Below, one piece after another: positions 1 through 64,000 of a DNA stretch of 64,000 bases. Source of the DNA: Owenia fusiformis (taxonomy: Eukaryota > Annelida > Polychaeta > Sabellida > Oweniidae); contig CAIIXF020000005.1 of assembly GCA_903813345.2 (NCBI GenBank), forward strand, positions 36,831,375-36,895,374, given 5' to 3'. The first letter of the stretch is position 1. Every line of letters begins with the position of its first letter. The position numbers were made by a program, and so were the translations under genes. The notes under the pieces were generated by a model that was given only the letters and a program-made list of their open reading frames with translations, was not told the origin of the DNA and ran no database searches.

Positions 1-42
1 TATCAACATGTTTGGCACTCTCCTTCATAATGATCATCATCT

Positions 43-1034
43 TCAATAACGCTGTTGTGAACTATTGCTGCCGTTCACTCCCGTTTTATATTTTTCTTCT
101 TGAGCAATGCATTTCGTCTTATAGCGTCGATACTGGTAGATGCCGCATATAGATGTCGCTGTAACAGTGGGAACGATGAGCAAACACAGACCTATTACCA
201 ATGTAATGTTGTTGGCGTTGTTCGAGCCATGCATTGTAAGCAGTATACCTAAGAAGCAAAGCATCAATATGTCACTAAAATTATAATTTAATCAAGAATC
301 AAAAACATACAATTGTAATTGTTTTTTAGGTCAAAGTCAATATTTCACCCGGTATGTATTCGTCAACAAAGCACCTGGTAATACGAGTAATGTGTGACGT
401 CATAACGGCGGGCCGTAGTAATGGCGGACAATGATGAATATTCGAAACATTTTGGTGAGTTTTCATGTTCGAATCGTAATATAGATCTCAGAGCAGGTGT
501 AGTATCGTCGAATACACCCCTTAATTAGGACTAGGCACTTCGGTCGTTCGGGGTACAGGAAATGTTTGTGCCTAGCCCTGCGGGGTGTATTCGACAGTAT
601 TTCCCCTGCTCTTCGCGATCGGTCTAAATTTCTTAAATTGAATAAATTTTGGTGAATTTTCATGTTCAAATCGTAATATAGACCTCAGAGCAGGTATTAT
701 ATCGATGGATACATACCTTAGAGCTAGGCACAGAAGCTTTCGACCCCCTCACTCCCTTCGATCGTTCGGGGTACAGAAAACGTTTGTGCCGACTTAGGAA
801 ACCGACTTGGGAATTACAACTATTAGTACTGTATTTACCTGTGGGTATTACAAGAAGGAAGTAGACGAAGCCTAGAGTACCAATCAGACATCCCTTGAAA
901 CAGCAGAGCCCTCCACAGAACTGCCTTTCTCTAATGATCGCATCATCATCATACTCTGAAGTCTCTGAAATTGTAAATACAATCGCGTAAAATAAAGCGG
1001 AATCTACCAGGTGTTTTCTACCACTGTCTGGCAT
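43..1034 (-). CDS. Small protein with two membrane segments, two exons, 133 aa
   Basis: Coding exons are complement(839..1034) and complement(43..248), joined across a CAG|GTAAAT donor and a TTCTTAG acceptor in phase 1, giving 133 codons plus TGA. The start is the ATG at 1034 (MPDSGRKH). After an acidic stretch (SEYDDD) and a Cys-rich GGLCCFKG motif comes a hydrophobic segment (about residues 47-70), a short polar loop (HGSNNANN), a second hydrophobic segment (about 79-100), then a basic juxtamembrane stretch (YRRYKTK) and a polar tail. Length, two-helix hairpin and the HGS loop recall the vertebrate TMEM100/TMEM275 group, but that is only a resemblance seen by eye. The 590-bp intron is filled by a foldback repeat. 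No function is claimed. The splice model is well supported by frame continuity; the family is uncertain. Confidence 0.6.
320..835. repeat. Foldback (MITE-like) repeat in intron, second copy near 19.4 kb
   Basis: Positions 491-612 fold back: GAGCAGGTGTAGTATCGTCGAATACACCCC pairs with the complement of a matching arm ending in CCTGCTC, around a loop containing GTGCCTAG/CTAGGCAC. A second, diverged start of the same arm follows at about 686. A related sequence lies in inverse orientation at about 19,335-19,625, including the outer sequence near 345-420 with GTAATACGAGTAATGTGTGA. The spurious reading frames over it should not be annotated. Confidence 0.65.
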
Positions 1035-1267
1035 TGCTTATTCTAATCTCCAGTTCTCCACTCTTTCTCATTTTAAGTATGTTTGATTTCCACGATGATT
1101 TCATGAAATTTGAGAAAACCTTTGGTATCACGATATATTGTAAGATTAAGTAGAATATATTCATATCTCCTCTTTGAATTTTAACCATTTACAATAAGAA
1201 ACATAGTTGAATCATATTATGTATTGTTTTTTTTACTATATTCGATAGCCTTGATTAATCCCTATAT

Positions 1268-1735
1268 ATTCATGGTCACCACGTACGCCCATTTATTCAC
1301 CGCGTACGCCCATATATTCACCACATACGCCCATGTATTCACTACATACGTATCCCCATGTATTCACAACGTACGCCCAAGTATTCACCGTATACGCGCA
1401 TGTATTCACCACGTTCTATCATTTGTTAACCACGTTCCCGCGGGTATTCATCACGTATGCCCATGTAACCACATGCACTAAATGTATTTACCAGTACGCC
1501 CATGTATTCTCCCCGTATGTTCATATATTTTCACCACGTACACGTCCATGCACGTATGTATCCACAACGTACGCCCATGTATTCACCATGTACGCCCATG
1601 TAATCGTGACGTATGTCAAAGTATTCTACAAGCACCCCCGTATTTACGTATTTACAACGTACGCGAATATATTCACCACGTCCGTCCATGTGTTCAACCC
1701 GTACGTCCATGTATAACCAGCTACGCGCATGTTTT
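1268..1735. repeat. 21-bp minisatellite (about 22 units)
   Basis: Diverged tandem copies of a unit close to ATTCACCACGTACGCCCATGT. Because the period is a multiple of three and the unit lacks stops, long frames are open in several frames on both strands; these encode only low-complexity repeats and are not convincing genes. Nothing recognisable occupies 1,035-1,267 or 1,736-2,555. Confidence 0.85.
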
Positions 1736-2555
1736 AGATTCACCTGTTTGATCCAGGTCTGAGAGGGACTCCAAAGTCAGTTTTGTAGAACTTTCCCAGT
1801 TTCCATCCATTCGATCATCTACAAGTTATCAACGATATCCACCCTTCGATCTGTATTGTCTCTTGATAAATCACGATACTTTGAAATGCGAGCTCTTCAA
1901 TTTCATATTCCTTGGAAACTAGATTTATTCTTCCTTGTTTCAATACTAACTCTAATAAAGATTAATGGTATCTATGCATATGTTAATGGTAGAGATCTCG
2001 TTCTCTTGATGCTTACTTATTTTACGTGACCAGAGAGAGGTGGTATGTTTGCTTGTGGATTTACTACAGTGTTGAGCTTTACACTTGTTTGTACTATGTA
2101 CAGGCAGATGAACAAATAAATATGCAATATGCCAGACCAACAATTATCTAATTGTACATACATGAACTGATATAGTACATGCAGGTACATGGTATTACCT
2201 GAGGAATAAATGCCAGGTATGATAAGTGCTCCAAATTAAAGTGTAACATTATGTGTGTAAACCTGTAAAGGCTGCCTACTGAGTTGTGTAATTGCCTACG
2301 ATGTTATATACAAGAGAGTTCTTGGCAGATATGCATGTAATTATCGAACAGGGTTTAGTAATACTTAAGACTTATAATTGACTCAAATATCATTTCAATT
2401 CAAAACGCCTTAAGGTTATTATTTCCAAGCAACACTTTTGGAAAAATGTTATACCTGCCCATGTTATTTTCTGGTATAAAATAAAGTATGAAGGCATGTT
2501 GTGTGAATTTCCTTGCTTTTTTCAGGAAAGTATCATTACATTGTCCTCTCTAATA

Positions 2556-2691
2556 CCTGGGTCACATTTGCTCCGATTCATCGGCCGGCGCCCGGCCGAT
2601 TGAGTATCCTGTTCACAAATGTATTCAGTTTTGAACAGAATACTAAATCGGCCGGGCACCGGCCGATGAATCGGAGCAAATGTGACCCAGG
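2556..2691. repeat. Snap-back inverted repeat (about 136 bp)
   Basis: The left arm begins CCTGGGTCACATTTGCTCCG and continues through GGCCGGCGCCCGGCCGAT; the right arm is its near-perfect complement with a few substitutions. The arms are about 65 bp each with almost no loop, so the whole sequence can form a hairpin. The form is that of a small foldback MITE. From 2,692 to 3,713 I see nothing recognisable. Confidence 0.85.
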
Positions 2692-3713
2692 CATAAGTAA
2701 ACCTAGTAAGTGGTCAATGGAAATCCAGTGTTATTGAGAAACTTGGAGAAGAAATCTGAAAAATTGAAAAGGCGGCCATTTTGAATGATTTTTCTTGAAA
2801 TATTAGCATTTCCTGGAGTTGTCATTGACCTGTTACCAGGTTTACTAAAAGAAGACATTGCAAGGATACTTTCCTGAAAAAGGCAAGGAAATACACACAT
2901 GCCTCCATACTTTTGTACAGGTATTTTTTCAAAGATGTTGTTTGGAAAGAATAACCTTAAACTTCAAATTAACCTTAAACTACAATATAGAGAATGTAAA
3001 TTATGTAATATTTGAAGTGAACTCATGTAGAATAAAAATAGAGGGTCAAATCATAAATTGGAGTAGGTGAGGAACGAGTCAAAAAGGGATGCATTTGCAA
3101 TCCCCCTCCACGACACAAAAACAGTTTTCAAGACACAGGGCTCGATCCATCGCTACATACATATACTTATTCAATACAAAGTATCTTGAACGAATAATTA
3201 TTCAAACGACAATACATATTACTAACGTCGACCCAAATCTGAACTTATTCGAGACCATTTTAGCAATTTCATCATGGCCGCGTGTATGTTTAACAAGACC
3301 CTTTAAACACGATATGGTTACGATAGCATAGAACATATATATTATAGCATGCAAGAACCTTTAACTACATATTGTATTTAACTTATTGTATTGTGTTTAT
3401 CTAGCTTATCATAATCGGACTTTGTTGATGTACAAGATAGGTATAAAATCGTAGAAAAATAGAACTCTTTCGAGTTAGAAAATGGATAATTGTGCATGCG
3501 AACGTTAATTTTGCCATTTACTTATTCTCGGTTTCAACATCTGTTCCGCATCCAATTGTAAATGTGTATGTTCATATAAACTCATTCACTATTGATCGAA
3601 ATTGAAGTGATGTTAAAGTTAACGCAATATATACTGCATATTTTCACCTGATTCAATTGATTTACTATTAAGTTTCTTTTCATCGCAAGAAATCTATGAT
3701 GAAACAGCTAACT

Positions 3714-4916
3714 CGCTGACTTAAAGCATTTTGTTCTTAATTCATTGTTTCAGGTACACTCCCCTCCATACATATGGCAATCGCTGACTTACATACCCTG
3801 CGTGCAGAGTATAATTAAACTATACTCTGCCCAGTAGAGACCATATTACAGTTTAGTAGCCCTGCCCCCACGACGGGTACCGGTGACAGTTTGGGTAATA
3901 AATAACTTTTGACCTACGCGCTGACCTTTCTTCTACCAATCAGCGAGCTTGAAGAAACATACGCCAAATGCGTTCTAATTAAATATGCGCATGTCATTGG
4001 TCAATTCCGGGCTCAACGATGACATCAGAAGGAATGACCATATATAGAACGTCGGTCAAATTTGGCCGATGAGCACTGATTGGCGCGGTGAGTTCACAGG
4101 TTTATTTTAGTTTGAAAGAGTGAAGACGAAGCTCTCTTTTAAGAGTGAAGTCAAACGAATGCAAAGGGTATGACTTACAGCGTTTTGTTCTTAATTCATT
4201 TTTTCGGATACACCTGCTTCCATACACATGGCAATCGCTGTGATTTAAAGCGTTTTGTTCTTATTTCATTGTTTCAGATACACTCCCTACATACATATGG
4301 CAATCGCTGACTTAAATCGTTTTGTTCTCAATTCATTATTTCAGGTACACTCCCCTCCATACATATGGTAATCGCTGACTTAAATCGTTTTGTTCTTAAT
4401 TCATTGTTTCAGGTACACTCCCCCCCATACATATGGCAATCGCTGACTTAAAGCGTTTTGTTCTTAATTCATTGTTTTAGGTACACTCCCTACATACATA
4501 TGGCAATCGCTGACTTAAATCGTTTTGTTCTTAATTCATTGTTTCAGGTACACTCCCCTCCATACATATGGCAATCGCTGACTTAAAGTATTTTGTTCTT
4601 AATTCATTGTTACAGGTACACTCCCCTCCATAAATATGGCAATCGCTGACTTAAAGAGTTTTGTTCTTAATTCATTGTTTCAGGTACACTCCCATCCATA
4701 CATATGGCAATCGCTGACTTAAATCGTTTTGTTCTTAATTCATTGTTTCAGGTACACTCCCCTCCATACATATGGCAATCGCTGACTTAAATCGTTTTGT
4801 TCTTAATTCATTGTTTCAGATACACTCCCTTCCATACATATGGCAATCGCTGATTTAAAGCTTTTGTTCTTAATTCATTGTTTCAGGTACACTCCCCTCC
4901 ATACATATGGCAACCG
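3714..4916. repeat. 68-bp satellite array, interrupted once
   Basis: One unit lies at 3,714-3,781 and about eleven more at about 4,160-4,916. The unit runs CGCTGACTTAAATCGTTTTG, TTCTTAATTCATTGTTTCAG, GTACACTCCCCTCCATACAT, ATGGCAAT (68 bp; 65-68 in variants). Positions 3,800-4,155 are a different AT-rich sequence with a short hairpin (GCAGAGTATA...TATACTCTGC). The GTACACTCCCCTCCATA...GGCAA end of the unit recurs at the ends of the inverted repeat at 34.3-35.2 kb. Confidence 0.9.
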
Positions 4917-6994
4917 GAAGGGTGTTTAAATGTTTAAATGTGTAAACAACTCATACTTTGATACAATTGGTATATCAAAACAAAGATTACATGGATTATC
5001 AAAATTTGGCATTGGATTACTTATATACCAACTCTTTAGGTTACAATTTACGTTCAAAACCTTCAGAGTACTAACCAATATAAGAAAAGAAACCGTTATA
5101 AGAGAATTCATAAATAAGTAATCAAAAACGAGAGAAGTCACTTCTATTGCAATTGTTTTCAATTTAAACAAATCAATGTCGATCACTATAAAATGCTAAC
5201 AGCATATTGATAAGTACATCGATCCAAATATTTTATACAATAACGCGCTTATAGCCATTTTGGCAATTGTTGAAAAGTGTACCCATGTCGAATTAAGATA
5301 ACAGTTTTGCAATAACAACATAATCAACACGAAATATTTAAATACATTATTTATGAGCACCATAAAACATCTTGTTTAAAGTCATATAGGTCGATATTAA
5401 AGGTTTTACCTTCATATCATTTGTAAGAATACATATTCACTCCACTCACTCGTTTATCCATCATATGACATTTGACATTGGAGTCATATGTTATTTTCAG
5501 GAACGCATAACTCATTCTACATACAATTATACAATCTACATCTTAGAGTTTTGCACAAAGAGTGCACGAAGCATGTTTCTGGAAAAGAGTAAAGAGAATA
5601 TTTTTTTGTTTTTGTAAAATTTGAAATAATGAGAAAATTCGATGACCTACTTTTTAAAAGTACAAAATAAGTAGGTCGCTGACTTTCTCATTTTATACAA
5701 CTTATAATAACTATTCTTTTCACTCTTTTCCCGATACATTAGTGCACTCTTTAACGCAAAATAATGAAAGCTGTAGATCGTATATTGAATGGATCCAAGG
5801 AGGATTGCATAACAATTCCAAACATACACACTTACCTTAAACGCTATTGTAAAAACATAAACTGTAACATACACCATCAGAACTCACCTGTAACAGGGCT
5901 CTCTGGGCGACGGGAACTGCCATTAACGTTATAGCTGCCAAACCTGTCTATGAACGGGAACACTTTTATATTCATCAGCTAGTTGTGGATTGTCATCTGT
6001 CACACAGCTGATATAGTGATAACTTCATTTTCATTTTTGATCTCCGACACGAAATCATCTGCAGTCTCGAAGTGAATAGTCCAAAGCAATCATTTCTTTG
6101 TCGAAATATAAACTAATTTATATACTACTGGCAACTTGGGTCATTTATGTGTATACTTGAATCTGTATAGTACCTTTGTTAAAATAATAAACTTATCAAG
6201 TTATTGACTATTTGATCTCCACCAATGGTATTGTCCTCTCACCTATTATTTACATGTTGCAACAATCATGCAGGTTCTACCAATATTTTGAGTGCTTCTA
6301 CTTATCACTACAACACAAACACACACTGTTGTAGTGTTAATAAATGAATGGCCCTGTTGGTAACGTATATGTATATCGATCATCTATTGTTTTTAGACTA
6401 TTGTATTTTTCCCTCATCCGGACCACTCGTTGATCTGGTGTTAATGAATTGGATCAACAACATATAATAATTCTCTTTTATGCATACACATAACATACAA
6501 TACCTTTGAGGACGTGACCCTATAAGAGTGTTATATTATCTAACCGAATTTATTTGCTTTTTTGCCTTTCGATCATCGCCCACGGTGATATCCACTTGAA
6601 AACGTAACAATTACACGTAGAACAACATCGTGTACATATCAATGGTGTAGATATCTGTATAACTATAAAACCAATGGGTAAATCATGATACTCATCTTTC
6701 CGTTACACTCGAAACTACACAATGAACGACCTGGTATTCTTTGAAATCAGCTCATCCGATTTGGAGAGTGGCAACTACCATTAAATGTGATGACCATCAT
6801 TGTCCATAATGTCCAATCATTACATAATTATAGGCATTATCTAGGGCATTATATTATATTGCTACTCATATCAATTCTGACAGGAGTGTTATACAGGCTT
6901 ATTGACCACTAATATATTAGACGAATAACATCCGAGACAAAACATCTAAAAATACTAAATGTAGCATCAAATCTAATTTCCATAATACCATGTA
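4917..6994. other. Intergenic, no convincing gene
   Basis: AT-rich sequence without a recognisable domain. On the minus strand near 5,890-5,925 a short frame MAVPVAQRALLQ ends at a good donor (TTACAG|GTGAGT), and about 50 bp further on another donor (TTTAAG|GTAAGT) follows. These could be a tiny leader exon, but no partner exon was found, so I do not call a gene. Confidence 0.4.
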
Positions 6995-7054
6995 ATGGAG
7001 ATGGCGTCGTTTATCAGGACGATTGCTGCAATATTGTGTTCGTGCTGTCACTTG
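6995..7054 (+). CDS. Candidate alternative first exon (signal-peptide-like) of the ITIH gene
   Basis: A 20-codon frame, MEMASFIRTIAAILCSCCHL, starts at an ATG and stops exactly at a consensus donor (CACTTG|GTAAGC) in phase 0. It is a short hydrophobic leader, the same design and phase as the first exon proposed at 11,891-11,962. Spliced to the exon at 24,777 it would give an ITIH precursor with another leader. It may equally be chance. Confidence 0.25.
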
Positions 7055-7199
7055 GTAAGCACAATATGTGCTGCCATCTTTCTAACGTTTATGGATTTCT
7101 TTTATCGACATCTATAGACGTATCTCATTGTATCATGATGTATATATTTACAAGTTATATCATGGGCTTTGAATTAAGCCCATGGTTAATCTAAGGGCC

Positions 7200-7880
7200 A
7201 ATGTGACTCATTTTCAATCCTTCTTAAATTGACAAATACACGCATCCAAAAGTTTTTGACTAGTGGGACTTTCGCTTCTCATTAACTATATTCAAAAAAT
7301 AACTTTTCTCTCTTGTCTTTCTTCATGTACTATTTTTTTTTATTTATGTTTCAATTTTATATTTTTATTGTTACGTTTTTTTGTGCCGTCGGTTGGCGTC
7401 CGTCGGTCGGCGGGTAGCGGTTAGTGGTTGGCGGTTGGCGTCAGTAACAAATTCTTACAACTTCCAATAACTTAACAAATAATGTTTAGACTGACTTCAT
7501 TTTTTTCTAAATCATCTACAAATTCACAGAAGGATCAAATCTGAATTTCGATTGATTTGACATTTGACTTCAATGACCTTCTCTAGGTCAAAAGAGGTCT
7601 CATTTCAACTTTCTTCAAATTGACCATTTTTAAAAAGATCAGTCTTCAAGTTCTCAGAAGTTCAAATCTGACTGTTGATTTTAGTAGATCTGAGGAACTA
7701 GGTGGTGACTTTAGATTTGATATTTGACTTTCATTGATGACCTTCTCACATCAAAAACGTCTTTTCAACTTGCTCTAAATTGACCAAATATTTATTTCAA
7801 AAGCATCTACAAGTTCTCAGAAGTTCAAATCTGACTGTAGATTTTAGATCTGAGCAACAAGGTGGTGATATTTGTCATGT
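7200..7880. repeat. Dispersed repeat related to the 62-63 kb repeats
   Basis: Contains repeated AAGTTCTCAGAAGTTCAAATCTGA blocks, the reverse complement of sequences at about 62,140 and 62,750, and a GC-rich stretch at 7,387-7,440 built from CGGTTGGCG-type short repeats. This resembles the GC-rich termini (CCCGCCCGC...) of the same family at 46.05 and 63.13 kb. Confidence 0.6.
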
Positions 7881-8010
7881 TAATGCCTTGTAATCACAAA
7901 ATTGTTTTTTTGTACTTTTGTTGCAAAACTATTTATAATGGATATTGTTCGTGTTGATTTACATTTTAATGAATATTGAAAAGAACTCATTTACCGCATT
8001 TACTCATGGC

Positions 8011-8166
8011 CGCATTTAGTCTACGACGGGCGTACGGCGGTCGTAACTTCAAAAAATCTAAACAGAGAATTTGAATCGTACTGCTTATCCCTATATTTTA
8101 TGCTCTATATTTTTCTCCCTATTTTGCAAGGTACGGCCGCCGTACAATTGCCGTAGATCAAATGTG
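8011..8166. repeat. Inverted-repeat MITE (about 156 bp)
   Basis: Terminal arms of about 37 bp: left CGCATTTAGTCTACGACGGG followed by CGTACGGCGGTCGTA, right the imperfect complement ending in CCGTAGATCAAATGTG. The interior is AT-rich and non-coding. Confidence 0.7.
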
Positions 8167-8558
8167 ACATTGTAGTTGCCCATGTAACAAATAAAGTGTA
8201 TATTCTAATTGTTTGATTCTGGATGCTTCGGTGTAGCTATAGCTATGCGGCAGGACTTGCCCAACTTTGACAGAGAAAGTCTTTTTCGACCGAAACTATA
8301 AAAATCCTATCACATTGGAGTATATCGGATGTCCCAAAAAGGTCTCATCGCGGAGCTCCGCCGGTATGGGATTTTTGACATGCTATTTGGAATTTCTTAG
8401 TACTCTCATTACATTTATTTTATCTTTTTATATGTTACTACAACTTGCTCATAATACTCCTGGGCTACTTTGTTAAACTTTTCATGGAATTTGATACATG
8501 TATATCAATTGCCGAGAAAATACTTGTCAAAAAGCGATTCATCTTTTGGGACCCCTGA

Positions 8559-8757
8559 TATTATTAACTTTTAGCGAGTCCTGTCTCATCCATTCTTGAC
8601 TGTTTTCGGATCCTGGCAACGCCCAAATTTTTTTCCTCTGACCTGAAATTTGCCCCCCCCCCCCTTGTTGGTTCCCAGATCCGTCCCTGGATCTATTATT
8701 AACTTTTAGCGAGTCCTGTCTCATCCATTCTTGACTGTTTTCGGATCCTGGCAACGC
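8559..8757. repeat. 62-bp direct repeat flanking a decayed MITE
   Basis: The sequence from TATTATTAACTTTTAGCGAG to GGATCCTGGCAACGC appears at about 8,561-8,622 and again, nearly identical, at about 8,696-8,757. Between them is a fragment (CCCAAATTTTTTTCC...GGTTCCCAGATCCGTCCC) of the poly-C/poly-G MITE also seen at 9,603. The frame on the minus strand that spans both copies repeats the peptide LPGSENSQEWMRQDSLKVNN and is probably transposon-derived. Confidence 0.7.
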
Positions 8758-9602
8758 TTCTGGTAGCTCTTTTGGTTGCTTTGCATTTTTGTTCACGACG
8801 TCTCAGTTTTCTAGACTTCTTCATCTATTGGATAGACGAAAGTCTCCACTTGTCTTTCTGATGACACACGATTATAGGTTGTTTCTACGGGGGCGATAAT
8901 AATGAAATTCCCTTAAATAAGACATAAAGTCAATAACCGCTATGGTGATATCCATCGTGAGATATCACAGCCTTCTCTCAGCTTCCTTCTAGAACTTGTG
9001 CATAGCAGAGATGGCCTGAGTATCAGAATTGGTGATATCACTCTGACACTAAATAGAGCAGGTGTTGAAATGTAAAAATCCATGGAACCTTTTTGAAGTT
9101 GTGGATTTATGGCTTACCGCAAATACCAACATAAACAAATAAGGATGGTGTCAAATTATCAACAGTCGTGGAAAAACAAAATTAATTTCGTTATGGTTTG
9201 ACGACGATAATTTAAAATGCTGATTTGTCAATTGAATATTTAAAAATTCACACTCGTCGCTAAAGAAACCATAATTTCACACTACTCCCAAGGAAACCTC
9301 GCTATTCCACAACTGATAATTGGACACAGTTCCTAAGGTTCACACCATCCTTTGACATAAGAATTCATAAACATTTTTCTGTTGGCTTCAATACTTTTGG
9401 CTGGAGTAATGAACTTGTACTTTGCACATTCCGTGAAGATTTCACTTGGACATATGATTGAATAAACAACAATGTTAGATAGATATTATGAGTTTACAAC
9501 TCAAATTCCCCGTGTAGGTCTTTATAAGTGCGACTAACAGCAGAGTTAAACTCCTATGGCAGTGCCTCTCTATATATCGGATTGATTAATTCGGTAAAAG
9601 TC

Positions 9603-9884
9603 TAGGGGCGGATCTGGGAACCAACAAGTGGGGGGGGGGCCCAAATTTCAGATCAGAGAAAAAAACTTCCGGAAAATTTTTTTTGGGCCCCTAAAACCCA
9701 AAAGTGGAGTGGTTTGAAATTTTGAGGCCCATTTTCTTCAAAATTTGGCCTAGAATTTAAAAATAAGGCCTTAAAAGGCCCAGTAATGACCAAAAAGGTC
9801 CACTTTTTGGGGCCTTGTGGCCTTTTTTGGCCCAATTTTTTTCTGGGCCGACCCAGCCTCCCCCCCCCCCCAGATCCGCCAGTG
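9603..9884. mobile_element. hAT-like MITE with GGGGCGGATCTGG ends
   Basis: Left end TAGGGGCGGATCTGGG and right end complementary to CACTGGCGGATCTGGG. The flanks share AAGTC(TA), compatible with a short target duplication. Inside are homopolymeric G/C tracts and an AT-rich core. Fragments of the family lie at 8,622-8,690 and, degenerate, at about 25,350-25,560. The superfamily assignment is tentative. Confidence 0.55.
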
Positions 9885-10504
9885 AAGTCTATCACTTGAT
9901 GACGTCGAATCTCGGGTCAAATTTCGGAAGCTTGTTAGTGTTGTTAAACATTTCAAAAAAGTATTTTCAAACATTTCGAATCTGAGAAAATAGTTAAAAA
10001 TATCCAGGCTTGCTCTATTGATTTTGGATCAAATAGTACCGAGAGAATGTTTGTGCCATAATTGATCTGTCTGGAGAATACGGATAGTTCTGCTTCAGTC
10101 TGGAATATTTACAAAGCTGTTGCCTGGCTGGGATGCTGCTGTGTGTTATCTCTAAACTGAATCACGATGTAATATTTTCTTCCCCTTTCCCAGGTATTAA
10201 CCAATGAGAGCTTACCTGCAACTATCCTTCAACTCATCAATCCAGTTATCCAATCAAATACTTTCCAAGAACCAAAACTTCCGTAATCACAGCCAAAGGT
10301 CGCATAATAGTGATTAATTATAGATGTTGCTGCTGGGCAGGTACGTAATATACCATCGCCATGGTAACATACCTTTTCCCTGTAAGTCGATTACAGAGCG
10401 GGCCAAGATAACTCGCAACTGTTCATTTTTATACATTTAGAAACAAAGTTAACTTGGTACCCGGGGCTTGGCTTACTAAGCTACTATCAGTAAAATAAAA
10501 AGCC

Positions 10505-10757
10505 AGCTTTTGCCCATCCTCCGATCCAGAATATACTCTTTCTTTTTACCCCCTGCGATAAGCAGTTACCTTTTCCCCGATTAAGAACTCGCAATCTGAT
10601 TGGCTGTCGCAACACCTGCGACAGAAATCATGTATAAGTATTGCGCATAATTAGATCACGTGATTTAGTTAAATCGGGCGCTTCCAAATTGGTTATAGCA
10701 GGGGGAAGAAGGAGGTACGGATTCTGGACACCTGCTTAGGAGGATGGCTTTTGCCAA
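10505..10757. mobile_element. MITE with about 55-bp terminal inverted repeats
   Basis: Left arm TTTTGCCCATCCTCCGATCC...ACCCCCTGCGATAA pairs with the complement of right arm TTATAGCAGGGGGAAG...AGGAGGATGGCTTTTGCC with several mismatches. Non-coding. Confidence 0.6.
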
Positions 10758-10774
10758 GAAGAGGGGTCACTTTC

Positions 10775-10925
10775 TAAACAATCTCAGGGGTTCATGGCCC
10801 ATATATGTCGAAAATATCTTGAAAAGTGCTCAGCATGGGCCATTGACAACAAATGCAGGACTTTGAATGATTTTTTTTGTCCAGGGGGGGAGGTCGAATC
10901 CCCAAACCCCCTGCTAGCTGGCTAT
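10775..10925. repeat. Dispersed repeat with poly-G tract
   Basis: The block with AAAAGTGCTCAG, GACTTTGAATGATTTTTTTTGTC and a G run matches 60,085-60,260 (same orientation) and 53,145-53,260 (inverse). These are three copies of one short family in the window. The stretch from 10,926 to 11,890 upstream of the ITIH start has no recognisable gene. Confidence 0.55.
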
Positions 10926-11890
10926 GGGTCTGTCGGCGGATGAACCCGAGAAGGAAATCTATACTAATCAAGAGATCGCGATCGGTTAGTAATAACTTTG
11001 AATAACGGGTTGAGAATCAGTGGAAGTAGGGGTGACCTTTGACGCAAAATAAAGTTTGTGTCAACCACACACAAATACCAACCGATTGTTTTCTTGGAAC
11101 ATGAGGTTACGGTTTCCTGTTGACAAAAGCCCATCGGATTGTTGAGAGTTTAAGCGATTATTGCTTCTGAATCGAATATTCAAAACTCAATATAACGATT
11201 ATCCTATTTTAATTATTCATGACTGAAAGATTATTAGAGACACAAAAGGGCAAAGTTTAAGAGCCATGAGATAGTAAATACACAGCCAGTCGATGAGATA
11301 ATTGATAATCAAGTTATTTTTATTCTATTGCATCATTTAAATGACTGATAAGCGTACATGAACAAAAAAGTCAGAACATTTCCTCATGTCGGCTTTAATC
11401 TTTCAAACCTTTTGAATGAACATACACGAACTATGAGCATTGTAGTAGTGTCCGTATTTTCCCACCCTGTATATGATTAACAGTCTGAGCATAGTCTGTG
11501 ATAAACACCGTACTGTTATGCCGAAAGTGTGTCAAAGCTCCGCGGATAAGATAAATCTTGAGTAGTAAATACAAACATCCGACAGAATCATTTACCCGTT
11601 GAGTGGGCGATGGCTTAAAGTATAAATCAACGAGCAGTTGCCGCTGCAAACCATTCTGTGGACGGCTCAAAGAGAGTGCAGGAACACAGGAGCACATCAA
11701 GAAACCGTAAATTAATCGAATTCACTGCCGGTTGTCAGATATTAGAGGAGCAAGATAACTTTGGTGAAAATAATCGAACAGATAAGTGGCCGGCGCGCAT
11801 ATAGCACAGACCGACGTGTATTAGAACAGCGTTCCTGATAGATCTAGCTAGAAGTCATCGGACACTCCGAGTGAAAAACTACAGGACGCG

Positions 11891-14800
11891 ATGATCCTGA
11901 AGAAAGGGATGCATTTGGTGATGGTCGGGATGGGGTTCCTTTGTCTCATACATGCTGAAGAGGTAAGTGTCTCGAACAGAATAGAATAACAAAATTACGT
12001 AATAAACATTCTCGTTTCTTCGTTCCTTTAGAGCCATTTTTATTTTAGAAATGACGATTTAAGGCCCGGGTTTAAGGATCAATGCCATTGTCTTAAATAG
12101 GTTCTCATAAGATAGTAAAATATCATGCAATTTCAAATTAATTTCAAAGGCAGAACTTTTTCCTATATCATAATGGTTTAAAATACTCAAAATACTTAAC
12201 ACGTTTTATCATCAAGTACCACGGTTGAAAATAGTTGCAATATCTCAAAACATATGTGCACCGTGGGGGATAGGGGATAGCGTTTCATTCCAACAGTTAT
12301 ATTGACTAGATATAGAGTATACGCAGGCAATCGATGTTCTAGAAGGGCTTAGATTTCACCAGCACGCAAGTTGGGTTATAAAGTCACAGTGGGTCAAATG
12401 GGAATGTGGGTGCAAACTGCAAACATAATCATGGACGGTTAAGAACGGGAGGTAATCACCAAATAAATAAAATCAAATGAAAGCTAGCCCTTGTTTTTTC
12501 AATTTGTAAGAACTGGTCGTTCGTTGATAAAGTGCATTGCACTCCCTTCGAACGGAACATTAACACGGTGACCAAGAGTTAACAGTGCAAATCGGCCCGG
12601 TCGTGTTTTTTTAAACTCTTTAGTCGTGTTTTGTTGAAAATTTGAGAGGTAGGTTGATAAATTTGGTCATGAAATTGCTGTCACTTGACTTTATGTAAAA
12701 GTAAGTAATTTATATTGCTTTCCATACTATATATCGTAACTTCAGGAATTCTTAAACGTGTTATTTGCACGAATCGTATGCTATAGTCTTGTTATATTGG
12801 GAAATGAGCAATTCTGTCAGTGTTATACATATTTTTGCCTGAAAATCACTTGCCTGACTTGTATTCAATGAATACATCGATTCATAAGGAAAGCATTCAC
12901 AATATGTGCGAAAATCAAAAGTTAGAAGAGCTTAAATAAGTAGCAATTGACCGAATAATATTTTTTAGATTAAACTCTTTAGACGTGTTGAAAAGATTGC
13001 GGTTAATGACGTTGACCTGTTAGTGAAACGTTCTAGACGTGTAGAGACATTGAGGTTTAACGATTTGGAAGTGGGAAACAGCACAATTAACATTATGTAT
13101 TTCCCCAAAAAATGATCACAATGTGGAAGAAGTTGTTGTCTGAGTGACACTATCTTAATTATAAATGATTAACAATAATCAAATGTACGACATAATATGT
13201 CAAGATTGATCTATGGGATCACTACCGAATTTGATACTTAAATCAAAATGGTTAGAATCAGACACGCATGGTTAATGCAAGCGAGCTTTGCCTCGTCGCT
13301 CGTCATTTTGAAAATTTGACCAGTCATATTATTTTTTAATTGCCCTGTCGCTCATTAAATGGCTCGTTGCTATTTTTGAATTTGCCTAAAATACGTTTTA
13401 AAACGTCCCTATTGGCCTTAAACTCACTTTTCCCTGTCATGAACGTAAATAAATTTATTTAAAATGAGAGGAAATGTTTAGTTTGTGATGCACTACATGT
13501 AAATGCATATATAGTGATAAAGGAATTGACAAATATTTGGAAATTACCTCCTGTTCAAGTTCCAATCATTTTTATAGATTATATTGATAGATTTAATATC
13601 ACTGAATATGATATTGCTTGTTGAGGATCACACAACATTACCATTTATCATTTATTTGAGATTTAAGCAGGGGTCCATTATTTTAAGAAATAATCGTTTT
13701 AAAAGATTTCTTGTGAATAGATAATAAATAAGTACAAAAAGCATGAATTATTATATACTAAGAGCATAATGTAAAATGTCAACTGAAAAATTAGATCAAA
13801 ATGGAATCCATGTTCACAGTGGGGGGTATAACTCATCAAATACTGGATAATTTTTTTAAAGCTTATTGTTACAGTATAATGTTTTAATTTGCTTTTTTTA
13901 GTTAGGATTATAGCATTGACCATTTATGAATTTTTGAGCACCATACAAAGTTACAGAACTTCATTTATGAACGATTTCAGCAGGGGTCTATTTTATAAAT
14001 ATTAAATATTTTTCCGGATAGTTCTTAGATGAAAAGCTAGTACATTGTTACAATTAAATTACATCATTGAGGTGTATAAATCATGAAAACAGGTTTCATC
14101 CTGGTGTCTTCAACCTAATTCGTATAACGCCACGTCACAAATGGGGGGAGGGGACATTGACTTCAACTTAGGGATCTTTATTACTTATATGATTTCAATA
14201 TTACAGTAATGTTCGGTAACATTATAAACAGGCATTAAATAAGTGTAGACTATCATAAATACGTTGACAGCAAGAAGATTTATACAATTTAAACTGTAAA
14301 ATGAGATAACAATGGGCTCTAAAATCACAATGATTGGTGTAACTAATCAAATTTTTACTTTATAAGCTTAGTATCATGTCCTAACAATTTAAATTAATTT
14401 TAAATAGTTATCCCATTGAACGAAAATCGGAGGGATATAGGGAACGGGCCTCCATCCGTCCATCCGTCCGTACGTACGTGCGCCCGTTCGGGCAATAACT
14501 CAAATACCGTTGGCCTGATTTTGTTCATATTTTGTACACATATACCCTCTGGGGGTAGAAGTTCTGATTGAAAGCCGATTTTCAAAATGGCCACTCATTT
14601 AAAATAGTGGCCATTTTAGTGCCGATTTTACAGTTATTTAGGTGCAATATGTAAAAGTGTAAAAGCAATATCTTTTAAATGAAAAAAAATAATAAAGCTA
14701 GAAATGTAGATATTAAAGAAGCACATGGCTGCCATATTGAAAAATGATGGCCTTTACTTGTTATTTTACAATTTTTGCTGTAACTCGAAAAGTAGTGGAG

Positions 14801-17800
14801 TGATTTCGTTCATATTTGGTATGTGAATACTATAAGCATGGCACACTGTCTAATGACACTTTTTGGAGAAGGCGGCCATTTTAAACAGAGCCGCCATTTT
14901 AACGTATTTTACTATAACTCAAAGTTGTGGAGCGATTTTGATCATCTCTGGTATGTGAATACTATAAACATGGCACACTGAATTTTTTGAATATCTTAAA
15001 GTGGTTCAGATTTTCATTTATTGAAGATTTAATTCAAGATTAATTCAAAAAGATTAATCTTTTGTGGATAGTTCTCGGATCAATTACTATTATTACCACC
15101 TTGTGGGGCATGTTTTAGGGGTATTAGTGCTAGTTTAGATGGCATTTATGTTACTATATCGACCTGAGCAATAATTCTAATTATTCCATAGTTAGCATGA
15201 TATTCATAGGATAACATGTCGAAATAAAAACAGTATTTTTGTAATCAGTGGTAAAATATGATATTTTTGACAAATTTTCACTTAACCATAGCATACGGTT
15301 TTTTAGCCATGACATACGACGTCGTATGCTATGGTTTATGGATTTTTGCTACTTCAGACTCAAAACGAGGCTTAGTGTAAACATCGCCGGATCGTTTGGA
15401 AAATTCGAAATAAATCACTTCATTTCCGACGATTCTGATGATGACTTTAACTATGGAATAAAAAGAACATCCTATGATTTACTCGTGATATGATTTTAAT
15501 CCACTCATGGATATTGATATCTGCACTCTCTCGCTACGCTCGCTCGTGCAGATATCATATCCATTCGTGGATAAAAATCATATCACTCATAAATCATAGG
15601 ATATCCTCTATTAACGTCATTCCTGCGGGCAATATTAAACAAATACTGGATGATCAGGAGCTGGATATGGCAGAATACCTATTCAAGAAAAAAATATTGG
15701 GCCGAGACGATATTAATTAATTTCAATAGAAAGATTGGGTTCTAGCATTGCCTCATAGGACAGTCTATTTTCATTACAACTTTTGGTCCTTTCCCTTGGC
15801 ACTAGTGCTTATATATTTCTACTAAATAAAATAATCAGGGTAAACGCTTTTCTATTACTAATTAAAAGTTATTTGGTTGTAGAGATGCTTGTAGAGCCCG
15901 TATCGCAAAAATCATATATCCTTTCACCCCACATCATATCATATCCTTTATTGATGTTAAAATCCATTTTTATAAATAGTGGGAATAAATTCCTAACTCA
16001 TCTTAGATAATGATTTAAATCCAATATTATATGTGATCAAATGATTTTTCCAAGGTTTTAAAATGTAAACAGTGCTCAGTTTCAGTGCTCAACAGGTGAA
16101 AACATATGTAGGAATATAGGCAGAAACAATTTGCAGACCAACGAAAACAAGATTGTGTTCAAAGAAAGTGAACTAAATGGAACCATTATTTGTAATCATG
16201 TTGAATGCAAAATATAGTCAGACAGAATATTTATTTTCAATTAAACAGATAAAATCAATATATCATGCTAATGACCTTTCCAAAAGCTGATCCATAAGTG
16301 GAAAATTCGTTGTTAGCTTCAAAAGTGTCAATATCTAATATTTTTCATTATTATGGACCTCTGTTAAACCCATCAATGATAAGTAGACGGTAATGTTGAC
16401 AGGTCCTCAACGGATGAAAACGTAATATGTAGGAATATATGTTTTATCATTTAAACATATCATTAACAATTGGCGGATCAACGAAAAACAAGATGATGTT
16501 AAAAGAAAGTGAACTAAATGGAACCATTATTTTTATCATTTTGAATGCAGGCGATCTTAGTTTCAATTAAACAGATAAAATCAATATGGCATTCTAATAT
16601 TAATAACCTTTCCAAAAATATCAAAATCTAATATTTTTTATATTTTTTGTGAACCCCTGTTAAACCCCTCGATAATTAATAAATAAGTTTATTGGTCTCT
16701 TAAACATCTAATGTACATCAAGATAAAATCAATATGTTATACTAGTAAACTTTCCAAAAGCCGATTAATGACTAGATAATCTGTTGTAAACTATCAAAAT
16801 CTAATATTTTTTGTTGACCCCTCCCTGTTAAACTTAAACACCTCAATAATAAGTAAACGGTAAAGTCCTCAACAGGTGAAAATGTATGTGATAATACATG
16901 TTTTATCATTTACACATATTATTTAACAATTAGCGTATCAACAAAAACAAGATGATGTTAAAAGAAAGTGAACAAAATGGAACAATTATTTCTAATCATT
17001 TTGAATGAAAAATATAATCAGACAGACGATCTTATTTTCAATTTAACAGATAAAATCAATAGGTCATGCTAATAACCTTCTCAAAAATCGATTCATGAGT
17101 AGATAATCCTTTGTAAACTTCAAAAATACCAAAATCTAATATTTTATTTTTTGTGGACCCCTGTCAAACCCCTTAATAATAAGTAAATGGTAATGTTGAC
17201 AAGTGCTCAACATGTGAAAACGTATGTAGGAATATATGTTTTATCATTTAAACATATCAAAACAACTGGCGGATCAACAAAATTAAGATGATGTTAAAAG
17301 AAAGTGAACTAAATGGAACAATTAATTTTAATCATTTTAAATGCAAAATATAGTCAGACAGGTGATCTTATTTTCAATTAAACAGATAAAATCAATATGT
17401 CATGCTAATAACCTTCCCAAAAACCGATTCATAAGTAGATAATCTGTTGTAAACTTCAAAAATATCAAAATCTAATATTTTTTATTTTTTTGTGGACCCC
17501 TGTTAAATCCCTCAATAATAAGTAAATAGTAATGTTGACAAGTGCTCAACAAGTGAAAACGTATGCAGGAATATGTGTTTTATCATCTAAACTCATCAAA
17601 ACAATTGGAGGATGAACAGGAGGAAACAGCTTAATTAAGGCTTATCTGAGAAATTCCATTATCACTAATAGGTAGTAAGCTAGCACCCAAAAATGTATTA
17701 GTTCGTGAACAAATTGAAATTACTTGTTTCTTATGTATTTTTATGTGATACTTCAGAAAATGTTTGTCTGACGCGCCATATCCGGGGCGAAAGTTGTCAA

Positions 17801-20800
17801 ATTGGCATTTTCTACCCTAAAATGGAAAATTACAGGGGTACTTTATCATCATTGAATAAATCATTCAGTTGGTCTTCAATCATCATAATAATTTTATGGG
17901 GAGTTGATTGGATCATGCTGAGGTAGTATGTTAAGTTTCAATCACCTGTCACTCATGGTTGCCATGGAAACCACAATTTTCATTGAAAAATCCTTAATTT
18001 TGGCAAAATCTGTACAGGTACATAATATAGAATGTGGATTATTTTTCAAATCAACAGATATAAGAATATTGTAGCACACCCAAAAATTGCCAGGGAAGTT
18101 CAAGAATTTGTTTAAGCATAAAGGATATTGCAATTTATATAATTGGTAAGTCTCAAAGACCATACTACTACATAAGTGATCAAAAGTGGGCGTCGCCCCC
18201 ATAATAGTAAATGATGACCATTCTCTGAAAAGACAGAGTTTAACTTGACTTTTGAGATACATTTATATTGAAGTTCTTTGAATATACCTAATATCATGCA
18301 TTTCTGGTAAATAATGTACATATAAGTGTAAAAGTTGTTGCAAGGGGAGTGGGGGGGGGGTGGTAGTAACAGAATTTGGAGGGGGCAGAGCTAATCAGCC
18401 TTAGTTAGTATAATTCTCATTTATATAGTTCTGGATTTTCAAAGGTTAAATCTTCTGGGTCTTTTTCATTTTCATTTCAATAGGGCCTATATAGGTACTA
18501 CATTTTAATTTTACATGATTGGTGTCAAAGACCATACCATTACATAAGTGATCAAAAGTAGGCATCATCACCTTCATAATAGCAGATGATTACCATTCTC
18601 TATCAATACAGGGTTTAAGAAGAATTTCGATATATATATATTTATCATTTATACTTCTTTGATTATACTTAATATCAACCATTTCAGGTAAATAACAGGT
18701 AAACTACTTTATAGTTGATGTAATACTTTGATATTTGAATTAAACCAGGCTTATATGGCATATACCATCGCTCGATACTGACCAGTGACACCTGAGTTTT
18801 ATAGTTATTGCATGAGAGGCAGCTTGAGAGAGGGGGGGGGACTAATAATAGAAACTGGAAGGGGGCAGAGCTAATCAGCTTCAAGTATAAATCTAGTAGT
18901 AAAACTACTTCGTTCTGGATTTATTAAGGAACATGTACATCTTCTAGGTCTTCTTCATATTCATCTCAATATATAGGATATTACAATAAACATGATAGGT
19001 AAGTGTCCAAGACCAAACAATTACATAAGTGATCAAAAGTGGGAATCACCCCAACAACAGTATATGGTTCATTCTCTACAAACAGAGGTCAACTTAAGTT
19101 GTGAGATCATCCAGTGATCTCCCCAGGATTTCTTCTCGGGTGGGTACAAAATTTTCATTTTCACAATTCAGACCAAAATTGGTCAAAATATGATTTTTCT
19201 CACTTTCAAGTGGGTGCATATGGATTTTCAGGTGGGTGCAAACCTATTTTCAAAATCTCAGGTGGGTGCTGCACCCACTTGCTTTAATGCTTGGAAGATC
19301 ACGGTCATCTATACGTCATCTATACTTCTATTATTTAAGAAATATAGACTGAAGAGCAGGTGTTATATTGACAAATACACTCCACATGGCTAGGCAAGGG
19401 AGTGAGGGGTTCGAAAGCTTTTGTACCTAGCCCTAAGGGGTCATTGTCAATATCACGCCTGCTCTGAGGTATATATTACAATTCAAACATGAAAACTCCC
19501 CAAAATTTTTTGAATATTCAACTTATGGTCTGCCATTACTACAGCCCTCTTGATGTCACACATTACTCGTATTACCAAGGGAAGTGTTGACGAATATACC
19601 CCGGGTAAAATGTTGATATAGAAGGCGTGAATACAGTCATGTTCTAATATAATTTATATAAAACCATTTCTCATAAATATGTTTAGCAGTATAGTTTTTA
19701 CGTGGGGTGAGAGTGGGGAAGTGGTTACCTGGGAGGGAGCTCTACTCCCTCCTAATTATTCTGTTACTACTCCCATCTAGGGCCTGGCATAATATATGCA
19801 GCCTTCATATCTTCCCTAGATGGAGTAAGTGCCATGCTTTGAAGGGGCAGGATAGCACATTTTAAAAAGATGGAGCACCATATTGAGTCCCAGCTGAACG
19901 ACTCTCAAATCTGCAAGTGTTTAGTGGTATTTTCTCTTAAGAGATTGTTGATATATCAATATCATGCGATAAATCAAAAGAATGAAAATGATCAGACTAT
20001 GAGAAGGCTCATCTATAGTTGTTATTGTATTGCCATCACTAGACACTCTGATACTCATAGCATCTTTCTGTCTCACCTGAAGGGCTGGGAAGAAATAAAA
20101 TGTCATGGTTTATCATGAGGATCCCTTGAAAGGATATGGCATTTCCCACCTGCTACACAGTAGATTTTTTCTTGGCACATTCTGGTCTTATCATTCAATT
20201 AACTGAACTGGTATAGTTTCTTCTTGATTGCATCCTTATTCATGAACTCATTCCAATCTTAAGGGACTCGTGTATTTTACATTTGATAAGGTGAGGTGCC
20301 ACCACCCTCTTCTTCTCCTATCAGGTTCGTTTATAGAATTTTGGATTTAATTGTCACATCATCACTCTGCTGTTAGAAGTATCTTGAAAAACATGTATTT
20401 TCTGCCAGCTCCAGAAACAAAACGAATAAAGCAAAGTGTAGTGCTGGACAAACAAAGAAGACTGATTAATATAAAAAAAAAATTTATGTTAAGCCACAAT
20501 GCCTTACAACAGCAAAACCAGATAAACCAATTGAAATTGAAGTTTAGACCCCATACTAAAACAATCAAATACTATGAAGGAATCGACATCAGTCTTCTTC
20601 CACCTTGTCAAGAGCTTACTACAAAGCACTTATCATGCATATGGCCCATATTGTAAACCCTGACACTCCAGCAGAAGATGGACATGGATGGAAACTGAAT
20701 GACTCCACCATTGCATTGGGTATTGACTGGTATTCTCATACAAATGATTGTTGATATAGCACCAGATGATGAATCAGAAAGACTCCAGAAGATGTATCTT

Positions 20801-23800
20801 ATGAAATCCAGGACTCTGAAGATGAAATTGATACTTAATGCTGACTTGTTCCCCCACACCTCCAAATTCTGTTACTACCCCCATCCCATACAATAATTAT
20901 ATACAGTATATTGAGAAAACTAAGAAGACCCAGAAAATACTCTATGAAGAAGTCCAAAAGAAAGAATTTATACTTAAGGCTGATTAACTCTGCCCCCTCC
21001 CAATACTGTTAACCCCACTCCTCCTCATCCAATAACCATTGCACTGAGTTGTACATTATTTACCAGAAAATATAAAGTATAATCAAAGAAGTCCAATGTA
21101 AATGTATCTCAAGTCAAGTTTAACTCTGTTTTTATAGAGAATAGCAATCATCAACTCGACGCCCACTTTTGATTACTTGTGTAATAGTATGTTCTTTGAC
21201 ACTGACCAATCATGTAAGTTGTAATATCCCATATATTGAGATGAATATGAAGAAGATCCAGAAGATGTACCCCATGAAATCCAGATATATGTAGATGAGA
21301 TTTATATTTAAGGCTGATTAGCTCTGCCTCCTCCCAATTCCTTTACTACCCCCCCCCCTCTGTACCACCCCCCCCCCTTGCAATAACTATGACACTTGGA
21401 CTTACATTATTTACCAGAAATGCTTGATATAAAATATAATCAAATAAGTCTAGTGTAAATGTATCTCAAAAGTCAAGTTAAACTCTGTTTTTATAGAGTA
21501 TAGCAATCATCTACTATTATGGGGGCGATGCCCACTTTTGATCACTCATGTAATTGTATGTTCTTTGACACTGACCAATCATGTAAATTGCAATATCCTT
21601 TATATTTAAAAAGATGTTTGAACTGTACTGGTTATTTTGAGTGTGCTAAAATGTGCTGATATGTATTGATTCAAAAAATAATCCATATTCTACATGATGT
21701 TCATGTTCAGGTTTTGCAAAATTAAGGATATTTTGAATGAAAATTGTGGTTTCCATGACAACCATGAGTGACAGAGCATTGAAATTTTACATACTACCTC
21801 AGCATGATCCAATCAAATCCCCATAAAATTATTATGATGATTGAAGACTAACAGAACGATTTATTCAATGATGATAAAGTACCCCCTGTAATTTTCCATT
21901 TTAGGGTCGAAAACCCCATTTTGACAATTTTCGCCCCGGATATGGCGTGTCAGACAAACATTTTCTGAATTATCACATAAAAATACATAAGATACAAGTA
22001 ATTTCAATTTGTTCACGAACTAATACATTTTTGGGTGCTAGCTTACTACCTATAATATATGATCACCTAATGTAAGGAATAACTCCACCGTTATTAAAAT
22101 CGTATGCTCAATATCTATTAGGTTTTCCTCAGGATTTTTAACAATTTGATTCGATGTTATTCCCTAATTCGCCTCACACAATGCAATAGAATTTCAATTT
22201 TAATTTTCAAATTGCAATAGGTAAAAAACGCTACATATGCTGCTATTGTTCTATGAGTGAACTATGAACTGTAGTGTAACATAGTTTTCTAGCGAATTAA
22301 ATTACAACATCTGTTGATCTTGTTAAATCATATATCTGTCTTTTTTATTTATTCATATCTTGACTACAAATTACAATAAACGGGTGACACATAATGTATA
22401 TTCCCGTGTTTAGTACTAATACGATTATTTTCAGAAGCACAGACAAATTATTAAGCAACAAAACATGGTCAATGTGAACAATATTACAAGACAATTCAAA
22501 GTCGTTAATTTTATCACGTCTAAAACGTTATCTTTACAATTCCAAAACGTTAACATGCTTATTATAAGACACGTCCATGACGTTATATTGTCCCTTCTCC
22601 ATAGTTAACTCCACTTTCTACATTTACGGTCATTTATGACAATTTAAAGATAAATACAGTTAAAATATTTACACGATCTTTAGAGTAGTGAATATTATTC
22701 CACGTTGTTGAATGGATTGTCTGTTTAAACTTGATTAAATAACACTAAATGCAAATTAAGTACATATTTCTGGCACTTTTGGTATATAATTGCGATTGAT
22801 ATGAAGTATGATGGATTTATCCCCAAAATAGATTCGTTGGTATGAAGAAGAACATCTTAGGTAGAAGTCAAGATATGTAAGTTTGTAAAATATAGAATAT
22901 TCTTACCATTTTGCTCCATTCTATCGAATGTCGCATCCCATGTTCTTACAAAACACGACTAAAGAGTTTAAAAAAACACGACCGGGCCGATTTGCACTGT
23001 TAACTCTTGGTCACCGTGATTAACATCTCAGAATTCGAAATGTAACAGGTATAAGAGATCTGATTCCTTCAGCTGTTCTAGAAAATCAAGTATGGATACA
23101 TGGTTTTTGTTGATCTTGATGTCAGGTGCTTTACAAACTCAAAGACACCGCATATATACCCAAGGCTCCCAAGCAGCGTTGAATTCGGTTTTACCGTCAC
23201 TGCATGTTTAAGGTGGTGTAAAGGTCTACGGTATTACAGCGACCGCAATGATGTCAACATAAGTTCAGTTTCATCTATTTTTACTATCTAAGAACTATTT
23301 TTGAATAGCACGACCAGATTTTATAAACATGTCCGATTAATTAGTGTCTAACCAGTGGTCGGTGTGGTAAGAGACTAGAGAGTAGTACCTTGCACGGTTG
23401 GCACCTTGACCTAACGTAGACATACCACCATCTGCTAGAACATTCTTCTGTTATTGTTTACATCCGTAGCTTCAACAACAAAGTAATATAATATGATCAT
23501 TGCAGTAATCAAAAACCACAAGAGCTGCCTACTAACATGTTCATACGTGGAATATATCACTACAGGCAGAATTACTCTCATTTAAATATCAAGCCCGGTG
23601 TTAATTTATTTCGATTAATTTATTTCGATTAGTTTTGTATAACGCATGGAAGCTAACTTTAAAAAGTGAGCAATGTCATTAGTATTGTGATAATAACGTC
23701 CCTTATACCTATTTATTACAGGTCGTGTAGACCATTGTTGCCCGATTTATAGCAAAAACATTGACTTATGTACGTTGGTGATGATGCGCCTTTTTAATAG

Positions 23801-26800
23801 ATCTCATATCTTCGAAGGGTATCAGTTCAAAAAATACTAGATGACCTTACATATCTTTCCATGCACTGCGCCTATTTATTTGGCAATTCAGTTGTAAATT
23901 TTCTCTTGAATAAATAAATCTTCCAAATTTGTTGAGTTTTCTTGCAGAAATCGCCTAATCTCCATCCCATTTGTACGATCGCAGGGCGTGAATATCTGAG
24001 CGATTTTTTCGAATATAATGTTGAAGATGTTACAAATTTTAAATATTGAAATATTGATTGTACAAATCCTAAATATTATTATCATATACTATTAATCTTG
24101 ATATATTCGATCAGACAACACTATGGGCAACATTTGAATCAGAGAAAAAGTGGAAACAACACATAATGGTACCGTGATATTAAAACATTATTTGGATGGG
24201 TCATATTTTAAATCAGACCAACCCTACAATCCACACTCCAAATTGAAGAAGTAATTGCCTTTTTTGAAGCTTCAATTCGATTTTTGCATGAGTTCCCATG
24301 TGATAAATATAGTACTTGTTATGCTACACAAATTGCCTTGGATCAGAATTGATTTTCTTATTAACCCTGTCCCAAGTGCGTTAGATACCGCGAGTTGATT
24401 TTTAGTTTCCCAGCAAAATAAACCAGACTCATGAAAATTATCTATCAATCTACGGTAAGGTATTTCACAGATGCGCTTCTGTTTGGTTTAATTTCATATA
24501 AATCTCCTGGACTGGCCAGTGTATTGATTTCAGTGCAGCTGTCTTATCTAAATTAATTTGAGGTTCCGATATAAGCAGAAAGACAACTGCAATAGCTGAT
24601 TAAGTTACAAATTAAGACAATTCAGGGCCATTGAGACAAGTGGTCGGGTATCCTTATAAGCAATTATGAAAAAGAAGGTAAAGTCATCTCTTAGAGAACT
24701 TCAAACCATTAGAATTTGATGGTAATCACTTATTTTACTACAGCTATACTAATAAACTTTTATTTTATTTTTTCAGGCCACTGACTTGACACCTCAGATA
24801 TACAGCCTCCATATCCGCAGTGACATCGCTTACAGATGGGCGACTACACAAGTTACCAGCAAACTGGCAAACCCGGGCACCTCGGCCAAAGAGGCAATGT
24901 TCAGAATTGTTCTTCCAAAGGCTGCGTTTATCGCCAATTTCTCTATGTAAGTGATCTTGTTCATGTCTATTGATGATTTGGGGGGAAATTCCTTCAAAAC
25001 AAGATCACCATATTTCATATTTCTTAACTGTACACTGTTTCACAGCTGGATGGCTCTAACTGCAGTTAGTATCATTTAATTATAAGATGGTGGCCAAAAT
25101 TCTTTCGTTTTTGATATATCAACGATTTCAGCTAAACTAAGACGAATCTGAATTCCAAATGTTTCGCCATGCAAACTAGTAATAACGTAACAATTGTAAA
25201 CAGCCAGGAAAAAATGCTCAAACACCGGCATTAATAGAGAATCTTAAAGAAAACAGCTTCACTTAGAACCCGACTTAGAATGACTCTATCTGAAGTTGAT
25301 GATACATAAACTCACCATTGATCTTTTTGATGACCCTAACTCAGATGGCACTGGCAGGTCCAGAAGCTAACAAGTGGGGAGGGGGGGGGGTGCACATTTC
25401 AAGTCAGGAAAATGCGCGAAAAAAAAACAAAGATTGGGCCCAAATCTTAAAAATCTGACGCCCATTCTTTGATAATTCGGCCTAAGAAAGGTCCAAGAAG
25501 GCAAAGTCATGCCCAAAACGGTCCATTTTTTAGGCCCTGCCAATTTGCCAAAGGATGCCTTAAACTTAACTTCATAATATGAAGCTCATAATGTTGTCTT
25601 GATCACAGGGAGATTGACGGAATTATCTACCCGGGCCATGTAAAAGAGAAAGCTGAGGCAAAGAAGACCTATGATGATGCTGTCAGACTCGGCCATAGCG
25701 CTGGACATATACAACAAAAGTAAGTACTATCCTTATCGCATTATCCATATTTGGATTTGAAGTTAAAAATGATAAATCACATAAGACTGAAGGAATAGAC
25801 TGGTTTAACATATTGGTTTATGACTGAAGGAAAACACTTGTTACACAGTATGATGACATATGAAATAAAATATGAATAATACAAAATGTGTAACGAATAT
25901 TCACAAGACTCCTCCAAGAAGTTTGTTCCAATTTTCACAGACTCTACCGTAAAAACCGTTTATTATCAATGAGATCTCAGTTCAAATAGCACTCTACTCC
26001 TAGGACAAGAGACAGCAATGACTTCAAGGTGTCAGTGAACGTTGCAGCCAAGAACAAGGTGACATTTCACCTTACATACCAAGAGTTGCTCAGGAGACGC
26101 CTCGGGGTTTACGAACACCTGATCAATGTTAATCCGGGTCAGGTGGTCAGAGATATGAAGATTGATGTCCATGTGGAGGAATCTAGAGAAATCACTGCCC
26201 TAAAGGTGCCACCACTTCGCGAGGATGTTGCAAACACTATCGACTTTAATGAAGGTACAAAACGAACATTTGCGTGTCAACCCTACTCACACAGAGAGCT
26301 AATCAAATGCTCAGAAAAGAGCTGATTTGCCACATAATATCAAAATTGCGGAAAATGAATAAATGAACCTGCTAGAAATCATACATAATTTAACTTCAAT
26401 GCAATCTTCATCTACTAGATTCTAATACTGTGCTCTCTTAGGGTAAATGACTCACACATAAGCTGGTAAGCACTTACCTCATTAAAAGACTTGTGTTTTT
26501 ATTTGAATTCGAATATATATTCTTGCAGTTAATCCAATTGCAAAGGTAAATAAGATATCTCCAACAAAAGCACACGTGGCGTTCCATCCAACTGTAGAGG
26601 AGCAAAGCGCAGCATCTAAAGATGGCATCAATGGACAGTTCATCATGCAGTATGACGTTAACAGGGACATCAGCGCGGGGGAAATTCAGGTAATCGCAGA
26701 AACTAATCTTAAAAATGTGAACATATTGTAGCTTAAGATTGGCGAAGTCAATTGCTTGTGAACTAGTTTCTATGACTTCTTGTTCGATTTTTGAACATTT

Positions 26801-29800
26801 TCCTCATCTTCTTGACTAACTTAATTTATTATACAACTATCGTTTGAGAGCTTTCAAACTTACTCGCTCCCCTCCTCCAACTTTGTTTCAACTATTCTTG
26901 GCTGACAAAGAGATTAAATAGGAGCGATTAAATACAACCAAACTAGGTTGAATATCCAATCACCATATCATCTCCTGATTATTTTATGTAATTCTTGTAT
27001 TAATATTATATTGCTAGGTCGTGGATGGTTACTTTGTGCACTACTTTGCCCCTAAGGGACTTGAACCTGTCGACAAAGATATTGTGTTTGTTCTTGATAC
27101 CAGCGGCTCTATGAGTGGCACGAAGATTAAACAACTGAAGCAAGCCATGAATCTCATCCTTGGGGACCTAAGAGAGGGGGACATGTTCAACATCGTGGAG
27201 TTTGATAGCAATACGAAAGTTTGGCGAGAAGATGGTCTCATTATGGCTGACGAGGATAACATTCACGCAGCAAAGGCATACGTCAACAGAATGTCAGCTG
27301 ATGGAGGTAAGTGGTTTTGTACAACAATTGTGGAGTTTATACACAGATGCGTTGTTACCTTTCCAAAATAGTTGACGCCTAATGTTGTCCACAACACATA
27401 GGAAAGCAATTTAATTGTGAGATTATTTTTCAGGAACCAACATAAATGCAGCATTGTTGGATGCCATCAAAGTTCTGGATGCCAAAGATTTCAACTCGCT
27501 TAATAACAGACCATCAATGATCATCTTTCTCACGGATGGAGAAGCAACTTCTGGTGTAACACACGTGAACAAAATCATGGAGAACGTTCGTAATAAAAAT
27601 GAAGACCGATACACCATATTTACTCTGGCCTTTGGACATGGAGCCGACTTTAGTTTCTTGCAAAAGATCTCTCTACAGAACCGAGGCTTCGCCAGGAAGA
27701 TTTATGAGGACTCCGATGCCGTGTTACAGTTGGAGAATTTCTATAACGAAATCTCTACCCCCACACTATCTCAAGTTGAGATCAAATATTTGGACAATGT
27801 TATAGACAATTCTTCATTGACACGGACCATATTTCCAACATATTTTGAGGGCACAGAACTGGTCATATGTGGTCGTCTCTTGAACCCGGCGTCTCCACCA
27901 ACTAGACTTGTAGCTGAGATAAAAGCTATAAAATCAGAAGGCAATATCATTCTCGAAGCTTCAAAAGACATTGATAATGGACTTACAGTGCCAATCGATG
28001 ATGATGCGAATAGTCCATCTACTGAAGGATTGGCTAAGTTCACTGAGAAACTATGGGCTTATCAGACAATTAAGGAACTATTGAAGAAAGAAGTGGCAGC
28101 TACTGACAAAACAGAAAAGAAAGAATTGAAGAATAAAGCTCTGCAACTTTCTCTTAAGGTAGGGATGTCATTATCAGTATACCTGTAGTTTTCAAAATAA
28201 ATCTTAACAATGAGTGATAGATTTCTCACTGAATTTCATTGAATTTCATGCCTTTTGAAGTCGGAAATGTGACAATGGTATAGAAATTTATTGATATTTA
28301 TTCTGCACATAACCCAAGAGCCAAACGTAATAATCCAAGTCATTTTCAGTACTCATTTGTGACTCCGTTGACATCTATGGTAGTAACTAAGCCAAACTCA
28401 AAGGAAGAAGGAGCAGGTCTTGAAGATACAGACAAGATTTCCCAAAGTAAGTCTCTAAGAAGCCGCAAGAGAAAAAATAAAGAATCACTGTTCATTTTCT
28501 GGTTCTGAAAATTGGCATTCTCTGGCTTTTATCACTTTCCCATATTAATTTCTTACTCTAAATAAATTGGTTGTGATTATTACAGGCGTTCATTTCTCTT
28601 CACTTCATGGTGGTATTATCGTATAATGTATGATTCTATGATATTTATAGATTATCGTTCACAAGCCATGGGTATGTCTATGGCTAAATACAGCAGTCAG
28701 CATGCTTATAGTTTTCCCGGACTCCCTGGTCCAGTTGGTATGACTGGGTTACGATCATTTGGAGGACTCATGTATGATCCATCATCACAGAGCAGACCGT
28801 TTTCACCACCCGTCAGGAAATTACATCATAGCGTGCCGTCCTTTAGTGCATCTGCTTCCCATAGTAAGAGGAGGAAAAGTCAAGGAAGAGGTGGAAGAGG
28901 ACGCGTAGGTCCACCATTCCCACCATCAATTCCCCCTCGTCCCACATTCTCATATTCGAATTTACCAGCAAGTACCACCACTTCCACAACAACACCACCT
29001 ACTCAGTCCATGGGAACTGATGAGCCAACATCCTCTGGTGCTATTGAACCAACCATCGCTCCATCAACATACCCGATTCAACAAGGTAATACATCATATA
29101 CAGTATGCTCAAAGATAATGTGATCGCTTTGCTGTGCAGCAGTCAGTGTAGAAGGATTATGTGGACTCTATAAGCCATAGCATATTTCATATTGCCATCA
29201 AGGAAATGCCCCCACATAGTTTTACCTTGCTAACTGAAGTGTAAACCCATACATCGCATTTTTAATGTCTCCACAACGTTTACCCTTAGGCGGCACATGT
29301 AAACTGTAATGTAATACCAAACATAGCATTTTATAAATGACTCACCAATTGTGTTTCAGGTGTTGAAAGCAGCTTGATCATCAGTGGAGTGAAATTATGT
29401 GTTGATCTTGACAGTCTACACGATAAATATATACAACTTATACGATGCAGAAACAATGGTTAGTATGTATATCAATCCTTGTCGATTGCTATTGGTACAA
29501 CTAGTCTGTATCCGACAGTCTGACTACAAGTGAACATTTTCATTCCAAATTTCACCAAAATTTCAGACTAACGGGTATAGTCTAATAGTTCAACAAAAAA
29601 TACAAAAGAACAACCTTTGACAACTTTTTATTAATTTATTTACTTTAATCAGATGAATTGTACTCTTCAGAATTGGAAGAAATAAAGATACAAAAAATCA
29701 ATCTAGCCAATTATCTCAGCTCATTTGATGTAGCAATCTGTCCAACCAAAAATAGGATTAATTGCTATTTCTGAAAAGAACAACTTATGCAACCATCGAT

Positions 29801-31107
29801 CTAGCCCTATATGTGATTCTTCCATATACAAAAATATCGCAGGGTTTAATGGACGGGTGTACTATAATGTTCAAATTTTATAGTTCAATAATGATGATAA
29901 ATTACTTGAGTTCACTTCCGTCTGGTATAATAAGATATTGTATGATTTCATGGACAACTTACAATACCTTTATTTCGTAGGAGTCACCATCAATGTTAAA
30001 GTTGAAGTCTCAGAGAATGCCACATCTTTCACAAGTCTTGGCATCATGACCCAACGTTCAAAGATCATCATAAAACCCCATAAGATCCGTGTTTACCCAC
30101 GCGGAAGAAGCATCAAGTGGAGCAAGCCATCGTCCAATAACCTGGAGGAAGGCGTTAAGCTGGTTGTTGGGAAAGATGAAATGATTACTCTCCAAGTTAA
30201 CCAAATTCTGATGTACATCACAAGACACGGTCACAGTGTAATGATTAAGTTCCAGAATGAAGGAATGCCAGGCAAGAAGAAAGTTCATGGCATTATAGGT
30301 AAAATTGACTCTAGTGAAGACAATGCAACTTGGCAACTAAAAGAAGAAAAAAAGTCTTCGATTGAAATCCTTTTTAGTTTGTTTATAAACACGTATTGAA
30401 TGTCCACTGTCTTTTGGATTGATATGGATCCTGATCAAGAATTATTGAAGAAGTTGTTCCTTTAATGTAAGATCCTGGTTTGGAATATGTCTTTTGGGAG
30501 GAGGGAGCATTTTCCTTAATAATTGTAATCTTTAATATTGCCTTTGCTTACCGTGCTTTTGTTATGCTCTTTCTGCTTTAGAATCAGGTACACATTTAGC
30601 ATAATATAATAGAATAGAATAATATCAGATAAGACAAAGGTTTTGCTTAACATAAGAGTAGAAAACATATTCTGTAAACCCCTACAAACTGGAATGCATC
30701 AGAACTTAATTAATGCATCAACTACACACAACAATGATATACAGTTAAGTTAATGATATATAGTTAAGGTAATGGAATACTGACGTTACGTTCTTTCAGG
30801 TCAATTTATGCAGAAAGGTAAGACTTGGAAGATCGATGAGCAGGTAGGCTCTCTGAACAGCCAGTTGGAAATACTAGACAGCCCCTCTGCTCCACCACGT
30901 ATAGTAGATGTCAGTCTTGTACGGCACATCAACGTTGCAACACAAACTGAGGCCGACTGCTGGGAGCCAGATAGCCCTAATGACATTCTAGATGGACAAA
31001 TTGAAGATTATGTTATCCCTAAATTGACTTATAAGCCATTTTCAGGCAACCATTTAAAACATAAGGGGAAACATAGTAGGAAAAGGCACCACTCTAGAAA
31101 GCCATAA
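11891..31107 (+). CDS. Inter-alpha-trypsin inhibitor heavy chain-like secreted protein, 12 exons, 1,011 aa
   Basis: Exons: 11891-11962, 24777-24946, 25609-25719, 26004-26254, 26529-26689, 27018-27306, 27434-28158, 28350-28446, 28651-29085, 29360-29458, 29981-30298, 30800-31107. Phases agree at every junction and the sum is 1,012 codons with TAA. Exon 1 encodes a 24-residue hydrophobic leader. Exons 2-5 form the VIT domain (about 30-160) and its linker to vWA. Exon 6 opens the vWA domain, with MIDAS residues in DTSGSMSG (D282, S284, S286), GGTNI and FLTDG. Exon 7 fuses the rest of vWA and following repeats. Exon 8 reads YSFVTPLTSMVVTKP, typical of ITIH. Exon 9 (about 626-770) is Pro/Ser/Thr-rich with a basic patch. 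Exons 10-12 are the ITIH C-terminal domain, ending in a Lys/His/Arg-rich tail. Family members are secreted matrix/hyaluronan-associated proteins. The family DPHFII cross-link motif is not seen at the expected place. The first exon is less certain than the rest. Confidence 0.88.
12965..14406. other. Left interior of the large element, no gene seen
   Basis: AT-rich. It includes the subterminal repeats near 12,965-13,060 and a stretch at 13,270-13,400 with repeated GCTCGTCGCTCGT/TCGCTCATT motifs. Short frames here have no recognisable protein features. Confidence 0.4.
14407..15000. repeat. Dispersed repeat with CCATCCGTCCGTACG start and GGCGGCCATTTT motifs
   Basis: Begins near TCCATCCGTCCATCCGTCCG and contains several copies of GTGGCCATTTT/AAAATGGCC and the phrase TGTGAATACTATAA(GC/AC)ATGGCACACTG repeated at about 14,822 and 14,951. 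It is related in style to the 45.6 and 62 kb repeats. Confidence 0.5.
15284..15336. repeat. Short hairpin
   Basis: AACCATAGCATACG pairs with CGTATGCTATGGTT around a loop that itself contains the palindrome TACGACGTCGTA. It is not near an obvious gene and is probably part of a foldback element. Confidence 0.6.
15469..15604. repeat. Foldback element, about 136 bp
   Basis: The arm ATCCTATGATTTACTCGTGA...GATATCTGCAC pairs with GTGCAGATATCATATCC...CATAGGAT around the loop TCTCTCGCTACGCTCGCTC. The arms are about 58 bp with few mismatches. The two short frames over it are by-products of the symmetry. Confidence 0.75.
16060..17610. repeat. Tandem array, about 330-bp period
   Basis: The marker phrase CTCAACAGGTGAAAAC or close variants recurs at about 16,087, 16,406, 16,872, 17,206 and 17,544. 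Each is followed by GAAAGTGAACTAAATGGAAC, AATTAAACAGATAAAATCAAT, AAATCTAATATTTTT and GACCCCTGTTAAACCCCT blocks. One unit near 16,680-16,860 is truncated or partly duplicated. Non-coding. Confidence 0.85.
19335..19625. repeat. Inverse copy of the 0.5-kb foldback repeat
   Basis: GAAGAGCAGGTGTTATATTG...GTGAGGGGTTCGAAAGC...CTGCTCTGAGGTATA followed by TGTCACACATTACTCGTATTACC is the reverse complement of sequence at 345-790. It lies inside the 4.4-kb inverted-repeat element. Confidence 0.65.
20351..20757 (+). pseudogene. Decayed transposon-type coding fragment
   Basis: One frame reads from about 20,351 through LLPPCQELTTKH and then breaks; a second frame continues at about 20,620 with HMAHIVNPDTPAEDGHGWKL and ends at a TGA near 20,755. 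A LPPC...H segment followed by a (D)GHGW(K) motif is, as I recall, common at the C-terminal ends of repeated invertebrate transposon-associated proteins. The shift between frames indicates a relic. It is the only coding trace I can see in the central part of the nested element. The exact family was not identified. Confidence 0.4.
23024..24776. other. Rest of ITIH intron 1, no gene seen
   Basis: AT-rich, without strong repeats or recognisable frames. A polypyrimidine tract (TTTTATTTTATTTTTTCAG) ends it, the acceptor of ITIH exon 2. Confidence 0.5.
25350..25560. repeat. Degenerate copy of the poly-G hAT-like MITE in ITIH intron 2
   Basis: CACTGGCAGGTCCAGAAGCTAACAAGTGGGG followed by a G run and by GGCCTAAGAAAGGTCC and AGGCCCTGCC blocks parallels 9,603-9,860 in order and orientation, with many substitutions. 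Confidence 0.55.
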
Positions 31108-31235
31108 TTTTATAACAATGCAAACCGGTTTAAGTATCTGGAACCACATGTAGATGGTTCTCAGATTAAATGAAGGCATAATCAAACATTGTAAATAAAT
31201 TGCTGTACATATAGATAAGAAAATATGTAAATACA

Positions 31236-31241
31236 AATAAA
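31236..31241 (+). terminator. Polyadenylation signal AATAAA of the ITIH-like gene
   Basis: Canonical hexamer about 130 bp after the TAA at 31,105-31,107; an earlier AATAAA-like site is at about 31,194. It fits a short 3' UTR. Confidence 0.55.
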
Positions 31242-31439
31242 ATCTCAAACGTACAGTATAGAATTATAGATGTCATTAAACATCTTATTTAGGTTTCTAT
31301 ATAAAACCATTACATCCGACTAGTACTATATCTGGTATACTGAAGCAATGGAACAATTTCACAAGGACTAGTTTAACCTGTCTCACATTCCCAAATGCAT
31401 AAATGTGACAGTGCTACATCATGACTTCTAAATCTTATT

Positions 31440-33060
31440 ATGTAAATAGTAAATACAAAATAAATAAGTTTTACTAGTTTTACCAATACAAGTTCAAAAT
31501 AGTTGTAACCATTATACGCATACTCCCGTCTAATGATTTGACAATCAGATGTTCGGAAGGATCACGTACTTAACATGGTTATTTTTTACGCTTTTAAACA
31601 TTCATATTTGTCATAACCGAAATCATCGCTTCTACTTTACCTCCGCATGACCTTGATTATTTTCAACGTAATACGAGTATAGGCCCAGTGTAACATTGTT
31701 ATCATTGTTGCATTTGACTTCGTAGCATTTCCATTTTATTGGACACCAAAAACAGCTCAAACGGGCCATATCAAAGCTTAAGTTTCTGTTAGCAATGTCA
31801 ATGAAAGATGGCGAAGTTGTTTGTATCACATGATCCATTCATTTTCAAATTCAAATTCCTTGTGTTGTACCTATTATCGTTACCGCGGGTTATACCATAT
31901 ACTACATTCGGAGTTTGTGTAGGTTTAACTATGGAATTTACCGTCAAGTTCACTGTCTAGGATGTTGTTACAGACAACCACACTCAATCAATATATAAAA
32001 CATCGAGAAACTAGACCACATCTTTCTGAAAGATGAAAACATCTGTTTGCTCACATTATATCACCCTCATGTTGTACCGTACCCTGCGCGTTCAACTGTC
32101 AAATAGCCTCCACTATAAATGCAGCTTGTTGAGCAGTAAAATGGAGTCATTCTCAATTTGAAAACATTAGGAATATGAAAAATTCTTATCAAGAGGAATA
32201 ATTTTGATTTCCTGTTAGTTGTAGCCAACAGATCACCATCTCTCATTTTGAACTGAGGAGGGTCTTCTGAATTTGAAGGATATTACCTCAAATTTTATCA
32301 CAAAATAGTTTTTATTAATAAGACTTTTTTTACAAAGCTTTACTGGATTGAAACCTTTTTAAAATGGTGCATTGCTCTAAACGTAAAGGCCCATTTTGCG
32401 TATTTTCAACATTCTTTGGCAAAATAAAGTATTATTTTTTAACTTCATAGTATTTCCAATGGATTAATAAGTATTTTATCTTTCATATGACACCAGAAAC
32501 AGCTAAAACGGCCCAAATCAAAGCTTACAATAATTTATCAAAAAGTATTTCTGATCTGTAAAGTTTTATATATCAAGATTTTACTTAAGTCATTGAAAGA
32601 TGGCGAAGTTGTTTTTATCACATAATCCATTAGTATATTCATAGATGTGTCGCCATCTTTTCAATCAGATTTTATTCAAAACATGCACTGTTTCACAAAT
32701 GCGCATGCACTACTTCAAATGCTATTTTCTACATGAGTTATTTTTTCTTGGTTTAATATCAATGTAAATCAAACTTTGTATCATATTTAATTGAGTGTGT
32801 GAGTAACATGTTTCAATGATTATTTTCTTTTTTCTCCTGAATTAAGCATATTGGGGCTTTAACTGAAAATTAAATTTTATGTCTCACAAGATCTCTTTAT
32901 TCAACCAACATTGCTAGATATTGAATTTCTCATATTTATGACGACAATTTATTGTAAAAAGTCACACTCACGATTCAATTCATTCTAACTTTTTACAATA
33001 TTTAGGAAATTTTTTGAAATGTTCTCCATATGGCCGAAATATGCATACATTGTAAATCTG
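31440..33060. repeat. Dispersed repeat copies (two), third near 44.5 kb
   Basis: The blocks GACACCA(A/G)AAACAGCT(C/A)AAAC, TCAAAGCTTA and AAAGATGGCGAAGTTGTTT occur at about 31,740-31,850 and 32,480-32,660. The longer version, through GCCATCTTTTCAATC and CTTCAAATGCTATTTTCTA, is shared with 44,490-44,900. No coding content. Confidence 0.6.
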
Positions 33061-33177
33061 AATGTTTAGCATGATATTAAAAAAATTTGACTGATAAAGG
33101 AGCATGAACCCTTTTTTATAGAGGGTAGATGTAAATGGTGAACTGTTCTACTTCATCATTGACCAGAGCCATGTTTG

Positions 33178-33350
33178 AATTGCAATAAGGAATCGTGTAT
33201 TATTCTTCATAGGAAATATAAAAGCATTCGTGTATGTCCTAACCCATTCTGATAATGCACTCAGGCTTCACCTTTTGTGCAGTATGTGTGTTAGTACATT
33301 CACTCATGCTTTTATATTTTCAATATAGAATACATGATTCTTTATTCCTA
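33178..33350. repeat. Foldback element
   Basis: GCAATAAGGAATCGTGTATT...GAAATATAAAAGCATTCGTG pairs with the complement of CACTCATGCTTTTATATTTTC...ATGATTCTTTATTCC, with moderate mismatch. Confidence 0.55.
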
Positions 33351-34069
33351 AGTGATAAGCTTAGATCAATAGTCTTGTTGGCATCAGTAACAATTTAATT
33401 ATCGTTTTATTTTAAATAATGCACAGTAACAAAAGAAGAGTGCATGTACAGGGTGATCATAAAATAAGATCAAACTCTAACTTTTGTTAATATTGATGAA
33501 TCTAGCTCATTTTCTCACAAAATTTGATCTACTAATTATCCATACACAACATAAATTGTAATATGTTACATTTAATATTGTGCGTTCTATGGTAACCATG
33601 GCAACACGTGTTGAGGGTACCCGGAGCAGTCAAAAAAGAAAATGGTGTGATGTTTTCTTTCTTATACTTCGGGAATACACCATATTTGGTTAGCTATGTA
33701 TGACAGAATGAGACACACCAAAAATCAAAATGTCAAATGAGGCTAGTGTGGCTGATGCAGATTGTGACATTAACAGAAAATTCACTCATATCTCGTTTGA
33801 AAATTGACCTCCTGAGTACAGAATAACCAAAACATTTATTTGATTTCTTTATTGTCTCATATTATTGTATTTGTATATTGTATTCATATTATATTATATT
33901 ATTGTATTGACCTATGTACCACTTTAAATGTTCACAGTTTATCATATTTATTGTAAATTTAATTATGGGCAGTTATACACCCCCTGGGGTGTCATAGCCT
34001 GTATAATGTTGTAATTTTTGTAATGAAAACTGAATTAAATTATTTTGAAATTGAATTGAATTGAACAGA

Positions 34070-34179
34070 TACATTAGGAGTACCAGTCGATTTTATGTTC
34101 TTTCAAGAAAAAGTAGAGGACGTCATCAGAGACATGCATGGACTCATAGAGTATATGAGCAAGGTGTTACGATTCTAAC
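34070..34179 (+). pseudogene. Exon-like segment, copy 1
   Basis: After an AG at 34,069-34,070 the frame reads TLGVPVDFMFFQEKVEDVIR, then DMHGLIEYMSKVLRF and a TAA. It is followed about 110 bp later by an inverted repeat and, beyond that, by a second copy. It looks like the 3' coding end of some gene, but the upstream sequence lacks a polypyrimidine tract and no partner exon was found. The protein was not recognised. Confidence 0.35.
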
Positions 34180-34283
34180 CATCCAAGGGAATTGATAGAG
34201 GTCCAATATTACCTTTATTGTCCATTTTCCTATGAGATGTACATTTGATAGGCGGTATATGCGTGTCTTGCTCGGCGGTAGGT

Positions 34284-35165
34284 TGTACACTCCCCTCCAT
34301 AAGTTTGGCAACCTTTTTTCCCCATTGAACTATGTGTTAAAGCCTCTTTACGTTTGAATTTTTATTTACTTAACCGTCGATGAAATAACTTATAATATTG
34401 ATTGAAACGTAACTTGATTTTATTTCCAATACCTCCAAATTTTCTCAATTTTTTCCTCAATTAAAATAGGTCGAAAATTGATGATAAAGTTGATGAATTT
34501 TTGAAAATCGTCATTCCCATGTAATCCAATGGGAAATGGAGGGTTCGGGGCAAATCAGAAATCAGGATATGTTTTCAGTAAAAGTTTCAGCAAAAAATAT
34601 TTTCATATAGAAAATTGAATTGTCTAACTTTTTTGAACACTAAGTGTTCAGTTTATTTGATGAATATTAAAGTTACAGCGCTTCAAAGTCATTTTTGAAA
34701 ATAATTTTTCGCCTCTTGTGTTATTTCAATGGGAGAGGTTTTTTGAAAAACAATTTTGACTTTAAAGCCCTATAACTTTGTTGAACCTGAAGAAACATAT
34801 CAATTTTTTGTTATATAAAGTTAGCAAATTCAATTGCCTGCCTAACTCATATTTTTTGCAAGGACTCGCATGGATGGATATTCTGTCATATGACTTGCGG
34901 CAAACCTACCATTTCCCATTGGATAACATGGGAATGACGATTTTCAAAAATTCATCAAATTTATCATCAATTTTCGACCTATTGTAATTGAGGGAAAAAA
35001 TTGAGAAAATTTGGAGGTATTGGAATTAAAGTCAAATTACGTTTCCATCAATAGTATAAGTATTTCCATCGCAGGGTAAGTAAATAAAAATTCAAAGGTA
35101 AAGAGGCTTTAACACGTAGTTCAATGGGGGAAAAAAGGTTGCCAAACTTATGGAGGGGAGTGTAT
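34284..35165. repeat. Large inverted repeat, about 880 bp
   Basis: The left end GTACACTCCCCTCCATAAGT (34,286) is complementary to the right end CTTATGGAGGGGAGTGTA (35,147-35,164). The arms, about 250 bp each, stay similar through CCAATACCTCCAAATTTTCTC and CATTCCCATGTAATCCAATGGG. The terminal sequence is shared with the 68-bp satellite at 3.7-4.9 kb. It has the shape of a palindromic MITE. Confidence 0.8.
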
Positions 35166-35188
35166 ATACACGGGTACACTTTCCCCTC

Positions 35189-35313
35189 GTGCATTAGGAG
35201 AACCATTCGATTTTATGTTCTTTCAAGAAAAAGTAGAGGACGTCATCAGAGACATGCATGGACTCATAGTGTATGAGCAAGGTGTTATATATCTGCTCCA
35301 AGAATCTATATAG
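35189..35313 (+). pseudogene. Exon-like segment, copy 2
   Basis: Repeats copy 1 almost exactly for about 95 bp: ALGEPFDFMFFQEKVEDVIR, DMHGLIVYEQG. Two bases are then missing relative to copy 1 (GAGTATATGAGC versus GTGTATGAGC), so the frame ends differently (...YLLQESI, then TAG). It is preceded by CTTTCCCCTCGTGCATTAG, which could act as an acceptor. Confidence 0.35.
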
Positions 35314-35333
35314 GCTGTATTGCAAAGGATTGG

Positions 35334-36339
35334 TATCGATATGGCGAACTGAATTCAACAATGTTTTTCTCTGAAACCAATTATTGAAAACATTCTGTAA
35401 AAAACACGGTTCTTTATGTAATTTTGACTGATTGACAACAATTTAATGCAAAAAATTTTATATATATTTTGTATAACTTTTTTTGCTAACATTTTTTTTG
35501 TTTTTTTGTGCAATTGTTTTTTTTAACATTTTTTGTTTTTTGTGCCATTGTTTTTTCCTTTTTGCCAATTCTTGAGAATGAAATCAAATATTTCTCCGAA
35601 GCTTGTTGGAACAAAATAGCATTACAACATTTTTTCCTCTCAATATTATGGTTATACAAAGAAAATTTTGGTTGATTTAAAGTCCCCATGTAAAGTTTGA
35701 AAATATTTTTTTGTCATTCATTTACTATTTGTCATGATTTCAAAAGTTATTTTGGAGTTTTGAAAAAAAGATTTTGAAAATAAGTTGTGAGCTTTTCATT
35801 TCTAAAATATTCAAAGTCCTGCCATTTTTCAAAAAATGTGAAATCTTTAATCATCAAATATTTCTTCATACATTTCAAAAAAGATTATATTTTAACACCA
35901 ATGCTAAGATTGATCAAAGGACACACTATTTCAATAATAAAATGCCTTAGTTAATGTGTCACATCAATGTTTTGGCATATCAAAATTATTTTGGAACCTA
36001 ATAGTGATGTCATTATGATTCACTCAGGTGGCAAAAACGTTTTAAAAAAGCTTTCCTTTGTACAATTAATATCGAGAGATCTAAACACATTGTGTTTATG
36101 TCATTTTGTTCCAATGAGGTTCGGATAGATGTTTCATTTCATTCCGAACATACAATACCAAGAACAAAAGAAGTGACTGTCTAAAACAATATAGAGAAGA
36201 GTATATATATTTATTTAAAATGATTGTTACCACTGAAAATATGATTAAATTGACGAAGTGTGAAATTTTCAGACTTTATATGACTGGTTTAAGAGAAACT
36301 TGTGGCCAAAAAGTTCACCATATCGATACCCATCCTTTA
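35334..36339. repeat. Palindromic element, family A copy 1
   Basis: Ends AAAGGATTGGTATCGATATGG and its complement CCATATCGATACCCATCCTTT. Inner arms share TTTGTTCCAA(C/T)(A/G)AGG and AACAATATAGAGA motifs. Two more copies lie at 55,236-55,949 and 63,574-63,855. The middle holds a segment (AAAATATTCAAAGTCCTGCC...) also found at 50,700-50,900. Confidence 0.7.
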
Positions 36340-36757
36340 AGACAGGGTCACTATTGAAGATCATCCACAATTTGGTTGCAAGAGCTTGCGGACAGAAAAG
36401 AACACTCCGGGCCCTCGGGAAATATCATATTATAATGTCCCTCGGAATAAAACCAATATTGAATCCCTCCCGGTAAATAACCTCTATATATCGATGATTC
36501 TGTCGTCTTCTGAAATATTTGTTCGCAAACGTTTAGATTTGATTAAAACAAGTTATACCGTTACACGTTTGTGATAAAAATATCGAACCGTTACCGAAAC
36601 CGTTTCGGTAGTTAGTTTGAAGTGTGCAATACCAGCGGTTTTCCTAGCCAGTTTGAAGCGTTCCACCACAGTGAATTATGCGACGTGCAAAGAAAATGTA
36701 TTCGGTAAAATAGCTTCCAGGCTTCGCTCAACCGCAACTAAATCACGCTGTTATACC

Positions 36758-36874
36758 ATGGCGGCTACGTTAAGGCGAATTGCACACATTTGCGGTAACG
36801 ATAGCAAAAAATTGCAGTGGGAAAGACAGCATGTCCTCTTTCTCGCCTGTAGGCAAAATTCAGTTAATTCACAG
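36758..36874 (+). CDS. Candidate orphan first exon with mitochondrial-leader character
   Basis: ATACCATGG is a good start context. The frame MAATLRRIAHICGNDSKKLQ, WERQHVLFLACRQNSVNSQ ends in phase 0 at a strong donor (TCACAG|GTAAGA). An in-frame upstream ATG at 36,617 would add about 47 residues. The Arg-rich, acid-poor start could be a mitochondrial leader. No second exon was found between here and the paralog pair, so the identity is unknown. Confidence 0.35.
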
Positions 36875-36959
36875 GTAAGATTTCCTTTTAAACTAGTTCC
36901 ATTCGGTGACGTATATATGGACACTCTTAAAAATGAATTACTTGAGTATTTCCCAAGTA

Positions 36960-37260
36960 TTTCCCAAGTATAAAAATTACTTAAAGTTAAATACTTAGTT
37001 TTACTTCATTTTACTTAGGTTTAACTTATATTGTCATTTTGAGTTTTTTAATTGCTTAATTATGTAAATGAGTATTACAATTACTACAGTAATTATTTCA
37101 ATTTCTCTCCTTGCATTAGTAAATTCACCATAAATGAATTACTTAAAAATTACTTAAAAATTATTCAGTAGTTCAAGATTATTTAAGTAATTTTTGACTT
37201 AAAATGAGTAGTACAATTTCTCAATATAAGGAAATCCAAGTAATAATTTTTAAGAGTGGA
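36960..37260. repeat. ACTTAAAAATTACTTAA-rich simple sequence
   Basis: Repeated (T)ACTTAA(A)NATTACTTAAGT motifs, degenerate and AT-rich. Nothing else is recognisable up to 38,031. Confidence 0.4.
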
Positions 37261-38031
37261 TGGTTATAAAGACTGAGTTGAATCTGCCATGTAGTCTACA
37301 AGCAGAATATAAGCTGTAAACCTACCGGCTGAGATATCCAGTTTCACAATTTTTAGTCCATTCTCGTGTTTTCTCAGTATATGTGTCTCAGAGCCACTCA
37401 AAATACTGACTGTGAGTAAACTGTGTATAAACAAGGCCTCTATAGGGCAAGAAAAAAATTGGCTTGCTTTATTGATGAAACCAACAAAAGTGAAAAAGAT
37501 AGCGATAGAGAGGAAAAAGAGTTAGAATCAAGTACTGATGAAGATATCAAAATTAATAATAACAATGAATTGGGGTTTAATATTTGAACGAGGTTCGCGT
37601 AACCGTCCATCAACTCGACAATTTTTCGCTTATTTCATGTTATCCCCGGGCATCAATTTGCAGAGTACGTTCAAAATATACATTACTGAATGCATCACCG
37701 AATGCGACGCTTACATAAATCGTTCATACTTTCATCGATACACAGTAGTAGAAAACAATGCACCAACCTAAGCTTTCTGTTCCATCGTGGCCATTTTATT
37801 GGATAAATCAGTGAACGTAGCAGTCCAACATCGTTTTCAGAGGTGGCGTAACCGTCATGGTATACCAGCGTGTAAATGAATAAATTCCGTTGGTCGAAAG
37901 CCAAGTACATTTGTGACACTACCTGGATCAGCTTGTTGTAAATCAACAAACAATATAAATATTCGCTTTGGGATAATACATACAAGGAAAAAGTACGTTG
38001 AGGTCTAGCAAAGTGACAGAAGCATATAAAC

Positions 38032-39456
38032 ATGGCAAATACAAAACTGGCAAAATACATTTCAGTTGGAAGTATCATTCTAGTTCTATACCTTTTATAC
38101 TTTTCACATACATTTTTCACTAATAAAACAAAAGCTGGAGGGAGTCAGGTGCGATCGAAGCTATCTAAAGAAAGGGAAGAGACACGAGTGATTGAGAGAG
38201 AGTGGCACATCAATGCAGACGAACGTTACACCTACCGATCTCAGGTAATGACCCTGACAATTGCTAACAATAAATCCCATTATAAAAGTCAACAGGTGGA
38301 ATCATCACTTTTGCACGAATTTTCTCCTGATATCGAAGATCGAGTACGAAATCTGTTCATCAATGACAATGGAAATAACGATCAACTTGAATTCCATGTG
38401 ATAAGCCCTGCCATTTTGCCATACAAGGGCAATATTATGGTTGTGGCGAGAGTCTGGTTGAACTACGAGCGTCGCCATTCAATCGATAATCTGAATGAAA
38501 AAAACCGATGGCTTGACAATTATCTTTTCTCACAATTGTTTGACGGCAATATGCGACCCATATCTTCTGGTAATTTAGTCGGTATCCCTGCGCCTACGCA
38601 ATATGTAGCGAACGCTGGATGCTCTGATGCGAGAATTTTCAGCTGGAAGGGATCTCTCATGATCCTATTTTACATGACTATGATGGACAATGAAGGAGTA
38701 AACATCGGACATCTATTCATACTGGATTATGATCGTAACATCCTGAGGAAGCCAAAATTTGTGGATTACAAAATTGCCAAAATTGATTCAAACTGGTCAC
38801 CTCTAGTAGTAGACGATTTTCTTCATTTCGTTTACACGATGGATCCATTGAGAATTTTAAAATGTTTGAAAGATGAACACATGGATATTATTTGCCATTT
38901 CGTTACGTCTTTGGACACAACGCTACAGAAATATCCATTCGATATCCGTGAAGATATCCTACGTGGAGGCTCGCCTTTTCTGCCGTATAAGAAATCTTAT
39001 TTTATCAGTGTGGCCCATTCAACGTTGTCATACGTAGCTGGTGACCAAAGCCAGCAAAGCCCCATATATGGTACAAACATTATACTCCTCAAAGTTTACC
39101 CATTCAGGATCATTTATGTAAGCGGACCTCTCAAAATCCATCCTCGTATATATGACAACATTCCACTTGTTCGCAAGCATTTCCTTCCCGCTGCATTCTT
39201 CTACCCCACTGGTCTCATCGTAGAGAATGGCGACACTATAGACATAGGGATCCATATAAATGATTATAGAGCATTTATAATTCGCGTTACTGGAATTGAA
39301 AAAGTCTTAGATGAAGCCATAGTATTAGATAGCATGAGCAATGATTCAATGGAAACAGATCGTCCCAGATATATACAGAATTTTGTAAAACTTGCACTCA
39401 AGAAATCGTATTTGAATCAAACTTTGACAATTGAAGAATTGCAAAACATTTCTTAA
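38032..39456 (+). CDS. Type II membrane protein, GH130/GT108-like propeller, copy 1 (474 aa)
   Basis: A single-exon frame. A short cytoplasmic N-terminus is followed by one membrane anchor (about residues 9-29) and a polar stem, as in Golgi glycosyltransferases. The luminal part carries repeated blade-like motifs in the order of the GH130/GT108 five-bladed beta-propeller enzymes (mannoside phosphorylases and beta-1,2-mannosyltransferases): GCSDAR (196-201), NWSP (254-257), RGGSP (311-315), and YPTGL (391-395) followed by a DTIDIGIHINDYRAFI strand pair. In that family the Asp of the E/S-D-x-R motif is catalytic. Sugar substrate and direction of reaction cannot be read from sequence. It is a tandem paralog of the gene at 42,435, about 80-85% identical over the propeller by eye. 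The start is supported by a 5' leader shared by both copies. The gene call is firm, the family call moderate. Confidence 0.75.
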   Translation: MANTKLAKYISVGSIILVLYLLYFSHTFFTNKTKAGGSQVRSKLSKEREETRVIEREWHINADERYTYRSQVMTLTIANNKSHYKSQQVESSLLHEFSPDIEDRVRNLFINDNGNNDQLEFHVISPAILPYKGNIMVVARVWLNYERRHSIDNLNEKNRWLDNYLFSQLFDGNMRPISSGNLVGIPAPTQYVANAGCSDARIFSWKGSLMILFYMTMMDNEGVNIGHLFILDYDRNILRKPKFVDYKIAKIDSNWSPLVVDDFLHFVYTMDPLRILKCLKDEHMDIICHFVTSLDTTLQKYPFDIREDILRGGSPFLPYKKSYFISVAHSTLSYVAGDQSQQSPIYGTNIILLKVYPFRIIYVSGPLKIHPRIYDNIPLVRKHFLPAAFFYPTGLIVENGDTIDIGIHINDYRAFIIRVTGIEKVLDEAIVLDSMSNDSMETDRPRYIQNFVKLALKKSYLNQTLTIEELQNIS

Positions 39457-39752
39457 GAAACCTGTCCGTGGTATGACATACACATTGTCCTCTAATATTA
39501 GACAACATTTTTCATTCTAAGTTGTTTCAGACATTGAAGCTAGAGTGACATCACAAAGGATGCCATCATAAATATATGGGCCTATAAAAGCAGGATATTT
39601 GATTGCACACTGTATGATATGACTAGTTTATGTTCAAGTAATTTAAAGATCATGTGCAACAGATCGTCTGTCATTTTTCATATTACTATAACATTCTTCC
39701 TAAGTAGTTATGTAAAATGTAAGATATATAAATGTAAATTGAAACAAAGTAA

Positions 39753-39758
39753 AATAAA
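39753..39758 (+). terminator. Polyadenylation signal of propeller gene copy 1
   Basis: AATAAA about 300 bp after the stop codon at 39,454-39,456. Confidence 0.5.
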
Positions 39759-39849
39759 GACAAGAAATATGACCAAACTGACGCCTTATACTTTTCTACT
39801 CAAAATCTCTCCAGAGTGTCCAAAATGTGCAGCTGCCAGTTCATAATTA

Positions 39850-40940
39850 CAATCGTTTCCGAAAGGTGCATAACTGTATCGATATCCTCCACGGTATTTG
39901 AATGAGAAAGGTATACAGACACAAGAGTTATGCCTCATCCATTGCTATACGCAACTACTGATAATGGGTACCACAATCAGCTAGCATTGCTATTATTGGC
40001 TAGTCTAGCTACAAGCTCTTGTGACGCCCCTCACCCCCTCCCCTCTATACTTGACTACACACTTTCTCAAACGGTCTTGATAATCACTTCAAATTTTGAA
40101 TCGCCCGAGTTTTTAACTTACTACATAACAAAAATTAAAAACACAAGAAGCGATCAAGAAATAAGCTCGAATCTTTTGGATTGCTTATTATGAATTTATA
40201 ACCAGTTTAATGTCAGACAATAACGACATCCTGACATTTCCATTGTTGGAAAATATCGAGATTCTGGGATCCAATCTCCTTGTCTCAAAACCCCACTTCT
40301 CTAAATCCCTTGCCCTCCATTCTGATATTCAGACCACATCTGCCTTGCAAAGTAAAAGGAAACTTATAGAAGGCTGTAATCTCTCACCATGCACCCCCTC
40401 GCCAAAGTGCAGGTGCTTTTGAAAAAAAAAAATAGCACCTCGGTTAGCAAGCTTATGCATAACGATATTGAAATACATTTTCATTGCTAATCAAAATAAT
40501 GAGCGTAGAAATTTTCAATACATACTTTTAATCAGTTTAGGTGGCAATTTTAAATGTAAAATTTTACATATATTCACATGCGTCTTCATGGCACTAGCAG
40601 ACTAGGGAAACTTACTTCGAAGCTCTTATTTGCATGATTCCATAAAAATAGTGTATACACACGTCGCACAGTTTAGCTGTACGTTGTCCCATATTAACGA
40701 CTTGAAGCAAAAACTGGGATGTTGGTTGAATTAGTGTTTTCCAAGATATAGCGATTTTCCATTCGTGTTTTTCGTATTTTTCTAATATTAATGTCTTTTG
40801 AGCAGGTGTCAAAGGCATCATGTTTAACAACTAACTAACAAGAGGAGCTATACACAGTCTCCTCTTTCTTTCCTGGAAATATGAACACAATTGGATTAGT
40901 ATCTTCCAAGATATAGCGATTTCCTTGGGTTGCGTTTTTA
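39850..40940. other. Intergenic, repeat-derived
   Basis: Contains CTAGTCTAGCTACAAGCTCTTGTGACGCCCCTCACCCC, related to 50,645-50,690, and two loosely similar blocks with CCAAGATATAGCGATTT at about 40,740 and 40,908. Short frames here are not convincing. Confidence 0.4.
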
Positions 40941-40950
40941 ACACTCTGTA

Positions 40951-41888
40951 CAGGGTGTCCCGAAAGTATGGGCCCCTCCCCCTAGGCAGACATATTCCAG
41001 TGTCCTCATAGTATGTGTCATATATCATTTTAAAGCTTATCCAAAGTTACATTGATTCGCCAAGTATCATGGTTCAACTCTCAAATGTGAAAAAATTACA
41101 GGCATTTCAAAATTTAGTGTTTGGTCAAAATTCAGTTCAATTTCACACCAAATCAATAATCAATGTGTCCTCCTGGGCCATCTTAACAGCAGCAATTCTT
41201 TTCGGGTCGGATGGATATTGAGTTGGAAAAAGAGAACGGTGAGGGTAGAAGCTCTAAGGAAACTCTTCTAAAGTCCCTTAACAGGTTGTAAGAGGGTTAT
41301 AAAATTCCACATCCCTATTTGAAGGGCTTTTAAGGTCATATCTATAAATAATTGCCGCTGTTAACATGGCCAATGGGGGACACAATGACTAGTACACACT
41401 ACTATACCCCCATACTGTATCCTGTATTCCTTTAAAAGAAGTACAGGCTACAGGGAAGTTGCAAATGAAGGACGTTTGTTTATTTCCAAAGTTCTGAATG
41501 TATACTAGATTTTAGACATATTCTAAGTGTTCTACTATACATTGTATAGATTCATCGAGCAGTTTGCAACGTATTATTACCAGAAAAGCCCAATGGACAA
41601 AGATAGAGAATACCCGCTCCATTTGCAACTTAACCGTACCCTGTATCATTTTTAAATGTGGTCACGTGGTAGGGTAGTGTGTAGTAATGTGGTGTAAAAT
41701 TGAACTTTATTTTGACAAAACACTAACTTTTAAAATGACTGTAACTTTTTCCCATTTGGGAGTTAAACCATGATACTTGGCAAATCAATGTAACTTTGGA
41801 TATGCTTTAAAATGATATATGACACAAACTATGAGGACACTGATATAATATATGTCTGCCTAGGGGGGGGCATACTTTCGGGACCCTG
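40951..41888. mobile_element. Tc1/mariner-type non-autonomous element
   Basis: Left end CAGGGTGTCCCGAAAGTATG, right end the complement of CAGGGTCCCGAAAGTATG, flanked by TA on both sides (40,949-40,950 and 41,889-41,890). The arms match for about 150 bp, including CCTAGGCAGACATAT, TGTCATATATCATTTTAAAGC and CCAAGTATCATGGTT. There is no transposase frame inside. Confidence 0.8.
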
Positions 41889-42434
41889 TACATTAGTGCA
41901 CTCGTTGTGCAAAAGTGAGAGATGTAGACACTGTGGGGAAGGAGTGGTTCAAATTTGAAAACAGACTCTATTCAGGGTTGCAGCAAAATTCCGAACATGC
42001 ACCCTGACCTTAAGTCATTTACAGTTTTGTTTTTTGGAAAAGTTGCAGAATAGACTTATGTATTTCCAGCAAAATATTTTTGAAATCCAAGACCTATTAA
42101 AAACAATACGGACGTTTTTCAGCCCACCCTGTTCATTCCAACTAATGTGATTCACATGTGGACGCGTCTCACTGGGCTCAGCCATCTCCATAATCACCTA
42201 TCAGACTTCACTACAGGTACTGTTCATTCATGTGAATAAATGGGACCTAAAAATAGTTTTGTATATCAACTATCCAGCTCAGTGAACACTGTTTGGATGT
42301 GGTTTGAGCTTTTTTATTTATTAGTTATTATTTAAACGGGACATCATGTGGTTATGAATAGGAAGGTACTTTCAAGGAAAGCCAGATATACAAAGTTAAA
42401 GTCCAAAGGTCGAGCGTAACAAAAGCATAGAAAT

Positions 42435-43871
42435 ATGGCGAGAAAGGGACTGGGAACATATATTCCAGTTGGAATTATCATACTGAGTCTATACCTTGTG
42501 TATTTCTGGTATTCAAATTTGGTATTTGTAGATACAAATGCGGGAGTCGAGCGCCATCAGAACGATTTTCTAGGAGTGATCAAGGAAGATACTCGCACCA
42601 AAGGAGATGGACCTTATATCACAGCAAACAGACGTCTCACCTATACCACTAATGTACTGACATTGACTCTTGCTAACAATAAATCCCATTATGAACGTCA
42701 GCAGATCGAATCATCACTTTTGCACGAATTTTCTCCTGACATCGAAGATCGTGTACGGAATTTGTTTATCAATGACACTGGAGATAACGATCAGCTTGAG
42801 TTTCATGTGATAAGCCCTGCCATTTTGCCATACAAGGGCAATATTATGGTTGTGGCGAGAGTCTGGTTGAATTACGAGCGTCGTTATCACATACGGGATA
42901 AGGAGATGAACCGATGGATTGACAATTATCTTTACACACAGATGTTTGACGGCAATATGCGACCCTTATCATCAGGTAATATATTAGGCATCCCCGTGCC
43001 TGTTCAATATAGTTTGAATACTGGCTGCTCTGATGCAAGAATTTTCAACTGGATGGGGTCTCTCATGATCTTATTTTACATGGCTATGAAAGACAATGAA
43101 GGGACAGATATTGGACATCTATTCATACTGGATTACGATCGTAACATCCTGAGGAAACCGAAAATTGTGGATCACAAAATTGCCAACATTGATTCAAATT
43201 GGTCACCTCTAGTAATAGATGATTCTCTTCATTTCGTTTACACGTTGGATCCATTGAGAATTCTAAAATGTTTGAAAGATGTACACATGGATATAATTTG
43301 CCATTTCGTTACGTCTTTGGACACAACGCTACAGAAATATCCATTCGATGTCCACAGAGACATTCTTCGCGGAGGCTCGCCTTTCATGCCGTATAAGGAA
43401 TCTTATTTCATCAGCGTTGCTCATTCGACCTTGACATACTTTACTCCGGAACAAGACATGCCACATCCTGTTTATGGGGCGCACATAGTCCTTCTCAAAG
43501 TATACCCATTCAGAATCATTCACGTGAGCGAACCGTTCAAAATCCACCCTCGTATATATGACAACATTCCACTTGTTCGCAAACACTTCATTCTCGCCCC
43601 ATTCTTCTACCCCACTGGTCTCATCGTAGAGAATAGCGACACTATTGATATAGGGGTCCATATTAATGATTATAGAGCATTTATAGTTCGCGTTACTGGA
43701 ATTGAAAACATCTTGAATAAAGCCATGAAATCAGATAGCAGGAACGATGACTCCATGGTGACATCTCGACCTAGATTTATACAAGATTTTGTAAAACTTT
43801 CACTCAGGAAATCGCATTTTAATCAAACTTGGACAATTGAAGAGCAAAATGGAAAGCAAATTATTTCTTGA
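42435..43871 (+). CDS. Type II membrane protein, GH130/GT108-like propeller, copy 2 (478 aa)
   Basis: A tandem, intronless paralog of the 38,032 gene in the same orientation. The anchor (about residues 10-30) and stem (about 30-70) differ clearly from copy 1. From LTLANNKSHY onward the two are nearly colinear, sharing SSLLHEFSPDIEDRVRNLFI, GCSDARIF, NWSPLV, RGGSPF and FYPTGLIVEN. All propeller motifs are intact and there is no frameshift, so both copies look functional. The leader upstream of each ATG is also related (GGTC(T/G)AGC...AGCATA). The likely role is glycan synthesis or trimming in the Golgi; the substrate is unknown. Confidence 0.75.
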   Translation: MARKGLGTYIPVGIIILSLYLVYFWYSNLVFVDTNAGVERHQNDFLGVIKEDTRTKGDGPYITANRRLTYTTNVLTLTLANNKSHYERQQIESSLLHEFSPDIEDRVRNLFINDTGDNDQLEFHVISPAILPYKGNIMVVARVWLNYERRYHIRDKEMNRWIDNYLYTQMFDGNMRPLSSGNILGIPVPVQYSLNTGCSDARIFNWMGSLMILFYMAMKDNEGTDIGHLFILDYDRNILRKPKIVDHKIANIDSNWSPLVIDDSLHFVYTLDPLRILKCLKDVHMDIICHFVTSLDTTLQKYPFDVHRDILRGGSPFMPYKESYFISVAHSTLTYFTPEQDMPHPVYGAHIVLLKVYPFRIIHVSEPFKIHPRIYDNIPLVRKHFILAPFFYPTGLIVENSDTIDIGVHINDYRAFIVRVTGIENILNKAMKSDSRNDDSMVTSRPRFIQDFVKLSLRKSHFNQTWTIEEQNGKQIIS

Positions 43872-44123
43872 TAAACATGTCGGTAACGTCATAACATTCA
43901 TATCGTTCTCTGCCATATGAACATATAATTTGTTGTCGTAAGATATGTGAGATGTTGTAAGATGTGGTCTCGTTGTTATGTTTGGTTTGACATAACGGGC
44001 CTTACGGCATCTCTCAATCAAATATATTTTTATAAGAAATCTACACTTTTCAGATAATACAACATTTATCACGTATCCTTTAACTTTGTTCCATGGATCC
44101 AATTTGATTTTAAGTCCACATAT

Positions 44124-44129
44124 AATAAA
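44124..44129 (+). terminator. Polyadenylation signal of propeller gene copy 2
   Basis: AATAAA about 255 bp after the stop codon. Confidence 0.5.
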
Positions 44130-44489
44130 GAATAATATGAAAATTGAATATTTTTATTGATATATCATGCTATTACTGATGCTTTTTGTACTTTTATTTA
44201 CAGTTATGATTGGCAGGATGTTGAATATATTAGTGCTGAATTTGGGACATAAAGTCCCCTAGATCTGATTCTGAATCTTGAAACATTTGATTCTTTAAAT
44301 CAAAATATTTATATTGTCAATAACTTATCGTGATCGAACTACATGTAACATCTGTTGAGATATATTTTCATCACTCATTTGTAAATATGATTTTGTGATA
44401 TTTATAAAATATACATGTTTCGTGATCAGATCACTTAAGTTAATTTCAGTTTTAAGTCTCTCATAAGCCGATGCCGGCTGGGCTGAAAT

Positions 44490-44990
44490 TTTACTTAATT
44501 ATTGTTTTAAATGGACAAAGTGCGTAAATGAAGTCTCACTTTTGATCTTCATAGTATTTCCAATGAATTAATAAGTACCTGATCTTTCATTTGACACCAA
44601 AAACAGCTCAAACAGACCACATCACTAGATCATGAAAAAATATTTTTGATCTACCAATTTATATATGTCAACTTTTTAGCAATGCCATAGAAGGATGACA
44701 TTGTTGTTTGCATTAGGATTTTCAACCATGCGCCATCTTTTAATCCAAGAGTTATTTAAAAACATACACTTTGTGAAAAGTGGTAATTCACTTCTTTTGA
44801 TCTCTGAACTTCAAATGCTGTTTTCTATGCGAGTAATTTTTTTTTCACTTCAGTATTGACCCAAGTTAAAGTTTTTAGCATATTTGATTGACTGTGTGAA
44901 TGCCATGTCTCATATGATATTTTGTCCTTTTCCTTCAAAAATAGGCGCATTGCCTGTTTAACAAGATTGTACATAGAATACTCCGAGTGA
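44490..44990. repeat. Dispersed repeat, third copy of the 31.7/32.4 kb family
   Basis: CATAGTATTTCCAATG(A/G)ATTAATAAGTA, TTTGACACCAAAAACAGCTCAAAC, GCCATCTTTTAATCC and ACTTCAAATGCTGTTTTCTA occur in the same order as at 32,440-32,750. Confidence 0.65.
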
Positions 44991-45089
44991 GACTATAACA
45001 AATATATACATACATACTTATTAAAGTGTTTATGAAAAACACTTTCACCTATAATTATGATCTATAATTGATCAATGAGGATTTCATCC

Positions 45090-45326
45090 CAGGCTTTCCC
45101 AGGCTTTGCCATATATGGATATGTCGTGTTTACAAAATTCAAAAATCAAACAAGGAGGATTGGCAGCCATTATACAAACTCGATACTCCGTTGCCTGCTG
45201 TGGTACAATTTAGTACAATATTTCTATATGGTTCTCTTTGGACCAAGTGTTTCGTTGAAAGATGGTCATAGCGAATATTTTGGTAGTATTCAAGCTTCTG
45301 CAACAGTTCTTGTCTTTAAAATATGA
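45090..45326 (+). CDS. Doubtful terminal-exon-like frame
   Basis: A frame follows an acceptor-like TTTCATCCCAG or TTTCCCAG and ends in TGA. It reads AFPGFAIYGYVVFTKFKNQT...LRCLLWYNLVQYFYMVLFGP, with a hydrophobic middle that could be a membrane segment. No start codon context or partner exon is evident and I do not recognise the protein. It may be a relic or chance. Confidence 0.2.
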   Translation, partial: QAFPGFAIYGYVVFTKFKNQTRRIGSHYTNSILRCLLWYNLVQYFYMVLFGPSVSLKDGHSEYFGSIQASATVLVFKI

Positions 45327-45599
45327 GTAATATTCTGTGCAGGTCACCATTTTTACTGAAATGATCAATTATAGTCTGTAGTATTGTATTCAAATTTAGT
45401 TCCACAGAATGATCATAAGGAAAGGGTGTTACCCTTCGGAGATGGAGATAATGTTTCACAGCTAGTTCGGCGCGCGATTCTATATTCAGAAATTATGAAG
45501 TTATATTCTGTAGTAATGTAAACAAACCATCACGGATAAGGTCACTTGCATAGGGTGTGTATGTGTAGAAACCTCAAACCGAGGAAACACTATTTCCTG

Positions 45600-46115
45600 G
45601 AATCACGACTAGATTTATCTGAAAACTTCCAAAATGGCCGCCAAAATGCAACAGGGCCGGCAAAAATTCAATCAGCTCTAGAACGTCTTATCTTGTAACA
45701 TGTGTAACGATTTGAAGTAATTCCGCTAAGTCCCGGGTTGTCCTGAAATCGCGGTGGGAAAATTTATCTAAAAACTTCAAAATGGCCGCCAGGATGCAAG
45801 GTGGTCGCCGAAAAGTTTATCAGCTCTAGAACTTTTTACCATGTAACATGTGTAAAATTTGAAGTACATCCGTTGAGTGGTTTTCCTTAAATTGCGATGA
45901 CAAGATTTATCTAAAAACTTCCAAAATGGCTGCCAGAGTACAAGATGGCCGCCGAAAAATAAAGCAGCTCTAGAACTTCTTATGTAACATGTGTGAAAAT
46001 TGAAGTAGATCCGTTCATTGCGTTTCCTGGAATCGCGGTGACAAGAAAAGTGAGATACCGCCCGCAGCCCGCCAAGCTGACGACAATATCGTGCCTTTTT
46101 TAGGTACGATCAAAG
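45600..46115. repeat. AAAATGGCCGCC repeat, three diverged tandem units and GC-rich end
   Basis: Units start near 45,608, 45,765 and 45,905, with the phrases GATTTATCT(A/G)AAAACTTC(C)AAAATGG(C)(C/T)GCC, CAGCTCTAGAAC and ATGTAACATGTGT. The block ends in ACCGCCCGCAGCCCGCCAAG and GACGACAATATCGTGC, the same kind of terminus as at 63,135-63,210. Confidence 0.75.
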
Positions 46116-46529
46116 ATTCCCGGGGTGACCCCCATACTCCCCCTCCCCCTTTTGGGCTCGCTTCCCTCTCCCCCTTGACAATTCCTGACTATGCCATTGT
46201 TTCCCATATAAACAATGCCATAATGTCTATACCAAGAAAGAACAATGTTTTGGAGGATGTACTTTTTTATATTCGTAAGCTATTCAGGAATAATGGATAT
46301 AAATAATAAACGTGAGAAATGTTTCATTTATATTTACTCCCAATCATTAGATTCTAGATGACATCACGTAATGATGAAGCATCACGTCAAATATATAACA
46401 CACGTGCTCATAGTACAAAAACATAGTCACATCTACATTTTAATGACATTGTGAAATCAACAGCTTCAACTGTCTAAACGACAGCAATAGTGAGACAAAG
46501 CAAATAGCATAGGGTCTCGGGTGAATGTT

Positions 46530-49500
46530 TCATTCAAATGATTTTATAAAATTCTTAAGCGATTTCGGAAGAGGCAATGCGTCAACTACTGCGTTGTTAT
46601 CGTGCCCTGCAAGTCTTGACGAGATAGTTAACCGGCTCATTGCTTTTAGTGATCGTGGGTTAGAAGTCAATCCCGCAAGAAGTTCTTCAACGTCATATGA
46701 GCAATACCCAGTAGCAGCGTGGTTGAGAAGGATATTTAGCATTGCATAATAGTCATCATGTTGGAGAGAATTTAGGATACAATTAAACAACCCAAAGCAA
46801 AAATGATGGCTGTCTTGATTCCCGCTACAAAATGGCTGGAAGGTTTTGGCGCCATTGTGGAGAAAAATACGTGTTATGTCCATCAAGTGTTCATTGAGGA
46901 TTTCGCCGTTGTCTTGGGGACATCGTCTATTGAACTGTAAGGTAAAACCAATCTGGGTCAATAATGACATAGAGGGATCACTGGAGAATTCAGCGGTGGC
47001 GCCATTTGTGAAAAGAACATTCAGGAGTCGTTTTGTGAATTCTAATGTTTCTACGAAAGCATTCATTGCATCATCTATCTTGGTGGCATCATCGCTCCAG
47101 TTGAGCATACGGATGAAGTTTCCAACACCACTTCGTATTTGATTGACAACTAAAGCAACGGGAGTTCTATTTGAATCCAAATTGAAGTCTTGTCCATGTT
47201 TGGCAAGAATGTGAAAACACTGAGCAACAATAGCGTTCGCCTCCTTCAGAGAATACGGCATATCAGCATTGGGCCTCATAGATCTAACCCCTACCTTAAT
47301 GTGGTAGCAGAGAGAGGAGACGGCAGACTGGCCCTGATTGTCCAATACATTCACCTTGGCACCGTTATTCAAGAGAAACTGCAAAGTCTCCACCGTTTCA
47401 CTTGGCAGACAGAATGGATACTGATAATTCTCTGTGGAGAATAAATAATGAAGACACGTACGGTTATTCTTATCAACGTGATTCAAATCTGATCCATTGT
47501 CCAGTAACAATTTTATGAACTTGATGCCCCTTGGAATCGCATGCATCAATGGTGTCTTCCCGTTGGTATCTTTACCATGAACACTGTCGGGGTTCAACTG
47601 CAAGAGTCTCTTCAGGCATTTGTATGCTCCTTCTTGGCAAGCCACAATGGTAGGAGAGCGCATGTATTCATCTTTGCTATTATGGTACACCTCGAGCAAA
47701 GGCTCTATGAACTGATAGTCATCATGTCGCATTGCAAAGTCAAATGCAGGTTTAGGACTCTCATAGTTGAGCACTGCCCCCGTATGTTGTACATCAGCGC
47801 CATGTTGGAGTAGAATCTTCACAACCTGTGGCTTCTTGAGATAACACGCAATAGCTAGAGGTGTATTATACGAATGACCATGAAATGAATCCAAATCAAT
47901 ACCACCAGTATCAAGGAGTTTCTCAACAAATGTATCATAATTGTTCTGAATTGCCTGATTGAGGAGTAGGATCTTCAAGTGATTGAGCTGATCGTAAGGC
48001 CCAATTTCTGATTTGACTCCTTTATATTCCTCGGCAAATGATTTGAGGATGCTATCTGTAGATTCCTTCCGTTCAATGGCCTCCCTCAGACTGTCATTTA
48101 ATTGTAGCATCACTGAAACATAGCAATTGTTGATATTACGTTAGAAGTGTTTAGACCCAAAAATAAAGACTCTATAAAGTTGCATTCTAATAAAGGAATG
48201 CAATCTTGGAGCTTGCATTTCTCTAGGCATTCACAAACTAATGAATTCAAAAGTCTATTGTTTTTAACTATGACGTCATGATTTCAAGTTATATAATGCA
48301 TGGATAACATACTCCAGAACAAACTATTACCTAAATCTATAATTGTGGTACAATATATAGGCTAGTATTTACCAAATATCTGGATATTATTCACTCAGAA
48401 TGCAAATTGCAAACAAAATATATAAAAATACGACTTTATGTTCTTTTTATCCATCAAGAAAGAAGAAAATGAAGACTACATTTGAATGGCTATATTCTAC
48501 TTTAGACTTTAAGAAATGGATTGGAATCTCCAATTGGTCTAATTTTTGGGATCACCCTGTTTATCACAAATATCAGAAAGAGCAATGATTACTATAAGTG
48601 GAGACTGTTAATTATTAACATTCCAAATATATCAAATAAACAATACTGTATTTATGAGATATATGGTTGTGAGTCATATTCATCGTGTTGATCATAGTAG
48701 GTTAACAAAATAACTTGGCCAATATAAACAACGCCACATGTGTATTAGACTATATCCTATTTAGTCTGAATTATATTCAGACTATAAGGCACCTATGTTA
48801 AAGTTTGGTAATTTTTAATATTTGTTTACATAGGAAGTGCTATTCAAAATGGCCGATTGGGTAAAATTAATTTGCATATTTTTACTTCAACTAGCCTTAT
48901 TTCCACTTGACAATATGCTGTGTTACTTTTTATGACATTTAATTGTACCTTACTACTTAATTGAAATTTTGTAATGCTTATTTTATTGAAGAAATGATTC
49001 CTCAAATTGATAATTTTGTGCAAAAAATTTCACTGCAATTTCCACAGGAAAGTAGTACATCATAACAGACTGACTTCTAGTCAGTCTGTTGGATACATAC
49101 TAACATGTGTATGCTAACGATTTACAGCTATATATTTTATATTAAATATTATTAATTGTATATAGAATTTAAGCAGCAGTTCATAATTTGGAACTAAATG
49201 TACGACTCTTGTAAAATAATTATATATCATTATATTATTAAATTATGATTTTTTATAATAAACAGTTCATAACATTAACCATGGCATGTTGACACACGTA
49301 AAGAAAAAAAATACTACAGTAAAACGTATTAATGCGAACGCCACTGAGACCAGCTAAAAGTATTTGAATTGGCAGATGTTCGCATTTTTAACATGAAAGA
49401 CTTTGTGAGTTACAAGTTTTACTGCACATACATGAGGCTTATGTTTATCATAAACTGGATTGCTCCATTGCATATTATATTACAATAACAACGAGAACTT

Positions 49501-49723
49501 TTGTGAGATATATAACATTAATGAATGAGATGTCATGGAACGTTTACTATTAATTTTCACATATTTCACCTCACGATAGCCACTATCGAAAAATAGAAAT
49601 AAATACTCTAAATAATCTAAACAGCAAACCATTGACCAGGTTCCATAAATATATAAACCCCATCAGAAATTGTGATGATGAAAACTCACCTGGGAATAAA
49701 TTACTGCAATAAATCGTAGGCAT
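46530..49723 (-). CDS. Ankyrin-repeat protein
   Basis: The main exon is complement(46530..48112), 526 residues from the ATG at 48,110 (MLQLNDSLREAIERK). Ankyrin repeats run over about residues 45-300, with signatures such as NTPLAIACYLKKPQVVKILL, NGKTPLMHAI and NNRTCLHYLF; the C-terminal half has weaker alpha-helical repeats and a leucine-rich end. A TTTCAG acceptor lies 2 bp before that ATG. A small exon complement(49690..49723), MPTIYCSNLFP, ends in a strong donor (CCAG|GTGAGT) in matching phase 1, giving a 538-residue two-exon model with a 1.6-kb intron. The alternative is that the 49.7-kb exon is untranslated or unrelated and translation starts at 48,110. The role is probably protein binding; no enzymatic or death domain is seen. 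Confidence 0.7.
48640..49310. other. AT-rich intron sequence, nothing recognised
   Basis: It contains one small palindrome at about 49,067-49,091 (ACAGACTGACTTCTAGTCAGTCTGT) and no supported frame. Confidence 0.4.
49317..49424. mobile_element. Short pogo/Tigger-like MITE
   Basis: CAGTAAAACGTATTAATGCG at the left and ACAAGTTTTACTG at the right, preceded by TA. The inner TGCGAAC.../...GTTCGCA pair is also inverted. The same type of end occurs at 54,156. Confidence 0.5.
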
Positions 49724-50639
49724 TTTGATTCCTAACCTGCTAACTACCTTAATGGTAACATCCACACTATAATATGGACTGCCAACTTCCACACTGTGTA
49801 ATATTCAGTTCTATAAAGTTTCCCTGATATACAAAGACCTGCTATTACTGTTCTATCTCTTTCACCTGATGTAGCTCCGAAGTTAATATGTTATGTTGCT
49901 ATATTTGCAGATTTGAGTCTATGCCAGGTCGACCTGATAGATATGTGAACTTCACGGCTCTAAGGTTGTGTTTGTGTTTTTGTAACATTCACTTCAGTTG
50001 TAGCTAGTTCTAATATCTATATAAGAGTAAACAAAGTAAAGACCTTGAGTTTTGAACCAAGTATTTACTATTTACTCTATTTGTGTTCTATGTTTTGTTT
50101 TTTCTTTATGTGGTTGACATGAGTTCCTATTGGACAGTTTATTAATCAAGGACAGGTGTTTGTTGAGATGTGGAAATAGAACGGTATTTTAAGGTAGACC
50201 CACATGGTGAGAGTTTTCATGTAATTTTCATGTAATTTTCATGATTACAATTATCAATATGAAATAAAATAGGTGATACTTTTCAAAGGTGTATTTTAAT
50301 TTTCACATTTTACTAAATACTAATAGTACATATTTCAAAATAAAAATGTTTTCTTACAATTTTATGATACAAATATTCTGCAATAAAGTTTGACAAAGAA
50401 TGACATTGAACATGTTAAATGCCTCCAGTTTCCCAAAAATATCTAAACGTGCAGAACTACCTTAACCAGGACTAAATTTAAAAAAATCAACTAATTAACA
50501 TCCTGTGTGTAAATATTGTGAGGGTCTTAACAATATTAGAACGTCAACTCCAAAATGGGAAATACCATCAAAACCAAACAAAAATTGTTGTCTGAATATA
50601 GCAAAGGAGAAAAAAACGGTCTATGGACAATTTTCTCAT

Positions 50640-50960
50640 CACTAGTCTAGCTACAGACTAGTGAGGGGGGTCACAGAGGCCTGTAGCTAGACTAATCTTA
50701 AAGTCCACATCTAAAGTTTTTGATAAAAAAGTTGTGAGCATTTCATTTCTCAAATATTCAAATTTCCCGCCATTTTTCAAAAAAAGTTGAAATTTCTTAA
50801 TCATCAAATATTTCTTAATGCATTTCAAAAAAGATCATCTTTTTAACACCAATGCAATTATTGAACAAAGGACACACTATTTCAATAATAAAATGCCAAA
50901 AACTTTTTGAAAGAAATTGAAATTTTTTTTTAGATGTCAATCTTTTCTAAATATGCTAGA
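50640..50960. repeat. Dispersed repeat shared with 35.7-35.95 kb
   Basis: A small palindrome (ACTAGTCTAGCTACAGACTAGT and, further on, CTGTAGCTAGACTA) precedes a block beginning AAAGTCCACATCTAAAG. That block matches 35,770-35,955 (AGCATTTCATTTCTCAAATATTC; CAAAGGACACACTATTTCAA). Confidence 0.6.
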
Positions 50961-52100
50961 CTTTCATAAAAAACAATGTTGATTGTCTAACCAGGTTAAA
51001 AGAAAGAATAAATTATGTTTTAGATATCATTGTACCATCGGTTTCTATGATAACTAAAATTTTGAAATGCATTTTTCTCAGAACCATTTTCATGCACTGA
51101 TAAGTTCATTTCTCGCTTATTTATGAACCGATTTTCTTAATTTTTTCGGCAAAAAACATGGGAGGATGAATGCTATGCATTGGTATGAATTGTGGCTAAT
51201 TAGAAGATATGAGTGACCTCTAAAAGTTGGTTTTAAATAAATTCACAAATTTTGGAACAAAAAGTCTATCAAAAATCACTTTTCGAAATTAAAAAAAAAA
51301 GTTTCACATATTACACTTTGATATAACATTGGGTAAGACTACAATATAAGCCAAAGTGGTTTAAACTTTATATGGGGCCTTTAACTGTTTTACAATAATC
51401 GTGATTTAAGAGAGCAATTTGATAGAAGGCAGAGGTGTCAAAATGTGCTTTCAAAGTTGGTAAACAATATTCTGAAGGACAATAGCAAAAGTTGTAAATA
51501 AAGTCATACAATTGTTAACATGTCAAAATAAACATGATAACACGTCACATTTCTGAGTACATATGATATAGCTACTTTTTTAATTATTATTCAACTGGGG
51601 GACAAATCTTGATTAGGTCTGAATTAAACAAAGTATGTGTAAAGTCCGATCCATTTCGATGTTTCGATTTTCGTCATTAAAACCTAAAAATAAGGAATCA
51701 AAAGACAACAGAGCTATTATATATAGAAAATATATTCATATTATACACGAATGACATTTGTATAGTATTCTAGTATCTCGGATCGCTTATAGATTGGTTA
51801 CTAATCAAATGTGTTGCCTCTTATATATTTATTTATATTTTGATACTTTGCTACCATGTTATTTTTGAAAAAGGATTGCACCCCGGGGATTGCACACAAC
51901 TGAAATGAACAAATTTTATTTGTGTAAAAGATGAATATATTTTTCCATATATTAGGGCTTGGTCATATATATGTGGTATTTTGATTCCTTATTTTTAAGT
52001 TTTTTTATGATAATCATTTAATGATGATCATTGAAATGGACTATACACGGAAGGTATATGGTATATGAATGTGTACAATAAGCTTGACTTTGTTGTCCTT
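50961..52100. other. Intergenic AT-rich sequence, no gene seen
   Basis: No domain-bearing frame or strong repeat was recognised. Confidence 0.4.
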
Positions 52101-52660
52101 GTTTAACAATGGTATTAAACCAGGAAGTAACAAAGACATATTTATACAAATCTTAAAGGCTAATGTTTGACTATCTTATCCCTACTAATAAATAAGTTAA
52201 TAACATATCTTGAAGGCTACTAATGTTTGACTCTCTAAACCCCTTATTAATAACATGATATCAAACTAGGAAGTAACAAGGACATATTAATACAAATCTT
52301 AAAGGCTAATGTTTGACTATCTTATCCCTAATAAATAAGTTAAAAACATATCTTTGAGGGTAATGTTTGACTCTCTAAACCCCTTATTAATAACATGATA
52401 TCAAACCAGGAAGTAACAAAGACATACTAATAACATATCAGTCTTAAAGGCTAATGTTTGACTATCTTATCCCTAATAAATAAGTTAAAAACATATCTTT
52501 GAGGCTAATGTTTGACTATCTTATCCCTAATAAATAAGTTAAAAACATATCTTTGAGGGTAATGTTTGACTCTCTAAACCCCTTATTAATAACATGATAT
52601 CAAACCAGGAAGTAACAAGGACATACTAATAACATATCAGTCTTAAAGGCTAATGTCCAG
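52100..52660. repeat. Tandem repeat, 140-200 bp units
   Basis: The phrase CAAACCAGGAAGTAACAA(A/G)GACATA recurs at about 52,117, 52,261, 52,403 and 52,602. Between the copies are GGCTAATGTTTGACTATCTTATCCC, AATAAGTTAA(A/T)AACATATC and CTCTAAACCCCTTATTAATAACATGATATC. Units differ by internal duplications. Confidence 0.85.
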
Positions 52661-53139
52661 TCCATGGGTTATCACATATCACTATTTCTAGTCAATGCCA
52701 TCATTTTGCAAGTACATGTACATCTACCCTTTGTATTCGTTCAACTTTGCTTCTTAGAGAGCTTCGAGAGCTTCGTATTCAGTTTATAACTAGATTGCGC
52801 ACAGGGTAATGTACATACGTAGCTAGCAGCAATTGCATCTGATGTGGTTCAACAGAAAATAGTAGAATATGCTCAAATTTGGATTTAAGATAACGACATA
52901 ATAAATCAAAAAGCAATACAATTAAATAACTTACCTCTGTATGGATATTCATGTATTATATCATATTGCTTCTCCAAGTTTTATAATATACGCAGTACAC
53001 CAAAGATGTGAATGGTCAAAGTCTAAGTAAGTTTATGTGTTAACAGTTTAAAGGACACAGCCTAAGTTGTTAAATTGGAGGGCATATTTCACAAATCAAA
53101 ATCCCAGTGCTTGGTTGTGCTCATAATATCAGGTTATCA

Positions 53140-53290
53140 GGGGGGGGGGAGGAGTGGGGGAGCGGTCCCTGGCCAGAAATTCTTTTAAAATCATGCACTT
53201 TTTCACCATTCTGAGCACTTTTCAAATGTTTTTATAGCCAAAATTGTCAAAAGCTACCTCCTTGGCAACAGCTCCCTCTTAGTAAAGCTG
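53140..53290. repeat. Inverse copy of the poly-G dispersed repeat
   Basis: A G run, then CATGCACTTTTTCACCATTCTGAGCACTTTT, complementary to 60,150-60,190 and to the block at 10,820. Confidence 0.55.
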
Positions 53291-53299
53291 TTTAGGGCC

Positions 53300-54150
53300 T
53301 GTGGTTTATCTATGTCTTACTGTATATCGTAAATTTTGAAGAAATATCCACATGCTGGGTCATTAAAAAGCGAATTCAGAATTGCTTTCATTTAACATTT
53401 AGTACTCATTGATAAAAAAAAGACAATGTATAATAACTAATAAAACAAAGTGTATGATTAATTGTCAAATACCTATGACTGACATGATTGTTTTTATTCA
53501 ATCAATTTCTAACAATAAATATTGGCAACAATATTATTGTACTCTGTTGCACTTGTATATCCATCCTGTAAATCAACATAAATTACAATTACAAAGATAA
53601 AGACAAGAGTGTGCAAACATGCATTGATAAGAGTACAAATATAACCTATTCACACAAACCTAGGCAAGGTGTGTCCAATTACAGCCAATCAGAACACTTT
53701 ATTTCATATGACTGTATTGCTTACTATACTGCTCTAATGCACCCAAGGTCTTTTTTAGATTACATCAATTTCATAATTCAAGTAGGCAATTCAATTTGCA
53801 ATTCAAAATTCATTAACTAAATGATTTTGAATCTTTTAAGTGATATTGTATAAAATATGTTCGCAATGTGTGTAAAGAATTAAAGCCGAAGCCTCAATGC
53901 ATCGTGGCCGATTCATTCCACTCAGGCATTGTTTCCTAAACTTAGCACTCGATGCTACACATCTCTTGCAAAGTTTGAAACAAAACTTTTGAGGAATGAT
54001 AATCCAGGTCCAGGTCCAGGGTTACACAATCTTTAAAATATCAAGCGAGCTCAGATCTAGCTAGCAAGGTAAACAAAAAATGGTTTCTATTTTACAATAT
54101 TATTTGCTCATATCTTCCTTGTCATATTTATTTTCTAAAAACCACACAGT
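53300..54150. other. Intergenic, no gene seen
   Basis: AT-rich with short frames only; none shows a recognisable domain or splice structure. Confidence 0.4.
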
Positions 54151-54155
54151 GAATA

Positions 54156-54324
54156 CAGTAAAACTTGTATTAGTGAACACCTTTGTTAAGTGAACTCCAT
54201 TCCAAGAGACATTTTACAATATGTTTTTCCATATAGAGAGGCCTGTATAAAACTCCCTCTCTACATTTTTCTCTCTGAACATTTTTGTGGCTCCATAGGT
54301 GTTCACTATATAGAGATTCTACTG
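54156..54324. mobile_element. pogo/Tigger-like MITE
   Basis: Left end CAGTAAAACTTGTATTAGTGAACACC, right end complementary to CAGTAGAATCTCTATATAGTGAACACC, with TA at the left flank. These ends are typical of Tigger-derived MITEs. No coding capacity. Confidence 0.7.
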
Positions 54325-54561
54325 TGGTTTATTTCAGGAAAACTAAAAAATCTCATAATGATGTATTATTTTCTATAATTGTGGTTACCATTTTTATTAT
54401 TTGGGAGAATTTAAACATTTTCTCCCCCCTTTTGCACTCACCTTGAATCCTTATATTACACCAATTTATAACAGATCACTGATATTTTGGGAGATATTGT
54501 ATTTAAGAGTGTAAAGAATGGATTGGTAGGTCAATTGTACACGTTGCTTGCAATTCTGTCA

Positions 54562-55019
54562 CCCCCTAAGCGCACACTAGTTTTCTGCATGAGAAAATTG
54601 CAAATTCTGCGCAGAAATTCTGCATGAAAAAGTCAAATTTTGTGCCAAATTCTGCATGAAATCCCGAATTCGGCAATAAAAATTGCAGGAAATTCAAATT
54701 TCGTGACATAATAAACCGTCTAAAATTTTACTTACCTGCAAAAGACGTAATCTTTAAGTGCAAAACGCGGAAGTCTGAGAATTTTCCACATGTTTCACAT
54801 TTCTCCTTGGAAATACTCACAACACCAGCTTCCGATGACAAATGACTGTCCAAGGTGTCAAAGTGAGTGACAAATATGAGATGAGCTGGTTGACTGGAAC
54901 AATCATGTTTTCCGCGAATTTTTGTGCAAAAAATAAAATTCTGCAAAAATTTTGAAAACCAAAATTCTGTGGTTTTTCTGCGACGTTGAGGAATCATGGA
55001 ATTCTAGTATGTGTGCCTA
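54562..55019 (-). mobile_element. Inverted-end element with a short open frame
   Basis: The ends CCCCTAAGCGCACACTAG and the complement of CTAGTATGTGTGCCTAAGG form imperfect terminal repeats, and both subterminal regions are rich in AATTCTGC(A/G) motifs. Between them, complement(54728..54997) encodes MIPQRRRKTTEFW... with a CETCGKFSDFRVLHLK segment that could be half of a zinc-binding motif, ending at a strong donor (TGCAG|GTAAGT). It may be an exon captured or carried by an element; the family was not recognised. Confidence 0.35.
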
Positions 55020-55235
55020 AGGATCTGATTCACCCATAAGAATCTATATTGCTTGGTCCATAATCTGTAGCCAGGTCTATGATCTACATCCATTGGCCAT
55101 GGATAAAAATGATAAATATAGTCTTGCAACACACTCTGGTTTTAAAACTATTTATTTCCTCACCCTTCTCAGGGGTTTCATTAGCAGCAGGCAACTGGCG
55201 ATTTTCACCAGTTGTTTTAACAAAATCCTTTCATG

Positions 55236-55949
55236 TTAAAGGAGTGGTATCGATATGGAGAACTTTTTGAACAAACATTTCTCTTAAACCAGTCATGAAA
55301 AAAATCTAAAAATTTAACACATCGTCAATTTAATGGTCATCTTTTGAATGGTAACAATATAATTTGAAAAACATATATATACTTTCAACTATATTGTTTT
55401 AGAAAACACATCAAACACTTGTTTTGTTCTTGGTATCATGTTTCCAGAGTGAAATGAAACATCTTTCCCAACCTCATTGGAACAAAACGACATAAACACA
55501 ACATGTTTAGGTCTCTCAATATTGTAACTGTACAAAGGAAATTTTGGTTGATTTTAAAAAAGTATCTTGTTAATGAAATAAAAGGTTTATCTTGATTTTT
55601 ATCTATTTTAGGGTTTTTTTGTTTTAATTTTTTGAATATCTTTTTAAAATCAACCAAAAATTCTTTTGTATTACTATAATATTGAGAGGTCTAAAAACCT
55701 GTTGTATATGCTATTTTGTTCCAACAAGGTTTGGAAAGACATTTTATTTCATTCTCAAGAATTGGTAGAAAGGAGCAAAAACAATTGCACTAAAAAAAAA
55801 AAATGTTTCTAAATAATTTTCACATTAAATTGTCGTCAATCAGTCAACATTACATAAAATACCGTATTTCTTTACAGAATGTTTTCAATGGTTGGTTTAA
55901 GAGAAAAACATTGTTGAATTCAGTTCTCCATATCGATACCAATCCTTTA
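55236..55949. repeat. Palindromic element, family A copy 2
   Basis: Ends TTAAAGGAGTGGTATCGATATGG and the complement CCATATCGATACCAATCCTTTA. The arms, about 300 bp, are colinear and inverted, for example TTAGGTCTCTCAATATTGTA versus TATAATATTGAGAGGTCTAA. This is the most complete hairpin of the three copies. The frame on the minus strand over it is an accident. Confidence 0.8.
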
Positions 55950-56085
55950 TGATTTCCATTAATTTTGCCTGTTGTGAAATTCTAGTGAAACCCTTGCTTC
56001 TGTAGGAGGGTGCATGCTTTTAGGTGTTTGATATGACACTTCACAGCAAATATTGAACACTTTGATTTATTTATATCTATCCCTG

Positions 56086-57113
56086 CTAAATATCTTCTCG
56101 TTCCATTTCCCGAATTTCTCTTAATTGTCTAATAATTTCTTGATTATAGAGTGAATGTTTTGTTACTCTGTTTTCATTTTCCTCGATAACTCTCAGCCTC
56201 CCCATTCTGTGAGGTGGCCACACAATGTGTGATGCTTTTGCTGTAATCAAACCCTGGCTAATCTGAAAAAAATATATGTACAAACAAGGCATTAACGTGC
56301 AAAATATTAACCACCTGCCATTTGTTACAAATGCCAAACTCTGAACGCCAAACACCAAATGCCAAACACCAAGCACCAAACACTGTCCACAAAAAAGTTG
56401 GAGACTATAACAATATGTCAAACCTCTAACATATACCATATTGATTGAATCTATTCTTGATTTATTTGATAACACATAAAATAAAAGTTACAGTTTCTGT
56501 ATCCATGACAAAGTCTGTATTTATGACAAATACAATCACGTTGAGCTACAATACATGAATACAAATTATCAAAACAATAATTTTATTGTAGAATATGTTT
56601 GAAAGATGTCAGCACTAACAGACACTGTGGTAGTGACATCTATAATTGTTGTGAGAGTTTATCTAACTTACAGGTCCAAATAAGTTGCTATCCAGGCTGT
56701 GTGAATGGTTGTCCCCCTCAAGCCAGCAATGGCCATCTCTCACTTTGATGTACTTGTTCTTAAATGATAATGTCCTGAAAATGGAACAGAGATTTTTCCA
56801 TCTACTTTGTTAGGTTGGTCTTTACTACATAATGGTAAAGCATATGAATAAGGTATGCAAACTATATTTATGTTGCTGCATTTTATAGACTTAAGTAGTC
56901 TACAGTACTACTTTAATGCTCAACCTTTAATGTACTTTTTAAAGGTGCAATACATATCATTGTTCACATATCTGCCGCAAATATTCTATCCATTGCTTTA
57001 ACATACGCGTACGAGCCTGACAAAAAGAAGCTGGGCAGAATACTCACTTGACAGTGTCTCCCTCTAGGGCTACAATTCTCTTGATCATTTTCTGCTCAGG
57101 ATCAGCGGGATTC
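56086..57113 (-). CDS. IMMP2L: Mitochondrial inner membrane protease subunit 2-like, last three coding exons
   Basis: Exons complement(57048..57113), complement(56672..56774) and complement(56086..56262) join in frame. They encode [19 protein letters not shown], then [20 protein letters not shown] and LDSNLFGP, then [17 protein letters not shown] and a charged 42-residue tail ending in [12 protein letters not shown] is the signal-peptidase I box D with the general-base lysine. [15 protein letters not shown] is box E. The order and the GP|IS junction match the IMP2 subunit, which removes sorting signals from proteins of the intermembrane space. The catalytic serine box (SMxP) and leader must lie on exons upstream, beyond position 64,000, across an intron of at least 6.9 kb. 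The tail is longer than I remember for vertebrate IMMP2L. Confidence 0.88.
56300..56425. repeat. Short repeat with CCAAACACCAAATG units, second copy near 58.35 kb
   Basis: ACCACCTGCCATTTGTTACA, runs of (A)TGCCAAACACCAAA and CACAAAAAAGTTGGAGACTA occur here and, diverged, at 58,330-58,440. It lies in the IMMP2L-like gene's last intron. Confidence 0.55.
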
Positions 57114-60060
57114 CTGCAATGAAATAACATACAAGAATGAATTATATATTTTGACAAAAACATTTCTCTTTTCTCTTTCAACTCTTGCTAAAAAGAAAAT
57201 AATAATAAATCACCAATGCGAAGTCTTAGTGTAAGAGACTTTGCAAAGATTTTGACCTTTTTCAACTTCTGACAACACAGATGTTTCTACAATTAATGTA
57301 CAGCATATATGTACAAAGGTACAACATGTACTAAGCCTAAAGCATAATTTCCTTTATCTATATTATTTACAATACACAATTAATTAATTAATTCTCAATC
57401 AAAAATAGTAATTTGATCTTCTTAAATGTTGCCTTTCAAAAAGCCTCTGATACATCAATTCAACATTCATAAATTATAAAAATTCAATATAGTGTTCACT
57501 TGTCATTAAGATTAACTCCTCAACCTTACATTGTGTTTTTAATTGATTAAGAACTGAAATATCCTTGACTTTACAGAATAACATGTCTGCATAATAGGAG
57601 ATCAATATATGGACAGAAAAAGATACTAATGCTCTGTTTAACATCTGGCCTCCAAATATTTGCAGAAAGTTCAATTGATATTACAAATGTTTGTAGAGTA
57701 CAACTTTGTTTTTATTTTGTATGAACTATGCTAGCCATGTTCTCTCTTCTGCACCTTTCTTTACCTAATGCTTATCTTTACTAAACACCTCTCTTGACTG
57801 AACACCTATCTTGACTGTGTAATTCTATCTCTATTGAACACCTTTCTTGATTTAACACCCTTCTCTTTACTGAAAACTAACTATTTGAAACAAAACAAAT
57901 TTTTCTGAATTGTATCTTTGAGTATGGGAGATTTTAGATACAAACTCAAATAGTCTAAAATAAGTAAAATGTCACAATATTTCATGGAATCACATTGATC
58001 TTCAGATATGGACTAAACAATTAAACAATGACCCTTCAACATAATGTATGAGTTCGAAAACCTATTAATTATAAGGTGAGCATTGTTTATCAATGCAAGT
58101 AAACTCCTTCCATCTTTGAATTATGCAGATTTTCATTATAATCAGATACTCAAAGAGGCTACAACAAAGATAAACCAATATTTGGTTGAGAAATAGATGC
58201 ATAGATCAATATATCATTGATTACCAACACCTTTCACGGTTCTCACACATACAGCTAATAGCAGCTATAATCTAATCCCACCTTTTCTAATTATTAAGAA
58301 ATTACAATTTAAATCAACTCAATAATATGCAAAATGTAACCACCTAACATTTGTTACAGACAATGAATGCCAAATACTAATCACTGAACACCAACCATCG
58401 CCACAAAAAAGTTGGAGACTACAGCAATATGTCCCCACTTTTGAATTTTGGTGGTAACATAAAATTGATTAATAAAAAAACTTTTTTTTGTTTGATTCTA
58501 ACAGTGAATCATTCCATCTCAATATGTTACAACCTGCGTGTATTGCTTTTATGCCACTTGTCGATTATCGAATTAAAGATAAGCAAACTGAAAATAGGCA
58601 AAAATAAGACAAGGACGTCATAGGACAACGGCAGTAGATAATCAGATAAGAAAACACATCTATAAAGAGAAGAATTGATATCCGATGGTCATGTAAATAG
58701 AATGTAATAGAATTAATGTACATTTAATAGACTAGATGCAAGTTGAAATAATCTTGATTTATGTCATTAAAAATTCAAAATTCAGTCAAATTGATTAGTA
58801 ATGTGGTTTTAAAAAGTATTTCTCAACTTTGAAAAATTTCCTTTGAAAATGTGACATCGGGGAGATTCCCAATAGATCCCATATTATAAAATTACAAAAA
58901 GTAAAATATATTTTCTTGTATTGGACGGACAGATAATTTTTTCTTTTGCTGGACATATCTTATATAATTTGTATAACTATCAGATACATAAGGGTAATAT
59001 GAAAATTGAACCATTAAAATTGATGAATATTCAAGTTTAAGGGAACTTTCTACTACCCTGCCATGTTATCTGCCCCGAACTAGCCACCTGATGGTGAAAC
59101 TGGTAACTACCTACTCCCATCTGGGTTATTATGTAATATGATTCACAAAAACATCAGTTATTTCCCCAGTATTAAAGCAATTGCACCAACTTGAGAAGAC
59201 TATACTCTGGTGAACACATATTTGTAATGAATAACTGTTTGAAGTGAACACCAAATCCAAGAAATAATGAATGAATTCTAAAACTATTCTGCTAAATAGG
59301 TATACCGCAAAAGCTGGAAAAGGCCAGAAAATCCAGGGTTTCGCTGCATTATCAATGATTAATGAAGTTTTTCTCAAACTAAACAAATACAATTTCATGT
59401 TATGTATTCAACCACCTGATGTGCCAATATTGATTAGACCCGTGCCTGAATATACAACTTTGGGGTATATATCATTATGCAGATTATTGACACTCCAGAT
59501 GCTACCTCTGATTCCAATTATCTGCTTATTAAAGAGGATAAGTAAACACTGTATCAAATGAGCCAAATATGTCTGAATTCTACCTTGAAACTTTTCACTA
59601 ATATTTCCACGATGTTGTTGTTCGAAAATTTAGAAATTTTTTAGCTAATCGTAATGTTTGCCATATGTCTGGTTGAATAACGCTGTTGTAACAGGTTTTA
59701 ATACTTGTTTTGAGGATGCTGTTTGAAATGTGGAAACTGTGAAAATTCTCCTGATCTGCTTATCTAAGAAGTTGAAGTTTGCCAGTTAGAATTAAAACAT
59801 AAAACTGGTTTGAATCAATAGATCTGACCTTTGATAGATCAACATGGTGGTCCATGGGAGAAAATAACATGAGGAAGTGAAAACAAAGATATGCAAGATA
59901 CAGACCAAACAGGAGAGTAAACAGGTGTCTAATCCACAAGTTGGCACTAAACAATGACTCACCTGTAAGAGACTGAGAGGATGACATTAGGTAATGAGGA
60001 ATGACACCACAAGTATAGACACCAACAACAATCAATACCAATATGTTCTTGTTAACCAGA
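57114..60060. other. IMMP2L-like intron, no exon recognised
   Basis: AT-rich. A frame on the minus strand ending at 59,962 (MVLIVVGVYTCG...SSSQSLTG, donor TTACAG|GTGAGT) is hydrophobic but lacks the protease SMxP box. Degenerate GAACACCT-type motifs at 57,780-57,890 and 59,210-59,260 recall Tigger ends. Confidence 0.4.
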
Positions 60061-60064
60061 CCCC

Positions 60065-60265
60065 CTCAGGCCGGTAGCCAGGATTTGCCAAGGGGGGGTT
60101 CACTTTTTGAAAAATTCCAGGGGAGAGTTCACTTGTGACAATTTTCCAAAAATCACTTAAAAAGTGCTCAGAATGGTGAAAACTGCATGGTTTTTAAAGA
60201 TTTTTTGTCGAGGGGGGGGGGGGGGGGGGTTTCGCTCGAACCTATCGAACCACCCCTGGCTACAG
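60065..60265. repeat. Dispersed repeat with a long poly-G run
   Basis: CCTCAGGCCGGTAGCCAGGATTTG at the left and GAACCACCCCTGGCTACAGGCCTG at the right are inverted ends. Inside are AAAAAGTGCTCAGAATGG and a G tract of about 20 bases. Copies: 10,775 and 53,140. Confidence 0.65.
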
Positions 60266-60589
60266 GCCTGCCCCTCTTATTTGTCGTTTGGAAAAATCAA
60301 GACAAGGAGGCACGGTCATTGCAATGATTCCAACGGTGCATTTTCCAATTGTGACAGGTTAATCTCAGGCATCATTAAACCCATTACTGATTTATTTAAT
60401 TTTTTCCCCTCAGCAACACTATCTTGTGTTTAAAAACTAAGAATGTAAATCCTAGAACTGACTTGAATATCATTAGACCATCAACTATATGTCATGTTCC
60501 ATCGCTTTTCTATTATCTGAAACCTGGGGGGTTTACTGTATACAAATTTTGGCGGGGGTCCTAGGCTGAACCCTCAGATATCAATATGT

Positions 60590-60765
60590 TCCAATACCAA
60601 TCTGTCAAATTTCAATGTATTCCCATACCAACCAGAATAATACCTAAAAGCCATACTAAATATCCAAATGTAGGACCAATGCCCTACCAAATGTCCAGAT
60701 ATAAGACCAATGCCATACCAAATGTCTAAATGTAGAACCAATGCCATACCAAATGTCCAAAGTAG
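60590..60765. repeat. Tandem repeat, 33-36-bp units
   Basis: CCATACCAAATGTC(C/T)A(A/G)ATGTAG and ACCAATG(C) phrases repeat about five times with drift. Frames across it are low complexity. Confidence 0.7.
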
Positions 60766-61794
60766 AAAAAAGCTATTATTCAAACTGAAGAAGGCCGAGA
60801 GAAGAAGGCAGATCTATGTGGAAAACGATCAAAAACAACCTCAAATCATGGGCTTTCAAGAGATATGTGTAACTACTAGACCAATACCATACCACAAGTG
60901 TGAGGTAAAACATATTTTCGACAATCATTCTTATTTCAGAAACTGGAAAAATCTGACCATTGCCATACCTCAAAAGTCATAATTTTGGGGGCATTCTCAT
61001 AACAGATCCTAAAATTCAGGTCAATCGCAACACTATCTTGTGTTTAAAAACTAAGAATGTAAATGACCAAATGTCAAAAAAGGTACCCCATGTGCGCCGA
61101 GGATCCCCATCAAGGTTTATATACAGTGAACCCCTCGGGATCCGAAACAACACAATGGGAAAAACTTAGAAAAACATTCCAAATAGACATTTCCCAATTT
61201 GCTATTGCTGTAACATGTTAGTTTCGAAATGTTATTTATGGAACTGTCTCTAAAAATACCAAGTACCCCTACGGTGCGACATAGTAGTTATAAACCTTAG
61301 TTGTAGTTGCTTCAGGACACTCTAAAAACCTTAAACTCATATTTCATGAACTAGACACAATTTTGAAAATCAATATTCATTGGTGACTTTATTCTCCCAA
61401 TGAGTGCCCTATCTCAACATTAATAGATAGTGCAATTTCGATTTCTACCCAAAAGGGGTTTCCATCATTGTTTCTTATCTCCTGCAGGCAGTGATGTAGT
61501 ACATTGATGAATACCAGTCTCACATGGAAACATGCAGCTTCATTTGATTTTCTATGAGATATAGTTGATTGGCCATTTGCTTCATTAAATTCAATATCTC
61601 AGGGATTTGATCAAGTAGAAAGGAAACTCTGATCTCCACTATTCATTAGATTATGCAAAACAAAATAACATAGTTAATCCCTGGTATAATTACATGTAAA
61701 GACCCTGTCAACCCTTATCATTCCCTGGGTTAGAGGAGATGTATAAATCACAACAAGACACACAGTGATAAATATCGCACTTTGAAGAGCAAAC

Positions 61795-63215
61795 TGGCCA
61801 CCATGCAATTTACCCAGCATGACCAAAACCTAATCAGACCTTGGCACTAGTCTGCTCTTGCATCTGTAAACATTTCAAGTTGACAAGGTTAGCGGTTTTC
61901 CTGCAATTTTGATGAGAAGAATTTATTTGTAGTCTTGAACTTTGGGAAAATTTAGATAACATTGTTTGTGACCTAATTTGATGACCTTCGACCTTGAAAA
62001 TTTCACTTTTTCAGACCTCAGTAGGTGTTTTGTAATTAGCTGACCTAAATTTAAATCCAAAATATCAATTTAGAAAATCAAATTTTTGACCTTTTCAAGG
62101 CCACTGAAGGTCAACGAAAGGTCAAATCTGAAATCTAAGGTCAGATTTGAACTTTTGAGAACTTGTAGATGTTTTTTAAAAAAAAATTTGGTCAATTTGG
62201 AGCAAGTTGAAAAATTCAAAATGGCCGCCAAATTGAAAAATTCAAAATGGCCACCATGTAATTCAGCCAGCATACCCAAAACCTAATCAGATCTTGGCAA
62301 TAGTCTGTTCTTGCATCTGTAAAAATTTCAAGTTGAACGGATAAGTGGTTTTCCTGGAATTTTGATGACAAGATTTGTTGAAAAATTCAAAATGGCCACC
62401 ACATAGTTTACCCAGCATGCCCTTAACCTAACCAGATCTTGGCACTAGTCTGCTATTGCATGTGTAAAAATTTCAAGTTGAACAGGTTAGCGGTTTTCTT
62501 GGAATTTTGATGACAAGAATTGATTTGTAGTCTCAAACTTTGAGAAACTTGGATAACATCATTTGTGACCTAGTTTAATGACCTTGACTTTCGACCTTGA
62601 AAATTTCACTTTTTCAGACCTCAGTAGTTGTTTTGTAATTAAGCTGACCTAAATTTAAATCCAAAATATCAATTTAGAAAATCAACTTTTTTTACCTTTT
62701 CAAGGTCACTGAAGGTGAATGAAAGGTCAAATCTGAAATCTAAGGTCAGATTTGAACTTCTGAGAACTTGTAGATGTTTTTAAAAAAAAAATTTGGTCAA
62801 TTTGGAGCAAGTTGAAAAATTCAAAATGGCCGCCAAATTAAAAAATTCAAAATGGCCACCATGTAATTCAGCCAGCATAACCAAAACCTAATCAGATCTT
62901 GGCAATAGTCTGCTCTTGCATCTGTAAAAATTTCAAGTTGAACGGATAAGTGGTTTTCCTGGAATTTTGATGACAAGATTTGTTGAAAAATTCAAAATGG
63001 CCGCCATTTAGTTTACCCAGCATGCCCTTAACCTAATCAGATCTTGGTACTAGTCTGCTCTTGCATCTGTCAAAATTTCAAGTTGAACAGGTAAGCAGTT
63101 ATCCTGGAAATTTGATGACAAGATTTGGTTTATGTCCCGCCCGCCCGCACGCCCAAACGCCCGCCCAACAGCACAAGACGACGACAATATAGCACTTTTT
63201 CAAAGTGCGATAAAA
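61795..63215. repeat. 600-bp tandem duplication of the AAAATGGCCGCC repeat
   Basis: The phrase TTTACCCAGCATG recurs at about 61,809, 62,407 and 63,012, roughly 600 bp apart. Between the copies are GACCTCAGTAG(G/T)TGTTTTGTAATTA, AAGGTCAAATCTGAAATCTAAGG and AAAAATTCAAAATGGCCGCCAAATT in the same order. It ends in CCCGCCCGCCCGCACGCCC and GACGACAATATAGCACTTTTTC, a family terminus shared with 46.1 kb. Confidence 0.85.
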
Positions 63216-63299
63216 AAACAGAGACACAGTTGTCATACTCAAAGTACCATGAGAGAATATATTATACCAAGGTAATTATAATGCTTGATAAGGAGTTGT

Positions 63300-63490
63300 T
63301 TGACAAGACAATGTATTGCTATGAGATAATATATTGCTATAATAAGACAATGCATTGCTATAATAACACAATGTATTGCTATAATAAAACAATGCATTGC
63401 TATAATAAAACAATGTATTGCTATAATAAGACAATGCATTGCTACAATGAGACCATGTATTGCTACAATAAGACAATGCATTGCTATATC
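63300..63490. repeat. 21-bp minisatellite (about 9 units)
   Basis: The unit is close to TATTGCTATAATAAGACAATG. Its period is a multiple of three, so it is open in several frames and on both strands (for example CYNKTMH repeats). It is not considered coding. Confidence 0.85.
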
Positions 63491-63573
63491 TACTTTAAAA
63501 ATTTGACGTTATGAAAAGTGATTCTTCAATTTTTCTGCTTTTTAAAATTATGTTTTAGTGCATTGTTTACTGG

Positions 63574-63855
63574 AAAGGGATTGGTATTGATATGGTGAAC
63601 TGAATTCAACAAGGTTTTTCTCTTAAACCAATTATTGAAAACATTCTGTATATATGATACCAAGAACAAAAGAAGTGTTTGATGTGTTTTCTAAAACAAT
63701 ATAGAGAAAAGTATAAATACATATTTCAAATTATAATGTTACCATCTAAAAGATGACCATTAAATTGACGATGAGTAAAATTTTCAGAATTTTTTGATGA
63801 CTGGTTTAAGAGAAACGCGTGTTCCAAAAGTTCACCATATCGATACCACTCCTTT
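63574..63855. repeat. Palindromic element, family A copy 3 (short)
   Basis: AAAGGGATTGGTATTGATATGG and the complement CCATATCGATACCACTCCTTT enclose arms with TTTCTCTTAAACCA.../...TGGTTTAAGAGAAA and TAAAACAATATAGAGAA. It is a 282-bp derivative of the 55.2-kb element. Confidence 0.75.
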
Positions 63856-64000
63856 GAGCCTGTAAATCAATTTAGCATAATGCAATTTTAAAATAGGATG
63901 AGGACATGAAATGGAAATTGTTATATTCAAAACTTACTCTTCAGCAGATCAGTGTAACATTGGGTAATTCAATTCATTATTCAAATCAAAGCTTTTTAGA

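Follow-up and report, generated by a model that had tools for sequence, protein, structure and literature searches.

The window (the whole 64,000-nucleotide stretch of Owenia fusiformis DNA analysed here) contains a 1.9-kb non-coding transposon with terminal inverted repeats (TIRs), which was later enlarged by two nested repeats. It belongs to a young family of TIR DNA transposons with at least 50 copies and is inserted at ATTAA with a 5-bp target-site duplication. It is quite reasonable to suggest, and we consider it probable as a whole, that this nested-in 1.9-kb element was derived from a transposon whose protein is about 1,500 aa long and has a YqaJ region and a putative DDE region.

Structure of the window element

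The inverted 71-mers at 12564-12634 and 22948-23018 are 100% identical, and re-reading of the window confirmed the perfect inverted ends, CACGGTG tips and ATTAA flanks reported in the preliminary description. The exact TIR of the family is CACGGTGACCAAGAGTTAAC, with the heptamer CACGGTG. The features are as follows:

12559..12563, unstranded: left target-site duplication ATTAA (sequence read)
12564..12634, + strand: left 71-bp TIR, CACGGTGACCAAGAGTTAACAG... (inverted-pair comparison)
12564..13513, + strand: left part of the 1.9-kb non-autonomous element (96-99% identity to other copies)
13512..13513, unstranded: TA at the left boundary of nested repeat A (boundary sequence)
13514..17665, unstranded: nested repeat A, 4.15 kb, rich in tandem repeats (repeat matches and inverted ends)
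17668..22053, unstranded: nested repeat B, 4.4 kb (inverted repeats and genome matches)
22055..23018, + strand: right part of the 1.9-kb element, 964 bp (alignment with 1.9-kb copies)
22948..23018, - strand: right 71-bp TIR, perfect inverted copy of the left TIR (inverted-pair comparison)
23019..23023, unstranded: right target-site duplication ATTAA (sequence read)

The left and right parts (12564-13513 and 22055-23018) align with the 1.9-kb copies and are separated by 8.5 kb made up of two other repeats, so that what had been described as a large 10.45-kb carrier turns out to be a 1.9-kb copy with foreign repeats inside. With the 26 copies shown for that side, the left part shares 96-99% identity along about 940-960 bp. 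In the 2.3-kb relatives, this side is the one opposite the zinc-finger exon; on the other side, these relatives have the exon further inward and the window copy is without it. Nested repeat A has the inverted ends GTGATAAAGGAATT / GTGATAATGGAATT with TA flanks on both sides (by eye), and its first 305 bp have 39 other near-full-length matches with 95-98% identity (40 scored of 191 candidates). Nested repeat B has inverted repeats of about 0.9 kb with 84% identity and the ends ATAGGTAGTAAGCTAGC; its last 298 bp have 39 other near-full-length matches with 94-98% identity (40 scored of 293 candidates), and the matches of this repeat include three inverted pairs with outer spans of 4.4, 4.6 and 5.1 kb. 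That the 10.45-kb unit is nevertheless a genuine large carrier which moved whole is hardly conceivable: the perfect outer duplication and the identical outer TIRs would fit it, but the interior consists of two repeats, each with ends of its own and numerous copies elsewhere, and none of the 39 other entries compared contains it; the five 1.9-kb copies shown run without a break through the insertion point at 13512..13513.

No stop-to-stop frame listed in 12000-23600 is longer than 106 aa, and a Pfam scan of the joined interior frames of at least 70 aa gave no match at E up to 0.1, so the earlier remark that no transposase is visible is right. A search for a paralogous empty site of the window insertion returned two matches, both being the window's own flanks. 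A 4-bp TTAA duplication of the piggyBac/Kolobok type was considered for the window copy and rejected because other copies show 5-bp duplications without TTAA.

Genome-wide family

The TIR search proposed in the preliminary description yielded 121-123 window-type ends genome-wide. The first 37 bp of the TIR with up to 3 mismatches were found at 63 + 58 places and the same pattern read backwards at 0 + 0, and an exact 5-bp duplication flanks 44 of the 51 complete copies read (6 bp in four, none in three), so the inverted ends are not a product of chance. The typical sizes are 1.9 and 2.3 kb. The AT content of 43 target-site duplications is 79%, compared to 65% in the window. The view of the element as a recently mobilised, non-autonomous TIR transposon is supported, with mobilisation in trans being the probable route.

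The long copies L018, L019, L020, L021+L022 and L041 were considered as autonomous elements and rejected, their longest frames being 145-305 aa and their interiors largely unshared. By eye, the longest frames of L020 and L041 resemble non-LTR fragments.

Ds-like and MITE-like internal-deletion derivatives of DNA transposons have common ends and a deleted gene and are moved in trans. The window family resembles them in its common ends, missing gene, many copies and presumed movement in trans, but keeps about 950 bp per side, and the window copy also has the nested repeats.

The zinc-finger exon and a sister TIR family

A C2H2 exon located about 650 bp inward from one TIR and reading inward is kept in 31 of the 38 loci outside the 1.9-kb class, among which the window copy, lacking the exon, was counted, and in none of the 12 loci inside that class; the query came from L016, itself a member of the family. 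The best 58 zinc-finger matches in the genome (split matches and the locus of the query itself being counted) concentrate at the ends of two TIR families: 54 of them are located inward of a listed end and no more than 4 kb from it, 23 at window-family ends and 31 at the ends of a sister family with the TIR CACGGTGTCCGATAC..., an area that makes up at most 0.16% of the genome. Between the sister TIR and the window TIR, 40/60 positions agree (33/53 outside the heptamer), and none of 20,000 shuffles was as good. The window-family exon shows 32-35% similarity to exon 1 of coding genes found in the genome (E 1.9e-11 and 4.8e-6).

Coding relatives

The genes headed by this exon type have a product of about 1,500 aa, which comprises the C2H2 region, a conserved 'MRYS..FW....LFHGKF' block next to it, a YqaJ nuclease and conserved D..D..E motifs, the C-terminal half containing DLDR, DGQW, DxxHLLxNxR and SETFF. 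The YqaJ profile matched three of the five relatives scanned (L064, 9e-6; L065, 1.3e-8; L068, 1e-5); the frames of L069 and L077 gave no YqaJ call at E up to 0.1. In L064 and L065, hmmscan showed C2H2-like/SUZ12-like, YqaJ and weak NifW matches and no RING.

Among the six coding loci read, TIRs and duplications were found, within the stretches of sequence read, in one, L068 + L071, which possesses the TIRs CACTGTGGCTAGTCGATC (63 bp, 87%) with CACTGTG ends and the 5-bp duplication TTTAA; the reading also covered two of its derivatives with internal deletions. Its TIR and the window TIR are alike only in the heptamer, with 18/53 matches in the remainder, a level that 2,678 of 20,000 shuffles reached. 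The N-terminal frame of this element matches none of the entries L001-L062, the later exons of the coding relatives match neither these entries nor the window element, and the genome yielded no coding element bearing the TIR of the window family. The window family would be linked to the giant protein by a homology chain that runs through zinc-finger similarity, with the coding relative coming from a sister family.

The C-terminal half is probably a diverged RNase H/DDE core, judging by the conservation of its motifs. Searches of Pfam, NCBIfam and PDB with this half gave nothing taken as a real relative except a weak match to PF21787 TNP-like_RNaseH_N in one of five segments (L069), over the DGQW region (E 0.0022 with the frame and 0.0011 with the segment), which at 18.7 bits lies below the cut-off of 24.6; this P-element RNase H match is the sole hint of ancestry. 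The best PDB match of the C-terminal profile is the ubiquitin ligase BRE1 (E 0.0086), and other stray matches include FlgH (0.0044), UBN_AB (0.0076) and hexokinase (1.3). A search for viral-contig relatives of the C-terminal half gave 22 pattern matches, none of which was confirmed.

Comparison with known transposons and alternative explanations

Heptamer-like CAC..GTG ends with a 5-bp duplication are commonly taken as a flag of RAG/Transib ancestry, and Transib prefers GC-rich target sites. According to PMC7204232, protostome RAG-like elements have ends starting with CAC, a 5-bp duplication and the TIR consensus CACTWMCAAACKTYKBB with AAA at positions 8-10. The window family shares the initial CAC and the 5-bp duplication, but when compared with this consensus, as had been advised for ProtoRAG-type ends, its TIR fits at 7/17 positions and lacks AAA at 8-10, with no A-rich block after the heptamer (the TIR of L068 + L071 fits at 9/17), and its targets are AT-rich. 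In PDB, the RAG1 core used as a positive control found 6b40 RAG1L (3e-69) and 6pqn 'DNA-mediated transposase' (0.0032), presumably Transib, and L064, L065, L077 and the profiles A1 and A2 matched neither RAG1 nor any other transposase chain at E up to 5-10, a test which concerns coding relatives from sister families and not the window family's own missing gene. The genome search with the PF12940 RAG1 model and the RAG1 core gave no matches, which does not show absence because no positive control matched there.

In the preliminary description, a RAG/Transib-type mover was proposed, and autonomous relatives with another transposase class were named as evidence against it. The CAC..GTG ends and the 5-bp duplication still speak for that link, as does their occurrence in protostome RAG-like elements, and the genome queries for transposases of this group were limited to RAG1; the link is disfavoured by the residual exon of the window family, which belongs to another giant protein carrying YqaJ and C2H2 (known from a coding relative in a sister family), by the poor fit of the TIR, by the AT-rich targets and, to the extent stated above, by the empty RAG1 searches. 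A Transib/RAG-like or Chapaev transposase moving the family, with the zinc-finger gene unrelated, appears very unlikely to us. Chapaev is grouped with Transib in PMC4411706 and is characterised by a Chapa zinc finger with or without RING; the L064 and L065 scans show C2H2-like/SUZ12-like matches and no RING. A passenger exon, captured early by a TIR family with some other transposase, is likewise unlikely, if less so: the zinc-finger exon is the only coding remnant seen, with no later exon matching the family, but it lies about 650 bp inside one TIR and reads inward as expected for a first exon, is present in two sister TIR families, and has homologues heading this gene type, in one case inside TIRs with a 5-bp duplication. 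The mover of the window family is likely to be a giant, little-known protein with a nuclease domain and not a RAG relative.

As for the affiliation of this protein, P elements have an 8-bp target-site duplication. We take the DxxH..N.R and late E..FF motifs of the coding relatives to be reminiscent of P elements, the acidic motifs being in a similar order. Together with the L069 match, this makes an outlying P-element/THAP9 branch, instead of a new superfamily, conceivable, and such a branch would be compatible with the derivation from the giant-protein transposon preferred here. We nevertheless regard it as rather doubtful, since the L069 match is sub-threshold and restricted to one of five segments, the PDB matches include no transposase chain, the duplication is 5 bp long, and the protein carries C2H2 and a fused YqaJ with no THAP in the frames scanned: at E up to 1, none was found in L065 including its N-terminus or in the long frame of L064 (whose first exon was outside the scan), and none in the N-terminal frames of L016, L063 and L068. 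In addition, the first two acidic residues are about 52 apart in L064 compared to 73 in the P transposase (D230 and D303, as given in PMC8230255). ISL2EU, from the PHIS superfamily, also encodes a YqaJ exonuclease domain, which PMC4482050 places in a second protein beside the THAP/HTH/DDE transposase, in elements with an AT duplication and TIRs usually starting with GG. The coding relatives share the YqaJ domain (L064, L065, L068) but encode a single large protein and have CACnGTG ends with 5-bp duplications instead of GG TIRs with the AT duplication. Duplications of hAT elements are 5-8 bp according to the same source, and no hAT transposase model was matched in the domain scans of the coding relatives.

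Proposed origin and significance

The window element would have arisen by internal deletion from a large DNA transposon with a multi-exon gene. The product of the parent gene would be a transposase, about 1,500 aa long, with N-terminal C2H2, the 'MRYS..FW....LFHGKF' block, a YqaJ-type nuclease and an RNase H/DDE-like C-terminal half, which would bind the CACnGTG ends, cleave the DNA at the tips of the TIRs and join the ends across a 5-bp stagger in AT-rich DNA. As a guess, the zinc finger may help to read the ends and the YqaJ domain may process DNA ends. The gene-less copies, the window copy among them, would have moved in trans.

We tentatively propose, as a possibility somewhat short of even, a new superfamily of animal cut-and-paste transposons with a giant protein in which C2H2 and a YqaJ exonuclease are combined with a strongly diverged DDE core. 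The CACnGTG ends and 5-bp duplications of this superfamily would be convergent with RAG/Transib, and several long intact genes in which no TIRs were detected may also stem from it and perhaps serve the host. Since the CAC..GTG and 5-bp signature occurs here with a seemingly quite different protein, it would not by itself diagnose the RAG/Transib lineage. If the giant protein is a transposase, it would unite in one chain a nuclease for DNA ends (YqaJ) with a DDE core, a fusion that would raise the question of how broken ends are processed. The long intact copies without detected TIRs, if they are host genes, would be candidates for domestication.

Terminal repeats and copy number of the window family

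The window copy is bounded by two identical, inverted 71-bp ends flanked by ATTAA, as the preliminary description had reported. These features are:

12564-12634 and 22948-23018, inverted: pair of terminal inverted repeats (TIRs), perfect 71-mers starting CACGGTGACCAAGAG
Outer flanks of both TIRs: target-site duplication, ATTAA on each side

The first 37 bp of the TIR were searched with up to three mismatches against the whole genome (498 Mb, 525 contigs; the window is C5:36831375-36895374) and were found at 63 + 58 places (63 + 60 with a one-base variant of the query); the reversed pattern, used as a control, gave 0. A duplication of another length, named in the preliminary description as an argument against its reading, was not the rule among the 51 complete copies read, including two that form a tandem pair at L040: it was exactly 5 bp in 44, 6 bp in four and absent in three. 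The duplications are AT-rich (79%, n = 43 with one of the tandem pair dropped, vs 65% in the window) and differ in sequence, therefore the 5-bp length is real and TTAA targeting was ruled out as its explanation.

Locus L042 (C1:27074900-27078415) holds a 336-bp miniature of the family with the 5-bp duplication AATGA. At L040 (C6:37764274-37768581) and L020 (C8:24472920-24478152) neighbouring copies have identical flanks, as if the insertion site had been tandem-duplicated locally; L020 also bears a 305-aa frame, reverse-transcriptase-like by eye.

Size and age of the window copy

The copies read are mostly near 1.9 or 2.3 kb long. At its two ends, over the first ~955 bp and the last 964 bp, the window copy matches the 1.9-kb class. 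Its interior has no match in any of the 39 other entries compared and consists of two other repeats:

13514-17665: repeat A, short inverted ends, TA on either side
17668-22053: repeat B, inverted repeats of ~0.9 kb (84%)

Repeats A and B were queried with their first 305 bp and last 298 bp, respectively; in each case 39 of the 40 candidates scored were further near-full-length matches. Since these queries start or stop at the junction, they show repetition and not the boundary, which is based on the inverted ends and on the 1.9-kb copies, continuous across the insertion junction in the five listed. Three other long copies (L018, L019, L021+L022) have interiors mostly unshared with other copies and located at different points. 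The length of the window copy is therefore due to later insertion and not to cargo, so that the 10.45-kb carrier proposed originally is not upheld. The recent mobilisation proposed with it agrees with a mean p-distance of 1.3% within the 1.9-kb class (13 sequences including the window copy, 78 pairs) and 1.2% for the window copy, values read as young.

L021+L022 (C8:30424972-30436670) has a nested element of 9.2 kb whose inverted repeats measure 1.35 kb (98%); its ends are AACAGGATCTTAAGAGG and its target, as read by eye, is seemingly TTAA. The copy at L041 (C9:29984998-29991493) is broken by two frames (292 and 295 aa), non-LTR retrotransposon-like by eye. The window also contains a tandem array of a 68-bp unit at 4171-4913 (10.9 copies, 91% matches).

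A C2H2 exon and the sister family

No long transposase frame was found in the fetched copies of the window family, as initially noted for the window copy. One copy, L016, retains a frame that encodes a C2H2 finger (CHVCAFKSADKKTFLEHYEKVHP). With this exon as query (E 0.01), 31 of the 38 loci that do not belong to the 1.9-kb class matched (22 of them when the diverged L063 exon was the query), against 0 of the 12 that do; the window copy has none. Genome-wide the L016 exon gave 149 matches. Of the best 58, a set including the query's own locus and split matches, 54 fall no more than 4 kb inward from an end listed for the window family (23) or the sister family (31), an area of at most 0.16% of the genome. 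The other four include the L063 locus. The sister family, with ends CACGGTGTCCGATACTACCC, has 91 ends in the genome (reversed control 0), and its TIR resembles that of the window family in sequence (40/60 identical; 33/53 outside the heptamer, with 0 of 20,000 shuffles as good).

The giant protein and its gene loci

Exons like that of L016 were detected at C5:40974122 (35%, E 1.9e-11) and C5:4850227 (32%, E 4.8e-6), and at L063 this exon type precedes a second block. A search with the block gave 71 matches, from which long frames in L064 (1467 aa) and L065 (1438 aa) were reached; a 1221-aa frame (L077) was found later. Pfam assigned a YqaJ domain (PF09588) to L064 (9e-6), L065 (1.3e-8) and L068 (1e-5); with E up to 0.1 allowed, the frames of L069 and L077 gave no such call. 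L064, L065, L068, L069 and L070 share a conserved C-terminal half, and in their alignment, with exons joined manually, the D, H, N and R of DxxH...N.R and the E of a SETFF-like motif are invariant. When L077 replaces L070, DGQ is invariant and preceded by an invariant R, itself preceded by D in four sequences and E in L077.

The ten C-terminal matches in the genome, together with the N-terminal block, make eight gene loci, six of which were read. L064 (C5:4843600-4852800), L065 (C11:10093500-10102500) and L077 (C11:19848200-19856600) have uninterrupted frames of the lengths stated, protein searches found no near-identical second copy of any of them, and no TIR was detected within the stretches read; they are candidate host (domesticated) genes.

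Among the six coding loci read, L068 + L071 (C6:5362210-5371450, 9.2 kb) is bounded by TIRs, none being detected within the stretches fetched at the other five. It has ends CACTGTGGCTAGTCGATC, TTTAA on both sides and later stretches, among them YqaJ, DGQW, HHLLTN and SETFF. The same ends bound L066 and L067, copies of a related family that are 96.5% identical over two long pieces, lie beside duplications of 5 bp (TAGTA) and 6 bp (TTTATA), and hold an N-terminal frame only. Both align to the two sides of L068 + L071 only, as internal-deletion derivatives would. With the window TIR, that of L068 + L071 has only the heptamer in common (18/53 outside it, with 2,678 of 20,000 shuffles as good), and the N-terminal frame of L068 + L071 had no match in the window family, which is joined to this element through L063/L064 alone. 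No coding element of the window family's own was found among the ends read; such an element may not exist, or may lie in a gap, in an uncovered stretch or at an unread end.

Relationship to known transposases

The Transib/RAG link suggested in the preliminary description is not supported. RAG-like elements and the window family do have the CAC start and the 5-bp duplication in common, a likeness that may represent convergence. In PDB, searches with the coding relatives recovered neither RAG1 nor any other transposase chain, whereas a RAG1 core query recovered RAG1L 6b40 (3e-69) and the DNA-mediated transposase 6pqn (0.0032), which we take to be Transib. RAG1 queries of the genome gave 0 matches, but no positive control matched there, so that this does not imply absence. 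The window TIR, compared with RAG-like ends, is without the AAA described as conserved in protostome RAG-like TIRs (PMC7204232).

Among the coding-relative segments, the single transposase match was to PF21787 (P-element-type RNase H N-domain), below threshold in one of five segments (E 0.0011; 0.0022 with a longer frame). The first two acidic residues are ~52 apart in L064, in contrast to 73 in P transposase (PMC8230255). In ISL2EU, YqaJ is a separate protein and the duplications are AT (PMC4482050). The classification of the window element therefore goes no further than a non-autonomous TIR DNA transposon. The coding relatives are treated as an unplaced group with P-like hints.
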